Source: Marmoricola sp. (lineage in GTDB: Bacteria > Actinomycetota > Actinomycetes > Propionibacteriales > Nocardioidaceae). Taken from it: a stretch of 64,000 nt of DNA. How positions within the stretch are numbered: the stretch's first letter is position 1; each line of letters starts with the position of its first letter. Shown one piece after another: positions 1 to 64,000 of the stretch. The translations under genes were made by a program, and so were the position numbers. A model generated the notes under the pieces. That model did no database searches and was not told where the DNA came from. It saw only the letters and a program-made list of their open reading frames with translations. The stretch lies in contig JAOPYC010000182.1 in NCBI GenBank assembly GCA_025964795.1, forward strand, positions 1 to 64,000, in the 5' to 3' direction.

Positions 1-365
1 CGAACCCGAAGGCCAAGCGCATCGAGTTCCGCTGCCCCGACCCGTCGGCCAACCCCTATCTCGCCTTCTCGGCGCTGTTGCTGGCCGGCATCGACGGCAT
101 CCAGAACAAGATCGAGCCGTCCGACCCGATCGACAAGGACATCTACGAGCTGCCGCCGGACGAGATGGCCGACATCGACCAGGTGCCGACCTCGCTCAAC
201 GCGGTGCTCGACAACCTGGAGCGCGACCACGAGTTCCTCACGGTGGGCAACGTCTTCACGCCCGACCTGATCGACACCTGGATCGACTTCAAGCGCACCC
301 AGGAGATCCTCCCCGTGCAACTGCGCCCGCACCCGCACGAGTTCGAGCTCTACTACGACATCTGA
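1..365 (+). CDS. glnA: Glutamine synthetase type I, C-terminal part (5' end outside window)
   Basis: Glutamine synthetase makes glutamine from glutamate, ammonia and ATP in the cytoplasm. Only the last 120 codons are present; the reading frame is open from base 3 and ends with TGA at 363-365. The visible part begins with the conserved stretch around [14 protein letters not shown], typical of GSI near the active-site arginine, and ends with the classical tail [11 protein letters not shown]. This is the GSI-beta-like main enzyme (GlnA1) of actinobacteria, whereas the copy at 25263-26600 is the GlnA2-like paralogue. GlnE, its expected adenylyltransferase, lies at 22240-25218. The adenylylation loop is not visible, because the cut comes after it or is too close to it to judge. 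The product call is firm. Confidence 0.95.
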
Positions 366-680
366 TCGAGCGGTTTCCTCGACCTGCTAGATGTTGCGGC
401 GAACGGCCGCCGACCTGCACTCATGTCCCCGGACCTGAGTCAGTGTCGGCGGTCGTTTTCCGTCCCCAGGCGGTGTGCCGATAGCCGGCGATCTCGCTCG
501 TCCCGCCTCGAGCGCCGCGGCCTGTTCGCGAGGCCAAGGGATTGTCGGACGTGTCGTAACCGACTGCCTGCCGGATCGTTGCCTAATATGTCAGGTTTGT
601 CGGAATTAATAACGGGCATCGTCTGACCGAGTTGCAGAGACTCGCCACGATTCGACCTACCGCTATCTCGAGGGGCGTAG
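366..680. other. Non-coding gap after glnA
   Basis: About 315 bases without a convincing gene. A short stem (GCGGC 396-400, GCCGC 406-410) lies 31 nt after the glnA stop and could be part of a terminator, but no T-run follows. Around 580-615 the base composition becomes clearly more AT-rich, which fits a promoter for the small gene starting at 681. A 67-codon frame at 423-626 is arginine-rich with no ribosome binding site and was not accepted. Confidence 0.4.
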
Positions 681-977
681 ATGAATCTCCAGGAGCAGGT
701 GCAGGCAATCCACAGGCAGCAGCGGCATCCCGTCGCTCCCCTGGAATGGGCCCGAGTGCAACGGCTCTACGCCTTCTGTCGGGCGCGAGCGATCGAGCGG
801 ATCGTGGCGACCGGGGGCAGCGCCGCCAGGCACCGACGCGACCTGGCGACCCTGGAGACGATGTACGCCAAGGCCAGGCACCACGACGACGTCGTGGTCG
901 GCTGCGCCGTGACCTACTTCCGTACCCAGGCGCTCAAGGACGCGCACCACGCCGACTTCCTCGGCGAATGGATCTGA
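681..977 (+). CDS. Small conserved-looking protein of unknown function
   Basis: A 98-residue basic protein with no signal peptide or membrane segment. It has a GAGGGG ribosome binding site at 670-675, five bases before the ATG. The chain is rich in Arg, His and Ala and looks helical, with a heptad-like region around residues 20-60. No catalytic motif was recognised and I do not know the family. It stands alone between glnA and the convergent cox cluster, with an AT-richer promoter region ahead of it. Codon usage is like that of its neighbours, so I accept it as a real gene, with moderate confidence. Confidence 0.55.
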   Translation: MNLQEQVQAIHRQQRHPVAPLEWARVQRLYAFCRARAIERIVATGGSAARHRRDLATLETMYAKARHHDDVVVGCAVTYFRTQALKDAHHADFLGEWI

Positions 978-1074
978 CGGAGCCGGCCAACGCGGCCGGG
1001 CGAGCGTGCACCCCGTGTCGCTCTTTCGGTCGCGGGTCCACGATATGTGAACTTTTTATGCCAAAAGGGGCCGT

Positions 1075-1080
1075 TATAGT
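1075..1080 (+). promoter_or_regulatory. Candidate -10 hexamer TATAGT for a small RNA
   Basis: TATAGT sits in the most AT-rich patch of the gap between the gene ending at 977 and the convergent cox cluster. No open reading frame starts downstream, so if active it would drive a non-coding transcript from about 1087. The -35 is not clear; CTTTTT lies at 17 bp spacing. Confidence 0.3.
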
Positions 1081-1086
1081 GCTACG

Positions 1087-1210
1087 TTTTCTCGACGAGA
1101 GTTCGGCGTAGGGCGGGGGCCCGAGCCGACCAGCTCTCGACAATGCTGCTCCCGCTGATTTCTCGGGGTAGCGCTGCGAGGGCCGGGATCTGGACAATCC
1201 CGGCCCTCCT
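1087..1210 (+). ncRNA. Candidate structured small RNA
   Basis: The segment folds on paper into a three-tier stem: CGAGAG 1096-1101 with CTCTCG 1134-1139, TCGGC 1103-1107 with GCCGA 1125-1129, and GGGC 1111-1114 with GCCC 1119-1122 closed by a four-base loop. It is followed by the strong hairpin at 1178-1208 and preceded by TATAGT. No match to a known RNA family was recognised. It could equally be two terminator-like structures for the converging genes. Confidence 0.25.
1178..1208. terminator. Strong hairpin between convergent genes
   Basis: A perfect 12-bp stem (1178-1189 with 1197-1208, core AGGGCCGGGAT) with a 7-base loop. It lies between the plus-strand gene ending at 977 and the minus-strand coxG ending at 1272, so it can act in both directions. 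No T-run flanks it, which is common for actinobacterial terminators. Confidence 0.6.
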
Positions 1211-1271
1211 CCATGCCGGGCCACTGTGCCCGGGCGGGCGCTGATCGTCCTTGTGTCCGCGACGGCGTCAA

Positions 1272-1997
1272 TCAGCGCCGGAGCCACCGGACGAGCGCGA
1301 CGATCACGAGGAGGGCGACGGCGCCTTGCTTCCAGTAGGACTTGAGCAGCACGGGTAGCACCGTGGCGCCGAGGTCGAGGGCGTCGTCCGCCGGTGGGGA
1401 CGGGCGCCGTGCGGCCGGCGCGGGTGGGCTGGCCGGACGCGGTGGCGCGGTGACCCTCGGTGGCTCGGCCGCCGGGTCGGACGGGGCTACGACCGTGGGC
1501 GCCGGCGCGGCCTCGGGCACGGGTTCGGCCTCGGGCTCGGCCTCGGGCATGGCCGACTCCCCCAGGCGCTGCTCCAGGCAGCTGACGAACTGGCCCAGCA
1601 GCTTGTCCGAGACGTCCTGCATCACGCCGCGCCCGAACTGGGCGGGCTTGCCGGTGATGGACAGGTCCGTGTCGACCTCGACGTCGGTGCCGGCGGCGGC
1701 CTGCACCATGGTCAGGGTGACGGTGGCGCCGGCGGTGCCGTTCCCCCGCTTGTCGCGGCCCTTGGCCTCCACCACGAAGGAGTGGGCGGCCTCGTCCCGC
1801 TCGACGAACGTGCCGGACCCGGCGTACGTCAGCGCGATCGGGCCCAGCTTCACCTTGCAGGTGCCCTGGAACGTGTCGCCGTCGACGCTGGTCACCTGGG
1901 CGCCCGGGAAGCACTCGGCGACGGACGCGATGTCCTGGAACCGCGCCCAGGTCTCGTCGACCGACGTCGGCACCGTGAACCGGTGGTTGAGGTCCAT
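1272..1997 (-). CDS. coxG: CoxG-type SRPBCC protein with C-terminal membrane anchor
   Basis: A 241-residue protein. Residues 1-145 form an SRPBCC/CoxG domain (starts MDLNHRFTVPTSVDETW, with the CFPGAQV region and the ITGKPAQFGRGVM segment). CoxG proteins are accessory to carbon monoxide dehydrogenase and related molybdenum hydroxylases; in the carboxydotroph model they help anchor the enzyme to the membrane. A proline/alanine/glutamate-rich linker (about 150-205) leads to one hydrophobic segment (about 217-237) ending WLRR, consistent with tail anchoring. It is the last gene of the coxSLMG unit, 10 bp after coxM, with a GAGAGGA binding site. The adjoining hairpin at 1178-1208 probably ends the transcript. 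Confidence 0.85.
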   Translation of the reverse strand: MDLNHRFTVPTSVDETWARFQDIASVAECFPGAQVTSVDGDTFQGTCKVKLGPIALTYAGSGTFVERDEAAHSFVVEAKGRDKRGNGTAGATVTLTMVQAAAGTDVEVDTDLSITGKPAQFGRGVMQDVSDKLLGQFVSCLEQRLGESAMPEAEPEAEPVPEAAPAPTVVAPSDPAAEPPRVTAPPRPASPPAPAARRPSPPADDALDLGATVLPVLLKSYWKQGAVALLVIVALVRWLRR

Positions 1998-2007
1998 CGC
2001 GTTCCTC

Positions 2008-2862
2008 TCAGCGGCCGATGGCAGCCAGCACGGCGCGCCTGGTCAGCACCCCGGCGAGGTGGCTGCGGTAGTCGGCGTCGCCGTTGAGGTCCGACGGCGG
2101 GTTGGTGCCCTCGGTGGCGTGCGCCGCGGCCGCGCGTACGGCGTCCTCGGTGGCCGGCTGACCCGCGAGCGCGTCCTCGACCGCACGGGCACGCAGGGGC
2201 GTCGAGCCCATGTTGGTCAGGCCGATGCGGGCCTCGGCGATCGTGTCCCCGTCGAGGCGCACGGTCGCGGCGACCGCGACGATCGGCCACTGGTGGGCCA
2301 CCCGCACGAACTTCTCGTAGTGAGCGCCCCACCCGGTGTGCTTCGGGATCCGGATCTCGGTGAGGATCTCGTCCTCGCCGATGGCCGTCTCGAAGAGGTC
2401 GACGAAGAAGTCCTGCGCGTCCACGGTCCGGGTCCCCGACGAGCCGGCGATCACGAACTGGGCGTCGAGCGCGAGCGCCGGAGCGCCCATGTCGCCGGCC
2501 GGGTCGGCGTGCGCGAGCGCGCCACCCAGGGTCCCCCGGTGCCTGATCTGGACGTCCGCGAGGTGCTGGACCGCCTCGTGGAGCACGGCGGCGTGCTCGG
2601 CGACCAGCGGATCGGTCTGCACCTGCGCGTGCGGGGTCATCGCCCCGATCACGATGGCGTCGCCCTCGTCACGGACGCCGCGGAGCGAGTCGATCTTGCC
2701 GAGGTCGATGACGAGCTCCGGGGCGTTGAGCCGCAGGCGCAGCACCGGCAGCAGGCTCTGTCCGCCGGCGAGGATCTTCGCCTCGTCCCCGTGCTCCACG
2801 AGCGCGGCCAGCGCCTCCTCGACCGAAGTGGGGGCGAGGTAGTCGAACTGGACGGGGATCAT
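2008..2862 (-). CDS. coxM: CoxM-type FAD-binding subunit of molybdenum hydroxylase
   Basis: A 284-residue medium subunit that passes electrons from the iron-sulfur subunit to FAD. The two FAD pyrophosphate-binding motifs are visible: AGGQS at residues 32-36 and [14 protein letters not shown] at 111-124. The C-terminal third matches the CO dehydrogenase flavoprotein C-terminal domain. The ATG at 2862 was chosen because it overlaps the coxL stop (ATGA, 2859-2862), and the protein then begins [18 protein letters not shown] as in the family. The open frame runs upstream to 3381 but that part is a shadow of coxL. Translation is probably coupled to coxL. Confidence 0.93.
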
Positions 2863-5348
2863 GCGCCCGCTCCTTCCGTGCTGCTGTTGCCTGGTTCGGC
2901 CTCGTCGAAGTGCGGCATCGCCGCGCCCTCCGTGTCCTCGGTGCCACCGTGGGTGCCACCGTTGACCGCCTTCCACACCCGTTCGGGGGTGCACGGCATC
3001 TGGATGTCGGTGACGCCGAAGTGTCGGATGGCATCCACGACGGCGTTGACGACCGCCGGGGTCGAGGCGATGGTGCCCGCCTCGCCGACGCCCTTGGTGC
3101 CGAGCGTGTTGGTCGTTGACGGCGAGGTGGTGTGGTCGATGTCGAAGTTGATCGTGTCCGCCGCCGTCGGCAGCAGGTAGTCGACGAACGAACCCGACAC
3201 CAACGTGCCGTTCTCGTCGTAGACCGCCTCCTCCCACAGCGCTTGGGCAATGCCCTGGACCAGCCCGCCGTGGATCTGTCCCGCCACGATCAGCGGGTTG
3301 ATGATCGTGCCGATGTCGTCGCAGCAGACATACTTGCGGATCTTCAGGGCGCCCGTCTCGGTGTCGACCTCGATCGCGCACAGGTGGGTGCCGTGCGGGA
3401 ACGAGAAGTTCACCGGGTCGTACGTCGCCTCGGAGTCCAGCGAGGGCTCCATCCCGTCCGGCAGGTCGTGGGCCGCGAACACCGCGGTCGCGATCTCGCC
3501 GATCGCCACGCCCTGGTCGGTGCCGCGCACCGAGAAGCGGCCACCCGTGAACTCGAGGTCGTCCACGGACGCCTCGAGCATGTGGGCCGCGACCGGGCGG
3601 GCCTTCTCGATGACCTTGTCGGCCGCCCTCACGAGCGCCTCACCACCCACGGTGAGGGAACGCGACCCGTAGGTGTCCAGCCCCTTGGCGGAGACCTGGG
3701 TGTCGCCGTGCAGCACCTCGATGTCCTCGAAGGCCACGCCGAGCCGGTCGGCGACGATCTGGCTCCAGGCCGTCTCGTGCCCCTGGCCGTGCGCCGACGA
3801 TCCGGTGACGACCTCGACCTTGCCGGTGGCGAGCATCCGGATGGTCGCGCTCTCCCAGCCGCCGGCGCCGTAGTCCAGGCTGCCGAGGACACGCGAGGGC
3901 GCCAGACCGCACATCTCGGTGAAGGTCGAGATCCCGATGCCCAGCTGGACGGGGTCGTTCGCCTCGCGGCGACGCTTCTGCTCGGCCCGCAGGTCGTCGT
4001 AGCCGAACATCTCCTTCGCCCGCTCGGTGGCCGCCTCGTAGTTGCCGGTGTCGTACTCGAGGCCGGCGACGGTGGTGAACGGGAACTCCTCGTGCTTGAT
4101 CCAGTTCTTCTCGCGGACCTCGAGCGGGTCGACCCCGACCTCGACGGCGAGCTCGTCCATGATCCGCTCGATGGCGAACGTGGCCTCGGGCCGACCGGCG
4201 CCGCGGTAGGCGTCGGTCCAGGTCTTGTTGGTGAGCACCGTCTGGCAGGCGAAGTGGTACGCCGGGAACTTGTAGATCGAGTTGAACATGAACGCGCCCA
4301 GCACGGGGACGCCCCCGCCGACGAGGGCGACGTAGGCGCCGAGGTCGGCGAGCAGCTCCACCTTCAGGCCGGTGACGGTCCCGTCCTTCTGCGCGGCGAG
4401 GGTGAGCTTCTGCCACTGGTCCCGGCCGTGGTGGGCCGAGATGAGCGACTCCGACCGTGTCTCGGTGTACTTCACGGGCTTGCCCAGCCGTCGGGCCACC
4501 GCCCAGGTGATCCACTCCTCCGGCGTGGCCTGGAGCTTGCCGCCGAAACCGCCGCCCACGTCGGGCGCGATCACGCGGATCTTCGACTCGGGCACTCCGG
4601 TGGTGGCGGCGAGGGCGAACCGCAGGATGTGCGGGATCTGGGTGGCCGACCACATGGTCAGCTGCTCACCGGTGGGGTCGACCACGACCGAGCGCGGTTC
4701 CATGAACGCCGGGATGAGCCGTTGCTGGCGGTACTCCCGCTCGATGACGATGCCGTCCGTGCGCGCCGAGGCGATCGCCTCCTCCACGTCACCCCCAGTG
4801 CCGGCCTCGCCGGAGTCGAAGACCCACAGGGCGGACTTGTTGGTGCCGAGGTCGGGGTGCGCGATGGCCCCACCGTTCTCGTCCGCGGCGGCTGCGGCCT
4901 TCAGCTCCAGGGCCGCGGGCAGCTCCTCGTAGTCCACCTCCACGAGCTCGGCGGCGTCACGCGCCTCGGCCGCCGTGCGGGCCACGACGACGGCGACGAT
5001 CTCCCCGGCGAAGGCGACTCGGTCGGCCGGCATCGGCGAGTGAGCGGGCGTCTTCTGGTCGGGGGTGATCGGCCAGGCGTTGATGCAGACGCCGAGCTCC
5101 TCGCCGAAGTCCTTCCCGGTGAGGACGGCGACCACGTTGGTGGTGTCCTTCGCGGCGCTGGTCTCGATGTTGGTGATGGTCGCGTGCGGGAACGGGCTGC
5201 GCACCATGGCCAGGTGGAGCATGCCGTTCAGCTGGAGGTTGTCGGTCCAGCGGGTGCGCCCGGTGATCAGCCGCTGGTCCTCCTTGCGGCGGCGGTCGCG
5301 GCCGATCTCTGCCTGCACGTCGGCCGGTCGCTCCTGGGTGGCGGTCAT
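2859..5348 (-). CDS. coxL: CoxL-type molybdopterin large subunit, form II
   Basis: An 829-residue catalytic subunit of a xanthine oxidase-family enzyme binding molybdopterin cytosine dinucleotide. The substrate-loop motif is AYRGAGR (residues 380-386), the form II signature, rather than AYXCSFR of bona fide CO dehydrogenases. Other family motifs are [18 protein letters not shown] and GVGEAG with the catalytic glutamate at about residue 756. Form II enzymes are often annotated as CO dehydrogenase, but many probably oxidise other aldehydes or N-heterocycles, so the substrate is open. The ATG at 5348 overlaps the coxS stop by 4 bp. It forms an (SLM)2 complex with the products of the flanking genes. 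Confidence 0.93.
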
Positions 5349-5842
5349 GCCGAGGCCCCCTCGCTCTGGACGGAGTCCGAGCTGCCGTGCTCGGCGGCGT
5401 ACATCACGGCACGCACGATGTTGTGGTAGCCGGTGCAGCGGCAGAGGTTGCCCTCGAGGCCGACACGCACCTCCTCCTCGGTGGGGTGCGGGTTGTTCGC
5501 GAGGAGGTCGATGCTCTGCATGATCATCCCGGGGGTGCAGAACCCGCACTGCAGGCCGTGGCACTCGCGGAAGGCGGTCTGCACGGGGTGCAGCTCACCG
5601 TTGGTGGCCAGGCCCTCGATGGTGGCGACCTCTCCCCCGTCGGCCTGCACGGCCAGCACGTTGCACGACTTCACACTCTGTCCGTTGAGGTGGACGGTGC
5701 AGGCGCCGCAGTTGCTGGTGTCGCAGCCGATGACGGTGCCGGTCTTGCCGACCTTCTCGCGGAGGTACTGCACCAGCAGCATCCGCGCTTCGATGTCGTC
5801 GGAGACCTTCTCGCCGTCGACGGTGAGGCTGATCCGGGTCAT
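5345..5842 (-). CDS. coxS: CoxS-type [2Fe-2S] small subunit
   Basis: A 165-residue iron-sulfur subunit. The N-terminal plant-ferredoxin-type cluster is held by C40, C45, C48 and C60; the C-terminal helical domain carries the second cluster on C99, C102, C134 and C136 (QCGFCTPGM and NLCRCTGY). It shuttles electrons from the molybdenum centre in CoxL to FAD in CoxM. A GGGAG ribosome binding site precedes the ATG by six bases. This is the first gene of the structural operon, and a CRP-like palindrome overlapping a TACGGT -10 lies about 40 bp upstream, so regulation probably acts here. Confidence 0.95.
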
Positions 5843-5879
5843 GCGCTCTCCCTGGAGGAACTCGAGGTGGTCACGGTGG

Positions 5880-5898
5880 TGTGACTCAGATCACCGTA
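5880..5898 (-). promoter_or_regulatory. coxS promoter -10 overlapped by CRP-like operator
   Basis: On the minus strand TACGGT (5898-5893) is a good -10 for coxS. It overlaps the palindrome TGTGA-N6-TCACC (5880-5895), one base away from the TGTGA-N6-TCACA consensus bound by CRP/GlxR-type cAMP receptor proteins. It is nested in a wider inverted repeat ACGGTG (5873-5878) / CACCGT (5892-5897). A site on top of the -10 suggests repression. The regulator is inferred, not encoded here. Confidence 0.5.
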
Positions 5899-5943
5899 GG
5901 TCCCCGGGGTTGGCGGGAGGTTGGGTCCGCGGGGTGACCGGGG

Positions 5944-7182
5944 TCAGCGCCGGGCGACGGCCATCCGACCCTTGAGCAGCGGGATGGCCGGGTGCCGGGC
6001 GTGGTCGCGCTCGAGGGCGGCCAGGCACAGCTCGATCACCTCCGCGTCGTAGGGCACGAGCTCGCTGTAGCGCACCACGGCCTCGGGCTGGGGGTCGGCA
6101 CGCAGCGCCTCCCGTACGGCGACCGCGACGTACTCGGCCATCTCGGCCAGCGCCGGCGAGTTGCTCCCGGGGAGCAGGTCACCGCCGTAGGCCTCGAGGG
6201 CGGCGACGACCTGTCCGCGGCTCAGCAGCGTGAGCACCTGCTCGACGTCGGTCGCCACCGGCATCATCAGCCGGTAGGGACGCGAGGAGAGCTGGCCGCC
6301 CAGCGCGTGCCTGAGGTGGGAGACCTCGGCCTTCAGCGTGGAGAAGGTGACCGCCTGGTCGCCGTAGAGCATCGTGTGCAGCCGCTCGAGCGACAGGCCG
6401 TCGGGGTTCAGGGCCAGGAGTGCCAGCACCTCGGTCTGGCGCCGGTTGAGCAGGAGCCGGTGGCCGTCCAGTCGCGCCTCGGCCGTGCCGAGCAGCGTCA
6501 GGACCAGGCCGGGGTCGTTGGTCTCGTCGAGCGGCGCCGACGGGTGGTGCGACGAGCGCGGGAGGGCGGTCTCGATCAGGCGTGCCATCACCCGGGCGGT
6601 CGCCAGCCCGATCGGGTGGGTGCGGTCCCAGGTGGTGGAGAGGTCGATGACACCGAGCTGGATCCCCGTCGCAGGGTCGAGCACCGGCGCCGCCCAGCAC
6701 ACCCAATTGTGCACGATCGAGGCGTAGTGCTCGGCACTGAAGACCATGGACGGCTCGCCGAGCCGGTTGGCCAGGTCGAGGGCGTTGGTCCCGACCGACT
6801 CGTCGTCCCACCGGGCCGAGGCCACGAAGTTGACCGTCTCGGCCTTGCGGCGCATGACGCGACCGCCGTAGGTCCACAGGATGCGGGTGTCGGCGTCGGT
6901 GACGGCGATGACGAGGTCGCCGTCCTCGGCCGTGCGGCGCAGCTCGGACTCCACGCTCTCGACCGCGCGCTGCAGCGGGGAGTCGTGCCACATCGATGCG
7001 GTCTCGGACTCGTCGGCCAGCGGCGCCTCGGTCACGTCCGGCGTGATCGCGGCGTGCGATCGGGTCCAGCTGGTGAGGATCTCGGGGCGGACCAGCGTCT
7101 CGGCGCCGTCGCCCCGCTCCACGAAGCTCGACCAGGCGCGCACGGCGTCGAGTCGGCGCGTCTCGAGCTCCCCCAGGGCCAT
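5944..7182 (-). CDS. GAF-domain transcriptional regulator of the cox cluster
   Basis: A 412-residue regulator. Residues about 60-215 resemble the GAF sensor half of AcoR-type activators (DADTRILWTYGG, ARWDDESVGTNAL, VCWAAPVLDPATG, IDLSTTWD). There is no sigma-54 ATPase domain. Instead residues about 245-320 look like an OmpR/BTAD-type winged helix (RRQTEVLALLALNPDGLSL), followed by a helical tail. This layout is seen in actinobacterial regulators next to aldehyde and alcohol oxidation genes. It sits inside the cox cluster between coxS and the maturation genes, on the same strand. The start at 7182 is supported by TACTGT (7190-7195) exactly 7 nt upstream and no Shine-Dalgarno, so it is probably leaderless with its own promoter. 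Confidence 0.8.
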   Translation of the reverse strand: MALGELETRRLDAVRAWSSFVERGDGAETLVRPEILTSWTRSHAAITPDVTEAPLADESETASMWHDSPLQRAVESVESELRRTAEDGDLVIAVTDADTRILWTYGGRVMRRKAETVNFVASARWDDESVGTNALDLANRLGEPSMVFSAEHYASIVHNWVCWAAPVLDPATGIQLGVIDLSTTWDRTHPIGLATARVMARLIETALPRSSHHPSAPLDETNDPGLVLTLLGTAEARLDGHRLLLNRRQTEVLALLALNPDGLSLERLHTMLYGDQAVTFSTLKAEVSHLRHALGGQLSSRPYRLMMPVATDVEQVLTLLSRGQVVAALEAYGGDLLPGSNSPALAEMAEYVAVAVREALRADPQPEAVVRYSELVPYDAEVIELCLAALERDHARHPAIPLLKGRMAVARR

Positions 7183-7250
7183 GAGGCAGACAGTAGCCCA
7201 GGGGTGATGGGCGTCACACGACGCGGGCGTGGTGGGAGGAGCGTCCCGGC

Positions 7251-8384
7251 TCAGGTCACGGAGTCGCTGCTGTGGATGCGGCCCTCGGTGGTCTGGAGCC
7301 GCTGCCCGCTGCCGCCCCAGCGGCCGGCGATGATCTCGGCGGCGATGCTGATGGCCGTCTCCTCCGGAGTCCGCGCTCCGAGGTCCAGACCGATCGGGCT
7401 GGAGAGCCGCGCGATCTCGGCCTCGCCCACCCCGGCCTCGCGCAGCCGCGCCAGGCGGTCGTCGTGGGTGCGGCGGGAGCCCATCGCCCCGATGTAGCCG
7501 AGCTCTGGGAGGTTCAGGGCGACCTGGAGCAGGGGTACGTCGAACTTGGGGTCGTGGGTGAGCACGGTGACGACCGTGCGCGAGTCGACCCGGCCGGCCT
7601 CGGACTCGGCCGTCAGGTAGCGGTGCGGCCAGTCCACGACCACCTCGTCCGCCTCCGGGAAGCGGCTGTGGGTGGCGAACACGGGACGGGCGTCGCACAC
7701 GGTCACCTGGTAGCCGAGGAAGGCGCCGACCTTGGCCACCGCCGCCGCGAAGTCGATCGCCCCGAAGACCAGCAGGCGGGGCTTGGGCGCGAAGGCCCAC
7801 ACGAAGACCCGCATCCCCTCGCCCCGGCGCTCGCCGTCCGGCCCATAGCTCAGCGTCGCGTTGGCACCCGAGGCGAGCAGCCCCAGCGCGTCGTCGTGCA
7901 CCGCGTCGTCAGCCCGCGCCGAGCCGACCGTGCCGGTCGCCGGGTGACCCGGGCGGACGACCAGGCGGTGCCCGATCCGGGCCGGGTCCGGGTGGTCGAC
8001 GACCGTGGCCAGGGCCACGGGGCGCCCGGCATCGATGTCGGCGGCGACCTCACCCAGCTCGGGGAAGGTCTCCTGGTTGACCCGCTCCACCCAGACGTCG
8101 AGGATGCCTCCGCAGGTGAGCCCGACGGCGAACGCGTCCTCGTCCGACACCCCGTAGCGCTGGAGCACGGGCGCGCCGGACTCGACCACCTCCTGGGCCA
8201 GTGAGTAGACGGCCCCCTCGACGCAGCCGCCGGAGACCGAGCCGACCGCTGTCTCGTCCGGGCCGACGAGCATGGAGGCGCCCGGTGGCCGGGGCGCTGA
8301 CTGGAAGGTGGCCACCACGGTGCCCATGCCGACGGTCTCGCCCTTCTCCCACCAGCGCATCAGGTCGTCCAGCACGTCACGCAC
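7251..8384 (-). CDS. XdhC/CoxI family molybdenum cofactor insertion protein
   Basis: About 377 residues. The N-terminal XdhC/CoxI domain (TVVATFQSAPRPPGASML, SGGCVEG, LTCGG) and the C-terminal Rossmann domain (LLVFGAIDFAAAVAKVGAFLG ... IGAMGSRRTHDDRL, SPIGLDLGARTPEETA) are both complete. XdhC proteins bind sulfurated molybdenum cofactor and load it into the large subunit. I chose GTG at 8384 because GAGGTG ends 7 bases before it; a TTG at 8390 is possible but lies one base from that binding site. The gene overlaps the end of coxE by 8 bp and is followed by the GAF regulator. Confidence 0.85.
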   Translation of the reverse strand: MRDVLDDLMRWWEKGETVGMGTVVATFQSAPRPPGASMLVGPDETAVGSVSGGCVEGAVYSLAQEVVESGAPVLQRYGVSDEDAFAVGLTCGGILDVWVERVNQETFPELGEVAADIDAGRPVALATVVDHPDPARIGHRLVVRPGHPATGTVGSARADDAVHDDALGLLASGANATLSYGPDGERRGEGMRVFVWAFAPKPRLLVFGAIDFAAAVAKVGAFLGYQVTVCDARPVFATHSRFPEADEVVVDWPHRYLTAESEAGRVDSRTVVTVLTHDPKFDVPLLQVALNLPELGYIGAMGSRRTHDDRLARLREAGVGEAEIARLSSPIGLDLGARTPEETAISIAAEIIAGRWGGSGQRLQTTEGRIHSSDSVT

Positions 8385-9522
8385 GTGCAATCACCTCGAT
8401 GAGCTCGCTGTAGGTCGCCAGCGAGTGGCCGGCGACGAAGTCGTCAACAAACGGGAGCACTGCGATCATCCCCTGCTGGACGGGTTCGTAGCCGATCTTG
8501 CCCCGGTGCGGGTTGACCCAGACCACGCGGTGGGCCATGCCGTGCAGCCGACGCATCTGCTCGGCCAGCACCGCCGTGTCGCCGCGCTCCCAGCCGTCGC
8601 TGAACACCACCACCACCGCTCCCCTCGCTGCGCCGCGCTGCCCCGAGCGCGACATGAACCTCTCCATGGTCTCTCCGAGCCGGGTGCCGCCCGACCAGTC
8701 CGGTATCTCGCGTCCGGCGGCGACGATCGCGCGCTCGACGTCGTGGAGGTCCAGCGACCGGGTGACCCGGGTGAGCCGGGTGCCCACGGTGAAGGTCTCG
8801 ACCCGCCCTCCCTGGGCAGCCATCGCCTGCGACATCCGGTGGGCGAGGCGGAGCAGCACCTCGGCGTACCCGCTCATCGAGCCGGACACGTCGAGCAGGA
8901 GCAGGGCCCGGCGCGGGCGGCGGGATCGACGCCGCCACTCCACCTCGGCCGGCTCCCCCATCCTGCGCAGGCTGGCGCGCAGGGTCCGCGAGGCGTCGAT
9001 GCGACCGCGACGCCACGGGTCGTGCCGGGCCACCCGGCGAACGGGCCAGCGCGGGCGGAGGCCGCCCAGCAGGGCGTTCAGCCGCTGCCTCTCCGCGACG
9101 GACAACCCGGCGACGTCGCGCTCGCGGAGGAGATCGGCATCGCTGGCCCGTGCCCGCACGGCTTCGTCGTCGGTGGGGCCGTCGCCCTCGTCCCCGGCGT
9201 CGTCGGCGAGCGGCAGGTCGGTGAACGACGGGGTCATCGCCGAGCCACGGCGTTCGCGCGGCAGACCCTCCGCGGCGTTGAAGTAGGCCGCGTGGACGTC
9301 GTCGTAGCGGACCAGGTCCTCCGGCGAGGCGCAGAGCGTGGCCCGCCCCGCGTCGTACGTCGCCCGGTGGTCGTGCAGCCCGACCAGGCTCACCGCGGTG
9401 AGGTAGCCGTGCGTGCGGTCCTGGGTGACGGGGACTCCCGCAGCGCGCAACGCGCGCGTGAAACCGACCAGGATCTCGTCGGCGTCGCGGACGGTCGGGG
9501 CCGGTGCCTGCGGCAGGCTCAT
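8377..9522 (-). CDS. coxE: CoxE-like VWA domain protein
   Basis: A 381-residue protein with a variable N-terminal half and a C-terminal von Willebrand A domain. The metal-ion-dependent adhesion site DVSGSMS starts at D211, and VVFSDGWERGD is a later part of the same site. In the CO dehydrogenase model CoxE works with the MoxR-type ATPase CoxD to build the [CuSMoO2] active site. Here the enzyme is form II and may not carry copper, so the role may be general maturation. It overlaps coxD by 4 bp upstream and the XdhC-like gene downstream, so it is translationally coupled on both sides. Confidence 0.88.
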   Translation of the reverse strand: MSLPQAPAPTVRDADEILVGFTRALRAAGVPVTQDRTHGYLTAVSLVGLHDHRATYDAGRATLCASPEDLVRYDDVHAAYFNAAEGLPRERRGSAMTPSFTDLPLADDAGDEGDGPTDDEAVRARASDADLLRERDVAGLSVAERQRLNALLGGLRPRWPVRRVARHDPWRRGRIDASRTLRASLRRMGEPAEVEWRRRSRRPRRALLLLDVSGSMSGYAEVLLRLAHRMSQAMAAQGGRVETFTVGTRLTRVTRSLDLHDVERAIVAAGREIPDWSGGTRLGETMERFMSRSGQRGAARGAVVVVFSDGWERGDTAVLAEQMRRLHGMAHRVVWVNPHRGKIGYEPVQQGMIAVLPFVDDFVAGHSLATYSELIEVIARA

Positions 9523-10409
9523 GACCGGAGCAGCTGGTCGAGCGCCTGCTGCACCTTCTGGCCGTCCTCGCGGTACTTCACCAGGGCCCCCAGCGTGCGC
9601 GCCGCCGACTCGAGATCGAGCGTGGAGGTGCCGAGGTGATGCAGCGCCCGTGCCCAGTCGATGGTCTCGGCGACGCCGGGGGGCTTCTGCAGGCCGGCAC
9701 CCCGCAGCTGTTGGACGACCTCCACGACCTGGCGGGTCAGCTCGGCCGACACCTCAGGCGCCCGGGACCGGAGGATCTCGACCTCGCGCTCCAGGCCCGG
9801 GTGGTCGATCCAGTGGTAGAGGCACCGGCGCTTCAGGGCGTCGTGCAGGTCGCGGGTGCGGTTCGAGGTGAGCACCACGACGGGCGGCGTGGCCGCGGCC
9901 ACGGTGCCGAGCTCCGGGATGCTCACCTGGTAGGTCGAGAGCACCTCGAGCAGGAACGCCTCGAACTCGTCGTCGGCCCGGTCGATCTCGTCGACCAGCA
10001 GGACGGCGGGGCTGCGCTGGAGCGCGGCGAGGACCGGGCGGGCCAGGAGGAAGCGCTCGTCGTAGAGCGACTTCTCCGCCTCCGGCAGGAGCGCGGGATC
10101 GACTCGGCCCGTGGCCTCGAGGGCCCGCAGGTGCAGGATCTGGCGGGGGAAGTCCCAGTCGTAGAGGGCCTGGGTGGCGTCGATCCCCTCGTAGCACTGG
10201 AGCCGCACCAGCGGCAGGTCGAACGAGGAGGCGATCGCCTCGGCCAGCGCGGTCTTGCCCGTGCCGGGCTCGCCCTCCACGAGCAGCGGCCGCTGCATCC
10301 TCATCGCCAGGAACGTCACCGTCGCGAGAGCCGGGTCGGACAGGTAGCCGGTCGTCCGCAGCCGGTCGCCGACCTCGTCGGGGCTGGCCGGGTCCGGTGG
10401 TGAGGTCAT
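9519..10409 (-). CDS. coxD: CoxD-like MoxR-family AAA+ ATPase
   Basis: A 296-residue AAA+ ATPase of the MoxR group. Walker A is GEPGTGKT (46-53), Walker B LLVDEID (D140, E141), and the sensor region TSNRTRDLHDALKRRC follows. CoxD acts as a chaperone-like ATPase in molybdenum enzyme maturation together with CoxE. The ATG at 10409 was chosen because TATGGT (10417-10422) lies exactly 7 nt upstream, making a leaderless transcript likely; an in-frame ATG at 10421 would fall inside that hexamer. It is the first gene of the coxD-coxE-xdhC unit and is divergent from the SGNH hydrolase gene. Confidence 0.9.
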   Translation of the reverse strand: MTSPPDPASPDEVGDRLRTTGYLSDPALATVTFLAMRMQRPLLVEGEPGTGKTALAEAIASSFDLPLVRLQCYEGIDATQALYDWDFPRQILHLRALEATGRVDPALLPEAEKSLYDERFLLARPVLAALQRSPAVLLVDEIDRADDEFEAFLLEVLSTYQVSIPELGTVAAATPPVVVLTSNRTRDLHDALKRRCLYHWIDHPGLEREVEILRSRAPEVSAELTRQVVEVVQQLRGAGLQKPPGVAETIDWARALHHLGTSTLDLESAARTLGALVKYREDGQKVQQALDQLLRS

Positions 10410-10581
10410 GGGGGCCACCATACGAACAGCAGCGTTGGTCGGACGTTGGTTCTCGGCACTGCAGCCCGGCTGACAGAATGGGAGCAGGCGATCCCAGACC
10501 ACGGTCGTCGGCGACCTGGCGCGCCGCCCCCATCGGTCTGTCGGCCGATGACAGGTGTTCCCAACCGGTAGGAGTGGCCCC

Positions 10582-11385
10582 GTGACCGAGGTCGACAGCG
10601 GCGTGCCGACGGGGTCGGACGCGGCGAGAGCGCCGGCGTACGCCCGGTTCGTGGCCATCGGCGACTCGTGGACCGAGGGTCTCGGCGACCCCGATCCGAC
10701 CCGGCCCAACGGTCTGCGTGGCTGGGCGGACCGCGTCGCCGAGGAATTGTCGACCCGGCGTGAGGACTTCGGCTACGCGAACTTCGCGATCCGTGGACGC
10801 ACGGTCGCCGAGATCCTCGACGAGCAGCTGGCACCGGCCCTGGCCCTGGAGCCCGACCTGATCACCATCCAGGGGGGCGGCAACGACTTCCTGCACGCGA
10901 GCCTCGACATCGACGAGCTCGTGGAGGCGATCGACGGTGCCGTCGCGCAGGCGGTCGCCGCCGGGTCCGAGGTCGTGCTGTTCACCCACGGTGTCGCGGC
11001 CTCGGGCCCCTTCCGGGCGCTGCGGGGACGCATCGCCATCTTCAACGAGCTCATCCGGGAAGTGGTCGACGCCCACGGCGTCGTGCTCGTCGACAACTGG
11101 CGGATCCGGGAGTCGCGGGACCCGAGCTACTGGGACGTCGACCGCGTGCACCTGTCGCCGGCCGGCCACCACCACGCCGCGATCCACGTGCTGGACGCCC
11201 TGGGGATCGGCCACGACCTCCAGCCGGTGCCCCTGCCCGAGGCGATGGCGGCGGGCACCAACCGGCTGCTCGCGGAGCTGGCCTGGGCCCGGACCTTCGC
11301 GGGGCCCTGGGTCTATCGCCGGCTCCGGGGACGCTCGATGGGTGACGGCATCTCGGCCAAGCGGCCCACCCTGGCGCCGATCTGA
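10582..11385 (+). CDS. SGNH/GDSL-family hydrolase
   Basis: A 267-residue esterase-like protein without a signal peptide, so probably cytoplasmic. The block I motif FVAIGDSWTEG places the nucleophile at Ser29; block III is IQGGGNDF, and the Asp/His pair is in DVDRVHLSPAGHH. Family members hydrolyse esters of small acids, lipids or sugars; the substrate cannot be read from the sequence. The GTG start at 10582 was chosen over an in-frame ATG at 10555 because GGTAGGAG (10567-10574) ends 7 bases before it, and because the conserved domain begins soon after. It is divergent from coxD. Confidence 0.85.
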   Translation: MTEVDSGVPTGSDAARAPAYARFVAIGDSWTEGLGDPDPTRPNGLRGWADRVAEELSTRREDFGYANFAIRGRTVAEILDEQLAPALALEPDLITIQGGGNDFLHASLDIDELVEAIDGAVAQAVAAGSEVVLFTHGVAASGPFRALRGRIAIFNELIREVVDAHGVVLVDNWRIRESRDPSYWDVDRVHLSPAGHHHAAIHVLDALGIGHDLQPVPLPEAMAAGTNRLLAELAWARTFAGPWVYRRLRGRSMGDGISAKRPTLAPI

Positions 11386-11503
11386 CGTCGACCAGGAAGT
11401 GCGCCAGCCGCCTGCGTGCTCGCGCCCGCGACCCGGACGTACGACGATGAGGTCTCCTCCCGCGACCGTGCCGAGCACCTCCGCGTGACCCCGAAGGAGC
11501 GCC

Positions 11504-12091
11504 ATGTACATCCAGCCCGAGCAGCAGCCCGGCACCGAGGACCAGGTCACCGACTGGTACGAGGGACAGGAGAAGGCGTGGGGCTACTTCCCCAACTACG
11601 CGCCCCTGTTCGCCAGCCGACCTGACCTCGCGGCGGCGTGGACCAACCTCAACCTGACCGTCCGCGGTGGCATGGACCGTCGCCGCTTCGAGCTCGCGAC
11701 CATCGCCGCCGCCCGCGCCCGCCGGAACACCTACTGCCTGGCCGCGCACTCGAAGTTCCTGCGGGACGTCTGCGGCGACGAGGACAGCATGGTCGCGCTG
11801 GCCTCGCACCCGGACGGCTCCGACCTCGACCCGGTCGACCAGGCGATCGTCCTCTTCGCCGGCAAGGTCGCGGTCGACCCCGCCGGCATCGACGCCGACG
11901 ACGTGAACGTGCTGCACCAGCGCGGTCTGACCGACGCCGAGATCGCCGACGTGACCTTTGCCGTCGCCGCGCGGTGCTTCTTCGCGACGGTGCTCGACGC
12001 CGGTGGGGTCGAGGCCGACGCCCAGCTCGGCGCCGAGTTCGCACCCGAGATCCGTGACGAGCTCACGGTCGGGCGACCGTTCGCCGGCTAG
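11504..12091 (+). CDS. AhpD-like (carboxymuconolactone decarboxylase fold) protein
   Basis: A 195-residue all-helical protein of the AhpD/CMD superfamily. The segment FELATIAAARARRNTYCLAAH aligns with the AhpD core, but only the second cysteine (C78) and H82 of the CxxCHxxxH redox site remain; the first cysteine is replaced (Asn75). It may therefore act as a peroxidase with a different mechanism or have another role. AAGGAG lies 6 bases before the ATG. The gene ends at TAG 12089-12091, and its stop overlaps the stop of the convergent sigma-factor gene in the palindrome CTAG (12088-12091). Confidence 0.82.
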   Translation: MYIQPEQQPGTEDQVTDWYEGQEKAWGYFPNYAPLFASRPDLAAAWTNLNLTVRGGMDRRRFELATIAAARARRNTYCLAAHSKFLRDVCGDEDSMVALASHPDGSDLDPVDQAIVLFAGKVAVDPAGIDADDVNVLHQRGLTDAEIADVTFAVAARCFFATVLDAGGVEADAQLGAEFAPEIRDELTVGRPFAG

Positions 12092-13230
12092 CGGTTCCGC
12101 AGCCGCGCGGCCCGCTTGGTGAGGTGGTCACGCTCCGCGCTGTTCGTCGTACGCCGAGCCGCACGCAGGTAGAGCCGGGTCGCCTCGTCGAGGTCTCCGG
12201 CGCGCTCGTGCAGATGGGCCCGGACCGCATCGACGCGATAGTGGTCGCCCAACGCGCCGTACAGCTCGTCGACCGCGCGCAACCCGACCATCGGCCCGTC
12301 GACCTCACAGACCACGACGGCGCGGCTCAGGGCGGCCATCGGGTTGTCGGTGAGCGCGACCAGGTCGTCGTACCACGCGAGGATCTGGGGCCAGTCGGTC
12401 TCCGCGGCGGTCGGCGCGTCGTCGTGGAGGGCTGCGATGGCGGCCTGCACCTGGTACTCCCCGGGCTTCTCGTGTGCCAGCGCCACGTGCAGGATCCCCA
12501 CTCCTTCGGTGATCTCCTCGACGCGCCACAGCGAGCGGTCCTGCTCGTCCAGCGGCACGATCGCGTCGTGCTCGTCGCGCCGGGCCTCCCGCCGGGCGTG
12601 GTGCAGCAGCATCAACGCGAGCAGGCCGGCGATCTCCGGCTCGTCGGACTCGCGCAGCAGCCCGCGGGCGAGCCGGATCGCCTCGGCCTCCAGATCGACC
12701 CGGCCGCCGTAGCCGGCGTTGAAGACCAGGTAGAGCACCCGCAGCACCACGGCGATGTCCCCGGTGGAGAAGGGCTGCCCGGCGACGGTGCGCTTGGCGC
12801 GGGAGATCCGCTGCGCCATGGTCGCCTCGGGGACCAGGAACGCGTCCGCGATCTCCCGGGTCGTGAGCCCGCCGACGGCGCGCAGCGTCAGCGCGACCGC
12901 GGAGGTGGGGCTGAGCGCCGGGTGGCAGCACAGGAACATCAGCAGCAGGGTGTCGTCGCCGGTCTCGGTCGGCCCCGGCACCGGCTCGAGGGCGTCGGAC
13001 TCCTCCCGACGCCGGCGGGCCACCTCGGACCGGTGGGCGTCGACGAGCTTGCGCTGCGAGACGGTGACCAGCCAGCCCTTCGGCTCCGTCGGCGTCTGGG
13101 TGGGCCACACCCGGTGCGCCTCGATCAGCGCCTCCTGGACGGCGTCCTCGGCCGCCGCGAAGTCGTTCCCGCGGCGGACGAGGACACCGAGCACCTGCGG
13201 GGCGAGCTCCCGCAGCAGCGCCTCCATCAT
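12088..13230 (-). CDS. ECF sigma factor with C-terminal extension (ECF42-like)
   Basis: A 380-residue sigma factor. Region 2 (about 20-85; RRGNDFAAAEDAVQEALIEA) and region 4 (about 120-180; LTTREIADAFLVPEATMAQRISR) are followed by a 200-residue C-terminal domain with TPR-like helices (the DUF6596/SigJ-like extension: LYLVFNAGY, LDEQDRSLW, NPMAALSRAVV). This composition, and the gene directly upstream coding for a YCII/DGPF protein, define the ECF42 group. These sigma factors have no membrane anti-sigma; the extension is thought to control activity. ATG at 13230 overlaps the YCII stop (ATGA). Confidence 0.9.
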   Translation of the reverse strand: MMEALLRELAPQVLGVLVRRGNDFAAAEDAVQEALIEAHRVWPTQTPTEPKGWLVTVSQRKLVDAHRSEVARRRREESDALEPVPGPTETGDDTLLLMFLCCHPALSPTSAVALTLRAVGGLTTREIADAFLVPEATMAQRISRAKRTVAGQPFSTGDIAVVLRVLYLVFNAGYGGRVDLEAEAIRLARGLLRESDEPEIAGLLALMLLHHARREARRDEHDAIVPLDEQDRSLWRVEEITEGVGILHVALAHEKPGEYQVQAAIAALHDDAPTAAETDWPQILAWYDDLVALTDNPMAALSRAVVVCEVDGPMVGLRAVDELYGALGDHYRVDAVRAHLHERAGDLDEATRLYLRAARRTTNSAERDHLTKRAARLRNR

Positions 13231-13634
13231 TCGTCGGCCGGTGCGTCCTCCATCACCGGCCGCACCTCGAGCCACTCGTGGATCGGCTCGCCCTTCTGGC
13301 CCGGCGCCGACGAGACGAACGCGGCCACCTCGTGGGCGCGGGCCTCGGACTCGACGTCGATCAGGAACCAGCCGGCGATCAGCTCCTTGGTCTCCGGGAA
13401 CGGACCGTCCTTGACGACCGGCGCAGCGTCGGGACCGCCGTACTGCACCCAGGCGCCCTCCTGGCTGAGCGCCTGCGCGTCGACGAACTCCCCGTTCTCA
13501 CGGAGGATCCGCGCGACCTCGCGCTGGAACGCGATGTGGGCGTCGATCTCCTCCGGCGTCCACTGGTCCATCGGCGCGAAGCTCGGGGCCTCGGGGCCAC
13601 CGCTGTAGTGCTTGAGCAACAGGTACTTCGGCAT
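13227..13634 (-). CDS. YCII/DGPF-domain protein partnered with ECF sigma factor
   Basis: A 135-residue YCII-related (DGPF) protein: MPKYLLLKHYSGG at the start, KDGPFPETKELIAGWFLIDVES in the middle and EVRPVMED at the end. DGPF proteins are the usual genomic partners of ECF42 sigma factors; their biochemical role is not settled. GAGGAGT about 6 bases before the ATG supports the start at 13634. The stop overlaps the sigma-factor start, so the two are one operon. The family regularly co-occurs in this order, which makes both calls stronger. Confidence 0.88.
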   Translation of the reverse strand: MPKYLLLKHYSGGPEAPSFAPMDQWTPEEIDAHIAFQREVARILRENGEFVDAQALSQEGAWVQYGGPDAAPVVKDGPFPETKELIAGWFLIDVESEARAHEVAAFVSSAPGQKGEPIHEWLEVRPVMEDAPADE

Positions 13635-13816
13635 CTCTGACTCCTCGTGTCCGGGGCGGCTGAGTGCCACCCTCACCCCTGGGACGGAGCCGGTCCACCC
13701 TCCTCGACATCGGCTGCGGAAGAATTCGTCGTACCGCTCGCCGACGCCGTGGCCGGCTGGCTCGCCGCGGACTGGCCGTGGACCCGCGTAGCCCCTGCGG
13801 CCGCTGAGGCGGCTCC

Positions 13817-14287
13817 TCACTCGGGGAGGTGTGACGAGGCCGGCATCCGCTCTCCCAGGGCCGCGCGCGACGGCGGCGCCTCGAAGGGGTCGGCGAAGAA
13901 CTGGGTCTCGTGGGCGACCAGACCGCCCGAGAGCTCCATGATGCTCACCGTGTGCGAGGGCACACCGTCGTAGGTGATCACGCACTCGCTCACCCAGAGG
14001 TCGCCGCTGCCGCTGATCCGCCGTACGGCGAAATGCCGGTCCGCCGGATGGCCGCCGCGCTGGGCCGCGATCGTCGCGCGGCCGCGGAACCGCTCGCCCG
14101 ACTGCGGGTAGTCCAGGACGGCGTCCTCCGCGTAGAGCGCGTGCTCGGCAGCGATGTCGCCCCGCTCCGACGCCGACCAGTGCTCGCCGATCATGGCCCG
14201 GACCCGAGAGTCGTCCGACGTCTCCAGGCTCGGCTCGACGGCGTCGGCGAGGTCCGAGGGGGAGGTGTCGAAGGCGGGGCTGACCAC
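13817..14287 (-). CDS. SnoaL/NTF2-like nuclear transport factor 2 fold protein
   Basis: About 156 residues. Residues 25-140 fit the SnoaL-like NTF2 fold (HWSASERGDIAAEHALYAEDAVLDYPQSGERFRG, and the ending VAHETQFFADPFEAP, a common tail in this family). Such proteins are small cone-shaped enzymes or ligand-binding proteins; no specific function can be given. I chose GTG at 14287 because TATCGT stands 6 bases upstream; a shorter start at Met (about residue 31) is possible. It is divergent from the GcvT-like gene, sharing a 63-bp promoter region. Confidence 0.75.
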   Translation of the reverse strand: MVSPAFDTSPSDLADAVEPSLETSDDSRVRAMIGEHWSASERGDIAAEHALYAEDAVLDYPQSGERFRGRATIAAQRGGHPADRHFAVRRISGSGDLWVSECVITYDGVPSHTVSIMELSGGLVAHETQFFADPFEAPPSRAALGERMPASSHLPE

Positions 14288-14350
14288 TCCCTCACGATAC
14301 GACCGCCGGGCGGTCCGAGGTCGGCCTGCGGCAACGCTACGGTGTCTGGG
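14288..14350. promoter_or_regulatory. Divergent leaderless promoters (SnoaL-like / GcvT-like)
   Basis: The 63-bp gap carries a minus-strand TATCGT 6 nt before the GTG at 14287 and a plus-strand TACGGT (14338-14343) 7 nt before the GTG at 14351. Neither gene has a usable Shine-Dalgarno between its hexamer and start, so both transcripts are probably leaderless. Confidence 0.55.
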
Positions 14351-15562
14351 GTGATCAGGACGACGCCGTTCCACCCACGGCTGAGCGAGCTCAACACGCA
14401 GGGTCTCTACACGCACTGGCAGGGACATCTCTCCGCCCTGCGCTACACGAGCGCGCCGAAGCACGAGTACTTCGCGGTCCGCAACTCGGTCGGGGTCTTC
14501 GACACCTCGCCGCTGTTCAAGTACCGCATCCACGGCCCCGACGCCGAGCGCTTGCTCGCCGGTGTGCTGGTGCGCGAGATCCGCACCTGCCGGCCGGGAC
14601 AGGCGCAGTACACGCTGTGGTGCGACGACCGCGGCTTCGTCATGGAGGACGGCGTCGTCTTCCGGCACTCGGCGACGGACTTCCTGCTCACCGCGGCGCG
14701 CCCGTCGCTGGGCTGGTTCGCCGACCTTGCCCGCCGTCTCGACGTGACGCTCGAGGACGTCTCGGACGAGCACGGGATCCTCGCCGTTCAAGGGCCTCGG
14801 TCGCGCGCGGTGCTGGCGTCCCTGGTGCCGGAGGCGGCGACGCTGGGCTACATGGAGCACGCCCAGGCCAAGCTCGCCTCCTCGCCGGTGACCCTGTCGC
14901 GGACCGGCTACACCGGCGACCTCGGGTTCGAGATCATCGTGGAGTCCGGCCACGCGCTCGACGTGCTCGACGCCGTCCTCGTGGCCGGAGCCGGTCACGG
15001 GCTGCGTCCCTTCGGTGAGGAGGCCCTGATGATGCTGCGGATCGAGGCCGGGCTGCCGCTCATCGACGTGGAGTGGCGCAACAGCCGGCTCGCGTTCACC
15101 GACGCCGAGCGAGTGACGCCCCAGGAGCTGGGGATGGGTTGGATGCTGCGCGGGGTCCGCGACAGCGACCGGCGCTTCGTCGGCCGCGACGCCATCGTCG
15201 AGGAGCTGGCCGGCGGCACGTCGCGCTGGGCGAGCGTCGGCATCGTCGTAGACTGGGACCACTGGGACCGGCTGCACCGCGAGGCCGGCCTGCTGCCACC
15301 CAAGGACGAGCACCCTCTGTCCTACGAGTCCCTGCTGTACGACGAGCCGGCCGGCGGCTCCCAGGTCGGCTACGTCACCAGCTTCGTCTACTCCCCTGTG
15401 CTGCAGCGGCACGTCGGGCTGGCGCGCGTCCGTCCCGAGCTCGCCGCCGCGGACTCTCCCGTACACCTGGAGCTCGCGATCTCGCACCAGACCACGCGAG
15501 TCCTGGCGCGCGCCGCGAAGCTGCCCCTGTTCAACCCCGCGAGGAAGACGGCGACCCCATGA
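14351..15562 (+). CDS. GcvT-like aminomethyltransferase family protein
   Basis: A 403-residue protein of the folate-binding GcvT fold: TSPLFKYRIHGPDAERLL at about 45-65, GQAQYTLWCDDRGFVMEDGVV, SRTGYTGDLGFEI and GHGLRPFGEEALMMLRIEAGLPL are typical of aminomethyltransferases and related demethylases. It is not the housekeeping glycine cleavage T protein, because no gcvH or gcvP is near and the C-terminal half diverges. A role in one-carbon transfer to tetrahydrofolate from a methylated amine or sulfur compound is likely. It overlaps the downstream FAD oxidoreductase by 4 bp (ATGA), so the two probably act on the same substrate. Confidence 0.8.
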   Translation: MIRTTPFHPRLSELNTQGLYTHWQGHLSALRYTSAPKHEYFAVRNSVGVFDTSPLFKYRIHGPDAERLLAGVLVREIRTCRPGQAQYTLWCDDRGFVMEDGVVFRHSATDFLLTAARPSLGWFADLARRLDVTLEDVSDEHGILAVQGPRSRAVLASLVPEAATLGYMEHAQAKLASSPVTLSRTGYTGDLGFEIIVESGHALDVLDAVLVAGAGHGLRPFGEEALMMLRIEAGLPLIDVEWRNSRLAFTDAERVTPQELGMGWMLRGVRDSDRRFVGRDAIVEELAGGTSRWASVGIVVDWDHWDRLHREAGLLPPKDEHPLSYESLLYDEPAGGSQVGYVTSFVYSPVLQRHVGLARVRPELAAADSPVHLELAISHQTTRVLARAAKLPLFNPARKTATP

Positions 15563-17145
15563 GCCCCGAGCCCTACGACGCGATCGTCGTCGGCGGAGGC
15601 CACAACGGCCTCGTCCACGCCGGCTACCTGGCCAAGGCCGGCCTGCGGACGCTGGTCCTCGAGCAGCGACACCTGGTCGGCGGCGCCGCGATCACCGAGG
15701 AGGTCGTCCCGGGGTTCTCGTTCACGACGTTCTCCTACGCGCTGAGCCTGCTGCGGCCCGAGATCATCCAGGAGCTCGACCTCGTCAGGCACGGGTTCAT
15801 GCCGCTGATGATGCCGTCCTCGTTCCACCCGACCGGGGACGGTGACTACCTGCTGCTCGGCGACGACCACGGCCAGAACCTGCAGGAGATCCGACGGCAC
15901 TCGCCGCACGACGCGGACGCCTACGACCGCTACCACCACGACCTCGACCGGGTCGTGCAGGCCGTGCAGCCGCTGTTCGACAATCCCCCGCCGAACATCT
16001 TCGGCAAGGACCCCGAGGACCAGGCCGACGTGAAGTGGCTGCTCGACCACCTCGGCGGCGTCGAGCAGAAGGTGATGCACGACGTCGTACGCCTGCTCAC
16101 GGGGAGTGCCTCGGACTGGCTCGAGGACTACTTCCAGCACGAGGCCGTGAAGGGCTTCCACGCCTCCTCCAGCATCATCGGGTCCAAGGTCGGCCCGATG
16201 TCGCCGGGCTCGGGGCTGGTGCTGCTGTTCCACAAGATGGGCGAGCACGACGGCCACCTCGGGTCGTGGGCCTTCCACAAGGGCGGCAACGGCGGGTTCA
16301 CCCAGGTGCTGGGGCGAGCGGCGGAGGCGTACGGCGCGGAGATCCGCCTCGGCTCGAAGGTGAGCTCCGTCCTCATCCAGGAGGGTCGCACCGTCGGCGT
16401 GGTCCTCGAGGACGGCACCGAGTTCCGCGCGCCCGTGGTGGTGTCCGCGCTGGATCCCCGGCGTACGTTCCTCGATCTCGTCGACCCCCGCGAGCTCCCG
16501 GCCGACCTGGTCGACAACGTCGAGCGAATGCGGTTCCGCGGTGTCTCCGCGAAGGTGAACTTCGCCCTGGACGGCCTGCCGGTGTTCCCTGCGCTTCCCG
16601 AGACAGTCGACCACTACGGCGGGTTCCTCAACATCGGCCCGACCATCGAGTACGTCGAGCGGGCCTTCGACGCGGCGAAGTACGGCTGGTACAGCGAGCG
16701 GCCCTTCATCGACGCGGCGATCCAGTCGGTCGTCGACCCGGACATGGCTCCCCCCGGCAAGCACGTGATGTCGTGCTTCGTGCAGTACGCGCCGTACGAG
16801 CTCCGCGGCAGCGACTGGGAGACCGAGCGGGAGAGCTTCGGCGACAAGGCGCAGGCCGTCCTCGAGTCGCACTTCCCCGGCTTCGGCGACCTGGTGCTGC
16901 ACCGCGAGGTGGTCACCCCGGTCGACATCGAGCGCGTCACCGGGCTCACCGAGGGCAACATCTTCGCCGGCGAGTTCCTGGCCCCGCAGATGTACTTCTT
17001 CCGCCCCGCTCCGGGCTGGAGCCAGTACGCCACCCCGATCCACGGCTACTACCAGTGCGGTTCGGGCACCCACCCCGGCGGCTGCGTCATCGGCTCCCCC
17101 GGCAAGCTCGCCAGCCAGCGGGTGCTCAGGGACCTGAGGCAGTAG
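15559..17145 (+). CDS. FAD-dependent oxidoreductase, phytoene dehydrogenase-like (PYROXD2-like)
   Basis: A 528-residue flavoprotein. The dinucleotide-binding GGGHNG motif is at about residues 12-17 and is followed by the acidic end of the second strand (VLEQ) and GGAAITEE. The C-terminus has the flavin-contacting region GYYQCGSGTHPGGCVIG. The overall size and motifs match the COG1233 group (phytoene desaturase-like and PYROXD2). Carotenoid synthesis is unlikely, since no crtB or crtE is near. It is co-translated with the GcvT-like protein, which suggests oxidative demethylation or ring oxidation feeding the folate pool; that is inference. Confidence 0.8.
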   Translation: MSPEPYDAIVVGGGHNGLVHAGYLAKAGLRTLVLEQRHLVGGAAITEEVVPGFSFTTFSYALSLLRPEIIQELDLVRHGFMPLMMPSSFHPTGDGDYLLLGDDHGQNLQEIRRHSPHDADAYDRYHHDLDRVVQAVQPLFDNPPPNIFGKDPEDQADVKWLLDHLGGVEQKVMHDVVRLLTGSASDWLEDYFQHEAVKGFHASSSIIGSKVGPMSPGSGLVLLFHKMGEHDGHLGSWAFHKGGNGGFTQVLGRAAEAYGAEIRLGSKVSSVLIQEGRTVGVVLEDGTEFRAPVVVSALDPRRTFLDLVDPRELPADLVDNVERMRFRGVSAKVNFALDGLPVFPALPETVDHYGGFLNIGPTIEYVERAFDAAKYGWYSERPFIDAAIQSVVDPDMAPPGKHVMSCFVQYAPYELRGSDWETERESFGDKAQAVLESHFPGFGDLVLHREVVTPVDIERVTGLTEGNIFAGEFLAPQMYFFRPAPGWSQYATPIHGYYQCGSGTHPGGCVIGSPGKLASQRVLRDLRQ

Positions 17146-18378
17146 CTAGAGGGTCCCGCGGGCCAGGCCGATGAGTCGGTCGAGGACGCGGGCGCCGTCG
17201 GAGCGGAGGCCGTTGTGGAGGTACTCGTCGGTGAGCCAGCGGCGCATCCCCGGCAGCAGGCCCGCGGTCTCCTCGGAGAACGTCCGATCGACGAAAGGGT
17301 CGTCGGCGTAGATCACCGCGGCGCAGGGGATGTCGGTGGCCCTGAGCACCTCGGCGTCGTACAGCTTCGGCCAGGGGTGCTCGGCGAGGATGGACGCGAC
17401 CTCGGCGTAGGGCCGCAGGTCGGGTGAGTCCTCGAAGTGCCAGGAGTAGAGGTGCTCGCCGGTCAGCAGCAGCGAGTCCCCCGCGAAGTCGTCGGGCTGC
17501 ACGCGGTCGGAGGACCACGAGGTCCTCACCCCGTCGGCATAGCTGGACTCGTGGATGACGGCGTACAGCGGGTTGCGGCCGTTGAACGGCAGCATCTCCG
17601 CGAGGTCATGGGCGAACGCCGGCGAGCGGTGGTCCCGCTCGAGCAGGTAGTGCACCCCGAGGGCGCCGCCGTCCATGCCGAGCTTGCTGCCGATCGTCCG
17701 CAGCAGGCGCCTGCTGACCGGCTGGCCCTGCGGGTCCAGGACCTCGCCGGCGTCGCACAGGTCGAGCAGCCGGGCCAGCCTCTCGCGGTCGCCCGGGAAC
17801 TGCCGGTGGTAGCGCTCGTTGAGCATCCGCATGGTGCCGAAGGTGGTCGCGTAGATGTCGTCCACCGGTCGCCCCACTGGCGTCAGGCCGCCGGTGAAGT
17901 AGACCTCGCGCAGGCTGTCCGGCGCCACGCTGAGGTAGTGCACGGAGCAGAACCCGCCGAACGACTGCCCGAGCACGCTCCACTTCTCGCCGCCGAGGTG
18001 CTGGCGGAAGCTTTCGGCGTCGCGGACGATCGCGTCGGCCCGGAAGTGGGTGAGCCGCTCGGCGTCCGCGGCGGCGTCCGGCCCCGGAGCACCGTACGGC
18101 GTGGACAGCCCGGTTCCGCGCTGGTCGAGCATCAGCACGCGGTAGTCGCGCAGCGCTCGTTCCAGCCAGGCCGGCGCGGCCGGCACGCTGGACGGACGAG
18201 GCGCCTCCTGGCCGGGGCCTCCCTGGAGGAAGACCAGGAACGGCCGGTCCCGGCCGTCGGGTGCCGCGACCTCGCGGGCGAACACCTCGACTGTCTCGCC
18301 GTCGGGGTGGTCGTGGTCGAGCGGCAGGTCGAGCACGTGGTCGGTGAGCACCAGCCCGGGGATCCTGAGAGTCGTCAC
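17146..18378 (-). CDS. Alpha/beta hydrolase, prolyl aminopeptidase-like
   Basis: A 410-residue alpha/beta hydrolase of the S33 group. The oxyanion region is FLQGGPGQEAPRP (typical GGPG), then MLDQRGTGLSTP, and the nucleophile elbow is GQSFGG. Proline iminopeptidases usually have GGSWG or GQSYGG, so the specificity is likely N-terminal proline or a related small substrate. It has no signal peptide. The GTG at 18378 is preceded by TAGCCT (18386-18391) at 7 nt, which overlaps the TAG stop codon of the upstream glutamate decarboxylase gene: a leaderless promoter built into the end of the neighbour. Confidence 0.82.
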   Translation of the reverse strand: MTTLRIPGLVLTDHVLDLPLDHDHPDGETVEVFAREVAAPDGRDRPFLVFLQGGPGQEAPRPSSVPAAPAWLERALRDYRVLMLDQRGTGLSTPYGAPGPDAAADAERLTHFRADAIVRDAESFRQHLGGEKWSVLGQSFGGFCSVHYLSVAPDSLREVYFTGGLTPVGRPVDDIYATTFGTMRMLNERYHRQFPGDRERLARLLDLCDAGEVLDPQGQPVSRRLLRTIGSKLGMDGGALGVHYLLERDHRSPAFAHDLAEMLPFNGRNPLYAVIHESSYADGVRTSWSSDRVQPDDFAGDSLLLTGEHLYSWHFEDSPDLRPYAEVASILAEHPWPKLYDAEVLRATDIPCAAVIYADDPFVDRTFSEETAGLLPGMRRWLTDEYLHNGLRSDGARVLDRLIGLARGTL

Positions 18379-18388
18379 CCTGCCGAGG

Positions 18389-19786
18389 CTAATGGTGGAA
18401 CCCGCTCGGCCCGCTCAGGGGTACGGCGTGCGCTTGCTCCTCCAGCTGGTCGACGGCCGCTCGCAGGTCGGTGAGCAGCAGAGCCGCGAGATCGTGACCG
18501 AAGCCGTTGCGGCACACGATCCTGATCACGGAGAGGTCCTCGCGGTTCTCCGGGAAGGTGTACGCCGGGACCTGCCAGCCTCGCTCACGCAGGGCCCGGG
18601 ACAACGCGAACACGTCCCACGAGGTGACCGCGTCCGTCGTGGTGAAGGCGAACACCGGCAACTGGTCGCCGTGGGACAGCAACCGGAACTGCGTCATCGC
18701 ACCGATCTCTCCCGCGAGGAACATCGCCACGTCCCGGGATCCCTGCTGGACCGCCCGGAAGCCGGCGCGACCGAGCCGGAAGAACGTGTAGTACTGCGCC
18801 ACCACCTCGGCACCAGGTCGGGAGAAGTTCAGCGCGAAGGTCGGCATGTTGCCGCCGAGGTAGTTCACGTTGAACACCAGCTCCTCGGGCAGCGCCTGGC
18901 TGTCGCGCCAGAGCACCCAGCCGACACCCGGGTAGACGAGGCCGTACTTGTGGCCCGAGGTGTTGATCGAGGCCACCCGGTCGAGCCGGAAGTCCCAGAC
19001 GAGGTCGGTGTCCAGGAACGGCGCGACCATCGCGCCCGAGGCCCCGTCGACGTGGACCTGCACGTCCGGGCCGCCCCCGGCGGCGAGGTCGTCGAGCGCG
19101 GCGCAGATCTCCGCCACCGGCTCATAGCTGCCGTCGAAGGTGGAGCCGAGGATGGCAACCACCCCGATGGTGTCCTCGTCGCACTGCGCGACCGCGGTGG
19201 CGGCGTCGAGGTGGAACCGGTCGCCCTCCATCGGCACGGTCCGGGGCTCCACGTCCCAGTAGCGGCAGAACTTCTCCCAGCACACCTGGACGTTGGCACC
19301 CATCACCAGGTTGGGCCGGCGGGTGCGGTCCTCGACGCGGGACCTCCAGCGCCGCAGCAGCGCCAGCCCCGCCAGCATGCAGGCCTCGCTCGAGCCGGTG
19401 GTCGAGCACCCGGCGGCGTCCTCGGGGTCGGGCGCGTGCCAGAGGTCGGCCAGCATCGAGATGCAGCGGCGCTCCAGCTCGGCGGTCTGGGGATACTCGT
19501 CCTTGTCGATCATGTTCTTGTCCACGCACTCGGCCATCAGCTCGCGCGCCTGTGGCTCCATCCAGGTGGTCACGAACGTCGCGAGGTTGAGGCGGGCGCT
19601 GCCGTCGAGCAGCAGCTCATCTCGGATCAGCTCGGCGGCCACGTCGGGCGGCACCGGGTCCTCGGCCAGCCGCGACTTCGGCAGGACCAGGGACAGCCCG
19701 AGGCCCGGGTTGGCTTCGGTGAGGACGGGGTTGGAGCCCCGGGCGGTCGACGAGGGGTCAGGGACGGAACCGCGGTGAAGGGCCAT
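18389..19786 (-). CDS. gadB: Glutamate decarboxylase
   Basis: A 465-residue PLP enzyme converting glutamate to GABA and CO2. The PLP lysine is in SINTSGHKYG, preceded by HVDGASGAMVAPFL with the aspartate that contacts the pyridine nitrogen; GCSTTGSSEACML is the phosphate-binding region. The length and the start LHRGSVPDPSS match bacterial GadB. GABA production consumes protons and serves acid resistance or the GABA shunt; no glutamate/GABA antiporter is nearby. Glutamate metabolism is a theme of the window (glnA, glnE, glnA2). The last codon overlaps the promoter of the downstream hydrolase. Confidence 0.93.
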   Translation of the reverse strand: MALHRGSVPDPSSTARGSNPVLTEANPGLGLSLVLPKSRLAEDPVPPDVAAELIRDELLLDGSARLNLATFVTTWMEPQARELMAECVDKNMIDKDEYPQTAELERRCISMLADLWHAPDPEDAAGCSTTGSSEACMLAGLALLRRWRSRVEDRTRRPNLVMGANVQVCWEKFCRYWDVEPRTVPMEGDRFHLDAATAVAQCDEDTIGVVAILGSTFDGSYEPVAEICAALDDLAAGGGPDVQVHVDGASGAMVAPFLDTDLVWDFRLDRVASINTSGHKYGLVYPGVGWVLWRDSQALPEELVFNVNYLGGNMPTFALNFSRPGAEVVAQYYTFFRLGRAGFRAVQQGSRDVAMFLAGEIGAMTQFRLLSHGDQLPVFAFTTTDAVTSWDVFALSRALRERGWQVPAYTFPENREDLSVIRIVCRNGFGHDLAALLLTDLRAAVDQLEEQAHAVPLSGPSGFHH

Positions 19787-19819
19787 GGGCCCATCGTGCT
19801 CCCCAGCACCTCGATCGGG

Positions 19820-20407
19820 TCACCCGACTCTGGCGGTGCGGCGCCGCCTGAGCAGCAGCACGCCCGCGGTCGCCGCGCCGAGCGTGCCCAGGCTCAGGTC
19901 GCCCAGGGTGTCCTCGTAGGCGGTGGCGATCTCGGTGCCGTGGCGGATGAACGTCCACCACTCCCCCAGCTCCCAGCCGATGGCGAGCATGGCGCCGAGG
20001 CCGGTGACGAGCAGGACCATCGCCCAGTCCGGCTCGACGTTCTCCGCGACCAGCAGCCCGATCCCGCCGAGCAGCAGCAGCCAGTTGGCGTAGTGGTTGA
20101 AGTCGTCCCACCACACGATGGAGTCGTAGAGGTCGAGGCTGTTGCCGGTCACGTCGACCAGGAACGGCAGGGCGACGAGGCTGAAGGCGGCGTACGGCGC
20201 GGGCGTGCCCGGCGCGCGACGTCGTACGACGAGCCACCAGAGCACCGGCGCCACCAGCATCAGCACCGGGTAGGCCACCAGCCGGGCGCCGAACGCCTTG
20301 TCCGCGAACCGGTCGATCCCGGGCCACCACTCGGCGACGGCCAGCTGCGCGACGGTGAGCAGCAGGATGGCTACCGGGATCCAGGCAGGGAATCTTCGAC
20401 GGGTCAC
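19820..20407 (-). CDS. Multi-pass membrane protein of unknown function
   Basis: A 195-residue protein with about five to six predicted membrane segments. The motif YDSIVWWDDFNHYANWLLLLGG and the later AIGWELGEWW resemble the DUF2238/YjdF-type family of small inner membrane proteins, where the conserved D, H, W and E residues face each other. No function is established. It ends with a basic tail (LLRRRRTARVG). I prefer the GTG at 20407, with CACAAT six bases upstream, over the ATG at 20446, which has neither hexamer nor binding site. Confidence 0.65.
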   Translation of the reverse strand: MTRRRFPAWIPVAILLLTVAQLAVAEWWPGIDRFADKAFGARLVAYPVLMLVAPVLWWLVVRRRAPGTPAPYAAFSLVALPFLVDVTGNSLDLYDSIVWWDDFNHYANWLLLLGGIGLLVAENVEPDWAMVLLVTGLGAMLAIGWELGEWWTFIRHGTEIATAYEDTLGDLSLGTLGAATAGVLLLRRRRTARVG

Positions 20408-20469
20408 CGCGTCATTGTGGCGGTCCCGGGCCCGCCGTAGGACCATGTGACACCGCGAAAGGGGATCCG

Positions 20470-20690
20470 ATGGCCCGGCAGGTCACCCACCAGGCAGTCG
20501 TCGTGATCCACGGGATGGGCGAACAGCTGCCGATGTCGGTCGCGATCCTCGCGGCGGCGTGGGCGGCCGTGTGGGGGCCGTGGGACGGGATCTCCCCTCC
20601 GCGAGCCGGGCAAGCCGTGGCTGATCGCCGACTTCGTGAGCGTGGGCACCCCGGTGTACTTCGCCGACCAGCCCGGCGCTCGCCCGCAGA
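20470..20690 (+). pseudogene. Decayed hydrolase-like gene (internal deletion and frameshift)
   Basis: The frame from ATG 20470, behind a good GAAAGGGG binding site, begins MARQVTHQAVVVIHGMGEQ, which is the start of an actinobacterial alpha/beta-hydrolase-like family. After some 30 codons the frame loses sense. In another frame (about 20602-20670) a piece of the same kind of protein continues: KPWLIADFVSVGTPVYFADQ. The middle of the protein is missing and the two halves are in different frames, so the gene is dead. The truncated frame runs on to 20847 only by chance and into the neighbouring gene. Confidence 0.6.
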
Positions 20691-20800
20691 GCTCGGTAGG
20701 ACGCCAGCAACGCCTCCCGGACCGTCTCACCGGGCACGTCGTAGGCGTAGGAGTAGAGGCTCGATCGTGGTCGAGAACACCGATCCGCAGCACCCGCGCC
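20690..20800 (-). pseudogene. Remnant of an unidentified second gene
   Basis: On the minus strand a coding-like piece, SLYSYAYDVPGETVREALL continuing to about RALRASAG, lies head-on against the dead hydrolase fragment and runs into its antisense strand. Just upstream in the neighbouring frame RVLRIGVLDHD looks like the same protein broken by a one-base shift. I do not recognise the family. The piece begins directly after the stop of the membrane-protein gene at 20801. Confidence 0.35.
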
Positions 20801-21538
20801 TCAGCGCGCCAGCAGCGCCAGCGACCCCAGCGCCACCAGCCAGCTGACGAAGCTGCCCACCAGGAAGTACTCCGTGAGCCGGTGGATCCAGATCTGCTCC
20901 CGCTTGGACTGCAGCTCGGGGAACCGCAGCAGGCCCTTCGCCGCGATCACGATGCTGGCCGCGGTGAGGTGACCGGCGAGGCCGAGGCCGACGATGACCA
21001 CCCGCTCCATCGGGCCCAGCAGCCGGCCGCCCTTGAGGCTGAGCGAGGGATCGGGGTCTGGCTGCGAGCCGAGGGTCGGGTTGTTGGTGCCGGTGGCCTC
21101 GAGCACCAGCCGGACGAGCACGTTGCCGGTGCTCAGCTGAACCAGGAACACCGCGAGGAGCAGCAGCGAGCGGTCGGGTGAGAGGCCGTGCAGCGCCGGC
21201 ACCCGGACGGCGTCGAGCCAGTCCCCCAGGAGCCCGTCGGCGGTGCCGGCCCACGCGGAGGTGAACACCCCGAGGACGAGGCCGCCGCCGAGGACCAGCA
21301 GCGGCACCCAGGCCGGTCCGCGTCCGAAGGCCCGGGTGACGGTGTGCTTCCAGAGCAGCACCAGGACGGCGATCACGGCCAGCGCGACGAGGTCGCCGAT
21401 GCCCGTCAGCCCGGCGAGGAGGCCGAGCCACACCGCGACCACGGCGCCGGTGCACCCGTTCACGAGGGGCAGGGGCCTGATCGAGTGGGCGAGGTCGGCC
21501 ACCGCCACCCCGATCAGCAGCAGTGCGATCCAGCTCAT
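20801..21538 (-). CDS. DUF3307-like integral membrane protein, partner of SatD
   Basis: A 245-residue protein with about six membrane segments and short loops. The C-terminus (KREQIWIHRLTEYFLVGSFVSW) resembles DUF3307 proteins, which in other bacteria are encoded next to SatD. The start at 21538 overlaps the satD-like stop by 4 bp (ATGA), so the two are translated together. The function of DUF3307 is unknown; a role in toxin/phage or lipid resistance has been guessed from co-occurrence only. The downstream end abuts the gene remnants at 20470-20800. Confidence 0.7.
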   Translation of the reverse strand: MSWIALLLIGVAVADLAHSIRPLPLVNGCTGAVVAVWLGLLAGLTGIGDLVALAVIAVLVLLWKHTVTRAFGRGPAWVPLLVLGGGLVLGVFTSAWAGTADGLLGDWLDAVRVPALHGLSPDRSLLLLAVFLVQLSTGNVLVRLVLEATGTNNPTLGSQPDPDPSLSLKGGRLLGPMERVVIVGLGLAGHLTAASIVIAAKGLLRFPELQSKREQIWIHRLTEYFLVGSFVSWLVALGSLALLAR

Positions 21539-22197
21539 GAAACCTCCCTCAACAGCTCGTCGGCCGCGACGATCACGGCCAGCCCGTCGTTGCGGACCCG
21601 CTGCGAGACCGCCGAGGCCGAGATCTCCTCGTCGGCGGCCAGCTCGATCTGGCTCCGGCCGTCGAGCGTGCCCCGCAGCAGTCGCAACGACCGCTCCGAG
21701 AGAGAGCCAACCATCTGGTCCCGACACATCAGTGCTGCGTTGACCGGACGAGGGTCCGGCCCGTCGGCACCGGGGTCGTCCCCGGCCCGCCGATAGCCCG
21801 TTCGCAGGTGTCGCGTGACGGCCCGGGTCGCCTCGTGCTTGACCGACTCGATGGCCTCGCGGGCGGCCCACCAACCCGGCCCGTCCTCGACCCGCGGCGC
21901 GTCGGCCAGCACGGCGACGGTGCCCCAGCCGATGCCGTGGCGCAGGTCGGCGTGCGGGGCGAGGTGCAGCCGGAGCCACAGCGTGGCGTGCACGGCCTCG
22001 CCGAGGGTGCCGAAGCAGCCCTGGAACTCGTCGCCGACCGTGATTCGCAGCGGTACGACGGGGACCAACGTGCTGTTCGCCCGTTGGAGCAGCGCCTCCA
22101 GCGCGGCGTGCAGCGCCGAGCGGTCCCCTGATGACCGCGACCGGACGACGTCCCCGATCACGGCGGCCACCGGGCCGCTGGACTTCATTCCCGGCAT
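21535..22197 (-). CDS. SatD family protein
   Basis: A 220-residue protein. The start (VAAVIGDVVRSRSSGDR) and the core (LRITVGDEFQGCFGTLGEAVHATLWLR) match SatD, a family of small cytoplasmic proteins named after an acid-tolerance-related operon. The C-terminus (RSQIELAADEEISASAVSQRVRNDGLAVIVAADELL) looks like a helix-turn-helix (SAVSQRV), so it may bind DNA. TATGCT (22204-22209) six bases before ATG 22197 implies a leaderless mRNA. It is the first gene of a two-gene operon with the DUF3307-like protein. Confidence 0.8.
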   Translation of the reverse strand: MPGMKSSGPVAAVIGDVVRSRSSGDRSALHAALEALLQRANSTLVPVVPLRITVGDEFQGCFGTLGEAVHATLWLRLHLAPHADLRHGIGWGTVAVLADAPRVEDGPGWWAAREAIESVKHEATRAVTRHLRTGYRRAGDDPGADGPDPRPVNAALMCRDQMVGSLSERSLRLLRGTLDGRSQIELAADEEISASAVSQRVRNDGLAVIVAADELLREVS

Positions 22198-22243
22198 ATG
22201 AAGAGCATAACTTACTTCTTACAAAATGAAGCAAGATGCTTAT
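22198..22243 (-). promoter_or_regulatory. AT-rich promoter/operator island of the satD operon
   Basis: This 46-bp stretch is strikingly AT-rich against its surroundings. It holds the -10 TATGCT (22204-22209, minus strand), a possible TTGCTT -35, and an imperfect inverted repeat with ATAA-N4-CTT half sites at both ends (about 22208-22243). It starts within the last codons of glnE, so almost all regulation must be packed here. An autoregulatory operator for the SatD helix-turn-helix is a reasonable guess. Confidence 0.45.
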
Positions 22244-25218
22244 CCCCAGAAGATCCGGTCGACGATCCCCCGCGCCCGGCGAGCCGACCGGAGGTAGTCG
22301 TTCAGCATCACGTCGCTCTGGCCCGGGTGGTACTGCAGGATCGCCGCGACGGCGGCCCGCTCCCGGGCGTCGTGCGGCAGCTGGTCGGCCGGCTTGCCCC
22401 GGACCTGCACGGTCGCGTTGCGCGCCCGGCTGGCGAACCGCCAGGCCTCCGCCAGTCCCTCCGCGTCGGCCAACCCGATCAGGTCGTGCTCCACCGCCAC
22501 CTGCAGCGCCTCGAGCGTCTTGGTGGTCCGCAGCTCGGGGATCCGCCCGGCGTGCTCCATCTGGAGCAGCTGCACGGTCCACTCCACGTCGGAGAGACCA
22601 CCACGACCGAGCTTGAAGTTGGTCGCGGGATCGGCGCCACGAGGGAGCCGCTCGGAGTCGACGCGCGCCTTGATCCGGCGTACCTCGACGACGTCGTCGC
22701 GGGTGAGCCCCGCCTCCGGGAAGCGCAGCGGGTCGATCAGGTCCTTGAACCGGGCGCACAGGTCCGGGTCGCCGACGATCGGAGCCGCCCGCAGCAGCGC
22801 CTGCGCCTCCCACACCGCCGACCACTTGCCGTAGTAGGCCGCGTAGGAGTCCAGCGTGCGCACCAGCGGTCCCTGCCGACCCTCGGGCCGCAGGGTGGTG
22901 TCCACCAGCAGGGAGGGGTCTCGGGACTGCTGGGTCAGCAGCTCCCGCACGTCGTTGGCCACCGCCTGGGCCATCGAGCCGGCGAGCTGCCCGTTTGCAC
23001 CGGGCAGCGGCTCGTGCACGAACATCACGTCGGCGTCGCTGCCGTAGCCCAGCTCGAAGCCGCCGTAGCGACCCATCGCGACGATCGCCATCCTGGTCGG
23101 CATCGCGGTCTTCCGGGCCACCTCCACCCCGCGGATGGCCGCCTCCAGGGTCGCCTGCAGGGTGGCGCTGGTGACGTCGGTCAGCGCGTAGCCGACCTCG
23201 GCTACCCCGAACGGCACGCACAGGTCCGCGACGCTGATCCGGAGCAGCTCGCGGCGCCGGATCGCGCGGATGGCGAGCACGGCCTCCTTCGGGGTGTCCC
23301 GCCGCTCGGCCGCGGAGCGCATCTCCTTCTGGACGGCCTCGCGACCCAGCGGCTCCAGGCGCTCCTGCTCGCCGAGGATGGCGACTCCCTGCGGCTCGCG
23401 CTGCAGGAGGTCGGTGGCGAAGCGGCTGGTCGCGAGGACCTGGGCCATCCGCTGGGCGGCCTGGCCCTCGTCACGCAGCGTGCGGAGGTACCACGGGGTG
23501 TTCCCGAGCGCCTCGGAGATCTTGCGGAACCCGAACAGCCCCGCGTCGGGGTCGGGTGCGTCCGCGAACCACTCGAGCATCACCGGCAGCAGCGTGCGCT
23601 GGATCCTGGCGGTGCGGCTGACCCCCGTGGTGAGCGCCTCGATGTGGCGCAGGGCCGCCTTGGGATCGGCGTACCCGAGCGCCGCCATCCGCTCGATCGC
23701 TGCGTCCGGCGTCAGCCTGGCCTCGCCGCTCACGCGGGCGACCGCGGACAGCAGCGGGCGGTAGAAGAGCTTCTGGTGCAGCCGCCGGACCTCGCGCTGG
23801 TGGAAGTGCCACTGCTTGTCGAGCTCCTCGACCGGGTCTTTGGTGTAGCCGAGCGAGCGCCCGAGGCGGCGCAGGGCGGCCTCGTCCTCGGGCATCACGT
23901 GCGTACGCCGCAGCTGGTAGAGCTGGATCCGGTGCTCGAGGGTGCGCAGGAACGCGTAGGCCTCGTGCAGCGACTGCCCGTCCTCCCGGCCGACGTAGCC
24001 GCGCTCGGTGAGCGCCGCCAACGCGCTCAGCGTGGTCGGCGAGCGCACCTCCTCGTCGCTGCGACCGTGCACCAGCTGCAGCAGCTGTACGGCGAACTCG
24101 ACGTCGCGCAGGCCACCGGAGCCGAGCTTGAGCTGGCGCTCGGCCCGGTCGGCGGGGATGTGGTCGAGCACCCGGCGGCGCATCGCCTGGACCTCCTCGA
24201 CGAACCCGTTGCGCTGGGCCGCCGACCAGACCAGCGGGCTGATCGCCTCGGCGTACTCCCGACCCAGGTCCATGTCGCCGGCCACCGGCCGGGCCTTGAG
24301 CAGGGCCTGGAACTCCCACGTCTTGGCCCAGCGCTCGTAGTAGCCGCGGTGGCTCGCGATGGTGCGCACGAGCGGCCCGGACTTGCCCTCGGGGCGGAGG
24401 TTGGCGTCAACCGGCCAGATGGTGCCCTCGCGGGTCTGGTCCGAGCAGACCTGCATCAGCGTCGAGGCGAGCTGGGTGGCCGCGCGCATGGCGACCTGCT
24501 CCGCGTGGCCGTCGACCGGCTCGGCCACGAAGATCACGTCGACGTCGCTGACGTAGTTGAGCTCGTGCCCACCGCACTTGCCCATCGCGATCACCGCGAG
24601 GCGACAGCTGGCGGCAGGCTCCCCCACCTTGGCCCGGGCGATCGCCAGCGCGGCGTCCATCGTCCCGGCGGCGAGGTCCGCGAGCTCGGCCGCCGCGTCG
24701 TCGACGCCGAGGTGGTGGGCGAGGTCCCGCGAGGCGAGCCTGAGCAGGACCCGGCGGTACTCCACGCGCAGGGCGTCCAGTGCGTCGGCGTACGCCATGG
24801 TGGAGATCGCCTGAGGTGCGGCCGGGTCGGCGCCGACCGCGCGCAGCAGTCCTTCGCGCACGGCGAAGGCCGGCGGCCGGGTCGAGCCGAGCGTGGGGTC
24901 GGTGAGCTCGTGCCAGTGGTCGGGGTGCCGCCGGAGGTGGTCACCCAGCGCCTGGCTGGCACCGAGCACGGACAGCAGCCGCATCGAGGTGCCCTCGTCG
25001 TCGGCCACCTCCTGCAGCAGCCGGGGCCGGTCCTCGACGGCGTCCGCCAGGGCGTCCAGCGCCGACAGGGCGAGGTCGGGATCGGCGCTGCGCCCGATCA
25101 GCGGCGCCAGCGGCTTGACCACCGGGCCGAGCTCCCCCAGCAGCACCCGGGCGCGGTCGGTGTCGAAGAAGCCCAGGCGCACCAGGTTGCCCCAGGTGTT
25201 GTCCGTGTGAGTCGGCAC
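22240..25218 (-). CDS. glnE: Glutamine synthetase adenylyltransferase / adenylyl-removing enzyme
   Basis: A 992-residue bifunctional enzyme that adenylylates and deadenylylates GlnA to tune it to nitrogen supply. Both nucleotidyltransferase cores are visible: YVSDVDVIFVAEP in the N-terminal adenylyl-removing half and GYGSDADVMFVHEP in the C-terminal transferase half, each with the DxD metal ligands. Length matches actinobacterial GlnE. The GTG start at 25218 has TAGGTT (25225-25230) 6 bases upstream and is probably leaderless. It lies immediately downstream of glnA2, the usual actinobacterial order, with glnA itself at the left window edge. Confidence 0.96.
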   Translation of the reverse strand: MPTHTDNTWGNLVRLGFFDTDRARVLLGELGPVVKPLAPLIGRSADPDLALSALDALADAVEDRPRLLQEVADDEGTSMRLLSVLGASQALGDHLRRHPDHWHELTDPTLGSTRPPAFAVREGLLRAVGADPAAPQAISTMAYADALDALRVEYRRVLLRLASRDLAHHLGVDDAAAELADLAAGTMDAALAIARAKVGEPAASCRLAVIAMGKCGGHELNYVSDVDVIFVAEPVDGHAEQVAMRAATQLASTLMQVCSDQTREGTIWPVDANLRPEGKSGPLVRTIASHRGYYERWAKTWEFQALLKARPVAGDMDLGREYAEAISPLVWSAAQRNGFVEEVQAMRRRVLDHIPADRAERQLKLGSGGLRDVEFAVQLLQLVHGRSDEEVRSPTTLSALAALTERGYVGREDGQSLHEAYAFLRTLEHRIQLYQLRRTHVMPEDEAALRRLGRSLGYTKDPVEELDKQWHFHQREVRRLHQKLFYRPLLSAVARVSGEARLTPDAAIERMAALGYADPKAALRHIEALTTGVSRTARIQRTLLPVMLEWFADAPDPDAGLFGFRKISEALGNTPWYLRTLRDEGQAAQRMAQVLATSRFATDLLQREPQGVAILGEQERLEPLGREAVQKEMRSAAERRDTPKEAVLAIRAIRRRELLRISVADLCVPFGVAEVGYALTDVTSATLQATLEAAIRGVEVARKTAMPTRMAIVAMGRYGGFELGYGSDADVMFVHEPLPGANGQLAGSMAQAVANDVRELLTQQSRDPSLLVDTTLRPEGRQGPLVRTLDSYAAYYGKWSAVWEAQALLRAAPIVGDPDLCARFKDLIDPLRFPEAGLTRDDVVEVRRIKARVDSERLPRGADPATNFKLGRGGLSDVEWTVQLLQMEHAGRIPELRTTKTLEALQVAVEHDLIGLADAEGLAEAWRFASRARNATVQVRGKPADQLPHDARERAAVAAILQYHPGQSDVMLNDYLRSARRARGIVDRIFWG

Positions 25219-25262
25219 CCGCCGAACCTATCGTCACCAGCGGGAGGACCCGGGGCGACTTC

Positions 25263-26600
25263 TCAGATGACCGGGAGCATCCTGTCGCGCTCGAAGGCGG
25301 AGACCTGCCCGCGGTACTCCTCCCACTCCGCGCGCTTGTTGCGGAGGAAGAACTCGTAGACATGCTCGCCGAGCGTGTCGGCCAGCAGCTCGGAGTCCTC
25401 GGCGATCTTGATCGCCTCGTAGAGCGTCTTCGGCAGCTGCTCCAGGCCCAGGGCCTTGCGCTCGCGGTCGTTGAGCGACCAGACGTCGTCCTCGGCCTCG
25501 CGGGGCAGCTCGTACTCCTCCTCGAGGCCCTTCATCCCGGCGGCGAGCACCACCGCGTAGGCGAGGTAGGGGTTGCACGCGGCGTCGATCGTGCGCAGCT
25601 CGACGCGGGTCGACTGGCCCTTGTTGGGCTTGTACATCGGCACCCGCACCATGGCCGAGCGGTTGTTGTGCCCCCACGACTTGTACGACGGGGCCTCGCC
25701 GCCGCCGATCAGGCGCTTGTAGGAGTTCACCCACTGGTTGGTGACGCAGGTGATCTCGCTGGCGTGCCGCAGGATGCCGGCGATGAAGTGGCGGGCGGTC
25801 TTGGAGAGCTGGTACTCCGCGCCGGCCTCGAAGAACGCGTTGGTGTCGCCCTCGAACAGCGAGACGTGGGTGTGCATCCCGGAGCCGGGGTGGGTGGTGA
25901 ACGGCTTGGGCATGAAGCTGGCCCAGATGCCCTGGCTCAGCGCCACCTCACGGACCACCGTGCGGAACGTCATGATGTTGTCGGCCGTGGAGAGCGCGTC
26001 GGCGTAGCGCAGGTCGATCTCCTGCTGGCCGGGGCCACCCTCGTGGTGGCTGAACTCCACCGAGATGCCCATCGACTCGAGCATGTTGATGGCCTCGCGC
26101 CGGAAGTCCGAGCCACGCGACTGGGCGGTGTGGTCGAAGTAGCCGCTGCGGTCGACGGGGACGGGCTCCTCGCCCATGCCGGGACGCCCCTGGAAGAGGT
26201 AGAACTCGATCTCGGGGTGCGTGTAGAAGGTGAAGCCCTTGTCGGCCGCGTTCTGCAGGGTGCGCTTGAGCACGAACCGCGGGTCGGCGTACGACGGGGA
26301 GCCATCCGGCATGAAGATGTCGCAGAACATCCGCGCGGTCGACGGGGTCTCACCGCGCCACGGCAGCAGCTGGAACGTCGCCGGGTCGGGGTGCGCGAGC
26401 ATGTCCGCCTCGGTGACCCGGGCGAAGCCCTCGATCGCGGACCCGTCGAACCCGATGCCCTCGTCGAACGCGTTCTCCAGCTCGGCCGGGGCGACCGACA
26501 CCGACTTGAGATAGCCCAGGACGTCGGTGAACCACAGCCGTACGAACCTGACGTCGCGCTCTTCGAGTGCGCGGAGAACGAAGTCTTCCTGCTTGCCCAT
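25263..26600 (-). CDS. glnA2: Glutamine synthetase paralogue GlnA2 (GSI-alpha-like)
   Basis: A 445-residue type I glutamine synthetase. Catalytic motifs include EIEFYLF, HHEGGPGQQEIDLRYADAL, the ATP site KPFTTHPGSGMHTHVSLF, RLIGGGEAPSYKSW and NRSAMVRVP. The enzyme is shorter than GlnA1; at the adenylylation loop it has EEEYELPREAEDD instead of the KNLYDLP context, so control by GlnE is doubtful although a tyrosine is present. In mycobacteria and streptomycetes, GlnA2-type proteins are dispensable or act on alternative amines. TAGGCT (26608-26613) lies 7 bases before the ATG, so the mRNA is probably leaderless. Confidence 0.92.
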   Translation of the reverse strand: MGKQEDFVLRALEERDVRFVRLWFTDVLGYLKSVSVAPAELENAFDEGIGFDGSAIEGFARVTEADMLAHPDPATFQLLPWRGETPSTARMFCDIFMPDGSPSYADPRFVLKRTLQNAADKGFTFYTHPEIEFYLFQGRPGMGEEPVPVDRSGYFDHTAQSRGSDFRREAINMLESMGISVEFSHHEGGPGQQEIDLRYADALSTADNIMTFRTVVREVALSQGIWASFMPKPFTTHPGSGMHTHVSLFEGDTNAFFEAGAEYQLSKTARHFIAGILRHASEITCVTNQWVNSYKRLIGGGEAPSYKSWGHNNRSAMVRVPMYKPNKGQSTRVELRTIDAACNPYLAYAVVLAAGMKGLEEEYELPREAEDDVWSLNDRERKALGLEQLPKTLYEAIKIAEDSELLADTLGEHVYEFFLRNKRAEWEEYRGQVSAFERDRMLPVI

Positions 26601-26610
26601 GGGGGTGAGC

Positions 26611-27312
26611 CTAGGCCAGAGAAGAGAGTGCCCGTGCCAGTGGGCGCCAACCGGCGGCCAGCTCCTCACGAGCCGCGGCCACTGCCTCCAGGACCGCGTC
26701 CAGCACGCCCTCGTCGTAGCGGTCCCGGTCGTCCTCCGCCCAGGTCGCGAGGATGCGGTCGTCGACCTCCGGGTGCAGCTGCACGCCCCACACGGTCGGG
26801 GCGAACCTCGCGACCTGCAGCTCCCCGCGCGGTGCGGACGCGAGCACCACCGTCCCGTCCGGCTGCCGCAGCACGACGTCGTCGTTCCAGTGCACCCCGA
26901 AGCCGGTGCCCAGCAGCTCGCGGCTCAGGTCGTCGTCCTCGGCGGCCTCGGTCCAGCCGAGCGGCACGAGGCCCAGCTGCTGTCCGTTCGGGTTGGGGCC
27001 GGATACACCACCGAGCGCGACCGCGACCAGCTGGTGGCCGAGGCAGATGCCCAGCGTCGGGACGCCGTCACGGGCGGCTACGCGCACGAGCTCCTTGGTC
27101 GGCGTCAGCCAGGGATGCTCGGCGTCGTCGTTGGCGCCCATCGCACCACCGAGGACGAGCAGGGCGTCGTGGCCGCCGAGGTCCGCAGGCAGGGGGTCGT
27201 CGGCGTAGGCCCGTCGTACGTCGAGCACGCAGCCGTCCTCGACCAGCCAGTCGCCGACCCACGCCGGCGGACAGTCGTCCTCGTGCTGGACGACCAGGAC
27301 ACGACCCGCCAT
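26611..27312 (-). CDS. Class I glutamine amidotransferase-like protein
   Basis: A 233-residue type 1 GATase. The nucleophile elbow is GICLGHQ, and the His-Glu pair is in GVQLHPEVDD. It belongs to the stand-alone group near GMP synthase amidotransferase domains; these release ammonia from glutamine for an unknown partner or hydrolyse gamma-glutamyl compounds. Its start overlaps the stop of nadE by one base (TGATG), so it is coupled to NAD synthesis, and it lies next to glnA2, so glutamine is the common link. No separate promoter is evident. Confidence 0.85.
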   Translation of the reverse strand: MAGRVLVVQHEDDCPPAWVGDWLVEDGCVLDVRRAYADDPLPADLGGHDALLVLGGAMGANDDAEHPWLTPTKELVRVAARDGVPTLGICLGHQLVAVALGGVSGPNPNGQQLGLVPLGWTEAAEDDDLSRELLGTGFGVHWNDDVVLRQPDGTVVLASAPRGELQVARFAPTVWGVQLHPEVDDRILATWAEDDRDRYDEGVLDAVLEAVAAAREELAAGWRPLARALSSLA

Positions 27313-29360
27313 CAGGCGCGGGGGACGTTCTCGAGCTCGGCCAGCCAGGCCGCCGGGCTGGCGTCGCTCGGCATCCGCCAGTCACCGCGCGGCGACATGG
27401 TGCCGCCGGCGCTCACCTTCGGCCCGTTCGGCAGCGCCGAGCGCTTGAACTGGCTGGAGAAGAACCGCCTGATGAAGACCTCGAGCCACGAGCGGATGTC
27501 GGCGAGGGCGTACGCCGGCCGGTTGTCCTCCGGGAAGTTGGGCGGCCACTCCCCCGTGGTCGCGTCCGACCAGGCGTGCTGGGCCAGGAACGCGATCTTG
27601 CTCGGCCGGAAGCCGAACCGCAGCACGTGGAACAGCGTGAAGTCGTGCAGCGCGTAGGGGCCCAGGGAGCTCTCGGTGGACTGCGGCTTCTCGCCCTCGC
27701 GGGTAGGGATGAGCTCCGGGGTGATCTCCTGCCCGACGATGCCGGTGAGCAGCAGGTTGACCTCGTCACCGCTGCCGCCGAGCTGCTCGCTGTCGACGAC
27801 CCAGCGGATCAGGTGCTGGATCAGGGTCTTCGGCACGCCGGAGTTCACCGTGTAGTGCGACATCTGATCGCCCACGCCGTAGGTGCACCAGCCCAGCGCG
27901 AGCTCGGAGAGGTCACCCGTCCCGAGCACGATCCCCCCGCGCTGGTTGGCGATCCTGAACAGGTAGTCGGTGCGCAGCCCCGCCTGCACGTTCTCGAAGG
28001 TGATGTCGTAGACCTCCTCGCCGGAGGCGAAGGGGTGGTTCATGTCAGCCAGCATCTGCCTGGCGGCCGGCCGGATGTCGAGCTCCTCGAAGGTGACGCC
28101 GAGGGCCTTGGACAGCCTGGTCGCGTAGTCCTTGGTCACCTCGCCGGTCGCGAAGCCGGGCAGCGTGAACGCGAGGATGTCGCTGCGCGGACGCTCGAGC
28201 CGGTCCATCGCCTTCGCAGCCACGATCAGCGCGTGCGTCGAGTCGAGCCCGCCGGAGACGCCGATGACGACCTTGGGCTGGCCGATCGCCCGCAGCCGCT
28301 GCTCGAGCCCGGAGACCTGGATGTTGTAGGCCTCGTAGCAGTCCAGTGCCAGCCGCGCGACGTCGTCGGGCACGAACGGGAAGCGGTCCACCTTGCGGCG
28401 CAGCCCGATGTCGCCCGTCGGCGGGTCCAGGATGAGCTGGACCTCACGGAAGCTCGACGTACCGACTCCCTCGGCGTGCCGGTTGTCGTCGAAGGTGCCC
28501 TGACGCATCCGCTCCTGGCGGACCCGGTCGAGGTCGACGTCCGCCGTCGTACGGCGGGGGCTGTCGGGGAAACGATCACCCTCGGCCAGCAGGTCGCCGC
28601 ACTCGTAGACCATCGTCTGGCCGTCCCAGGAGAGGTCGGTGGTCGACTCACCGGGTCCGCCGGCGGCGTACAGGTACGCGGCAGAGCAGCGCGAGCTCGC
28701 GGAGCGCACCAACTGGCGACGATCCTCGGCGCGGGCGATGGTGATCGGTGAGCCCGAGAGGTTGGCCAGCACCGTCGCTCCGGCGAGCGCGGCGTTCGCA
28801 CTCGGCGGGATCGGGACCCACATGTCCTCGCAGATCTCGACGAACAGCGCCAGGTCGGGCAGGTCCATCGCCCGGAAGATCAGGTCGGGACCGAAGGGGA
28901 CCTCAACGCCGTCGACCTGGATCCACTCGCCGCGCTGGTCCTCACCGGCGGCGAACCAGCGCGCCTCGTAGAACTCGCGGTAGGTCGGCAGGAACGACTT
29001 GGGCGCCACCCCGAGGATCGCACCGCGGTGGATCACGACGGCGCAGTTGTAGACCCGGTTGCCCTTGCGGAGCGGGGCACCGACGACGAGGACCGGACGA
29101 AGCACCTCGCTGGCAGCGACGACCGCACCGATGCCTGCGTGCACGGCGTCCAGCAGGGTGTCCTGGAGGAACAGGTCGTCGATCGAGTAGCCGGTGAGGC
29201 AGAGCTCCGGGAAGATCGCGACGGCCACCCCGTCGTCGTGACAGGACCGCGCCTGAGCGATCACCGTCGCCGCGTTGGTCGCGGGGTCGGCGATCGTCAC
29301 CGGCATCGTGCACGCCGCGACCCGCGCGAAGCCATGGGCGTAGGCCGAGTTGAAGTCCAC
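27312..29360 (-). CDS. nadE: Glutamine-dependent NAD+ synthetase
   Basis: A 682-residue two-domain enzyme that makes NAD+ from nicotinate adenine dinucleotide with glutamine-derived ammonia. The N-terminal nitrilase-type glutaminase has the Glu-Lys-Cys triad in [18 protein letters not shown] and EICEDMW. The C-terminal synthetase has the ATP P-loop GVSGGLDST. The length fits the mycobacterial-type enzyme, whose two domains are joined by an ammonia tunnel. The GTG at 29360 starts the family consensus ([10 protein letters not shown]); CAGACT lies 6 bases upstream. It is divergent from panB. Confidence 0.95.
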
Positions 29361-29492
29361 CTGAGCAGTCTGGCAGAACAAGCGCTGCACCTGTGATCGA
29401 GGAGACACCCCGCGGGGCCTCGGCCGGGGCTAGCGTGGATGACGGTCCGGGGACTCGCACGGAGCCTCGAGAACACTGCTAGGAGCTCGACG
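29361..29492. promoter_or_regulatory. Divergent promoter region nadE / panB
   Basis: This 132-bp gap separates nadE (minus, probably leaderless) from panB (plus). TAGCGT (29430-29435) is the best -10 for panB, giving a leader of about 50 nt with a Shine-Dalgarno. Two cofactor pathways (NAD and CoA) are thus fired from one region. No clear operator was seen. Confidence 0.4.
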
Positions 29493-30341
29493 ATGAGTGA
29501 AGAGACGGCCCCCTACGGAAGCGGCGCGGCCAAGCCCGCTGCGCCGGCGAAGCGGATCCGCACGCAGCACCTGCGCGAGCTGAAGGAGCGGGGCGAGCGG
29601 TTCGCGATGCTCACCGCCTACGACATGTACACCGCGCAGGTCTTCGACGAGGCCGGGATCGAGGTCCTCCTGGTGGGTGACAGCGCCTCGAACAACGTCT
29701 ACGGCAACGAGACCTCGCTGCCGGTGACGGTCGACGAGCTGATCCCGCTGACCCGCGCGGTGTCGCGGTCGGTGAAGCGCTCGCTGGTGGTCGGCGACCT
29801 CCCGTTCGGCTCCTACCAGCGCTCCCCCGAGCAGGCCTACGACACGGCCGTGCGGTTCATGAAGGAGGGCGGTGCGCACGCCATCAAGCTCGAGGGCGGC
29901 CGGGAGATGGCGCCGCAGATCGAGCTGCTCAGCCGCGGTGGCGTGCCGGTGATGGCGCACATCGGCTTCACCCCGCAGAGCGAGCACGCGCTGGGTGGCT
30001 ACCGCGTCCAGGGCCGCGGCGAGACCAGCGACCGGATCCTCGACGACGCGAGGGCCGTCGAGGAGGCCGGCGCGTTCGCCGTGGTGATGGAGATGGTCCC
30101 GGGCGACGTCGCGGCGCAGGTCACCAAGGAGCTGTCCATCCCCACGATCGGCATCGGCGCCGGCCTGGAGTGCGACGCCCAGGTGCTCGTCTGGCAGGAC
30201 GCCTTCGGCATGCGGACCGGCCGGATGGCCCGCTTCGTCAAGCAGTACGCCGACCTGCACGGCGTGCTCCTCGACGGCGCCCGGGCGTACGCGGAGGACG
30301 TGCGGTCGGGCCGGTTCCCGGGAGCCGAGCACACCTTCTAG
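29493..30341 (+). CDS. panB: 3-Methyl-2-oxobutanoate hydroxymethyltransferase
   Basis: A 282-residue enzyme for the first step of pantothenate synthesis: it adds a hydroxymethyl group from methylene-tetrahydrofolate to ketoisovalerate. Typical motifs are [26 protein letters not shown] with the metal-binding Asp, [22 protein letters not shown] and [20 protein letters not shown] family-typical N-terminal extension of about 20 residues precedes the core. AGGAG (29481-29485) stands 7 bases before the chosen ATG; an upstream ATG at 29439 lies too close to TAGCGT (29430-29435), which serves as the -10. A weak stem (30344-30359) follows the stop. Confidence 0.95.
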
Positions 30342-30455
30342 CCCAGGCACGCACGCCTGTCCGATTTAAGCCTTTTTCGGCATTTCGCCCACATTGCTGC
30401 CGTGGAACCGTCAGGATGACGTCGACGACGACCCCCACGTGGCAGGGACAGGCAG

Positions 30456-32108
30456 ATGGCGATCTTCGGCACCAGGAAGCGCAAGAAGCGCAAGAAGAAG
30501 AAGCAGCACCATGCCGTCAAGGTGAAGCACGCCCCCAAGCCCAAGCCGAAGCCCAAGCCGAAGCCCAAGCCCCAGCCGGTCTCGGTGCCGCAGCCGCCCA
30601 CGCCGGCTCCGGCACCGCCCACCACGCCGGTCACCAACCCCACCCCCACGGCCCCCTCCCAGCCGACCGCGCCGGCTCCCACGGCCTCGGTGGCCGCCAC
30701 GCCGCGTGAGCGCCTGTTCCTGAACCGCTTCGGCACCGGGTTCACCCAGTCGGCCCTGGCCGCGCTGCGCGCGACCGGCACACCGGAGGCCTGGTTCGAG
30801 GCCCAGCTGAACCCGTCGTCGGTGACCGAGTCGGCCAAGGCGGCCCAGGTCGACGAGTGGTTCAGCCACCTCTGGCGCTCCGCCGCGGAGAAGAACGCCA
30901 CCAACGCCGCCAAGACCAAGGCGGCCTGGGAGTACGGCCACGACCTCGGCAACTGGACGATCCTGCGCCGCATCTACTCCGAGCGCTCGGTGCTGGAGAG
31001 GATGACCGACTTCTGGTCGACCAACCTGCACATCCCGGTGGGACACGACCGCGCCTGGGTGTTCCGCTTCGACTACGACACCACCATCCGGGCCAACGCG
31101 CTCGGCCGGTTCGAGGACCTGCTCGTCGCCTGCGCACTGCACCCGGCGATGCGGTTCTACCTCGACAACTGGAAGGCGGTGAAGAACAAGCCCAACGAGA
31201 ACCAGGGCCGCGAGCTCCTCGAGCTGCACACGGTCGGGCGCGCCGCCGGCTACACGGAGCCGATGGTCAAGTCGTCCGCGGTGATCCTGTCGGGCTTCAC
31301 GGTGGACAGCAGCACGTTCGTCCCGTCGTACAACCCGGCGGCCCACACCACCGGCCCCGTCCAGGTCCTCGACTTCCAGCACGCCAACGCCGCGGCCGAC
31401 GGCCAGGCCGTCACGGTGGCCTACCTGAAGTACCTCGCGAACCACCCGGCCACGGCCGCCAACCTCTCCCGCAAGCTCGCGACCTACTTCGTCTCCGACG
31501 AGCCCTCCCAGCGGCTCGTCGACAAGCTCGCGGCCGTCTACCTGAGCTCCGGCACCGACATCAAGGCCGTGCTCCGGACCCTGGCGACCGACGAGGAGTT
31601 CGTCGGCTCCGAGGGCGCCAAGGTGCGTACGCCGGTCGACGACCTCGTGGCCACCGCGCGGGTCCTGGCCGTCGACGTGCAGCCGCCCGCCGGCGACGAC
31701 TCCTACACCCGGCAGGCCAACTGGACCCACGGGGGCGCCGCCCTCTTCTCGTGGCCCCGGCCCGACGGCCCGCCGGTCACCGGCCGGATGTGGTCCTCGG
31801 CCTCCCGGGTGTTCGCCTCCTACGTCATGCACGGCAACCACGCCGGGGGCTGGTGGCCGCACGGTGCGGCGTACAAGACCGGTGCGGCCTGGCTGCCGTC
31901 GGCGTCGCTGCGCTTCGACGCCTACGTGGCCCACCTGTGCCGGACGTTCCTCGGCCGCAACCTCGACGCCCGCCTGCTGAGCGTCGCCTGCCAGGCGACC
32001 GGCGCCAAGGCGGAGACGATCGTGACCTCGAAGCACGCCGTCGCCGGCTGGATGTTCCCCCGGCTGGCCACCTCCCTGCTCGACACCCCCGACCACATGA
32101 CCACGTGA
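30456..32108 (+). CDS. DUF1800 family protein with basic, proline-rich N-terminus
   Basis: A 550-residue protein. Residues about 85-545 are DUF1800 (RERLFLNRFGTGFT, RMTDFWSTNLHIP, NQGRELLELHTVG, SSAVILSGFTVD). The N-terminus is odd: a KRKKRKKKK cluster followed by seven Lys-Pro pairs encoded by repeats of AAGCCS (about 30534-30576), then a Pro/Thr-rich spacer. I see no signal peptide, whereas the partner protein encoded next has a Tat signal. DUF1800 and DUF1501 genes occur together in many bacteria, often with secreted enzymes or polysaccharide systems; their activity is not known. The next gene starts 8 bp downstream. Confidence 0.85.
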   Translation: MAIFGTRKRKKRKKKKQHHAVKVKHAPKPKPKPKPKPKPQPVSVPQPPTPAPAPPTTPVTNPTPTAPSQPTAPAPTASVAATPRERLFLNRFGTGFTQSALAALRATGTPEAWFEAQLNPSSVTESAKAAQVDEWFSHLWRSAAEKNATNAAKTKAAWEYGHDLGNWTILRRIYSERSVLERMTDFWSTNLHIPVGHDRAWVFRFDYDTTIRANALGRFEDLLVACALHPAMRFYLDNWKAVKNKPNENQGRELLELHTVGRAAGYTEPMVKSSAVILSGFTVDSSTFVPSYNPAAHTTGPVQVLDFQHANAAADGQAVTVAYLKYLANHPATAANLSRKLATYFVSDEPSQRLVDKLAAVYLSSGTDIKAVLRTLATDEEFVGSEGAKVRTPVDDLVATARVLAVDVQPPAGDDSYTRQANWTHGGAALFSWPRPDGPPVTGRMWSSASRVFASYVMHGNHAGGWWPHGAAYKTGAAWLPSASLRFDAYVAHLCRTFLGRNLDARLLSVACQATGAKAETIVTSKHAVAGWMFPRLATSLLDTPDHMTT

Positions 32109-32116
32109 GGCCAGCG

Positions 32117-33397
32117 ATGACCGACCACAGCACCCCCGGATCCGACTGCTGCCGCGACTTCAGCCGCTCGCAGATGTCGCGCCGCTCGCTGCTCCAGGGC
32201 GCCGCCGCCGTCGGCGGGACGATGGCCGTCACCCAGATGTTCGGCGACGCGATGATGCAGTCCACCTTCGCCGGCACGCCCGGCGGCAACACCATGGTGG
32301 TGGTCAGCCTGCGTGGCGGCATCGACGGGCTCGGCGTCGTCGTCCCCCACGGTGACCCGGGCTACTACGCCGCCCGCCGCAACACGGCCATCCCGGTCAA
32401 CACGCTGCTGTGCAAGGACCAGATGTTCGGCCTGCACCCGAACATGGAGCCGCTCGTCCCGCTCTGGAACTCGGGCGAGCTCGCCGCGGTCCAGGCGACC
32501 GGGCTGGCTGTGCCGAACCGCTCGCACTTCTCGGCCATCGAGGAGGTCGAGGACGCTGCCCCCGGCTCCGACACCCGTACGGGCTGGATCAACCGGATGA
32601 TCGGTCTGGGCCAGTCGAGCGGCACCCTCGACGCCGTCCAGCTCGGGATGAACTTCCCGACCACGGCGATGATCGGCCCGCGATCCGTGCTCGCCACCCA
32701 GAACCTTAGCGGCCTGCAACTCCCGGGCCTGGACAACAACGTGGCCCCGCGCTACTCCTCGCTGCAGGCGGCCTGGGCCGGCGCCACCGGCCCGCTCGCC
32801 GCCGGCGCCTCGGAGGCCGTCGGCATCTCGAAGGGGGCCGGCGCCCAGCTCAAGACCATGCCGGACAGCGCGACCCCCTACCCCACCGACTGGTACGCCG
32901 CCCCCTTCGCCGAGCCGCTCAAGAACGCCGCGAAGCTGATCCGGGCCGACATCGGCACCGACGTGATCGCCATCGACGCGGGCAACTGGGACCTGCACAC
33001 CAACTACGGCACCACCGCGTGGGGCTCGATGCAGAGCAACGTCTCCGGCCTGGCGAAGTCGCTGGCGGCGTTCATGCAGGACCTCGGCGAGCTGCGCTCG
33101 CGCGTCACGGTCGTCACCATCTCCGAGTTCGGCCGCCGGATCGCCGAGAACGGCAGCCAGGGGTTCGACCACGGCTGGGGCAACATGATGCTCGTCGCCG
33201 GCGCCGGGGTGAAGGGCGGTCGCTACCACGGCAGCTGGCCGGGCATCGAGGCCAACCCCCTCCCCGACAGCGACCTCAAGGTCACCACCGACTACCGCAA
33301 CGTCCTCGGCGAGATCGTCAGCAAGCGGTTCCCGGACCGGTCGGTGCCCGCGCTCTTCCCGGGCCTGTCCATCGCCCCCATCGGCGTCATGGTCTGA
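32117..33397 (+). CDS. DUF1501 family protein with Tat signal
   Basis: A 426-residue protein in the sulfatase/alkaline phosphatase-like DUF1501 family. A twin-arginine signal is visible (SRRSLLQGAAAVGG) and should direct folded export. The core has LRGGIDGLGVVVPHGD, a histidine/aspartate-rich region DLHTNYG, and SEFGRRIAENGSQGFDHGWGN close to the C-terminus, which carries the expected metal ligands. It follows the DUF1800 gene by 8 bp. The pair is conserved across phyla; I infer that the two proteins work together at the cell surface. Confidence 0.88.
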   Translation: MTDHSTPGSDCCRDFSRSQMSRRSLLQGAAAVGGTMAVTQMFGDAMMQSTFAGTPGGNTMVVVSLRGGIDGLGVVVPHGDPGYYAARRNTAIPVNTLLCKDQMFGLHPNMEPLVPLWNSGELAAVQATGLAVPNRSHFSAIEEVEDAAPGSDTRTGWINRMIGLGQSSGTLDAVQLGMNFPTTAMIGPRSVLATQNLSGLQLPGLDNNVAPRYSSLQAAWAGATGPLAAGASEAVGISKGAGAQLKTMPDSATPYPTDWYAAPFAEPLKNAAKLIRADIGTDVIAIDAGNWDLHTNYGTTAWGSMQSNVSGLAKSLAAFMQDLGELRSRVTVVTISEFGRRIAENGSQGFDHGWGNMMLVAGAGVKGGRYHGSWPGIEANPLPDSDLKVTTDYRNVLGEIVSKRFPDRSVPALFPGLSIAPIGVMV

Positions 33398-33446
33398 GCC
33401 GACGCGCCTTCCTGTCCCCTGGGGACGTCCAGGGCTAACCTGCTGC

Positions 33447-34628
33447 ATGCGACGAACTCTCACAGCGGTCCTCGGTCTCGTGGTCGTCTCGGCTCTGGTC
33501 ACGGCCCCCGGAGACGCAGCCGGAGCGGCAGCCGGGTCCGGCACCCGGCCCGCGACGCGGCAGGCGGACGGTGCCAGGGCTCCTGCCCTGCGGGTGACCG
33601 TCGCCGCCCGCGGCCTGGACACGCCGTGGGACGTGAAGCCGATCGGCAAGGGCCGTTTCCTGGTCACCGAACGCACGTCGAAGCGACTCCTCACGATGCG
33701 CAAGGGCGTGCTGCGCACGGTCAGCTATCCCTCCTCCACGGTGTGGGCCGGCAGCGAGACCGGCTTGATGTCGATCGCCGTGGACCCGAGGTTCAAGAAG
33801 AACCGCCGCTTCTACACCTGCCAGGGCGGCACCCTCAGCGGCGGGCGCCACGACGTCCGCGTGATGATCTGGAAGCTGGGCAGGAAGAACCGCGCCGCCA
33901 CGCTCGTCGGTCCGCTGCTCACCGGGCTTCCCTCGACCTCGGGTCGCCACGGCGGCTGCCGGCTGCTCATCTCGGGTGACGCGATGATCGTCGGCACCGG
34001 CGACGCCGCCACCGGCACGAACCCGCGCAACCTCAACTCGCTCGGCGGCAAGACGCTGCGGCTCAACCGCTTCACCGGTGCGCCGTGGCCGAAGAACCGC
34101 TGGATCAGGTCCTCCTCGCGCAACGCGCGCTACGTGCTCACCTTCGGCCACCGCAACGTGCAGGGCCTGGCGCAGCGGGCCGACGGAACCGTGTGGTCCG
34201 TGGAGCACGGCCCCGACCGCGACGACGAGGTCAACGTCCTCGTGCCGGGCGGTGACTACGGCTGGAACCCCGTGCCGGGATACAACGAGAACGTGCCGAT
34301 GACCGACCAGAGCCTCCCGGGCACCCAGATCGGCGCTCGCTGGCGATCCGGGTTCCCGACGCTGGCCACCTCCGGTGCGGCCTGGGTGAAGGGCCGTCGG
34401 TGGGGCCAGTACGACGGCATGCTGGCCGTCGCCGCCCTCAAGGGCGAACGGCTGATGTTCATGCGCTTCGACGCCGGGGGCAGGTTCAGCTACCTGCTGA
34501 CGCCGAGCGCCCTGACGAAGTACGGCCGGCTCCGCTCGGTCACCCCGGTGGCCAACGGCGACCTGCTGGTCACGACCGCCAACGGCGGCAGGCGCGACTA
34601 CGTCCTGCGCGTCCACCCGCTGGGCTGA
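33447..34628 (+). CDS. Secreted PQQ-type sugar dehydrogenase (Asd/soluble GDH fold)
   Basis: A 393-residue protein with an N-terminal signal peptide (about 1-27, ending GDAAGA) and a six-blade beta-propeller of the soluble glucose/aldose dehydrogenase group. Motifs: LDTPWDVKPIGKGRFLVTER, GLMSIAVDP, GTGDAATGTNPRNLNSLGGK, FGHRNVQGLA and VEHGPDRDDEVNV. Family members oxidise sugars using PQQ. TAACCT (33436-33441) lies 5 bases before the ATG, and a 13-bp palindrome GTCCCCTGGGGAC (33414-33426) stands at the -35 position and may be an operator. PQQ biosynthesis genes are not in the window. Confidence 0.88.
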   Translation: MRRTLTAVLGLVVVSALVTAPGDAAGAAAGSGTRPATRQADGARAPALRVTVAARGLDTPWDVKPIGKGRFLVTERTSKRLLTMRKGVLRTVSYPSSTVWAGSETGLMSIAVDPRFKKNRRFYTCQGGTLSGGRHDVRVMIWKLGRKNRAATLVGPLLTGLPSTSGRHGGCRLLISGDAMIVGTGDAATGTNPRNLNSLGGKTLRLNRFTGAPWPKNRWIRSSSRNARYVLTFGHRNVQGLAQRADGTVWSVEHGPDRDDEVNVLVPGGDYGWNPVPGYNENVPMTDQSLPGTQIGARWRSGFPTLATSGAAWVKGRRWGQYDGMLAVAALKGERLMFMRFDAGGRFSYLLTPSALTKYGRLRSVTPVANGDLLVTTANGGRRDYVLRVHPLG

Positions 34629-34632
34629 GCGC

Positions 34633-34899
34633 TCAGGCTCCCCAGCCGAGGTGGCGCGTGCCGAGCACGATCGTGGGCAGCCACACCACGAACGCGAGGA
34701 GCGGCAGCCACGGCACCCACTTCGGGTGCGGCAGGAACCAGCTGAGGGCCACCAGGAACAGGACCACCCAGAGCAGCACGAACAACAGGGTCACCCACCA
34801 CGGGGCGATGTTGGCGGTGCCGAGATCCAGGAACAGGACACAGGCCATGCCACCCATGCCCACGAAGCCCCACTGGGAGACCTTCTTCGCGCGAGCCAC
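34633..34899 (-). CDS. Small membrane protein, two to three segments
   Basis: An 88-residue protein with hydrophobic segments around residues 11-27, 33-56 and 63-80, rich in tryptophan (APWWVTLLFVLLWVVLF, HPKWVPWLPLLAF). The family is not recognised. The GTG at 34899 has TAGGGT (34907-34912) exactly 7 nt upstream and no Shine-Dalgarno, so it is very probably a leaderless gene. It converges with the sugar dehydrogenase gene (4 bp between stops) and is divergent from the M15 peptidase gene. Confidence 0.7.
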   Translation of the reverse strand: MARAKKVSQWGFVGMGGMACVLFLDLGTANIAPWWVTLLFVLLWVVLFLVALSWFLPHPKWVPWLPLLAFVVWLPTIVLGTRHLGWGA

Positions 34900-34974
34900 G
34901 CGCGAAACCCTACGGGAACGCACCGGCTCGATTAGCGTGAGTCCACGCGGCCACCAGGGCGCTCTCTCGGAGGC

Positions 34975-36384
34975 ATGATGACGTTCCCCGCAGCTCTCGG
35001 GCGCGGCCGCGCACCACGTCGTACGACGCCGATCGTGCTCAGCCTCCTGCTGGCCGTCGCCGCCGTTCTCGGACCGGTCGTGTCCGTCGCCGCCGATCCC
35101 CTCCCCACCCCCACGCTCATCCTCAGAGCGCCCCCGTCCGGGAAGGCCGGCCTCCCGGCGCCCTTCACCGCCACGCTGAAGGACTCCGCCGACGCACCGA
35201 TGGTCGGCGCCACCGTGACGCTCCAGCGCCTGGCCGGCGCCACCTGGACCAACGCGGGGTCCGGCACCACTGGCAGCACCGGCCAGGTCGTGATCAACGC
35301 CTTGCTGCCCGTCGGGGCCACGAAGTGGCGCGCGTCGTACGCCGGGGACACGGTGGACGGGCCCGCGCTGTCGCCCGAGACCACCGTCACCGGCAACCGC
35401 TACGCCAGCACGCTGGTGATGACCGGCCCGGCCCGCCTCGTCGACGAGCGCACCGGCACGCTGGGCCTGCTCTGGACCGCGTCGGACGGCAGCCCGGTCG
35501 CCGGCGCGGTGAACGTCTACCGCCGGCTCGGCAGCGGCGCCTGGACGTTCTACCGCCGGGTGGGCACCGCGGCCAACGGACGGGCCTACGTGGCCGTGGC
35601 GCCCCGGACCGACTCCACCTGGCGCGCCGCGGGCGCGGCCGGCAGCTGGTGGCTGGCCGACGTCTCGAACGACCTCTTCGTCGACAACGTGCCGCAGACC
35701 GCGCCGGTGGTCCTGCCCGCGGCCGCCCCGACACCGGCTGCCACCCCCGCCCAGGCGCGCGCCACCGGCGCCGGGGCGCACCCGGTGATCAGCCGGGTGC
35801 CGAAAGCCGTCTGGCGCTCGATGGTGGGTCGCAGCTGGCACCGCGGCTGTCCGGTCGGCCGTCGCGGGCTGCGGCTGGTGCAGATCAACTACTGGGGCTT
35901 CGACGGCTACCGCTATCGCGGCGAGATCGTGCTCAGCTCGGCCGTGGCCCGCCGCGCGGCGGAGGCACTGCGCGACATGTACAACGGGCGCTACCCGATC
36001 CGACGGATGTACCGCGTCGACCGGTTCGGCTGGAGCAGCGTGCTCCACGGCGCCAACGACTACGCCTCGATGCGCGCGGACAACACCTCGGCCTTCAACT
36101 GCCGCAGCGTCGTGAACAAGCCCCGGGTGCTGTCACCGCACGCCCGCGGTCGCGCGGTCGACCTCAACACGTGGGAGAACCCCTATCGCTCGGCGACCGG
36201 CCTGGTGCCGGACTCCTGGTGGGCCGGGCACAGCCACCCGCGGGTCGCCTGGCGGACCAGCACTCACCCGGTGGTGCGGATCTGGCGCGCGCACGGGTTC
36301 CGGTGGACCTACGCCAACGTGGACAGCCAGCACCTGGACGGCCGTTCGACGACCACGGCGGTCATCGGGACCTTCACCGGCTGA
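34975..36384 (+). CDS. Secreted M15-family D-Ala-D-Ala carboxypeptidase-like protein with Ig-like modules
   Basis: A 469-residue exported protein. A long signal peptide (1-41, [19 protein letters not shown]) is followed by two bacterial Ig-like modules (about 45-230) and then by an M15C-like peptidase domain (about 290-465). The zinc-binding [10 protein letters not shown] (HxxGxAxD) and the terminal DSQHLDG (for DxxH) are present. These enzymes trim peptide cross-bridges in peptidoglycan; the Ig modules probably hold it to the wall or a polymer. The basic N-terminus before the signal is rich in arginine. It is divergent from the small membrane protein gene. Confidence 0.86.
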
Positions 36385-36409
36385 CGCGCCGCCTCACCCT
36401 GCTCGAGGC

Positions 36410-36607
36410 TCAGTCCTCGAGCGCGTCGTCGTTCCACTTCGGGTCGTTGTCCCACTCCTCGTTGCGCTCCTGGGTCTTCTCCAGGGCCCGCGCCGCCTCG
36501 GCCTCGGTGGGGTAGGGGCCGAGCCGGTCGGCGTTCTTGCAGCCGTCCTTGCCCTCGACCCGGTGGTGCTTGAGGCAGTACCAGAACTCGCTCTCGCTCT
36601 CGCTCAT
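36410..36607 (-). CDS. Small acidic conserved protein next to map
   Basis: A 65-residue acidic protein ([19 protein letters not shown] ... [18 protein letters not shown]) with two conserved-looking cysteines and a histidine pair near the start. It resembles a short actinobacterial family found beside map; the middle has a SPOR-like Tyr-Pro-Thr-Glu-Ala-Glu-Ala-Ala pattern. Function unknown. TAGTTT (36620-36615 on the minus strand) lies exactly 7 nt before its ATG, and overlaps the -10 of map on the other strand. It is likely leaderless. Confidence 0.75.
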
Positions 36608-36614
36608 GACGGCG

Positions 36615-36624
36615 AAACTACACT
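36615..36624. promoter_or_regulatory. Overlapping back-to-back -10 elements (small gene / map)
   Basis: AAACTACACT is read as TACACT on the plus strand (36619-36624) and as TAGTTT on the minus strand (36620-36615); the two share the TA at 36619-36620. Each hexamer is followed by exactly 7 nt and then the start codon of its gene (GTG 36632, ATG 36607). The whole intergenic space is 24 bp, so both mRNAs must be leaderless and the two polymerases compete. Confidence 0.6.
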
Positions 36625-36631
36625 CGCCTGC

Positions 36632-37480
36632 GTGACTGCCATAGCCCCCGGACGGATCTCGCCACGGCGGCCGGTTCCGGCGTCCATCCCGCGCCCGGAG
36701 TACGTCGACAAGGCCGGCCCTGCCCCCTTCACCGGCTCCGAGGTCAAGGACTCCGACACCATCGAGCGGATGCGGGTGGCCGGGAGGCTGGCCGCCCAGG
36801 CCCGCGACCTCGTCGGCGCGCACGTCGCGCCCGGAGTCACCACCGACGAGCTCGACCGGATCGGGCACGAGTTCCTCTGCGACCACGGCGCCTACCCCTC
36901 GACGCTGGGTTACAAAGGCTTCCCGAAGTCGTTGTGCGCCAGCGTCAACGAGGTCATCTGCCACGGCATCCCGGACAGCACGGTGGTCGAGGACGGGGAC
37001 ATCGTGAACATCGACATCACCGCCTTCCTCGACGGCGTGCACGGCGACACCAACGCCACCTTCCTCACGCCCGGCGTCTCCCCGGAGGTGCAGGACCTCG
37101 TCGACCGCACCCGCGAGGCGCTGCGCCGCGCCATCAACGCGGTGAGGCCGGGCCGCCAGGTCAACGTCATCGGCCGGGTCATCGAGTCCTACGCGAAGCG
37201 CTACGGCTACGGCGTCGTCCGCGAGTTCACCGGGCACGGCATCGGCTCGTCCTTCCACTCCGGCCTGGTGATTCCCCACTTCGACGACCCGCGCTACGAC
37301 GACGTGATCCAGCCGGGCATGACCTTCACGATCGAGCCGATGCTCAACCTGGGCACCCACGCCTGGGACATGTGGGACGACAACTGGACCGTGGTCACCA
37401 AGGACCGGCGGTTCAGCGCACAGTTCGAGCACACCCTCCTGGTCACCGCGGACGGAGCCGAGGTCCTCACCCTTCCCTGA
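36632..37480 (+). CDS. map: Methionine aminopeptidase, type I
   Basis: A 282-residue metalloenzyme that removes the initiator methionine. The substrate-pocket and metal-binding motifs are clear: [32 protein letters not shown] and [11 protein letters not shown] (two aspartate ligands), [10 protein letters not shown] (histidine ligand), TIEPML and EHTLLVT (glutamate ligands). The N-terminal extension (about 1-38, proline-rich) is typical of the actinobacterial MapB-like form. GTG at 36632 is preceded by TACACT at 7 nt, so it is probably leaderless. It may be essential. Confidence 0.95.
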
Positions 37481-37533
37481 GACCGAGCTGACCCGGCAGC
37501 GCGACGAAACATGTTCTCGCTAGGGTCGCTGGG

Positions 37534-39132
37534 GTGACGAGCATGTTCGAGGACTACGAGACCGGCATGGGTTCGGCCTACGACGAGATGTACGGCGTCG
37601 GCACCGAGCTCCGCACCCCCTACAGCCAGCTGCAGCCGTCGCTGCAGGACATGGGCACCCACGAGCTGCAGAGCAGGGTCGAGGCCCTGCAGTCGAGCTA
37701 CCTGGACCAGGGCGTCACCTTCGACATCGGCGGCGAGGAGCGTGCGTTCCCGCTCGACGTCCTCCCCCGTGTCATCGAGATGGACCAGTGGGCCAAGGTC
37801 GAGGCGGGCGTGCAGCAGCGCGTGCACACCCTGGAGAAGTTCCTCGCCGATGTCTACGACGCCGGACGGGTGCTCGACGACGGGATCGTCCCGCGCCGCG
37901 TGGTGACCACGTCCTCGCACTTCCACCGCGCTGCCGCCGGCATCGAGCCACCCAACGGCGTGCGCGTCCACGTGAGCGGCATCGACCTGATCCGCGACGC
38001 CGAGGGCGAGTTCCGGGTGCTCGAGGACAACGTGCGGGTCCCGTCCGGGGTCTCCTACGTGATGACCAACCGCCGCGCGATCGCCGCGGCGCTGCCGGAG
38101 ACCTTCGCCGAGCACCGGATCCGCCCGGTCGCCGGCTACCCCCAGAAGCTGCTCACCGCGCTGCGAGCCGCCGCTCCGGCCGGTGTCACGGAGCCCAACG
38201 TCGTGGTGCTGACCCCCGGCGTCTTCAACGGCGCCTACTTCGAGCACGCCCTGTTGGCCCGCACGATGGGTGTCGAGCTGGTCGAGGGTCGCGACCTCGA
38301 GTGCCGCCGCGGCCGCGTGATGATGCGTACGACGCAGGGCCTCGAACCGGTGCACGTGATCTACCGCCGCGTCGACGACGAGTTCCTCGACCCGGTGCAC
38401 TTCCACAGCAGCTCGCTGCTCGGCTGCTCGGGGCTGCTCAACGCCGCGCGTGCCGGCAACGTGACCATCGCCAACGCGGTCGGCAACGGAGTCGCGGACG
38501 ACAAGCTGATCTACACCTACCTCCCCGACCTGGTGCGCTACTACCTCGACGAGGAGCCGATCCTGAAGAACGTCGACACCTGGCGGCTCGGCGACGCCGA
38601 CCACCGCGAGGAGGTGATGGACCGCCTCGACGAGCTGGTCCTGAAGCCGGTCGACGGCTCCGGCGGCAAGGGCATCGTGATCGGCCCGCAGGCCACCAGG
38701 GCGGAGATCGACGAGCTGCGCGTGAAGGTGCTCGCCGACCCCCGGTCGTGGATCGCCCAGCCGGTGATCCAGCTGAGCACCGTCCCGACGTACGTCAACG
38801 GGATGATGCGTCCCCGCCACGTGGACCTGCGTCCGTTCGCGGTCAACGACGGCAACCGCGTCTGGGTGCTGCCCGGCGGCCTGACCCGCGTCGCCCTCGG
38901 CGAGGGAGAGCTGATCGTGAACTCCTCACGCGGCGGCGGCTCGAAGGACACCTGGGTGCTGGCCGGCCACGGCCGCCACCAGTTCCGCGCCGAGCCCGAG
39001 CGCGTCGAGGTCAGCTCGGCACCGCAGGACGTCGGCCCCGCCCTCGACTCGTTCTCCTCCCAGCACGACCAGCAGCAACAACAACAGCAGCAACAGCAAG
39101 CCCGCTCCCAGCGAGAGGTGCCGTCATGCTGA
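37534..39132 (+). CDS. Circularly permuted ATP-grasp type 2 protein
   Basis: A 532-residue CP_ATPgrasp_2 protein (the former DUF404/DUF407 pair). Recognisable blocks are EDNVRVPSGVSYVMTNR, VVVLTPGVFNGAYFEHALLAR, VIYRRVDDEFLDPVHF, LVLKPVDGSGGKGIVIGP and RHVDLRPFAV. ATP-grasp enzymes join a carboxylate to an amine; for this group a peptide ligase role has been proposed from genome context. The GTG at 37534 has TAGGGT (37521-37526) at exactly 7 nt. The C-terminus has ten glutamines in a row encoded by CAG/CAA (39070-39099), unusual for this family. It overlaps the alpha-E gene by 7 bp. Confidence 0.92.
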   Translation: MTSMFEDYETGMGSAYDEMYGVGTELRTPYSQLQPSLQDMGTHELQSRVEALQSSYLDQGVTFDIGGEERAFPLDVLPRVIEMDQWAKVEAGVQQRVHTLEKFLADVYDAGRVLDDGIVPRRVVTTSSHFHRAAAGIEPPNGVRVHVSGIDLIRDAEGEFRVLEDNVRVPSGVSYVMTNRRAIAAALPETFAEHRIRPVAGYPQKLLTALRAAAPAGVTEPNVVVLTPGVFNGAYFEHALLARTMGVELVEGRDLECRRGRVMMRTTQGLEPVHVIYRRVDDEFLDPVHFHSSSLLGCSGLLNAARAGNVTIANAVGNGVADDKLIYTYLPDLVRYYLDEEPILKNVDTWRLGDADHREEVMDRLDELVLKPVDGSGGKGIVIGPQATRAEIDELRVKVLADPRSWIAQPVIQLSTVPTYVNGMMRPRHVDLRPFAVNDGNRVWVLPGGLTRVALGEGELIVNSSRGGGSKDTWVLAGHGRHQFRAEPERVEVSSAPQDVGPALDSFSSQHDQQQQQQQQQQARSQREVPSC

Positions 39133-40052
39133 GCCGGATCGCCGAGTCCCTCTTCTGGATCGGCCGCTACGTCGAGCGCGCCGAGGACACGGCCCGCATC
39201 CTCGACGTGCAGATGCAGCTGATCCTCGAGGACCCGGGCGTCGACGAGGAGACCACGTGCCGCAACCTGCTCTCGATCATGGGCGTCGAGTTCGACGAGT
39301 CCGCCCCGATCAACAGCACCGAGGTGATGCGGCTGCTGGCCTACGACACCAGCTCCACGGCCTCGATCGCCGCCACCCTGGCCGCGGCCCGGGAGAGCGC
39401 CCGTCGGGCCCGCGAGACCCTGTCGACCTCCATGTGGGAGGCGATGAACACCACCTACCGCGCGATCCCCTCGGGCCACTTCCGCTCGATGCGACCGCCG
39501 GTGGCGTTCCGCTGGGTCCGTGACCGCGCGGCCCAGATCAACGGGATCGCCGAGGCCACGATGACCCGCGACGAGGGCTACCAGTTCCTGGTGCTCGGTC
39601 GCTCCATCGAGCGTGCCGACATGACCTCGCGACTGGTCGCCACCGCCTCGATCACCTCGGGCTCGGCCTGGGGCACCTCGCTGCGGGCCTGCGGCGCCTA
39701 CGAGGCCTTCCTGCGCACCTACAAGGGCCTGGAGACCGAGCGCGGCGCCGCGGAGTTCCTGCTGCTCGACCGGCTCTTCCCGCGATCGGTGGTGTTCGGC
39801 CTCAGCCAGGCCGAGCGGTGCCTGGAGCGGCTGCAGTCCGCCGGGACCCGCGCCGGCTTCCAGAACGAGGCCCAGCGCCTGCTCGGCCGCACCCGCGCCG
39901 AGCTGGAGTACCGCTCGCTCAGCGAGTACGTCGCCGATCTCCCCGGCGAGATGGAACGCCTCCAGCGCACCTGCGCGCTGGCCACCGACGCAATCTCCCG
40001 CCGCTACTTCGCCGGCGCGGAGGCAACCGAATGGCACGGGGTGAGGTCATGA
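39126..40052 (+). CDS. Alpha-E domain protein
   Basis: A 308-residue all-helical alpha-E protein: MLSRIAESLFWIGRYVERAEDTARIL at the start, GRSIERADMTSRLV and ESARRARETLSTSMWEAMNT in the middle. The domain always goes with a circularly permuted ATP-grasp and a transglutaminase-like protein, as here. It has been proposed to act with them in making or modifying a peptide, but no biochemical role is established. The start overlaps the ATP-grasp stop, with GAGAGGTG as binding site. It is 64 bp from the transglutaminase gene. Confidence 0.92.
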   Translation: MLSRIAESLFWIGRYVERAEDTARILDVQMQLILEDPGVDEETTCRNLLSIMGVEFDESAPINSTEVMRLLAYDTSSTASIAATLAAARESARRARETLSTSMWEAMNTTYRAIPSGHFRSMRPPVAFRWVRDRAAQINGIAEATMTRDEGYQFLVLGRSIERADMTSRLVATASITSGSAWGTSLRACGAYEAFLRTYKGLETERGAAEFLLLDRLFPRSVVFGLSQAERCLERLQSAGTRAGFQNEAQRLLGRTRAELEYRSLSEYVADLPGEMERLQRTCALATDAISRRYFAGAEATEWHGVRS

Positions 40053-40116
40053 ATCACCCCACACGCCATGAGATCAGCGGGGCGCTCGCTCCGCTCCCGA
40101 TGACGAGGGGACCCCG

Positions 40117-40962
40117 ATGAGCATGCAGCTGCGGATCGCCCACACCACCGGCTTCGAGTACGACGGCAAGGCGAACACCTCGTTCAACGAGGCCCGCCTG
40201 ACCCCGCTGACCCTGCCGGGCCAGATCGTTGTGCACTCCCGGGTCGAGGTCTCCCCCACCCCGTGGGCCTACACCTACAAGGACTACTGGGACTCCCAGG
40301 TCACGGCGTTCGAGGTGCTCGACCCGCACACCTCGCTGACCGTCACGGCGTCGGCGACGGTGCACACCAACCGCACCCCCGCCGGGGACCCGGTGCTGAC
40401 CTGGGACGAGCTGCGCGACGACGCGGTCGCCGACCTGCACACGGAATACCTCGCCGTACCCGCCCGGGTGGCCGCCCCCGACGACCTAGTCGCCATGGCC
40501 AAGGACATCGCCGCGTCGAGCAGCAGCCCCACCGACGCGGCCAGCCAGGTCTGCGCGCTCGTCCACGACGAGGTGAAGTACGTCTCCGGATCCACCACCG
40601 TGGACGCCCTGGCCGCGCACGCGTGGACCGAGCGCCGGGGCGTCTGCCAGGACATGGCGCACATCGCCATCGGTGCGCTCCGCTCGATCGGGATCCCGAC
40701 GCGCTACGTCTCGGGCTACCTGCACCCCAAGGTCGACCCCGTCGTGGGCGAGGCCGTGCACGGCGAGTCGCACGCGTGGATCGAGTGGTGGGACGACGGC
40801 TGGCGCGGCTTCGACCCGACCAACAGCACGGAGCCGGGCGACCGGCACGTGATCGTGGCGATGGGCCGGGACTACAACGACGTCAAGCCGTTGTCGGGCA
40901 TCTTCTCCGGGTCGGGCACCTCGCGGATGTTCGTCGACGTGCAGGTCACCCGCCTGCAGTAG
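40117..40962 (+). CDS. Transglutaminase-like cysteine protease family protein
   Basis: A 281-residue protein with an N-terminal beta domain (about 1-95, the bacterial transglutaminase N-terminal domain) and a catalytic transglutaminase-like domain. The Cys-His-Asp triad is visible: ERRGVCQDMAHIAI (Cys), GESHAWIEWW (His) and GFDPTN (Asp). Members of this operon type are presumed peptidases or amide-forming enzymes acting on the product of the ATP-grasp ligase. GAGGGGA precedes the ATG. It is the last gene of the three-gene operon. Confidence 0.92.
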   Translation: MSMQLRIAHTTGFEYDGKANTSFNEARLTPLTLPGQIVVHSRVEVSPTPWAYTYKDYWDSQVTAFEVLDPHTSLTVTASATVHTNRTPAGDPVLTWDELRDDAVADLHTEYLAVPARVAAPDDLVAMAKDIAASSSSPTDAASQVCALVHDEVKYVSGSTTVDALAAHAWTERRGVCQDMAHIAIGALRSIGIPTRYVSGYLHPKVDPVVGEAVHGESHAWIEWWDDGWRGFDPTNSTEPGDRHVIVAMGRDYNDVKPLSGIFSGSGTSRMFVDVQVTRLQ

Positions 40963-41039
40963 TGCGTCCGCGCCCGGACTCGGGCAGGGTGGGGCCCACG
41001 GCGTACGACTGACGCCGTCACCGACCGGGAGGCAGACCT

Positions 41040-41483
41040 GTGGCAACCGACGAGAGCAGCGCCAGCACCACTCCGACCCCGCGGAAGGCCGCGGCCGCGA
41101 CACCGGCTGCGACGACGGCCAAGAATGCGGCCGCGAAGAAGGCTCCCGCCACGAAGGCACCGGCGAAGAAGGCTCCCGCGAAGAAGGCCCCGGCGAAGAA
41201 GGCCCCGGCTACGAAGGCCCCCGCCGAGAAGGCGCCGGCCGCGAGCCCGACCCCTGCCGAGCTGTCTCCCGGCACCATCGAGCAGATCGCCCGTGAGACC
41301 GCGGACCGGGTGGCCCGCGAGGTCACCGAGCAGGTGACCAGGAGCCTGTCTCTGTTGGAGAAGGAGACGAAGCGAGCCCGCAAGGCCGCCGCGAAGGCCG
41401 CCGACCGCGCGGCCTCCGCTGCCCTCGACCCGCGCCGGTCGGCCAAGAAGGACAAGAAGGCGAAGAAGGGCAAGAAGGGCTGA
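41040..41483 (+). CDS. Histone H1-like lysine/alanine-rich protein
   Basis: A 147-residue protein. Residues about 14-72 are built of AKKAPA-type repeats (lysine, alanine, proline), like eukaryotic H1 tails; residues 78-135 form a predicted amphipathic helix (AELSPGTIEQIARETADRV), and the end is KKDKKAKKGKKG. It may bind nucleic acid or an acidic polymer. The helix resembles tail domains of actinobacterial nucleoid proteins but not a known DNA-binding fold. GTG at 41040 is preceded by GGGAGG. The repeat DNA is low complexity and may vary in length among strains. Confidence 0.75.
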   Translation: MATDESSASTTPTPRKAAAATPAATTAKNAAAKKAPATKAPAKKAPAKKAPAKKAPATKAPAEKAPAASPTPAELSPGTIEQIARETADRVAREVTEQVTRSLSLLEKETKRARKAAAKAADRAASAALDPRRSAKKDKKAKKGKKG

Positions 41484-41564
41484 CCGGTCGCCGCACCTGG
41501 ACTGGCAGAACCGCCCGACCTTCCAGCAGGTCGTCGAGTTCCCCCGGCACCGGGCGAGGTAGTC
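41484..41564 (+). other. Coding-like fragment after the histone-like gene
   Basis: In a frame shifted by one base from the histone-like gene, bases about 41491-41562 read PHLDWQNRPTFQQVVEFPRH and then three more residues to a TAG. Its amino-acid make-up looks like a genuine protein tail. It has no start of its own. It might be a gene remnant or an extension reached by frameshifting in the AAGAAGG-rich end of the gene. Confidence 0.25.
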
Positions 41565-41957
41565 CTACGGAGTCTCGACGATGACGGTGGTCGCCTTCAC
41601 GACCGCGACCGCGACCGACCCCAGCTGGAGGTCGAGATCGCGCACCGCTTCACTGCTCATCAACGAGACCACCCGGAAGGGCCCGCACTGGAGCTCGACC
41701 TGGGCCATCACCGTGTCCATCTTGATGTCGGTCACGAGCCCCACGAACCGGTTCCGGGCCGAGCTGCTCACGCCGAGCGGGTTCGGAGAGGTGACCGACA
41801 GGCTGCGCGCGAACTGGGCCAGCTCGTAGCCGTCGATCACCTTGCGACCGGAGGCGTCCGTGCTGACCGCGAGCGAGCCCGAGCTGATCCATCGGCGCAC
41901 GGTGTCGTCGCTGACCCCCAGGAAGGTGGCGGCGTCCCGGATCCTCATCTGCGGCAT
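41565..41957 (-). CDS. Helix-turn-helix / TOBE-domain molybdate-responsive protein
   Basis: A 130-residue protein. Residues 3-55 form a MerR/excisionase-type helix-turn-helix (RIRDAATFLGVSDDTVRRWI), and residues 65-128 a TOBE domain (SARNRFVGLVTDIKMDTVMAQVELQCG), which binds molybdate in ModE and Mop proteins. It may store molybdate or regulate molybdate uptake or molybdoenzymes; the only molybdoenzyme in the window is the cox cluster, 30 kb away. It follows the TetR gene by 4 bp on the same strand, so it is co-transcribed with it. Confidence 0.82.
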   Translation of the reverse strand: MPQMRIRDAATFLGVSDDTVRRWISSGSLAVSTDASGRKVIDGYELAQFARSLSVTSPNPLGVSSSARNRFVGLVTDIKMDTVMAQVELQCGPFRVVSLMSSEAVRDLDLQLGSVAVAVVKATTVIVETP

Positions 41958-41961
41958 CGGC

Positions 41962-42663
41962 TCAGGCCCCTGCCTGCAGGCGGAGGCCGGAGAGGGTCAG
42001 GTCGAGCCCGGCGCGGAACTGGTCGGCGTCGTCGTGGCCCTCGAACTCGTCGACGATCTCGTGCACGAACGGGAACTCCTCGGAGTCGAGCGCCCGCCAG
42101 GTAGCGGTGTAGCGGCTGAGGAACTCCTCGCGGTCCACGCTGCCGTCGAGCACTTCCTGCGGCCGCTGCTGGCCCAGATCGGCCGCGGTCCCCACGACGA
42201 AGCCCACGATCGCGGAGACGGCGTGGAAGCGCTGCCGCGCCGTGAGGTCCAGTCGCAGGGTCTGCTGCCCCAGCTTCTCGTAGAGCCGCAGGGCGTTGCC
42301 CTGCACGTCGGTGTTGCGCATGAAGTACGCCGCCAGCCACGGCCGGTCCACGATGGCGTCGAAGAGGAGCACGGCCATCGTGCGCAGGTCGTCGATGGGG
42401 TCCTCGCCGACCGGCTGCTCCTCGATGGCGCTCAGGACCGCTCCGAGGACGTGGTCGGTGGCGCGGTCGAGCAGCTCGTCCTTGCTCGACACGTACCAGT
42501 AGATGCTGGCCACGCCGCCGCCGAGCCGGCTCGCCAAGGCCCGGAACGTCAGGGCCGGCTCCCCCGCCTCGTCGAGCAGCGCCACCGCCTCGGTGAGCAC
42601 GGCCTCCATGGAGTGCGAGGCACGTCGCCGGCCTTCGATGGGGGTGCTGCGGGGGCGTGCCAT
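41962..42663 (-). CDS. TetR family transcriptional repressor
   Basis: A 233-residue regulator. The N-terminal helix-turn-helix (about 15-60: SMEAVLTEAVALLDEAGEPALTFRALASRLGGGVASIYWYVSSK) is typical TetR/AcrR, followed by a ligand-binding helical domain like TetR_C. I prefer the ATG at 42663 (TTGAAT lies 7 nt upstream) to the one at 42672. It is divergent from a drug-type MFS transporter, and three GAAC-N3-GTTC palindromes lie between them, so it very likely represses both its own gene and the transporter. The inducer is unknown. Confidence 0.88.
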   Translation of the reverse strand: MARPRSTPIEGRRRASHSMEAVLTEAVALLDEAGEPALTFRALASRLGGGVASIYWYVSSKDELLDRATDHVLGAVLSAIEEQPVGEDPIDDLRTMAVLLFDAIVDRPWLAAYFMRNTDVQGNALRLYEKLGQQTLRLDLTARQRFHAVSAIVGFVVGTAADLGQQRPQEVLDGSVDREEFLSRYTATWRALDSEEFPFVHEIVDEFEGHDDADQFRAGLDLTLSGLRLQAGA

Positions 42664-42683
42664 GACCCACATTCAACCAGATC

Positions 42684-42747
42684 TTGCGGACCATCGAACA
42701 ATGTTCTATGTTCTGGAACGTCGTTCGATACCCGAACGACGTTCGAT
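42684..42747. promoter_or_regulatory. Triple TetR operator and MFS promoter
   Basis: Three copies of GAAC-N3-GTTC: GAACAATGTTC (42696-42706), GAACGTCGTTC (42716-42726) and GAACGACGTTC (42734-42744). Centres are 20 and 18 bp apart, close to two helical turns. The plus-strand promoter is TTGCGG (42684-42689), 17 bp, TATGTT (42707-42712); the first operator fills its spacer and the second covers the start point near 42719. Confidence 0.75.
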
Positions 42748-42761
42748 TGAAGGTGAACACC

Positions 42762-44213
42762 ATGACCACCACCGCTCCCGCCCCGTCGCACACCTACCCG
42801 TCCCTGCGCGCGGCCTGGATCCCCCTCGCCGCCCTGTGCCTGGCCTTCTTCGTCGAGATGGTCGACAACACGCTGCTGTCCATCGCGCTGCCCACCATCG
42901 GTCGTGACCTCGGCAGCGGCACCACCGCGCTCCAGTGGGTCACGGGCGCCTACTCGTTGACCTTCGGCGGCCTGCTGCTCACCGCCGGGTCGATCGCGGA
43001 CCGCTTCGGCCGTCGACGCGTCCTGCTGGTCGGTCTCGCCATCTTCGGCCTGCTGAGCCTGTGCATCGTCGTCGTCTCCACCGCGGGCGAGCTGATCGCG
43101 CTGCGCGCCGGGCTCGGCATCGCCGCCGCGGCGATGGCGCCGATCACCAACTCGCTCGTGTTCCGCCTGTTCGAGGACAAGGCGCTGCGGATGCGGGCCA
43201 TGACGCTGATGATCGTCGTCGGCATGTCCGGCTTCGTCCTCGGCCCGGTGCTCGGCGGCAGCGTGCTGACCCACGTCCGCTGGGAGTGGCTGCTGGTCGT
43301 CAACGCCCCGATCGCGCTGGTCGCGTGCATCGGGGTCCGCCTCGGCGTACCGGCCGACCGGCCCGAGGACCTCACCGACGACGTGCTCGACCTACCGGGC
43401 GCGCTGCTCAGCATCACGACCATCGGCCTGGCCTGCTACGCGATGACCAGCGGGGTCGAGCACGGATGGCTCGCCGCGGTGACGGTGGCCTCGGCCGTCG
43501 GCGCCGTCGTCGCGGCCGTCGCCTTCGTGCACCACGAGCGCCGCAGCGCCTCGCCCATGCTGGACCTGGGGCTCTTCTCGAGCGGCATCGTGCGCGGAGC
43601 CTCCATCGCGCAGGTCGGGACCGCCATCGCAATGGCCAGCGTGATGTTCGGGCTGATCCTGCACTTCCAGTACGCCGACGGCTGGAGCCCGATGCGGGCC
43701 GGCCTGGCGAACCTGCCGATCATCGTGACGATGATCCTCGCGACGCCGCTCTCGGAGTGGCTCGCCCGGCAGTTCGGCCACCGCGTCGCGTGCTTGGTGG
43801 GCGCCGCCTGCCTGGCCGGATCACTGGCGGGCCTCTCCTGGGGTGTCGACCACGGCTATCTCGCGATCGCGGTCTGCATGATCGTGATGACCGTCGGGCT
43901 GAGGACCGTGATGACGATCTGCGCCGTGGCGCTCGTCGACGCGATGCCGAGCAACCGCACCTCGATCGGCGCGGCGCTGAACGACACCGCCCAGGAGGTC
44001 GGCACGAGCATCGGCACCGCCGTGGTCGGCACCCTGATCGCCGCGCTGGTCACCACGACGCTGCCGACCGGGACATGGAGCAGCGACCTCGTCGCCTCGT
44101 TCTTCCACGGCGAGCGGGTCACCTACGCGGTGCTGGCCGTGATCGTCGGACTGGTCGCGGCCGGCGGCGCCCTGACCCTCACCGACTCCCACAACCTCGA
44201 GAAAGCCCACTGA
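42762..44213 (+). CDS. MFS drug-type exporter (EmrB/QacA, 14 segments)
   Basis: A 483-residue transporter with about 14 membrane segments. Motifs: LAFFVEMVDNTLLSIALPTIGRDL (motif D1), GSIADRFGRRRVLLVG (motif A) and GFVLGPVLGGSVL (motif C of antiporters). It is expected to export a lipophilic drug or metabolite by proton antiport. ATG at 42762 has AGGTGA (42751-42756) at the right distance. It is controlled by the TetR at 41962-42663 through the triple operator. A flavodoxin-like reductase gene follows closely and may belong to the same response. Confidence 0.92.
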   Translation: MTTTAPAPSHTYPSLRAAWIPLAALCLAFFVEMVDNTLLSIALPTIGRDLGSGTTALQWVTGAYSLTFGGLLLTAGSIADRFGRRRVLLVGLAIFGLLSLCIVVVSTAGELIALRAGLGIAAAAMAPITNSLVFRLFEDKALRMRAMTLMIVVGMSGFVLGPVLGGSVLTHVRWEWLLVVNAPIALVACIGVRLGVPADRPEDLTDDVLDLPGALLSITTIGLACYAMTSGVEHGWLAAVTVASAVGAVVAAVAFVHHERRSASPMLDLGLFSSGIVRGASIAQVGTAIAMASVMFGLILHFQYADGWSPMRAGLANLPIIVTMILATPLSEWLARQFGHRVACLVGAACLAGSLAGLSWGVDHGYLAIAVCMIVMTVGLRTVMTICAVALVDAMPSNRTSIGAALNDTAQEVGTSIGTAVVGTLIAALVTTTLPTGTWSSDLVASFFHGERVTYAVLAVIVGLVAAGGALTLTDSHNLEKAH

Positions 44214-44270
44214 CCGTCAGCCATGAGGACCGATCTGCATGACATGGCAGAGCCTGGGAACAGGTCGCGC

Positions 44271-44903
44271 ATGTCATCGATCTCCGTCCTCGTCCTGTCC
44301 TGCTCCCTCAAGCCGACGCCTGCCCCGTCGAGCTCGGTGCTGCTGGGCACCCAGGTCCTCGACGCCCTGCGGGAGTCGGGCGAGTCCCAGGGCGTCGAGG
44401 TCACCGGCGAGGTGGTCCGGGTCGTCGACCACGACGTGAGGTTCGGCGTCACCACGGACGAGGGCGGCGGCGACGGCTGGCCCCCGCTCCGGGACAAGAT
44501 GCTGCGGGCCGACATCCTCGTGCTCGCCACCCCGATCTGGATGGGACAGCCGGCCTCGGTCTGCAAGATGGTCCTCGAGCGGCTCGACGCCGAGGTGTCC
44601 GAGACCGACGAGCAGGGCCGGATGCTGACCTACGGCAAGGTCGCGGTCGTCGCAGTCGTCGGGAACGAGGACGGCGCCCACCACACCACCGCCGAGCTCT
44701 TCCAGTCCCTCAACGACGTCGGCTTCACCGTGGCCGCGAGCGGCAGCACCTACTGGGTCGGCGAGGCCATGCAGGCCGTGGACTACAACGACCACGAGAC
44801 CACGCCGGAGAAGACCGACGGCACCACGAAGACCGCCGCCGGCACCGCGCTGCACCTGGCCCGCCTGCTGCAGGACCACCCCTACCCCGGCCCGCCCGGA
44901 TGA
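44271..44903 (+). CDS. NADPH-dependent FMN reductase-like flavoprotein
   Basis: A 210-residue flavodoxin-fold protein. The FMN phosphate-binding start is VLVLSCSLKPTPAPSSSVLL, and the loops LATPIWMGQPASVCKMVLERLD and AVVAVVGNEDGAHHT are typical of the NADPH-dependent FMN reductase family. It probably reduces quinones, azo or nitro compounds. I chose ATG 44271 to begin at the conserved strand; upstream ATGs at 44223 and 44244 are possible. It lies 57 bp after the MFS exporter, so the two may form a detoxification unit controlled by the TetR. Confidence 0.8.
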   Translation: MSSISVLVLSCSLKPTPAPSSSVLLGTQVLDALRESGESQGVEVTGEVVRVVDHDVRFGVTTDEGGGDGWPPLRDKMLRADILVLATPIWMGQPASVCKMVLERLDAEVSETDEQGRMLTYGKVAVVAVVGNEDGAHHTTAELFQSLNDVGFTVAASGSTYWVGEAMQAVDYNDHETTPEKTDGTTKTAAGTALHLARLLQDHPYPGPPG

Positions 44904-44972
44904 GCGTCGACTGGAAGAACGTGCGTCGGGTGGCGGGTGGCCTTCTTCCTCCCGCGCCCCGCGCGCCACTGA

Positions 44973-45386
44973 TCAGCCCTCGTCAGGGACCTCCGACCCC
45001 GCGATGACGCGGTGCAGCTCGCCCAGCAGGTCGCGCATGGGTCGCCCCTTCTGCAGGTAGCCGTGGGCACCACGGTCGGCGGTGATCCGCGCCATCTCCT
45101 GCGGACCGAACCCGGACAGCATGACGACCTTCGCCCGTGGACAGACCTGCCGCAGGACCGGCAGGGCCTCCAGCCCGTCCATCACCGGCATCGAGATGTC
45201 CAGCAGCACCAGGTCCGGCGAGTGCGAGCTGGCCAGCTCGATCCCCTCCAGGCCGTTGCCGGCCACCGCCACGACCTTGAAGTCTCCGGTGCGCTCGAGC
45301 GCGAGCTTCATCAGCTCGCAGAGGTCAGGCGTGTCGTCCACGAGGAGGACCCGCACGGGGTCGTCCAGCTGGCGCGCGCTCGTCAT
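44973..45386 (-). CDS. Stand-alone response regulator receiver
   Basis: A 137-residue receiver domain without an output domain. The acidic pair is VLLVDDTPD, the phosphorylated aspartate is in DLVLLDISMP, the switch threonine/serine in VMLSGF and the lysine in YLQKGRP. Such single-domain receivers work as phosphate sinks, in motility-like signalling or as partners in phosphorelay. No kinase gene is adjacent. TACTCT (45398-45393, minus strand) lies 6 bases upstream of the ATG, so it is probably a leaderless gene. It is divergent from the DUF1345-like membrane protein. Confidence 0.9.
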   Translation of the reverse strand: MTSARQLDDPVRVLLVDDTPDLCELMKLALERTGDFKVVAVAGNGLEGIELASSHSPDLVLLDISMPVMDGLEALPVLRQVCPRAKVVMLSGFGPQEMARITADRGAHGYLQKGRPMRDLLGELHRVIAGSEVPDEG

Positions 45387-45522
45387 CCGGTGAGAGTAGT
45401 GGTCCGTCGTCCTCGATGAGCCGTCTTGGGGGCAAGTCCCACCCCACTGTCTCCGCGGCCTTTCTCCAGGGCGCCCAGCGTGGGTGACCTGCGGGCCGGA
45501 CCTCGCGTGGTTGGCTGCTCCC

Positions 45523-46236
45523 GTGAGTGCCGAGGACCTCGACGCCGAGCTCTCTCACCGACGGGTTGCCGCCGGCGAGAACCGGTTGCCCCCGGCCTGC
45601 GCCGTGGTGGTCGCGCTGGTCGTCTACGCACTGCTCCCGGCGCCCGTGCTCTTCACCAGCCGGCTGGTGATCCCGGCGCTCGAGATCCTGCTGCTGGTCG
45701 CGTTGCTCGCGACGAACCCACGGCGGATGACTCGCGAGACACGCCTGTCCCGCTGGGCCTCGACCGGTCTCGCCACGGTGGTCATCGGGACCAACCTCGT
45801 CTCGCTCGGGCTGCTGGTCTCAGAGCTGTCCAGCAAGTCATCCAGCGGTGGCAACCTGCTGCTCGCCGCCATGCAGATCTGGGTGACGAACGTGATCGGG
45901 TTCGCCCTGCTGTTCTGGGAGCTCGACCGTGGCGGACCGGTGGCCCGGCGACGGGTCCGCCGCGACCAGATGGCCGACGCCGACTGGCGCTTCTCCCAGG
46001 ACGAGAACGACGACACCGTGCACGAGGTCAGCCGCACCTCCAGTAAGAAGTCGGGATGGGTGCCCATCTTCGTGGACTACCTCTACCTGTCCATCACCAA
46101 CTCCAGCGCGTTCAGCCCCACCGACACGATGCCCCTGACCAGCCGGGCCAAGGTGCTGATGGCGGTCGAGGCCTCGGCCGCCCTGGTGACCTCCCTGCTC
46201 GTGGTGGCCCGCGCGGTCGGTTCGCTCGGCGGCTGA
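45523..46236 (+). CDS. DUF1345-like integral membrane protein
   Basis: A 237-residue protein with about five membrane segments. The region YLYLSITNSSAFSPTDTMP followed by LTSRAKVLMAVEASAALVT is the DUF1345 signature; the family has no known function. The N-terminal cytoplasmic stretch is charged. GTG at 45523 was chosen as the last start before the first membrane segment; an ATG at 45484 is possible but lies in the promoter region. No partner gene in the same direction follows, and the next gene converges, with 10 bp between stops. Confidence 0.75.
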   Translation: MSAEDLDAELSHRRVAAGENRLPPACAVVVALVVYALLPAPVLFTSRLVIPALEILLLVALLATNPRRMTRETRLSRWASTGLATVVIGTNLVSLGLLVSELSSKSSSGGNLLLAAMQIWVTNVIGFALLFWELDRGGPVARRRVRRDQMADADWRFSQDENDDTVHEVSRTSSKKSGWVPIFVDYLYLSITNSSAFSPTDTMPLTSRAKVLMAVEASAALVTSLLVVARAVGSLGG

Positions 46237-46245
46237 GGCCAGGGC

Positions 46246-47328
46246 TCAGGCCCAGGACTGCTCCGTTCGGACGGCCAGGTCCTCGACGACCGACCTCAGC
46301 TCCCCTGTGGCCTCGAGCACGCGACGCTGCCGGGTGGCGCCGCCGCCGCGCGAGACCAGGCGGTCGAAGCTCTCGCCGACCAGCTCCAGGTCCCCGGCCT
46401 CTTCCAACGCGGGGCGCACGAAGTCCACGGTGGCCCCGAAGACGTCACGTGGTGCCTCAAGTGACCGCTCGACCGGGTGCACCAGGTCAGCCGACAGGCC
46501 ATACCGGGCCGCTCGCCACCCCGCGACGCGCAGCAGGTCGCCCCTCCAGGCGAGCGGGCCGGTGTCCTCGGCCACCGTCGCCACCAGAGCGCGTGCCAGC
46601 ACCGCTACCAGGACGGCATCCTCGAGGTCGGTGCACACGTCGGCGACCCGGATCTCCACGGTCGGGAATCTCTGGGCCAGCCGGACGTCGTAGTAGAGCA
46701 TCCCCCGGTCGAGGCTGCCGCCCCAGTCGATCATCTGGTCCGCCACCCTCCGGTAGGTCTCCACGTCGCCGAACGACTCGGCCGCACCCGCCGTCGGCCA
46801 CCGGCCCCACACCTGGGAGCGCCAGCTCGCGTGCCCGGTGTCCACTCCCCGCCAGTACGGCGAGTTGGCACCCAACGCGACCAGCAGGGGCAGCCACGGC
46901 CGGATACCGTCGATGACCCGCACCGCCTCCTTCTCCGAGGCGACGTCGACGTGCATGTGCATCGCGCACACCAACGAGCGGCGGGCGAGCTCGCCGTACT
47001 CCGACTCGATCCGCAGGTAGCGCGCCGTCGGTGTGATGGTGTCGTCCTCCTCGGGCAGCACGGGCGTCGGCATCGCCACCGCGCGCACTCCGGCCGCAGC
47101 CGCCGCCTCACCGACCGCGCGGCGCCCGGACCTGAGCGCGTCGAGCAGCCGGTCGGCCCGCTCGCACGGGGACGTCGACGTCTCGACCTGTTGGAGGAAG
47201 AGCTCCTCCCCCACCTCCTCCTCACCGTCGTACGCCGAGACAGCCGCTCGTGAGCGCGCCGAGAGTCGTCCCGTCGCGGGGTCGACCAGCATGAGCTCTT
47301 CCTCGACCCCGATCTTGCGCACCGACAT
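46246..47328 (-). CDS. Glutamate-cysteine ligase family 2 protein (YbdK-like)
   Basis: A 360-residue GCS2-type carboxylate-amine ligase. The ATP/metal site begins at IGVEEELMLVDPATG with the conserved triple-glutamate; LQQVETSTSP, CAMHMHVDVASEKEAV and VEIRVADVCTDLEDAVL are further family motifs. Members make gamma-glutamyl or related amide bonds; in actinobacteria without glutathione the product may be gamma-glutamylcysteine or an ergothioneine precursor (EgtA-like). No egt genes are near, so I leave the product open. ATG at 47328 starts the conserved sequence; an in-frame GTG at 47364 is less likely. Confidence 0.87.
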   Translation of the reverse strand: MSVRKIGVEEELMLVDPATGRLSARSRAAVSAYDGEEEVGEELFLQQVETSTSPCERADRLLDALRSGRRAVGEAAAAAGVRAVAMPTPVLPEEDDTITPTARYLRIESEYGELARRSLVCAMHMHVDVASEKEAVRVIDGIRPWLPLLVALGANSPYWRGVDTGHASWRSQVWGRWPTAGAAESFGDVETYRRVADQMIDWGGSLDRGMLYYDVRLAQRFPTVEIRVADVCTDLEDAVLVAVLARALVATVAEDTGPLAWRGDLLRVAGWRAARYGLSADLVHPVERSLEAPRDVFGATVDFVRPALEEAGDLELVGESFDRLVSRGGGATRQRRVLEATGELRSVVEDLAVRTEQSWA

Positions 47329-47403
47329 GTGTGTCTCGTGCCCCGCTGACGATCCGGCAATCACGGCTGACGGAGCAAGCCACGCCCGGTGCCGGCCGTT
47401 CGA

Positions 47404-49383
47404 CTAGTTCACGACGGCGACGGGCTGCGGGTTGCGGGCGCCGGTGACCGGCACAGCCGCAACCCAGGGGCCCGTGCCGAGACGGGTCAGGGTGAGCACC
47501 CGATAGGTCCCCGGCGCCGCCGTCGACGGGACCTTGACCGTGCACCGGTACTGGTGCGCCGACGCGACGTACGGACACGACGCCTGGGTCGTCAGGGTGT
47601 TCTGCGGCGACCGCACCTGGACCATCGTGGGCACCGACTGCGCCGTCGCGTCGTTGAGCTGGGCCCCGGTGGAACCGCCCAGAACCACGGCGAACATCAC
47701 CGTGCTTCCCCGCTTGAACGGGGGATTCGACGACGGGGCCAGGTAGCCGCGGAAGGCCTGGGTGACCTGCAGTGCATTGGCGTGGGTGATCGCCTTCCCG
47801 GCACGGTTGGTGAAGACCGTGCGGTAGAGGTTCCCGTTGGCGGCCGCCGTGGCGACCACGACCAGCGACCTACCGGTGGCGCCGGGGACGTTGGACCAGG
47901 TCTTGCCACCGTCCCGCGACCGCTGCCACTGCGCACCGGGAGTCGGGGTTCCCGTGGCGTCGGCGCCGAGCGTCACCGACTTCCCTGTGATCACGACACC
48001 GGGCAGTGGATCCTTGGTCACCACGGGAGCGTGGTCGGGCGGAGGCTTGGTGATCCGGTAGGAGCCGTTGTCCGTCTCGCTGTTCTGGTACTGGTCCGCA
48101 TCCGCCGAGGTGAAGCACACCTTGAGCTCGTAGGGTCCCGCGCTCCCGAAGCCGTGAGTCAGCGTCGCCTTGCCGTCCGCTCCCACCGCGGCCGAGGCCG
48201 TGGGCGATCCCGACCCGCACGCGCCGGTGGCCTGCCAGACCACGCTGCCCTGGGGGATGGATCCGTCAGCGGCGCTGAGCACGACCCTCATGGTCACCGT
48301 CTGACCGGTGAGGGCACCGCCTGTGGGTGAGACGGAGCTGATCGACGTGGTGGTGGTCACCGGTCCGACGTCGAGGCAGCAGCTGAAGTCCTCGCTGGAC
48401 TGGTAGGCGTCGTAGTCATCCGGCTTGAAGCACGCGTTCAGGCTGTAGGAGTCGTAGGGCGACGTGAGGGTGTAGGTCATCGTCGCCTTGCCGTCCGCGC
48501 CCACCCGTTCGGAGGCCACCGGCCCCATGCACGCGCCTCCGTCGTCCCAGTAGACCCGCCCCTGCGGCACCGACCCGTCCGCCGCCGTCACCTGGGCCGT
48601 GAGCGTCACCGGTTGTCCCGGTCGTGCCACGGCCGGAGGCTGCGGCGAGACCAGCACCGTGGTCGTCGCGATCGGTCCGACGTCGAGGCAGCAGCTGAAG
48701 TCCTCACTGGACTGGTAGACGTTGTAGTCGGTTGGCTTGAAGCAGGCGTTCAGGCTGTAGGTGTCATAGGCCGTGCTGTGCGCGTAGGTCATCGTGGCCG
48801 TGCCGTCCGCCTCCACCGGCGCCGAGGCCACGGGACCCAGGCACGCGCCCCCGTCGTCCCAGTAGACCCGGCCCTGCGGCACCGACCCGTCCGCCGCGGT
48901 CACCTTCGCCGTGAACGTCACCGTCTGGCCCGTCCTCGCCACCGCCGGAGGCTGCGGGGAGACCAGCACCGTGGTGGTGGGGATCGTCTGCACCTTCAGG
49001 CAGCAGCTGAAGTCCTCGCTGGACTGGTAGACGTTGTAGTCGGTTGGCTTGAAGCAGGCGTTCAGGCTGTAGGTGTCATAGGCCGTGCTGTGCGCGTAGG
49101 TCATCGTGGCCGTCCCATCCGCCTCCACCGGCGCCGAGGCCACGAGACCCAGGCACGCGCCCCCGTCGTCCCAGTAGACCCGGCCCTGCGGCACCGACCC
49201 GTCCGCCGCGGTCACCTTCGCCGTGAACGTCACCTCGTGCCCGACGTACGCCGTCGTGCCCGGCGCCGGCGAGACCAGCACCGTGGTGGTCGCGATCGGG
49301 TCGGCCGCCCGGGCAGGCGTGGCGAGGAGCGGCACGGAGAGCATCATCAGCAGCAGCGCCAGGCACGATCTCGAGCGAGACAT
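47404..49383 (-). CDS. Secreted protein with tandem Ig-like repeats
   Basis: A 659-residue exported protein. A signal peptide ends at about residue 27 (LLATPARA). Three almost identical modules of 104 residues follow, each with GSVPQGRVYWDDGGAC, TMTYAHSTAYDTYSLNACF and YQSSEDFSCCL, so each carries four cysteines and probably disulfides; a fourth, more divergent copy is next, then an Ig-like domain and a C-terminal region of about 120 residues. It looks like a surface adhesin or spacer. No sortase motif or membrane anchor is seen. AGAGGGAC precedes the ATG at 49383. Confidence 0.85.
   Translation of the reverse strand: MSRSRSCLALLLMMLSVPLLATPARAADPIATTTVLVSPAPGTTAYVGHEVTFTAKVTAADGSVPQGRVYWDDGGACLGLVASAPVEADGTATMTYAHSTAYDTYSLNACFKPTDYNVYQSSEDFSCCLKVQTIPTTTVLVSPQPPAVARTGQTVTFTAKVTAADGSVPQGRVYWDDGGACLGPVASAPVEADGTATMTYAHSTAYDTYSLNACFKPTDYNVYQSSEDFSCCLDVGPIATTTVLVSPQPPAVARPGQPVTLTAQVTAADGSVPQGRVYWDDGGACMGPVASERVGADGKATMTYTLTSPYDSYSLNACFKPDDYDAYQSSEDFSCCLDVGPVTTTTSISSVSPTGGALTGQTVTMRVVLSAADGSIPQGSVVWQATGACGSGSPTASAAVGADGKATLTHGFGSAGPYELKVCFTSADADQYQNSETDNGSYRITKPPPDHAPVVTKDPLPGVVITGKSVTLGADATGTPTPGAQWQRSRDGGKTWSNVPGATGRSLVVVATAAANGNLYRTVFTNRAGKAITHANALQVTQAFRGYLAPSSNPPFKRGSTVMFAVVLGGSTGAQLNDATAQSVPTMVQVRSPQNTLTTQASCPYVASAHQYRCTVKVPSTAAPGTYRVLTLTRLGTGPWVAAVPVTGARNPQPVAVVN
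48345..49290. repeat. Three tandem 312-bp repeats inside the Ig-protein gene
   Basis: The word GCAGCTGAAGTC recurs at 48379, 48691 and 49003, exactly 312 bp (104 codons) apart, with long identical stretches between the second and third copy. The high DNA identity points to recent duplication or gene conversion. Copy number is likely to vary among strains and the repeats may confound short-read assembly. Confidence 0.85.
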
Positions 49384-49564
49384 GTGGTCCCTCTTCATTT
49401 CGGACGCGGGACCCTCACCGGGTCCGACTTGCTCAGGAGATTGGCAGCGGGCGCCCGCTCACGGCAACGAGTCGATCGGATGGGCCTAGTCCACCGGCGT
49501 CAGGTCGTATCAGGCTCACCCCTGCGCCCCTCTGTGATCGCGCGAGCGACGCCGGGGAAGGATC
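49384..49564. other. Gap between Ig-repeat gene and small membrane protein gene
   Basis: A 181-bp stretch with the Ig-repeat gene start on its left and the end of the small membrane protein gene on its right, both on the minus strand. It should hold the promoter of the Ig-repeat gene. No clear hexamer pair, hairpin or operator was seen. Confidence 0.3.
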
Positions 49565-49825
49565 TCAGGCGGCGTCGAGGCGCAACGAGCGGCGCTCATG
49601 CAGCGTCACGAGCGCGGAGTGCGCGGCGACGCCGGACCAGAGGAGGTTCGACGCGACGCTCGGCCAGGCGCCGTAGGCAGTGCTCGCACTCGCGGCCAGG
49701 AGCCCCCCCACCCCGTTGAGGGCGGCATAGCGCAGGGAGGCTGCGTGCCACTCGCCTCGGCTCAACATCACGTAGGCGCCGATAGTGCCCAACGTGCCGG
49801 ACCAGCCCATGGCCAGCGCGATCAT
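49565..49825 (-). CDS. Small membrane protein (CBU_0592-like)
   Basis: An 86-residue protein with two to three membrane segments (MIALAMGWSGTLGTIGAYVM, AALNGVGGLLAASASTAYGAW, NLLWSGVAAHSALVTL). The pattern is that of small CBU_0592-like membrane proteins, whose role is unknown. GAGGAA stands 7 bases before the ATG. It is divergent from a LysR-type regulator gene, 117 bp away, and is a natural candidate for its target. The C-terminus ends with a basic stretch (HERRSLRLDAA). Confidence 0.65.
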   Translation of the reverse strand: MIALAMGWSGTLGTIGAYVMLSRGEWHAASLRYAALNGVGGLLAASASTAYGAWPSVASNLLWSGVAAHSALVTLHERRSLRLDAA

Positions 49826-49942
49826 GCCGTGTTCCTCGTTGTCTCTCGTGCTGGACGATCCTCGCCCGACACCACCATCGTGAGCCTTCGGTGGGTTTAG
49901 CGCAATGGCACTTGAGTACATCCGGTGTGTAGCATCGCTAAT

Positions 49943-50866
49943 GTGATCCTGGACCCTCGCCGGCTGCGTTTCCTGCTCGCCGTGGCGCGGTACGGCGGCG
50001 TCCTGGCGGCCGCCGACGAGCTGGCCGTCACAGCGTCCGCCGTGTCGCAGCAGCTGGCCAGGCTGGAGCGGGAGACGGGACGCACGCTGCTCCAGCGGAC
50101 TCCGTCCGGAAGCGTGCTCACCCCCGCCGGGCTGGCGCTCGCCGAGGCGGCCGAGGACGTGGAGCGCGCCCTGGCGGTGGCGCGCTCGCGGCTCGAGCAC
50201 GATGACGCGTCGGTCAGCGGCAAGGTCCGGGTCGGGGGGTTCCAGTCCTTCCTCACCAACGTCCTGTCCCCCTCACTGCCCGAGTGGCGCCAGCGTCATC
50301 CCGCCCTGGTGATCGAGACCGTCGAGGCGGAGGAGGCCGAGCTGGTACGGGCCCTGCGCACGGGGGCGATCGACGGCGTCATCGTGGAGCTCGACGCCGG
50401 TGAGGGGTACACGCCGCCCCGCGGCACCACCGACGTACCCCTGCTCGACGAGCCGTGGAAGCTCCTGGTCCCTCCGGGTGCGCTGCTGGCCACCGACGTC
50501 GTCGACCTCGGGCGGGTGGGGCTTCCCTGGCTGGGGATCGACCCCTCCACGGCGAGCGGCAAGGCCGTGGAACGTGTCCGTCGCCGGCTCGGTGGCGACC
50601 TCTCCAGCCTGCACACCTACAGCAGCTACCAGAACGCCGTCGCCCTCGTCGCCGCCGGCGAAGGGGTCACGCTGGTGCCCTCCCTGGCCCTGGAGGGGCT
50701 GCGCACCGACCACGTCGACGCACTGGTCATTCCCGGTCTCGGCCTGCGTCGCGTCGCGCTGCGCCACCTGACGCGCAGCCGGGCGACCAGCCCCTCCCTG
50801 GACACGGCCACCAGCCTCATCCGCGAAGCCGCGGCGGCCTTCTCCTACGAGGCCTCCGGTCCCTGA
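49943..50866 (+). CDS. LysR family transcriptional regulator
   Basis: A 307-residue LTTR. The winged helix is at about 3-62 (RRLRFLLAVARYGGVLAAADELAVTASAVSQQLARLE) and the PBP-like effector domain follows (GKVRVGGFQSFLTNVLSP ... GEGVTLVPSLAL). The GTG at 49943 has TAGCAT (49930-49935) at exactly 7 nt, so it is probably leaderless. Genes of this type usually control the divergent gene, here the small membrane protein at 49565-49825. CAATGGCACTTG (about 49903-49914) in the gap is a possible binding element. The ligand cannot be predicted. Confidence 0.9.
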   Translation: MILDPRRLRFLLAVARYGGVLAAADELAVTASAVSQQLARLERETGRTLLQRTPSGSVLTPAGLALAEAAEDVERALAVARSRLEHDDASVSGKVRVGGFQSFLTNVLSPSLPEWRQRHPALVIETVEAEEAELVRALRTGAIDGVIVELDAGEGYTPPRGTTDVPLLDEPWKLLVPPGALLATDVVDLGRVGLPWLGIDPSTASGKAVERVRRRLGGDLSSLHTYSSYQNAVALVAAGEGVTLVPSLALEGLRTDHVDALVIPGLGLRRVALRHLTRSRATSPSLDTATSLIREAAAAFSYEASGP

Positions 50867-50890
50867 CGCCCAGCGCGGCGTCGACCACCC

Positions 50891-50921
50891 TTGCGCGGTA
50901 TTCAACCTACTGGTTGAATAC
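50891..50921 (+). promoter_or_regulatory. Promoter with perfect 24-bp operator palindrome
   Basis: GTATTCAACC (50898-50907), TACT, GGTTGAATAC (50912-50921) is a perfect 10/4/10 inverted repeat. It covers the spacer and -10 (TTGAAT 50914-50919) of a promoter whose -35 is TTGCGC (50891-50896, 17 bp apart). TTCAACC-N4-GGTTGAA sites are bound by ArsR-family repressors of actinobacteria in my recollection, but no ArsR gene is present here, so the regulator acts from elsewhere. Confidence 0.65.
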
Positions 50922-50946
50922 CCGTTCACCCGTGAGTGGAGGACGC

Positions 50947-51516
50947 ATGCCAGACCCAGCAGCAGATCACCGCCAGACCGCCGGCCGGTTCACAGACCTC
51001 GTGCGGAGCGCGGACCCGAGGTCGTGGGACAACCCCGCCCCCGTCGACGGGTGGACAGCACGCGACGTCGTCGGGCACCTGGTCGAGTGGTTCCCCGGTT
51101 TCCTCCAGGGCGGCGCCGGGATCACCCTGCCGTCCGGCCCCTCCCCGGCCGTCGACCCGGTCGGGGCGTGGACGAGCCAGGCCGACGCCGTGCAGGCACT
51201 CCTCGACGACCCGGAGACCCCCGGCAAGGTGCTGAGCAACCCGCACATCGGCGACGTGCCGCTGGACCAGGCGATCGCGAACTTCTACACCGCCGACGTC
51301 TTCATGCACACCTGGGACCTGGCCCGCGCGACCGGACAGCCGATCGCCCTCGACGAGGGGCGCTGCGCCGAGATGCTCGCAGGCATGCAGCCCATCGACG
51401 AGCTCCTCCGCTCGAGCGGTCAGTACGGCCCCAAGGTCGACGTACCGGAGAGCGCACCGGCGATGGACCGGCTGATGGGGTTCATCGGCCGCGATCCGGG
51501 CTGGTCGCTCTCGTAG
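50947..51516 (+). CDS. TIGR03086-like metal-binding protein (mycothiol-dependent DinB fold)
   Basis: A 189-residue protein of the DinB/maleylpyruvate isomerase-like fold. The metal ligands are in VVGHLVEW (His) and FMHTWDLARATG (His with Asp), and the spacing DGWTARDVVGHL ... DVFMHTWDLA is the TIGR03086 pattern. Members are thought to use mycothiol. GGAGGA lies just before the ATG. The gene has its own promoter under a strong palindromic operator (50898-50921). It is probably induced by a compound sensed by an unlinked ArsR-type repressor. Confidence 0.85.
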   Translation: MPDPAADHRQTAGRFTDLVRSADPRSWDNPAPVDGWTARDVVGHLVEWFPGFLQGGAGITLPSGPSPAVDPVGAWTSQADAVQALLDDPETPGKVLSNPHIGDVPLDQAIANFYTADVFMHTWDLARATGQPIALDEGRCAEMLAGMQPIDELLRSSGQYGPKVDVPESAPAMDRLMGFIGRDPGWSLS

Positions 51517-51544
51517 CGACCTCCGTGGGCCGACCTCAGGCCAG

Positions 51545-51571
51545 GGGTCTTGGTGGCGAAGCCCGAGACCC
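51545..51571. terminator. Hairpin between TIGR03086-like gene and two-component operon
   Basis: GGGTCT (51545-51550) pairs with AGACCC (51566-51571), and GGC (51555-51557) with GCC (51561-51563) inside. It stands 28 bp after the stop at 51516 and just upstream of the CAGGT repeats of the next operon. No T-run is present. Confidence 0.4.
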
Positions 51572-51576
51572 GCGGT

Positions 51577-51608
51577 CAGGTTGAAGTCAGGTCGGCAGGA
51601 GACACTCT
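51577..51608 (+). promoter_or_regulatory. CAGGT-repeat promoter of the two-component operon (site 1)
   Basis: Perfect direct repeat CAGGT (51577-51581), 6 nt, CAGGT (51588-51592), then 10 nt and CACTCT (51603-51608) as -10. The 11-bp period is what OmpR-type dimers bind. The operon starts with such a regulator at 51633, so autoregulation is likely. Confidence 0.6.
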
Positions 51609-51632
51609 GGACGTGGAAGCAAAGCGACCCTC

Positions 51633-52298
51633 GTGCTGACCGTCGGCGTCTGCGAGGACGACCCCGCGATCCGGCGGGTGCTGCAGCGTTCCCTGGAGTA
51701 CGCCGAGCACCGAGCGGTGGTCGCGCACACCGGTGCAGAGGCACTCCGGATCTTTCCCGCGGCAACGCTGGACGTGATCGTGATGGACATCGGTCTGCCC
51801 GACGCCGACGGTCGTGACGTGGTCCATGCACTCAAGACCGCCGGCCAGTTCGCACCGGTGCTGTTCCTGACCGCGCTCGGCGCCGTGCACGACCGGCTGT
51901 CGGGCTTCGCCGCGGGGGCGGAGGACTACGTCGCCAAGCCCTTCGACGTGAAGGAGGTCCTTGCCCGGATCGACGTGCTCGGGCGCCGCGGCCTCCAGCC
52001 CCGCTCCGCCGGCCTGAACCTCGGGTTCGAGCTCAACCCGATGACCCATGCGCTGGAGACCCCGACCGAGTCGGTGTCGTTGACCCCGACCGAGTTCAGG
52101 GTCCTCGCCGCGATCGCGCAGCGCCCCGGCGAGGTCGTCCGCCGACGTGCGGTCATCGCCGCCGGCTGGCCCGACGGGGCGTACGTCGCTCCCAACACCG
52201 TGGACTCCTTCCTGAGTCGGTTACGGAGCAAGCTGGAGACCGTCGGGGCCCCGGTGGTCATCGAGACCGTGCGCGGTGTCGGCTTCAGGATGAGGTGA
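51633..52298 (+). CDS. OmpR-type response regulator (system 1)
   Basis: A 221-residue response regulator. Receiver: acidic pair in GVCEDDPAIRR, phospho-aspartate in VIVMDIGLPD, threonine in LFLTALG and lysine in YVAKPFD. Output: winged helix at about 125-221 (LTPTEFRVLAAIAQRPGEVVRR and NTVDSFLSRLRSKL). It closely resembles the regulator at 63468-64000, so the two are paralogues. It is 4 bp ahead of its histidine kinase gene. Five CAGGT-type promoters in the following 10.5 kb are likely targets. The GTG at 51633 gives a leader of about 18 nt without a strong Shine-Dalgarno. Confidence 0.93.
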   Translation: MLTVGVCEDDPAIRRVLQRSLEYAEHRAVVAHTGAEALRIFPAATLDVIVMDIGLPDADGRDVVHALKTAGQFAPVLFLTALGAVHDRLSGFAAGAEDYVAKPFDVKEVLARIDVLGRRGLQPRSAGLNLGFELNPMTHALETPTESVSLTPTEFRVLAAIAQRPGEVVRRRAVIAAGWPDGAYVAPNTVDSFLSRLRSKLETVGAPVVIETVRGVGFRMR

Positions 52299-52302
52299 TC
52301 GC

Positions 52303-53655
52303 ATGTGGCGCCCGCTCCCCCGTAGCGTCCGCGAGGTGCTCAATGGCCGTGGGTCGCTGCGGACCCAGCTGATCGCACTGACGTGCCTCTCCAGCACGAT
52401 CGCGGTGGTGGTGCTGGGCGTGCTGGTGCAGCTCCTGCTCGGCCGGGCGACGGATACCGCAGTGTCCAAGGTGATGACCGATCGCGCCGCGTCTGTGGTG
52501 GCCTCGGCCCAGGCCAACTCGAAGGGAACCAGGATCTCGGTCCCGCAGTCTCGGCTCGAGGCGGGCGTCGCCGTCTACGGCGCCGACGGGTCGATCCGCG
52601 CCGGCGCGGCCCCGGATGCCCTGGCCGACCAGTACGACCGGGTGCGGGTGACGACGCGTGCCAAGACCCTGCGCGTGGGCGACTACGCCCGCGTGTACGC
52701 CCTGCCCTTCATGACCAAGGCAGGGCAACAAGGCACCGTCGTGGTCAGCGAGCAGCGCGCGCCGTACGCCACCGCGGCCACCTACGCGCTGGCGGTGACG
52801 ATCGGGGCCGGCATCCTGCTCGTCTCGGCCGCCACCGGGCTGGTCGCGTTCGCCAGCAGACGCGCGCTCCGCCCCGTGAGCGCCATGGCCGCCACCGCGG
52901 AGGAGTGGAGCGAGCACGACCTCGGACGGCGATTCGCCCTCGGTGAGCCCGGGAACGAGATCACCTCACTGGGACGCACCCTCGACGGGCTCCTCGACAA
53001 GGTCGCCCAGACCATCCGCTCCGAGCAGCGGCTCACCTCCGAGCTCGCCCACGAGCTGCGCACCCCGCTCGCGGCGATCCAGGGCAACATCGACCTGCTG
53101 CGGCTGCGTAACGACCTCGACCGCGGGATGCGCGACGACCTGGACGAGGTACATGCCGCCTGCCTGCGGATGTCACAGACCATCTCGGGCCTGATCGACC
53201 TCGCCCGCGCCACCTCCTCCGTGGCCCACGGCACGAGTCATTCGGTGTCGCTGGTCGTGGACGACGCCCTTCGGGACGCGACGGCGACAGCAGAGGCACG
53301 CGACATCGCCGTAGGGCGGGACATCGCCCCGGACCTCACCTGGGAGGTGCCGCACGACCTTGCCGTACGAGCCCTCACCCCGCTGGTGACCAACGCCGCC
53401 CGGATGGCTCGGACGCAGATGCGCCTCACTGCGGGCCGGCGACCCGACGGCTCGATCGGCCTCACGGTCGAGGACGACGGACCCGGCGTCGAGGAGTCCC
53501 GGCGCGACCTCATCTTCAGTCCCGGTGAGACCAGTGGCGGAGGAGCCGGTCTCGGCCTCGCCCTGTCCCGGCGCATCGCGCGGGTCAGCGGTGGCGACGT
53601 GACTCTCGATCCCTCACCGGGCCCCACCCGCTTCCTGCTGCACCTGCCCGGCTGA
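52303..53655 (+). CDS. Sensor histidine kinase (system 1)
   Basis: A 450-residue membrane kinase. Two membrane segments (about 24-46 and 160-185) enclose an extracellular sensor of about 110 residues, followed by a HAMP-like linker, the H-box SELAHELRTPLAAIQG (phosphorylated His), N-box TPLVTNAARM and G-boxes VEDDGPGV and GGAGLGLALS. AGGTGA lies before the ATG. It probably phosphorylates the regulator encoded just upstream. The sensor domain has no recognised fold, so the signal is unknown; a membrane- or cell-wall-derived cue is my inference from the target genes. Confidence 0.93.
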   Translation: MWRPLPRSVREVLNGRGSLRTQLIALTCLSSTIAVVVLGVLVQLLLGRATDTAVSKVMTDRAASVVASAQANSKGTRISVPQSRLEAGVAVYGADGSIRAGAAPDALADQYDRVRVTTRAKTLRVGDYARVYALPFMTKAGQQGTVVVSEQRAPYATAATYALAVTIGAGILLVSAATGLVAFASRRALRPVSAMAATAEEWSEHDLGRRFALGEPGNEITSLGRTLDGLLDKVAQTIRSEQRLTSELAHELRTPLAAIQGNIDLLRLRNDLDRGMRDDLDEVHAACLRMSQTISGLIDLARATSSVAHGTSHSVSLVVDDALRDATATAEARDIAVGRDIAPDLTWEVPHDLAVRALTPLVTNAARMARTQMRLTAGRRPDGSIGLTVEDDGPGVEESRRDLIFSPGETSGGGAGLGLALSRRIARVSGGDVTLDPSPGPTRFLLHLPG

Positions 53656-53696
53656 GCACGGACGCGACCCCTCAGGACCGGGCCGTCGGAGGCGTT

Positions 53697-53727
53697 CAGG
53701 TTGCCACAAGGCTGATGGATCCATGCT
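53697..53727 (+). promoter_or_regulatory. CAGGT-repeat promoter of the ABC exporter (site 2)
   Basis: CAGGT (53697-53701), 6 nt, AAGGC (53708-53712, 3 of 5 match), 9 nt, CATGCT (53722-53727) as -10. Geometry is the same as at the other sites although the second half is degenerate. The ABC ATPase gene starts at 53757. Confidence 0.5.
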
Positions 53728-53756
53728 CGGTGCACCAACGAGGGCAAGGACCCACC

Positions 53757-54722
53757 ATGACCATCCACGCGCAAGCCTCTGAGCGCCGGCACACCGCACC
53801 CGGCGGACCAGACGGCCAGTCACCCATCGTCGTCCGGGGCCTCACCAAGCAGTACGGCGAGCTGACGGCCGTCGACGACCTCACCTTCACGGTGACCCCG
53901 GGACGGGTGACCGGCTTCCTGGGACCCAACGGAGCAGGGAAGACCACCACCCTGCGCATGCTGCTGGGCCTCGTGGCTCCCACGAGCGGGACGGCGACGA
54001 TCGGTGACCGGTTGTACGCCGATCTGCCAGAGCCCACGCGCGTGGTGGGCGCGGTGCTGGAGGCGTCATCGGCCCACCGGGGACGCACCGGCAGGAACCA
54101 CCTCCGCGCCGCGTGCATCGCGACCGGGCTAGAGATCTCCCGAGCCGACGCGACCCTCGAGATGGTCGGGCTGATGGCCGCCGCCGACCGTCCTTTCAAG
54201 GGCTACTCACTGGGAATGCGGCAACGGCTCGGGATCGCCAGCGCGATGCTGGGCGACCCCGACGTACTCATCCTGGACGAGCCGGCGAACGGCCTGGACC
54301 CCGAGGGGATCCGCTGGATGCGCACGCTCCTGCAGGGACTCGCCTCCGAGGGGCGCACCGTCCTGGTCTCCAGCCACCTGCTCTCGGAGATGCAGGCGCT
54401 CGCGGACGAGGTCGTCATCGTCGCCGCCGGGCGCCTGGCCCGGCAGGGCTCGATCGACGACATCATCGCGCCACTCTCCATCGGCGCCCCCGTCCAGGTC
54501 AGCACACCGCAGCCCGAGCGTCTCGCCGCAGCACTGCGGTCCGCAGGAGCCACCGTGACGATCCCTAACGGGACCGCCCTGAGGGTCCTCGGCATCGAGG
54601 AGTCCCTGATCGGTGACCTGGCGTTCTCGGTCGGCGTTCCGGTCCACCGTCTCTACACCGAGACCCCCGATCTCGAGGACGCATTCCTGACCCTCACCCA
54701 CGCAGAGGCGGCCATCCGATGA
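53757..54722 (+). CDS. ABC transporter ATP-binding protein
   Basis: A 321-residue ATPase. Walker A is GPNGAGKT, the signature is YSLGMRQRLGIASAM, Walker B LILDEPANGLDPEG and the switch histidine is in SSHLLSEM. The C-terminal 90 residues resemble the regulatory tail of drug/bacitracin-type (BcrA-like) ATPases. AAGGA is 6 bases before the ATG; an in-frame ATG at 53715 falls in the promoter. The permease gene overlaps it by 4 bp. It lies under a CAGGT-type promoter directly behind the two-component genes, the usual arrangement for antimicrobial-peptide exporters. Confidence 0.92.
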   Translation: MTIHAQASERRHTAPGGPDGQSPIVVRGLTKQYGELTAVDDLTFTVTPGRVTGFLGPNGAGKTTTLRMLLGLVAPTSGTATIGDRLYADLPEPTRVVGAVLEASSAHRGRTGRNHLRAACIATGLEISRADATLEMVGLMAAADRPFKGYSLGMRQRLGIASAMLGDPDVLILDEPANGLDPEGIRWMRTLLQGLASEGRTVLVSSHLLSEMQALADEVVIVAAGRLARQGSIDDIIAPLSIGAPVQVSTPQPERLAAALRSAGATVTIPNGTALRVLGIEESLIGDLAFSVGVPVHRLYTETPDLEDAFLTLTHAEAAIR

Positions 54723-55600
54723 AGCGACTCGTGCACGCCGAGCTGTTCAAGCTCAGGACCACCAACGCCTGGTGGCTGTTCGCGCTGGCCATCCTCGCCA
54801 GCACCGTGACGATGCTGGTCGTCAACGGGATCAACGCGTACTCCCTGCTCCAGCCGTTCAACTCCTTCGTGAACCTGCACAGCCACGGTCACGCCGGCAG
54901 CATCCCGGCGGACTTCCTCGCGCACCTGCGACAGGAATGGACGGCTGGGCACGACGGCATCGGGCAGGCGGCCATGCTGTACACCTCCGGCCAGCTCATC
55001 GGCGTCCTGCTGGTCTGCCTGCTCGGGATCGTCATGGTGACCAGTGAGTTCTACCAACAGACCGCGACGTTCACGTTCCTGCAGACGCCCAGGCGGAGCG
55101 CAGTCATCCGCGGCAAGCTCGTCGCCGCGCTCCTGGTGGCCGGACTGGCGTGGTTGGTCTCCACGGTCATCAGCGTCGCCGCCGGTGCCGCGTTCCTGCA
55201 CTCCCAGGGCTACTCGACCGGGCTGGGTCACTGGGCGGTGGACCGGGCCATCCTGCTCAACCTCGCGGCGTACCTGCTGTGGACGCTGTTCGGCATCGGC
55301 TTCGGCTGTCTGGTCCGCCACCAGCTCGCGGCCACCGTCAGCGCCACCGTGCTCTACCTCATCGGAGCTACCGCGGCCGCCACGGTCTTCGAGCTCCTCA
55401 ACACCTACGTGCTCAACCAGAACTGGGTGTTGGCCGCCCAGGTCGTGGTACCGCCGGTGGCCTCGACCGTGATGGTCTCGGCCACCCAGGCGTTCGAGCA
55501 GAGTCCCCCGGCCTGGGTCGGCGCCGTCGTCCTGCTCGTGTGGAGCCTGGTCGCGATCCGCCTCGGCGACCGGCGCCTCCAGCGCCACGACATCACCTGA
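54719..55600 (+). CDS. ABC transporter permease (BcrB/ABC-2 type)
   Basis: A 293-residue membrane protein with six predicted segments and a large extracytoplasmic loop between the first two (about 42-92). It resembles ABC-2 permeases (KRLVHAELFKLRTTNAWWLF at the start; SEFYQQTATFTFLQTPRR for the coupling helix). With the ATPase it makes a complete exporter of the type used against peptide antibiotics. The start overlaps the ATPase stop (ATGA). No substrate can be named. It is followed 114 bp later by the first DUF347 protein. Confidence 0.9.
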   Translation: MKRLVHAELFKLRTTNAWWLFALAILASTVTMLVVNGINAYSLLQPFNSFVNLHSHGHAGSIPADFLAHLRQEWTAGHDGIGQAAMLYTSGQLIGVLLVCLLGIVMVTSEFYQQTATFTFLQTPRRSAVIRGKLVAALLVAGLAWLVSTVISVAAGAAFLHSQGYSTGLGHWAVDRAILLNLAAYLLWTLFGIGFGCLVRHQLAATVSATVLYLIGATAAATVFELLNTYVLNQNWVLAAQVVVPPVASTVMVSATQAFEQSPPAWVGAVVLLVWSLVAIRLGDRRLQRHDIT

Positions 55601-55618
55601 CGGGCCCGCTCGAGCCTT

Positions 55619-55659
55619 CACAGCGCAGGCACAGTGCCTCACAGATCGACGCACAACTT
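55619..55659 (+). promoter_or_regulatory. CACAG-repeat promoter-like element before first DUF347 gene
   Basis: Three CACAG words at 55619, 55630 and 55640, then 9 nt after the last and CAACTT (55654-55659) as a YANNNT hexamer. The layout resembles the CAGGT promoters but the word and one spacing (10 instead of 11) differ. It may be a different regulator's site. Confidence 0.35.
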
Positions 55660-55714
55660 CGCCCGCCAGGATCCGGGTCAACCCCCCATTCACCATTCTC
55701 GAACTGGAGTTCCC

Positions 55715-56575
55715 GTGAGCACCGACGTCTGTCCCGACACTCGTCCCGGGACCAGAGCCAGCGACCATCTTCCTGGAGGCTGGTTGGTCAAGGTCCCGGC
55801 GGTGGGCGCACTCTTCTGGGTCGTCAAGATCCTGACCACGGGGATGGGCGAGGCGGCCTCGGACTTCCTGGCCCGGGTCAGCCTCGGGCTGCCCGTGCTG
55901 GTGGGCGGGCTCGGCCTGGTGGTCACCCTGACGCTGCAGCTGCGCTCCGACCGCTATCGCGCGGTGACCTACTGGAGCGCGGTCGCCGCCCTGGCCGTCT
56001 TCGGCACGGTCGCGGCAGACGGGCTGCACTCCGTCCTAGGCCTCTCACTGCCACTGATGACGGCGCTGTACGCCGCGCTGCTGGCCGGTGTGTTCTGCTT
56101 CTGGTTCCGCAGTGAGCGGACACTGTCGATCCACAGCATCACCAACCGGCGCTCCGAGACCTTCTACTGGATCACGGTGTTCCTGACCTTCGCACTCGGC
56201 ACGGCGGCCGGGGACCTCACCGCCAGCACGCTGGCCCTCGGGTTCCTGGGCTCGGCATACCTCTTCGGCCTCGCGATGCTCGTCCCGCTCGTGCTCTACC
56301 GCACCCGGCTCGTCGGCGAGATCGCAGCGTTCTGGTCGGCGTACGTCCTCACCCGGCCCATGGGCGCATCGATCGCGGACTGGATGGGCAAGCGCTCCGG
56401 CCTCGGACTGGGCGACGGCACCGTGACCGTGGCTGCCCTCGGGCTGATCGTCCTCGCTGTCGCCTACCTCGCCGTGACGCGCGCCGACGCCCACCGCGAC
56501 CAGCTGCTGCCGAGCCGGCCACTGGACCAGCGGCCGGAGACGCAGCCCGTCGAGGTCCGGGTGTCAGCCCGATGA
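55715..56575 (+). CDS. DUF347-repeat (COG4705) membrane protein, copy 1
   Basis: A 286-residue protein with four DUF347-like repeats, each a pair of membrane segments with a buried Gly and Asp: TTGMGEAASDFL, FGTVAADGLH, LGTAAGDLTA and RPMGASIADWMG. No enzymatic or transport function has been proven; the conserved acidic residues suggest cation binding. GGAG stands 6 bases before the GTG. It begins a tightly overlapping run of four genes ending with the ferric-reductase-like protein. A second copy is at 61230-62075. Confidence 0.88.
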   Translation: MSTDVCPDTRPGTRASDHLPGGWLVKVPAVGALFWVVKILTTGMGEAASDFLARVSLGLPVLVGGLGLVVTLTLQLRSDRYRAVTYWSAVAALAVFGTVAADGLHSVLGLSLPLMTALYAALLAGVFCFWFRSERTLSIHSITNRRSETFYWITVFLTFALGTAAGDLTASTLALGFLGSAYLFGLAMLVPLVLYRTRLVGEIAAFWSAYVLTRPMGASIADWMGKRSGLGLGDGTVTVAALGLIVLAVAYLAVTRADAHRDQLLPSRPLDQRPETQPVEVRVSAR

Positions 56576-56940
56576 GCAGCGTGCCTCCTGGCGGCACACC
56601 ACCGCCGGACGAGGACCCCGCTCGGCGGACCACGTCACCGTGGAGCGTCGAGCACTACGGCTTCGACGACCACACCACGCAGCCCGCCCCACCGGAACGC
56701 ACACGGTCCACCGCGCCCGTCCCGGAGCGCCGCCGCTCCACCCGCCTGCGTGTCATGCTCGCGTCGGCCGCTCTCGCGCTCGGGCTGACGGCCGGCGGCA
56801 CAGGCTTCGCTGTCGCCCAGGCCTCCACCGGAGACGGCAGGGGCCCCGACCGAACCGTCGCGGCGCAGCTGACGGCCGACCGTGGCCCTGACGCTCATGA
56901 CGGTCGGGGTGGTCCCGACGGGCCCGGGGGTGGACGGTGA
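56572..56940 (+). CDS. Single-pass membrane protein of unknown function
   Basis: A 122-residue protein: a proline-rich cytoplasmic N-terminus (about 1-58), one membrane segment (about 60-82, RVMLASAALALGLTAGGTGFAVA) and an extracytoplasmic tail rich in Gly, Asp and His (DAHDGRGGPDGPGGG). The family is not known to me. The start overlaps the DUF347 gene by 4 bp (ATGA) and its end overlaps the next small gene (GTGA). Its position in the chain suggests a structural or metal-binding accessory to the flavocytochrome encoded downstream. Confidence 0.7.
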   Translation: MSSVPPGGTPPPDEDPARRTTSPWSVEHYGFDDHTTQPAPPERTRSTAPVPERRRSTRLRVMLASAALALGLTAGGTGFAVAQASTGDGRGPDRTVAAQLTADRGPDAHDGRGGPDGPGGGR

Positions 56941-57089
56941 CGCACCAGCGTGACCGGATCGGGATCTGGATCGCCGGCCTCGCGACGGCCGTCGGTCTGT
57001 GGATGGGTCTGGTCGCACCCTCGGTGTCGCCCGTGACCCCGCAACCCCCGAGCACCACGGTGACAGTGGTCCCGGGACAAGCGCCGTGA
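56937..57089 (+). CDS. 50-residue membrane miniprotein
   Basis: GTG at 56937 overlaps the preceding stop (GTGA) and the frame runs 50 codons to TGA at 57087-57089, which again overlaps the GTG of the next gene by 4 bp. The product has a short charged start (VTHQRDRIGIW), one membrane segment (about 8-28) and a Pro/Thr/Val-rich tail (VSPVTPQPPSTTVTVVPG). Both overlaps at its ends argue that it is translated. Function unknown; perhaps a small subunit of the ferric-reductase-like protein. Confidence 0.65.
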   Translation: MTHQRDRIGIWIAGLATAVGLWMGLVAPSVSPVTPQPPSTTVTVVPGQAP

Positions 57090-58420
57090 CCGAGTCGCCC
57101 AGCGAGAGTCTCGACCACCAGGCCCTCAGCTCGTACGTCGTCAACGCGGGCTGGTTCGGCGCCCTGTTCGTCGCCGTGTGGCCCGTCGTGCTCGCGTTGG
57201 CCACACCCGCGCCGTTGCTGCTCGTGCCCGTGATCGCGCACGTGAGCGGAATGCTGGCCGGCTACGGCGTCCTGGTCCTGATGACGCTGATGTCGCGGTG
57301 GCCCCTGCTCGAGCGTGGCGTCGGCGGCGACCGGCTCGCCCGCTGGCACGCGATGACCGGACGCGCTGTGGTCACCCTCGTCGTCGTCCACGCCTGCGCG
57401 GCCGTCACAGGCTGGGCGCAGGCGCGGGGAGAGAGCATCCCGCTCGCCCTCTGGGACGTCCTGGGCATGCCGTGGCTGATCTCGGCCACCCTGGGCACCA
57501 TCGCGATGCTGGCGGTCGCGGCCATCTCGATCCGGGCCGCCCGGAAACGGCTGCGCTACGAGACCTGGCACGCCATCCACCTCTGGACCTACGTCGCGAT
57601 CGCGCTCTCGTTCGTCCACCAGCTCGCCGGCCCCGACCTGACCGGCCATCGATGGCTCCAGGTCGCCTGGGCGCTCCTGTACGCGCACACCTTCGGGCTC
57701 GTGCTGAGATATCGGATCCTCGCGCCCGTCCGTCAGGCCGCCCGCCACCGGCTCCGGGTCTCCGCGGTCGTCCCCGAGGCGCCCGGTGTCGTCTCCATCG
57801 TGATCACCGGCCACCGGGTCGAGGAGCTGCACGCCGAGCCGGGCCAGTTCTTCCGCTGGCGGTTCCTCACCCCCGACACGTGGCTGACCGCGCACCCGTT
57901 CTCGCTCAGCGAGCCCCCGCGCGCCGATCGGCTACGGCTCACCGTGAAGGACCTCGGCGACGGCAGCGGGCTGCTGCAGCACATCGAGGTCGGCACCTGG
58001 GTGGTCGCCGAGGGACCGTACGGCGCGATGACCGCCGCTCGTCGTACTCGCCGCAACGTGCTGCTCGTGGCCGGCGGCGTCGGCATCACCCCCATGCGCG
58101 CCCTGTTCGAGACCATCCCGGCTGTCGGAGGCGACGACCAGGACCTGCTGCTGCTCTACCGCGCCCGCACCCGGGAGGACATCGTGTTCCGCGCCGAGCT
58201 GGACGAGATCGCCGCACGACGGCGCGCCCGCGTCGTCTACCTGCTCGGCAACAACCGGGACCACCTGAGCACGGCCTCGCTCACCCGGCTCGTCCCGGAC
58301 CTCGTGAGCCGTGACGTCTACCTGTGTGGACCGCCTGGCATGGCGGCCGCCGTGCGCGCCTCGGTCCTCAAGGCCGGCCTTCCGGCCGGGCACCTGCACG
58401 AGGAACGGTTCGCCTTCTGA
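57086..58420 (+). CDS. Ferric-reductase-like flavocytochrome
   Basis: A 444-residue protein. The N-terminal half has about six membrane segments with histidine pairs suited to haem (RWHAMTGRAVVTLVVVHA and WHAIHLWTYVAIALSFVHQ). The C-terminal half is a ferredoxin-NADP reductase-like domain: FAD motif HPFSLSEPP, NAD-binding GGVGITPMRAL and VYLCGPPGMAAAV. It should carry electrons from NAD(P)H across the membrane to a metal or oxygen. Start GTG 57086 overlaps the miniprotein stop. Together with DUF347 and the two small membrane proteins it forms one operon. Confidence 0.9.
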   Translation: MTESPSESLDHQALSSYVVNAGWFGALFVAVWPVVLALATPAPLLLVPVIAHVSGMLAGYGVLVLMTLMSRWPLLERGVGGDRLARWHAMTGRAVVTLVVVHACAAVTGWAQARGESIPLALWDVLGMPWLISATLGTIAMLAVAAISIRAARKRLRYETWHAIHLWTYVAIALSFVHQLAGPDLTGHRWLQVAWALLYAHTFGLVLRYRILAPVRQAARHRLRVSAVVPEAPGVVSIVITGHRVEELHAEPGQFFRWRFLTPDTWLTAHPFSLSEPPRADRLRLTVKDLGDGSGLLQHIEVGTWVVAEGPYGAMTAARRTRRNVLLVAGGVGITPMRALFETIPAVGGDDQDLLLLYRARTREDIVFRAELDEIAARRRARVVYLLGNNRDHLSTASLTRLVPDLVSRDVYLCGPPGMAAAVRASVLKAGLPAGHLHEERFAF

Positions 58421-58445
58421 GCCTCACCTCGGTGAACAACCTGGT

Positions 58446-58476
58446 CAGGTTGTCGGCAGGCGGTTCGCACCATCCT
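58446..58476 (+). promoter_or_regulatory. CAGGT-repeat promoter of the ybhN-like/glycosyltransferase operon (site 3)
   Basis: CAGGT (58446-58450), 6 nt, CAGGC (58457-58461), 9 nt, CATCCT (58471-58476) as -10. One mismatch to the perfect repeat. It lies 25 bp after the ferric-reductase-like gene and starts the next transcript at about 58483. Confidence 0.55.
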
Positions 58477-58517
58477 TGAGTGATCGACTCGAGGAGCACA
58501 CCATCGGCGCCACCGAC

Positions 58518-59534
58518 ATGGAGACGGGGACCGGACCTCGCCCGACCCTTGCGGTCGGGCGGCCGAGTCGCATGCGCTCGTGGAGCGCGTGGGCCTGGAA
58601 GTCGCTCCTCGTCGTAGGGCTCGTCGGTGGAGGGCTGTGGACCGCGACCCACGGCGTGGCCGGTGCCACCTGGCACGACGTGCTCGCCGTGGTGCGAGCC
58701 CTGCAGTTCCGTCAGCTCGCCGAGCTCAGTGGCATCTGGCTGGGCGGCCTCGCCGTCTACGCCACGGTCCTGTCGGCTGCGCTTCCCGGACTCGGCGTAC
58801 GACGCAGCCTGCTGCTCAACCTCAGTGGCAGCGCGGTCGCGAACCTGATCCCGTTCGGCGGCGCCGTCGCGACCGGACTGAACTGGCGCATGGTCCGCAC
58901 CTGGGGGCACTCCAACCTGGCGTTCGCCACGTTCTGCGTCCTGACCAACGCCCTCGACGTGGCGTTCAAGCTGGTGCTGCCGGTCGTGGCAGTCACTGGT
59001 CTCGCCCTCGCGGCGGGACACGTTCCCGCGACGCTGTGGGTGACCGCCTCCATCTGTGCAGCAGCGTTGGTGGCCGTGCTGCCTGCACAGGCCCTCGTGC
59101 TCCGGACCCATCGCTGGAACACCGTGCTCGGCCCTCTGCGCCAGACGATCGACCGCATCCATCGGCTCCTGCTCCAACGCTGGGGTCGGTTGCTGCCGGC
59201 CAGCCTGGTCTACGTCGCGACCCAGGTGGCGCTCCTGGAGTTCAGCCTCCGCGCGGTCGGCCTGCACGCGCCGGTGACGGTCGTGCTGATGGCGGCCGCG
59301 ATCGAACGTCTCAGCAGCCTGGTGCCCTTCACCCCCGGCGGTGCCGGGTTCGCGGAGATCGGGACGATCGCCTGGCTGGTGGCCAACGGCCTCGACCCGG
59401 TCGAGGTGGTGGCCGGCGTCCTCGTCTACCGGTTCTTCCTGATCGCGATGGAGGTCCCGGTCGGCGGCGTGCTGCTCGGCGTCTGGGCCTGGTTCCAGCG
59501 TTCACCACGGCCGGCGATCGGACCGGTCGGATGA
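58518..59534 (+). CDS. YbhN/UPF0104-like membrane protein (lysylphosphatidylglycerol synthase TM family)
   Basis: A 338-residue protein with about seven to eight membrane segments. Typical motifs: RSLLLNLSGSAVANLIPFGGAVATGLNWRM and ERLSSLVPFTPGGAGFAEIG. The family covers the flippase half of MprF and polysaccharide or lipid transport proteins. The annotated start is ATG 58518, but GAGGAG (58491-58496) fits instead an in-frame ATC at 58503, six bases after it; ATG at 58572 is also possible. The gene overlaps the glycosyltransferase by 4 bp, so the two probably make and move one glycolipid. Confidence 0.85.
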   Translation: METGTGPRPTLAVGRPSRMRSWSAWAWKSLLVVGLVGGGLWTATHGVAGATWHDVLAVVRALQFRQLAELSGIWLGGLAVYATVLSAALPGLGVRRSLLLNLSGSAVANLIPFGGAVATGLNWRMVRTWGHSNLAFATFCVLTNALDVAFKLVLPVVAVTGLALAAGHVPATLWVTASICAAALVAVLPAQALVLRTHRWNTVLGPLRQTIDRIHRLLLQRWGRLLPASLVYVATQVALLEFSLRAVGLHAPVTVVLMAAAIERLSSLVPFTPGGAGFAEIGTIAWLVANGLDPVEVVAGVLVYRFFLIAMEVPVGGVLLGVWAWFQRSPRPAIGPVG

Positions 59535-60640
59535 GGATCCTGCACCTCACCGACCACTACCTGCCCGTCCTGGGCGGCATCGAGACCCATGTCCACGGGT
59601 TGGCTGAACGTCAGCGCGCACGGGGGGACGACGTCACCGTGCTGACCTCGACCCCAGCCGGCAACGAGGAGACCTCGCGCGCGCTGCCGGTCATCCGCGC
59701 CCGCTCCTTCCTGGAGGCGGCCAGGTTCGACTTCGGGGCCTGCGACGTGGTGCACGCGCACGTCTCGGTGGTCGCGCCGTTCACAGCCCCCCTGGCGGCC
59801 ATCGCCGCCCGCAGCGGCGTACCGACGGTGGTCACGGTCCACTCGATGTGGAACCGGATGGGGCCGCTCCCCGGCCTGGCCGCCGCCGTCGCCGGACTGC
59901 GCAGCGCACCCGTCTCGTGGACGGCGGTCAGCCAGGTGGCCGCCTCCCAGCTCGCCCACCAGCTCCCGGACCGGGTGCAGGTCACGGTGCTGCCGAACGC
60001 TGTGGACACCCTGCCGAGGATCGACACGCCCCGGCCGCGGCCCGACCACCTGGTCAGGCTCATCAGCACGATGCGACTGGCCCCGCGCAAGCGTCCGGTC
60101 CAGCTGGCTCGCATGTTCAGGGACCTGCTCGACCAGGTCGATGTCCCGCTCCACCTCACGATCGTCGGCGACGGCCCCCAGCGCCACCGCGTCCAACGCA
60201 CGCTCGCCCGACTCCACCTGGAGTCCGCCGTGACCCTGACCGGTCGGGTCGATCCGCGTGAGGTCGGCGAGCGACTCCGGGCGTCGGATCTCTACGTGGC
60301 CCCGTCGATGCTGGAGTCCTTCGGGCTCGCGGCGCTGGAGGCCAGGTGCGCGGGACTGCCCGTGGTGGGACATGCCGTGAGCGGCCTGACGGACTTCATC
60401 CGCACCGAGGTCGAGGGAATCCTGTGCCACTCGGACGCTGACATGGTGTCAGCACTGCGTCGACTCGTCGAGGACGAACCGCTGCGCCGGAGGATGTCTG
60501 AGCACAACCGGACCGTCGGCACCCAGATGACCTGGGCCACCAGCCTCGCCCGGCACGACCGGGTCTACACCGAGGCGGGAAGGCGGGGGGTCTCGTCCTC
60601 GTCGGCGCTCCCGGTGGCCTCCGAGGACGGGCGGCCCTGA
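59531..60640 (+). CDS. GT4-family glycosyltransferase
   Basis: A 369-residue GT-B glycosyltransferase. The N-terminal acceptor domain starts MRILHLTDHYLPVLGGIETH, and the C-terminal domain has the nucleotide-sugar motif SMLESFGLAALEARCAGLPVV (the E-x7-E pattern of GT4). It has no signal or membrane segment, so it acts at the inner face, likely on a lipid acceptor handled by the YbhN-like protein. Donor and acceptor are unknown. Its end overlaps the DedA gene on the other strand by 76 bp (60565-60640). Confidence 0.9.
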   Translation: MRILHLTDHYLPVLGGIETHVHGLAERQRARGDDVTVLTSTPAGNEETSRALPVIRARSFLEAARFDFGACDVVHAHVSVVAPFTAPLAAIAARSGVPTVVTVHSMWNRMGPLPGLAAAVAGLRSAPVSWTAVSQVAASQLAHQLPDRVQVTVLPNAVDTLPRIDTPRPRPDHLVRLISTMRLAPRKRPVQLARMFRDLLDQVDVPLHLTIVGDGPQRHRVQRTLARLHLESAVTLTGRVDPREVGERLRASDLYVAPSMLESFGLAALEARCAGLPVVGHAVSGLTDFIRTEVEGILCHSDADMVSALRRLVEDEPLRRRMSEHNRTVGTQMTWATSLARHDRVYTEAGRRGVSSSSALPVASEDGRP

Positions 60641-61233
60641 CGCCGGCGCATGACCTCGAGGGCGGCCGGGATGATGGAGACGCCGGCGATCGCGATCGTG
60701 ATCAGCTCGATGTGGGCGGCGACGAAGGGAATCCCGCCGAAGAGGAAGCCCACCGTGACGATGCCGACGGCCCAGACCAGGGCTCCGACCAGGTTCAGCG
60801 TGGTGAAGGTGCGGTGCGTCATCCTGCCCACCCCGGCCACTACAGGGACGAAGGTTCTCACCACGGGGACGAAACGCCCCAGGATGACGGCCAGGGCACC
60901 ACGCTTCGCGAAGAAGGCCTGGGCACGTTCGGCGTTCTCCTGACGGAAGAGCCGGGAATCCGGCCTCGAGAACACCCGGGGACCGTAGTGACGCCCGATC
61001 AGGTAACCCAGCTGGTCCCCGGCCACCGCAGCGGCGAAGACGGCCACGGCCATCAGCCAGAAGGGCACCGCGATGACGTGGGAGGCGACCAGGGCCCCGG
61101 CCAGGAAGATCAGGGAGTCACCCGGGAGGAAGAAGCCGAGCAGCAGCCCGGTCTCGGTGAACACGACGGCCATCACCAGCAGGACGGCCAGCGGGCCGAG
61201 TGAGTAGAGCAGTGGCGTCAGGATCGCGATCAT
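60565..61233 (-). CDS. DedA family membrane protein
   Basis: A 222-residue DedA/SNARE-associated protein with about five segments: FFLPGDSLIFLAGAL, AVAGDQLGYLIGRHYGP and VVRTFVPVVAGVGRM contain the conserved Asp, Arg and Gly-Arg-Phe residues. DedA proteins are needed for envelope integrity, and some translocate undecaprenyl phosphate or other lipids. ATG 61233 overlaps the DUF347 stop by 4 bp, so it is co-translated; TACCGT (61240-61245) six bases upstream and a CAGGT repeat further up also suggest an internal promoter. The tail (about 200-222) is charged and overlaps the glycosyltransferase gene on the other strand. Confidence 0.9.
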   Translation of the reverse strand: MIAILTPLLYSLGPLAVLLVMAVVFTETGLLLGFFLPGDSLIFLAGALVASHVIAVPFWLMAVAVFAAAVAGDQLGYLIGRHYGPRVFSRPDSRLFRQENAERAQAFFAKRGALAVILGRFVPVVRTFVPVVAGVGRMTHRTFTTLNLVGALVWAVGIVTVGFLFGGIPFVAAHIELITIAIAGVSIIPAALEVMRRRQGRPSSEATGSADEDETPRLPASV

Positions 61234-62075
61234 GGCCCGACGGTAGGTCTGCCGACCTGACCGGCACCTGATCGATGCGGGGCCACGCTGGAGACGCCGC
61301 CGACGACGAGCATGGCCAGCAGGAGAACGGCACAGACCAGGTCCGGCGGCAGGGCCAGTCCGCCGCTCGGCACCCCGGCGATGAGGGAGTCGGAGATGGC
61401 GGCACCGAGCGGCCAGAGCGCGACGTACGCCGCCCAGAAGGCGACCACGGCGTGCCTGGGCCGCACCACCGCAGTCATCACGATGACGCCGGCGCAGAGC
61501 AGCACGGCGGTCAGGTGCCCGGCGCCGAGCCTGCGTGACAAGAAGTCCTGGAGGGAGGGACCCAGGGTCGCTGCGCAACCGACCGCGACCCAGTAGCAGG
61601 CTTCTCGACGACGGGTGAGCACGTTGTGGACCGAGACCGTGTGCTCGCCGTGGTGCCACGCGGCGAAGGTCGCAGCGAGGGCGAGCGCTGCGCTGACCGT
61701 GACGGCCCAGAACCCCAGGCCGAGGTCCGCGGCCAGGGTGTCGGCGAGCAGGGCGCCGACCGTGCTGCACAGGGCCACCGAGCTCCAGTAGTGGCCGGGA
61801 TGACAGCGGCGCGTGGACAGCTGCGAGACGAGCGTGCCCGTCAGCAGCAGGCTCATCACCGCGGTGGTGGCCATGAGGCCGAGATCGAGGTCGGCGGAGA
61901 GCCCGTCAGCGCCGGTGGCACCGAGGGTGGTCGCGAGGAGCGTCAGGATCCAGAACCGAGGGGTCACCCTGGGGACCTTGCTGCGCAGGGGTCTGGTCCA
62001 GGGGCTGCCGTTCGTGAGCGAGGCGATGACCGTGGCACCCGGGACAGGGTCGCCACGTGGAGGCTGGGTCGGCAT
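61230..62075 (-). CDS. DUF347-repeat (COG4705) membrane protein, copy 2
   Basis: A 281-residue relative of the protein at 55715-56575, again with four Gly/Asp repeats: LGATGADGLS, VGALLADTLA, LGPSLQDFLS and LGAAISDSLI. The aspartates are kept, but the glutamate and surrounding residues of the first repeat differ, so the paralogues probably differ in function. ATG 62075 is preceded by CACGCT at 6 nt and a perfect CAGGT-N6-CAGGT repeat, with no Shine-Dalgarno: a leaderless, activator-dependent gene. It is followed by dedA, with 4 bp overlap. Confidence 0.86.
   Translation of the reverse strand: MPTQPPRGDPVPGATVIASLTNGSPWTRPLRSKVPRVTPRFWILTLLATTLGATGADGLSADLDLGLMATTAVMSLLLTGTLVSQLSTRRCHPGHYWSSVALCSTVGALLADTLAADLGLGFWAVTVSAALALAATFAAWHHGEHTVSVHNVLTRRREACYWVAVGCAATLGPSLQDFLSRRLGAGHLTAVLLCAGVIVMTAVVRPRHAVVAFWAAYVALWPLGAAISDSLIAGVPSGGLALPPDLVCAVLLLAMLVVGGVSSVAPHRSGAGQVGRPTVGP
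61240..61270 (-). promoter_or_regulatory. CAGGT-repeat promoter of dedA, inside the DUF347 gene (site 4)
   Basis: On the minus strand: CAGGT (61270-61266), 6 nt, CAGGT (61259-61255), 9 nt, TACCGT (61245-61240), 6 nt, ATG 61233. A perfect repeat and a good -10, but inside the last codons of the upstream gene. Confidence 0.5.
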
Positions 62076-62081
62076 GGGGGC

Positions 62082-62112
62082 AGCGTGCGCCTCCCGACCT
62101 GCCCGCCACCTG
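62082..62112 (-). promoter_or_regulatory. CAGGT-repeat promoter of the DUF347-dedA operon (site 5)
   Basis: On the minus strand: CAGGT (62112-62108), 6 nt, CAGGT (62101-62097), 9 nt, CACGCT (62087-62082), 6 nt, ATG 62075. Spacing from the first repeat to the start codon is identical to that at dedA. Confidence 0.6.
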
Positions 62113-62124
62113 ACCGCCGACCGA

Positions 62125-63471
62125 CTACGGGCGAGGCAGCGTGAGCGTGAAGCTCGTGGGATCACGCTCGGAGCTCACGGCCACGTCGCCACCGAGGGCC
62201 TGCGCCACCCGACGTGCCAACGCAAGACCCAGACCCGCGCCCACGCTGTCAGCCGCCCGCTCACCGGCGACGAAGAGGTCCCGACCGTCCTGGGGCAGCC
62301 CCGGGCCGTCGTCGGAGACGGTGATGTCGATCGTTCGCGCCGTGCCCTGCACGGAGACGCTCACCCGGGCGGCCGCGTGCCGCAACGCGTTCTCGACCAG
62401 TGGCGAGAGCGCCCGGGCCGCGCTCTCGGTCGTGGCGCTGATCCGAAGGTCCTCTGACGACCCGTCTTCGGCCTCCACCGCGATCGACGTCTCTCGCGCG
62501 CCGGTGCTGGCCAGGGTGGCCGAGATGACGTCGCCGACCGAGGTCCGGGTGGCGGTCTGGGTCTCCTCGCCGCGGGCGATCGCCAGGAGGGTGGTGATGG
62601 TGGCGCTCATCTGGTCGACCATGGAGACCACTCGCTCGAAGCGCTCGCGGGTGCTGGGCTCGCTCGAGGACATCAGTCCGAGCTCGGCCTCTCCGCGGAT
62701 CCCGCTCAGTGGTGTGCGCAGCTCGTGGGCCAGCTCGGAGGTCAGCCGCTGCTCGCCGCGCAGCGCGCCGGCCACCCGGTCCAGCAGGACGTTCATGGTC
62801 CGGCCGAGGTGGGCGATCTCGTTCTCCGAACCGCGGTCGTCGAAACGGGCGTCCAGCTCCCGTTCGCTCCAGTCCTCGGCCAGGGCCGCCATCGCGTCGA
62901 CCGGGGCCAGGGTGCGCGACATCGTCCAGGCCGCGATGGCCGTGGCCCCGACCGTGACCACCAGCCCCAGTGCGACCAACCCCACCAGGACCTCCGTGCG
63001 GGTGGACTCGTAGGGCTCGAGGCTCTCCGAGACCACCAGGACACCCGGCCCGGGACTGGTGCCACCCCGGATGGTGACGGGCGCAGCCAGGTAGGCCCGT
63101 TCGTGCTGCGTGGTCCTGGTCTTCCGTGACACGGTGCCGAGCCGGTCCGCGACACCGCGGACGCGGCGGCCCGCCTTGGGACCCTCGACGAGGATGCCGT
63201 CGCGGTCGTAGAGGAACGTGCTGTCCTCGATGGAATCCACAGAGGTCTCCAGCGCCTGTGCAGGCGTGTTCTCGCTGCTGTCCAAGGCGGACCGAGTGGT
63301 CTGGAAGCGGCCCGTGAGCGTGGCGTCCACGTTGCTCCGGGTGGCACCGTTCAGGGCGAGTACGACGGTGCCGATCATCGCCCCCATGGCCAGCGCGGAG
63401 ACGAGGGCGGTCGTCCAGATGATGCGGGAGCGGAGTCCCCTGCCGACCAGGAACCTGCTCAGGGCCCTCAT
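62125..63471 (-). CDS. Sensor histidine kinase (system 2)
   Basis: A 448-residue membrane kinase built like the one at 52303-53655: membrane segments at about 18-40 and 163-188, an extracellular sensor of about 120 residues, a HAMP-like linker, H-box SELAHELRTPLSGIRG, N-box PLVENALRHA and G-boxes VSDDGPGL and GAGLGLALA. The start at 63471 overlaps the response-regulator stop (ATGA). Downstream, 49 bp away, is the promoter of the DUF347-dedA operon, so the system and its probable targets are adjacent. The sensor domain is not recognised. Confidence 0.93.
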   Translation of the reverse strand: MRALSRFLVGRGLRSRIIWTTALVSALAMGAMIGTVVLALNGATRSNVDATLTGRFQTTRSALDSSENTPAQALETSVDSIEDSTFLYDRDGILVEGPKAGRRVRGVADRLGTVSRKTRTTQHERAYLAAPVTIRGGTSPGPGVLVVSESLEPYESTRTEVLVGLVALGLVVTVGATAIAAWTMSRTLAPVDAMAALAEDWSERELDARFDDRGSENEIAHLGRTMNVLLDRVAGALRGEQRLTSELAHELRTPLSGIRGEAELGLMSSSEPSTRERFERVVSMVDQMSATITTLLAIARGEETQTATRTSVGDVISATLASTGARETSIAVEAEDGSSEDLRISATTESAARALSPLVENALRHAAARVSVSVQGTARTIDITVSDDGPGLPQDGRDLFVAGERAADSVGAGLGLALARRVAQALGGDVAVSSERDPTSFTLTLPRP

Positions 63472-64000
63472 CGCAGGACGAACCCGACCCCGCGGACCGT
63501 CTCCAAGGCCACCGGCGACCCGACGGCCTCCAGCTTGACCCGGAGCCTGCGGATGAACGAATCGATGGTGTTCTCGCTGACCATAGCCCCGTCGGGCCAC
63601 GCCGCCGCCACGGCCGCCCGCCTCCGCACGACGGTCCCCGGCTCCGCCGCGATGGTGGCGAGCAACCGGAACTCGGTGGGGGTCAGCTTCACCTCGGCCT
63701 CGGCGTAGCGCACCGCGTGCCGATCAGGGTCCAGGTGCAGCCCCGACACCCTCTGGGGAGCGGGCCGGGTCCGCTTGTGCAACGCCTGGACGCGGACCAT
63801 CACCTCCGAGAGCGAGAACGGCTTGGCGACGTAGTCGTCACCACCGGCGTTGAACCCGGCGATCTTGTCGTGCACCGCGTCCAGGGCCGTGAGGAACAGC
63901 ACCGGGGCGTGCTGACCCTCGGCGCGCAGCGCCTGGCAGACGTCGCGGCCGTCGGAGTCCGGGAGCCCGATGTCGATGACCAGGACGTCGATGCCCGCGC
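63468..64000 (-). CDS. OmpR-type response regulator (system 2), 5' end outside window
   Basis: The C-terminal 177 codons of a response regulator. The phospho-aspartate region LVIDIGLPDSDGRDV and the threonine (LFLTALDAVHDK) and lysine (YVAKPFS) of the receiver are visible; the acidic pair near the start is cut off. The winged helix (LTPTEFRLLATIAAEPGTVVRR, NTIDSFIRRLRVKL and ETVRGVGFVLR) is very like that of the regulator at 51633, including the recognition helix region, so both may bind the same CAGGT repeats. It is followed by its kinase with a 4-bp overlap. Confidence 0.93.
   Translation of the reverse strand, partial: AGIDVLVIDIGLPDSDGRDVCQALRAEGQHAPVLFLTALDAVHDKIAGFNAGGDDYVAKPFSLSEVMVRVQALHKRTRPAPQRVSGLHLDPDRHAVRYAEAEVKLTPTEFRLLATIAAEPGTVVRRRAAVAAAWPDGAMVSENTIDSFIRRLRVKLEAVGSPVALETVRGVGFVLR

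Follow-up and report, generated by a model that had tools for sequence, protein, structure and literature searches.

A conserved single-helix miniprotein encoded with a NOX-fold flavocytochrome of Actinobacteria, and a DUF347 gene as its apparently incidental neighbor

Organization of the gene cluster

The DNA considered here, termed the window throughout, is a stretch of 64,000 nucleotides from a Marmoricola sp. contig (JAOPYC010000182.1, positions 1 to 64,000). On its plus strand, four frames lie in series and are connected by three junctions, at each of which one frame shares 4 bp with the next. The first (55715..56575) encodes a 286-residue membrane protein assigned by Pfam to DUF347 (PF03988), and begins with a GTG start codon with GGAG just 5' of it. 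There follow the frames for a 122-residue single-helix membrane protein with a Pro-rich inner part and a Gly/Asp-rich outer tail (56572..56940), for a 50-residue single-helix miniprotein built on the core A-x3-G-x3-G-x3-P-x3-P, the flavocytochrome's conserved partner (56937..57089), and for a NOX-fold flavocytochrome with six helices, two bis-His haem sites and FAD plus NAD(P)H domains (57086..58420). Upstream on the same strand, Pfam identifies an ABC ATPase and ABC-2 permease pair whose genes are likewise joined by an ATGA overlap (53757..55600), and a response regulator with a sensor kinase (51633..53655) that might regulate the cluster.

The junctions read ATGA (56572-56575), GTGA (56937-56940) and GTGA (57086-57089), and the description of the layout in the initial annotation is thus borne out by the window sequence. 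The same annotation took the overlaps to mean that the four proteins are made in a fixed ratio and may belong to one membrane complex. However, exact 4-bp overlaps are ordinary in these genomes, occurring in 15 of the 62 same-strand neighbor pairs on the window contig and in 88/398 and 152/844 same-strand pairs in two sets of relatives, and therefore by themselves supply no argument for a fixed-ratio complex.

Neither the 122-residue nor the 50-residue product matches a Pfam or NCBIfam model above cut-off, and the same is true of nine small-family proteins from relatives. A gene finder based on codon usage missed both small frames, as had been anticipated for the shorter one. Codon log-odds were -0.2 for the 122-residue frame and +7.5 for the 50-residue frame, compared with -21 and -31 for two long antisense frames; these scores are near zero and weakly positive, respectively, and the case for the small frames rests on conservation. 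Weak codon scores and the missed gene calls are in keeping with the idea that both small frames stand open by chance in DNA of high G+C content, an idea that we find hardly credible in light of the comparisons presented in the next two sections.

A miniprotein conserved upstream of the flavocytochrome

Searching GTDB genomes for the flavocytochrome yielded 228 relatives, the best 80 of which were kept, and in the closest relatives of the window enzyme a small single-helix frame lies immediately 5' of the flavocytochrome gene. We seeded a miniprotein profile with 11 core sequences and searched 28,646 frames from 109 sources (the window, L071-L098 and L115-L194); the profile matched 13 loci at E <=7.2e-9 (down to 5e-18), in each case directly upstream of the flavocytochrome, with the next match at E 0.024. 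In a larger flavocytochrome set of 138 rows, 131 of them different, the 14 rows with the miniprotein form a single clade (SH-aLRT 99), here called clade A. By profile, the miniprotein is present in 14/14 clade-A loci (the window, L115-L125, L127 and L220) and in 0/124 of the other flavocytochrome loci, among which L135 comes without upstream sequence and L244 with only 321 bp of it. Clade A is a small sample (n=14); three of its loci (L118, L121, L220) were found despite lying outside the profile seed. Record names place the hosts in Geodermatophilaceae bacterium, Actinoplanes, Curtobacterium and Propionibacteriaceae (two loci each), as well as in Kineococcus, Blastococcus, Psychromicrobium and Microbacterium. 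When 394 genomes were searched directly with the miniprotein profile, 25 matched at E 0.01, and only the loci of the window and of genome G225 hold this flavocytochrome, a search that was insensitive because only 12 candidates per genome were scored. Of the same 394 genomes, 89 have a flavocytochrome match at E 1e-85, and clade A may be undercounted because only the best 30 of these places were made into loci; for the family of G225, the genome survey gave 1/35.

An alignment of 12 miniproteins has invariant residues at A16, G24, P28 and P32 and a nearly invariant G20, and the miniprotein has one hydrophobic segment, in which a zipper of small residues runs along the helix and into prolines on the outer side. 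The two closest pairs differ chiefly at third codon positions: differences at positions 1, 2 and 3 number 11, 8 and 31 of 69 each for L124/L127, and 14, 17 and 39 of 78 each for L115/L118 (p 1.9e-6 and 4.4e-6 for the third-position excess), and gaps are multiples of three. The corresponding dN/dS is about 0.2 (dN 0.17 and dS 0.70 for L124/L127; dN 0.23 and dS 1.13 for L115/L118). This pattern of substitution marks the 50-residue frame as a gene that is translated and subject to purifying selection. Profile E values reaching 5e-18 at one syntenic place, combined with the codon-position signal, refute a chance origin for this frame, and the small gene is upheld as real: it is conserved in synteny throughout clade A and evolves as a protein. 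We found no description of the miniproteins in the portions of the open-licence PMC literature covered here.

The 122-residue protein

Proteins of the 122-residue type were grouped by position and make-up (one helix, a Pro-rich inner part and a Gly/Asp-rich outer part) and then profiled. The profile spans nine loci (the window, L119, L116, L121, L086, L087, L088, L091 and L095), eight of which, the window's included, made up its seed, with only L121 (E 9e-7) outside it; L083 is a marginal match at E 0.004. The Blastococcus locus L119 repeats the window order of 122-type protein, miniprotein and flavocytochrome, while in L116 and L121 the gene is downstream (at 3.9 kb in L121), and in L086, L087, L088, L091 and L095 it is directly 5' of flavocytochromes of the FMN-binding type. 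The type thus recurs near such enzymes in eight loci besides the window; within clade A it was found in only 4 of the 14 loci. Because of its low-complexity make-up, this family is less certain than that of the miniprotein. The argument against chance frames is also weaker here, in that the profile matches include the profile's own seed, and the one pair with a third-position excess (L086/L087, with 19, 23 and 42 differences of about 110 at each codon position) has gaps of which 3/8, in an unconstrained alignment, are not multiples of three.

A Gly/Asp/His-rich outer tail had been proposed to hold metal for reduction by the flavocytochrome. The tail carries a single His in the window and is His-rich in L116, and the DNA for its Gly/Arg end would also serve as the ribosome-binding site of the gene that follows, which leaves the metal-holding proposal weak. 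As for gene order, the search for the same four-gene arrangement in other genomes gave a divided answer: the miniprotein and flavocytochrome stay together in all 14 clade-A loci and the 122-type order recurs once, but among the loci compared the operon that includes DUF347 occurs only in the window.

DUF347 as a regional neighbor

The DUF347 protein comprises four Pfam repeats (E 1.4e-44; 150.5 bits vs a curated cut-off of 28.2), and the window contig holds five DUF347 copies or pieces. A rival reading, along the lines of the initial annotation, would make the four gene products an obligate complex with DUF347 as a core subunit and metal handling as its task. The overlapping operon itself favors such a complex, as does the proximity of the two genes in other genomes. 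Of 31 relatives that carry DUF347, counted apart from the window genome, 21 show a strong match to the flavocytochrome as well, and the two genes lie <=15 kb apart in 4/21 genomes vs 0.25 expected and <=35 kb apart in 7/21 vs 0.58 expected, the expectations assuming uniform placement. Further support comes from a Cnuibacter plasmid that groups a ferric-reductase-like gene with DUF347, VIT, CDF, P-type ATPase and ApbE within ~13 kb, regulators and VTT being further neighbors of DUF347 there, and from published links of DUF347 to lead and other metals (PMC4531530). Against these points, DUF347 adjoins the flavocytochrome in 0/13 of the other clade-A loci (in four of them one flank is shorter than 4 kb), its neighbors are mixed across the 17 loci listed, and the miniprotein and flavocytochrome exist without it; within clade A, L117 and L125 have a DUF347 gene 9-10 kb off. 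Together with the several copies on the contig, the failed adjacency speaks against DUF347 as a fixed member of a redox complex, and we consider the obligate four-gene complex quite unlikely. As a candidate core subunit, DUF347 was rejected on this adjacency, which fails in the 13 other clade-A loci. The association between DUF347 and the flavocytochrome is so a regional link, not a fixed operon, perhaps mediated by envelope or metal stress islands, and in front of the unit discussed below DUF347 looks like a lineage-specific, incidental neighbor.

Gene contexts elsewhere are varied. Along with the Cnuibacter plasmid, two more of the 255 records with a DUF347 match may be cited: Variovorax pHB44, where DUF347 is found with an undecaprenyl-diphosphatase, PepSY and a sensor-regulator pair, and Acidithiobacillus, where it is found with DedA. 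A model of the DUF347 fold built from four sequences reached pLDDT 68.8 and gave no PDB match at E 0.001; there was no solved relative at E 1, and the viral collection gave no relatives. The connection to metals is not new, as a role in metal export was already proposed for DUF347 in Frankia (PMC4531530) and repeated subsequently (PMC11534348, PMC9756366). The Frankia account likewise associates DUF347 with membrane phosphatase genes and with stress, and the parts of it drawn on here mention no flavocytochrome (PMC4531530).

The upstream ABC pair offers a further view of how the window arrangement may have arisen. Among the best 80 of the 228 relatives, homologs of the pair (59-73% identity) adjoin the clade-A flavocytochromes of L118 and L121 only, and none was found in the other 68 named loci at a threshold of 35% identity over 60% of length. 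Because of this distribution, an older unit may have consisted of the ABC pair, the small proteins and the flavocytochrome, with DUF347 inserted between.

The flavocytochrome and its outer face

Pfam assigns the flavocytochrome the domains Ferric_reduct (PF01794), NAD_binding_1 and FAD_binding_8. An AlphaFold2 model (pLDDT 91.1), computed from 45 sequences representing 12/14 of clade A, 13/27 of a Streptomyces clade (clade C, described below) and 20 enzymes of the FMN-binding type, has six long membrane helices. It superimposes on SpNOX with Z 34.1 and an rmsd of 2.8 over 391 residues at about 20% identity, a match also returned by Foldseek, and on NOX2 (8wej) with Z 22.9 and an rmsd of 3.3 over 420 residues. 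The haem histidines H88/H102 and H165/H178 are invariant in 45/45 aligned sequences. The window enzyme has the features that define the FRD/NOX superfamily, namely two pairs of haem-binding His in helices 3 and 5, a six-helix membrane domain and an FAD/NAD(P)H domain, and the earlier suggestion of a transmembrane redox system is upheld by the NOX fold, the haem ligands and the FAD/NAD(P)H domains.

At ten positions (33, 36, 39, 41, 51, 52, 106, 121, 183 and 267), the 25 sequences of clades A and C have no residue in common with the 20 of the FMN-binding type. Nine of the ten lie in the half of the membrane domain that we define as outer (hypergeometric p 3e-5; p 0.002 for the outer-face excess confined to the membrane domain), and since the separated sequences form one clade, these positions may partly reflect plain inheritance and are not phylogenetically independent. 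Position 52 is Arg in 97/97 rows of the FMN-binding group and His in 27/27 rows of the Streptomyces clade; in clade A it is His in 12 of the 13 readable rows, with Gln in L124 and L121 masked. For six rows (the window's own, L117, L125, L128, L144 and L164), the residue at this position was assigned by eye. Position 106 is Ala in 25/25 sequences of clades A and C, and Ile or Thr in the 20 others. The outer side thus differs exactly where the flavin partner is missing.

By spacing relative to the NOX2 sequence, we take positions 52 and 106 to be the counterparts of NOX2 R54 and H119, an equivalence that depends on spacing because the membrane half gave no sequence match to a NOX-family PDB chain. 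In NOX2, R54 and H119 line the oxygen-reducing center (PMC9711523), and R54 is reported to control the flow of electrons to oxygen (PMC13296129). Superoxide-producing NOX enzymes are described as having a His four residues past the helix-3 ligand of the outer haem, which is His-119 in NOX2 (PMC3591440); at the equivalent residue by spacing, 106, the window enzyme has no His.

Absence of the flavin partner and a second miniprotein

The 138 flavocytochrome rows divide into 14 with the miniprotein, 93 that lack it but have an FMN-binding gene within 2.5 kb, and 31 without either. Clade A is sister (SH-aLRT 98) to a 27-row clade without the FMN-binding protein, whose members belong to Streptomycetaceae where named (clade C), and the two sister clades together do without the FMN-binding protein and ApbE that are usual in most relatives. 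The other four rows with neither gene fall within the FMN-binding group; three are at contig ends, two of these being identical, and L189 is a true exception. Within clade A, the exceptions are L115 and L118, with an FMN-binding gene within 2.5 kb that we read as part of a neighboring module, and L116, with one at ~4 kb. No FMN-binding or ApbE gene lies within 7 kb of the window flavocytochrome; the window genome does have a complete flavinylation set elsewhere (C67).

The Streptomyces clade carries a different single-helix miniprotein, whose core ends in V-x-P-A-A-P-P-A-P-D-R or a variant. By profile, its frame begins downstream of the flavocytochrome match, at a distance of no more than 350 bp, in 27/27 loci, vs 0/14 in clade A and 0/97 in the others (0/111 combined). 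Twelve of the 27 loci were outside the profile seed; the L162 copy is cut by a contig end, and L224 is the same as L155 in this region. In profile comparisons, the clade-A miniprotein gave a probability of 54 with the Streptomyces miniprotein and of 66 with the anchor of the FMN-binding protein, values at which kinship with either is no more than possible.

The weak similarity to the FMN-binding anchor raises the alternative that the miniprotein is a leftover of that anchor, or else a coupling leader that tunes synthesis of the flavocytochrome, and has no role in a complex. The gene arrangement is compatible with a leader, as the miniprotein stop overlaps or shortly precedes the flavocytochrome start; the overlap is of 4 bp with an in-frame start in L115, L116, L117, L118, L119 and L123, or 6/11 named loci, a count that leaves out L125 and L127 as out of frame. 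However, L124 and L127 have no in-frame overlap, the miniprotein is encoded upstream whereas the FMN-binding gene of relatives is mostly downstream, and the invariant and near-invariant Ala, Gly and Pro residues, together with purifying selection, argue for a function of the protein itself. On balance, we judge a leftover anchor or leader to be improbable. Most likely, the miniprotein has taken the place of the flavin partner as a small subunit, and it would be expected to bind the enzyme.

A proposed mechanism

The account that we favor, and hold to be reasonably probable, is that the 122-residue protein, the miniprotein and the flavocytochrome form a coupled unit, in which the miniprotein is a small subunit replacing the flavin partner and DUF347 is a neighbor acquired in this lineage. 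The region 56572-58420 would be a translationally coupled unit for these three proteins. Electrons would pass from cytosolic NAD(P)H to FAD, then through two b-haems to the outer membrane face. There, the miniprotein helix, with its glycine zipper and proline-rich outer tail, would pack on the enzyme as a subunit that stabilizes it or shapes the exit, and the clade-A enzymes would hand electrons directly to a small outside acceptor such as oxygen, a metal ion or a quinone. The 122-residue protein is a putative accessory of the same flavocytochrome. DUF347 would have come to sit in front of the unit here, within a region where DUF347, sensor kinase, DedA and PAP2 genes are plentiful.

A broader and more tentative proposal, to which we give somewhat less than even odds, is that an actinobacterial branch of the NOX fold exchanged the flavin partner for obligate single-helix miniproteins of at least two kinds, one with its gene upstream of the enzyme gene and the other downstream, resulting in convergent pairs resembling NOX2-p22phox, with an exit rebuilt at the R54/H119 sites and direct delivery to the acceptor. 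Single-helix miniproteins are easily overlooked in G+C-rich genomes, and publications describe the actinobacterial MsrQ-like enzymes by way of the flavinylated proteins that accompany them. The two sister clades that lack such partners, each with a miniprotein of its own, represent a natural partner swap in which one core is combined with two outer sides, and such a swap opens a way to test what sets the electron acceptor of the NOX fold and whether bacteria evolved small NOX subunits.

Relationship to known systems

The arrangement of an FMN-binding protein with ApbE corresponds to the MsrQ-like flavinylation system that Meheust et al. (2021, PMC8238504) describe in Actinobacteria. The window shares with this system the PF01794 protein, but its unit lacks the FMN-binding protein and ApbE, has the miniprotein instead and is changed in its outer-face residues. 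In the phagocyte oxidase NOX2-p22phox, an enzyme that shares this fold likewise has a membrane protein dedicated to it (PMC9711523, PMC13296129); p22phox has four helices, in contrast to the one of the miniprotein, for which Pfam returned no match in the window, and, at the sites that spacing equates with R54 and H119, the window enzyme carries other residues than NOX2.

The NADPH oxidase of Streptococcus pneumoniae, SpNOX, differs from the window enzyme in sequence (about 20% identity) and in that it works without a small partner, an observation that runs counter to the subunit reading (PMC5676040). It has in common with the window enzyme the fold, with six helices and an FAD/NADPH domain (8qt6, 8qq7), and its haem ligands H69/H83 and H129/H142 display the same bis-His spacings of 14 and 13 (PMC11564096).

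Genes surrounding the four-gene unit and additional DUF347 copies on the contig

Downstream of the flavocytochrome gene and on the same strand, the 58572-60640 interval carries an LPG-synthase-type flippase gene, as assigned by Pfam, together with a putative glycosyltransferase gene, the latter read from its sequence letters. The four-gene unit (55715-58420) is also adjoined by a minus-strand row at 60565-64163, in which genes for a response regulator, a sensor kinase, a second DUF347 protein and a DedA (VTT) protein follow one another; the regulator and kinase genes overlap by 4 bp, as do the DUF347 and DedA genes, and a 49-bp gap separates the kinase from the DUF347 gene. Past the window, stretches L009 and L010 of the same contig contain three additional DUF347 genes or pieces (contig positions 70025-70783, 78890-79084 and 82182-82982), the second of which overlaps the end of a sensor kinase gene. 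In L010, another DUF347 gene is immediately followed by a second ABC ATPase/ABC-2 pair (contig positions 83071-84779), which resembles the one at 53757-55600.

Related loci in other replicons

The IncP plasmid record NZ_KU356988.1 (L250) has two DUF347-matching places in its entirety, and it carries a compact block (20976-26080), flanked by mobile elements, that encodes PepSY, undecaprenyl-diphosphatase, membrane proteins (one of them the DUF347 match) and a two-component pair. All 27 clade-C loci (L128, L131-L133 and L140 among them), for the most part from Streptomyces, have a conserved miniprotein just 3' of the flavocytochrome, composed of a helix and PAAPPAPDR; at L133 this is followed by a TauE/SafE exporter gene.
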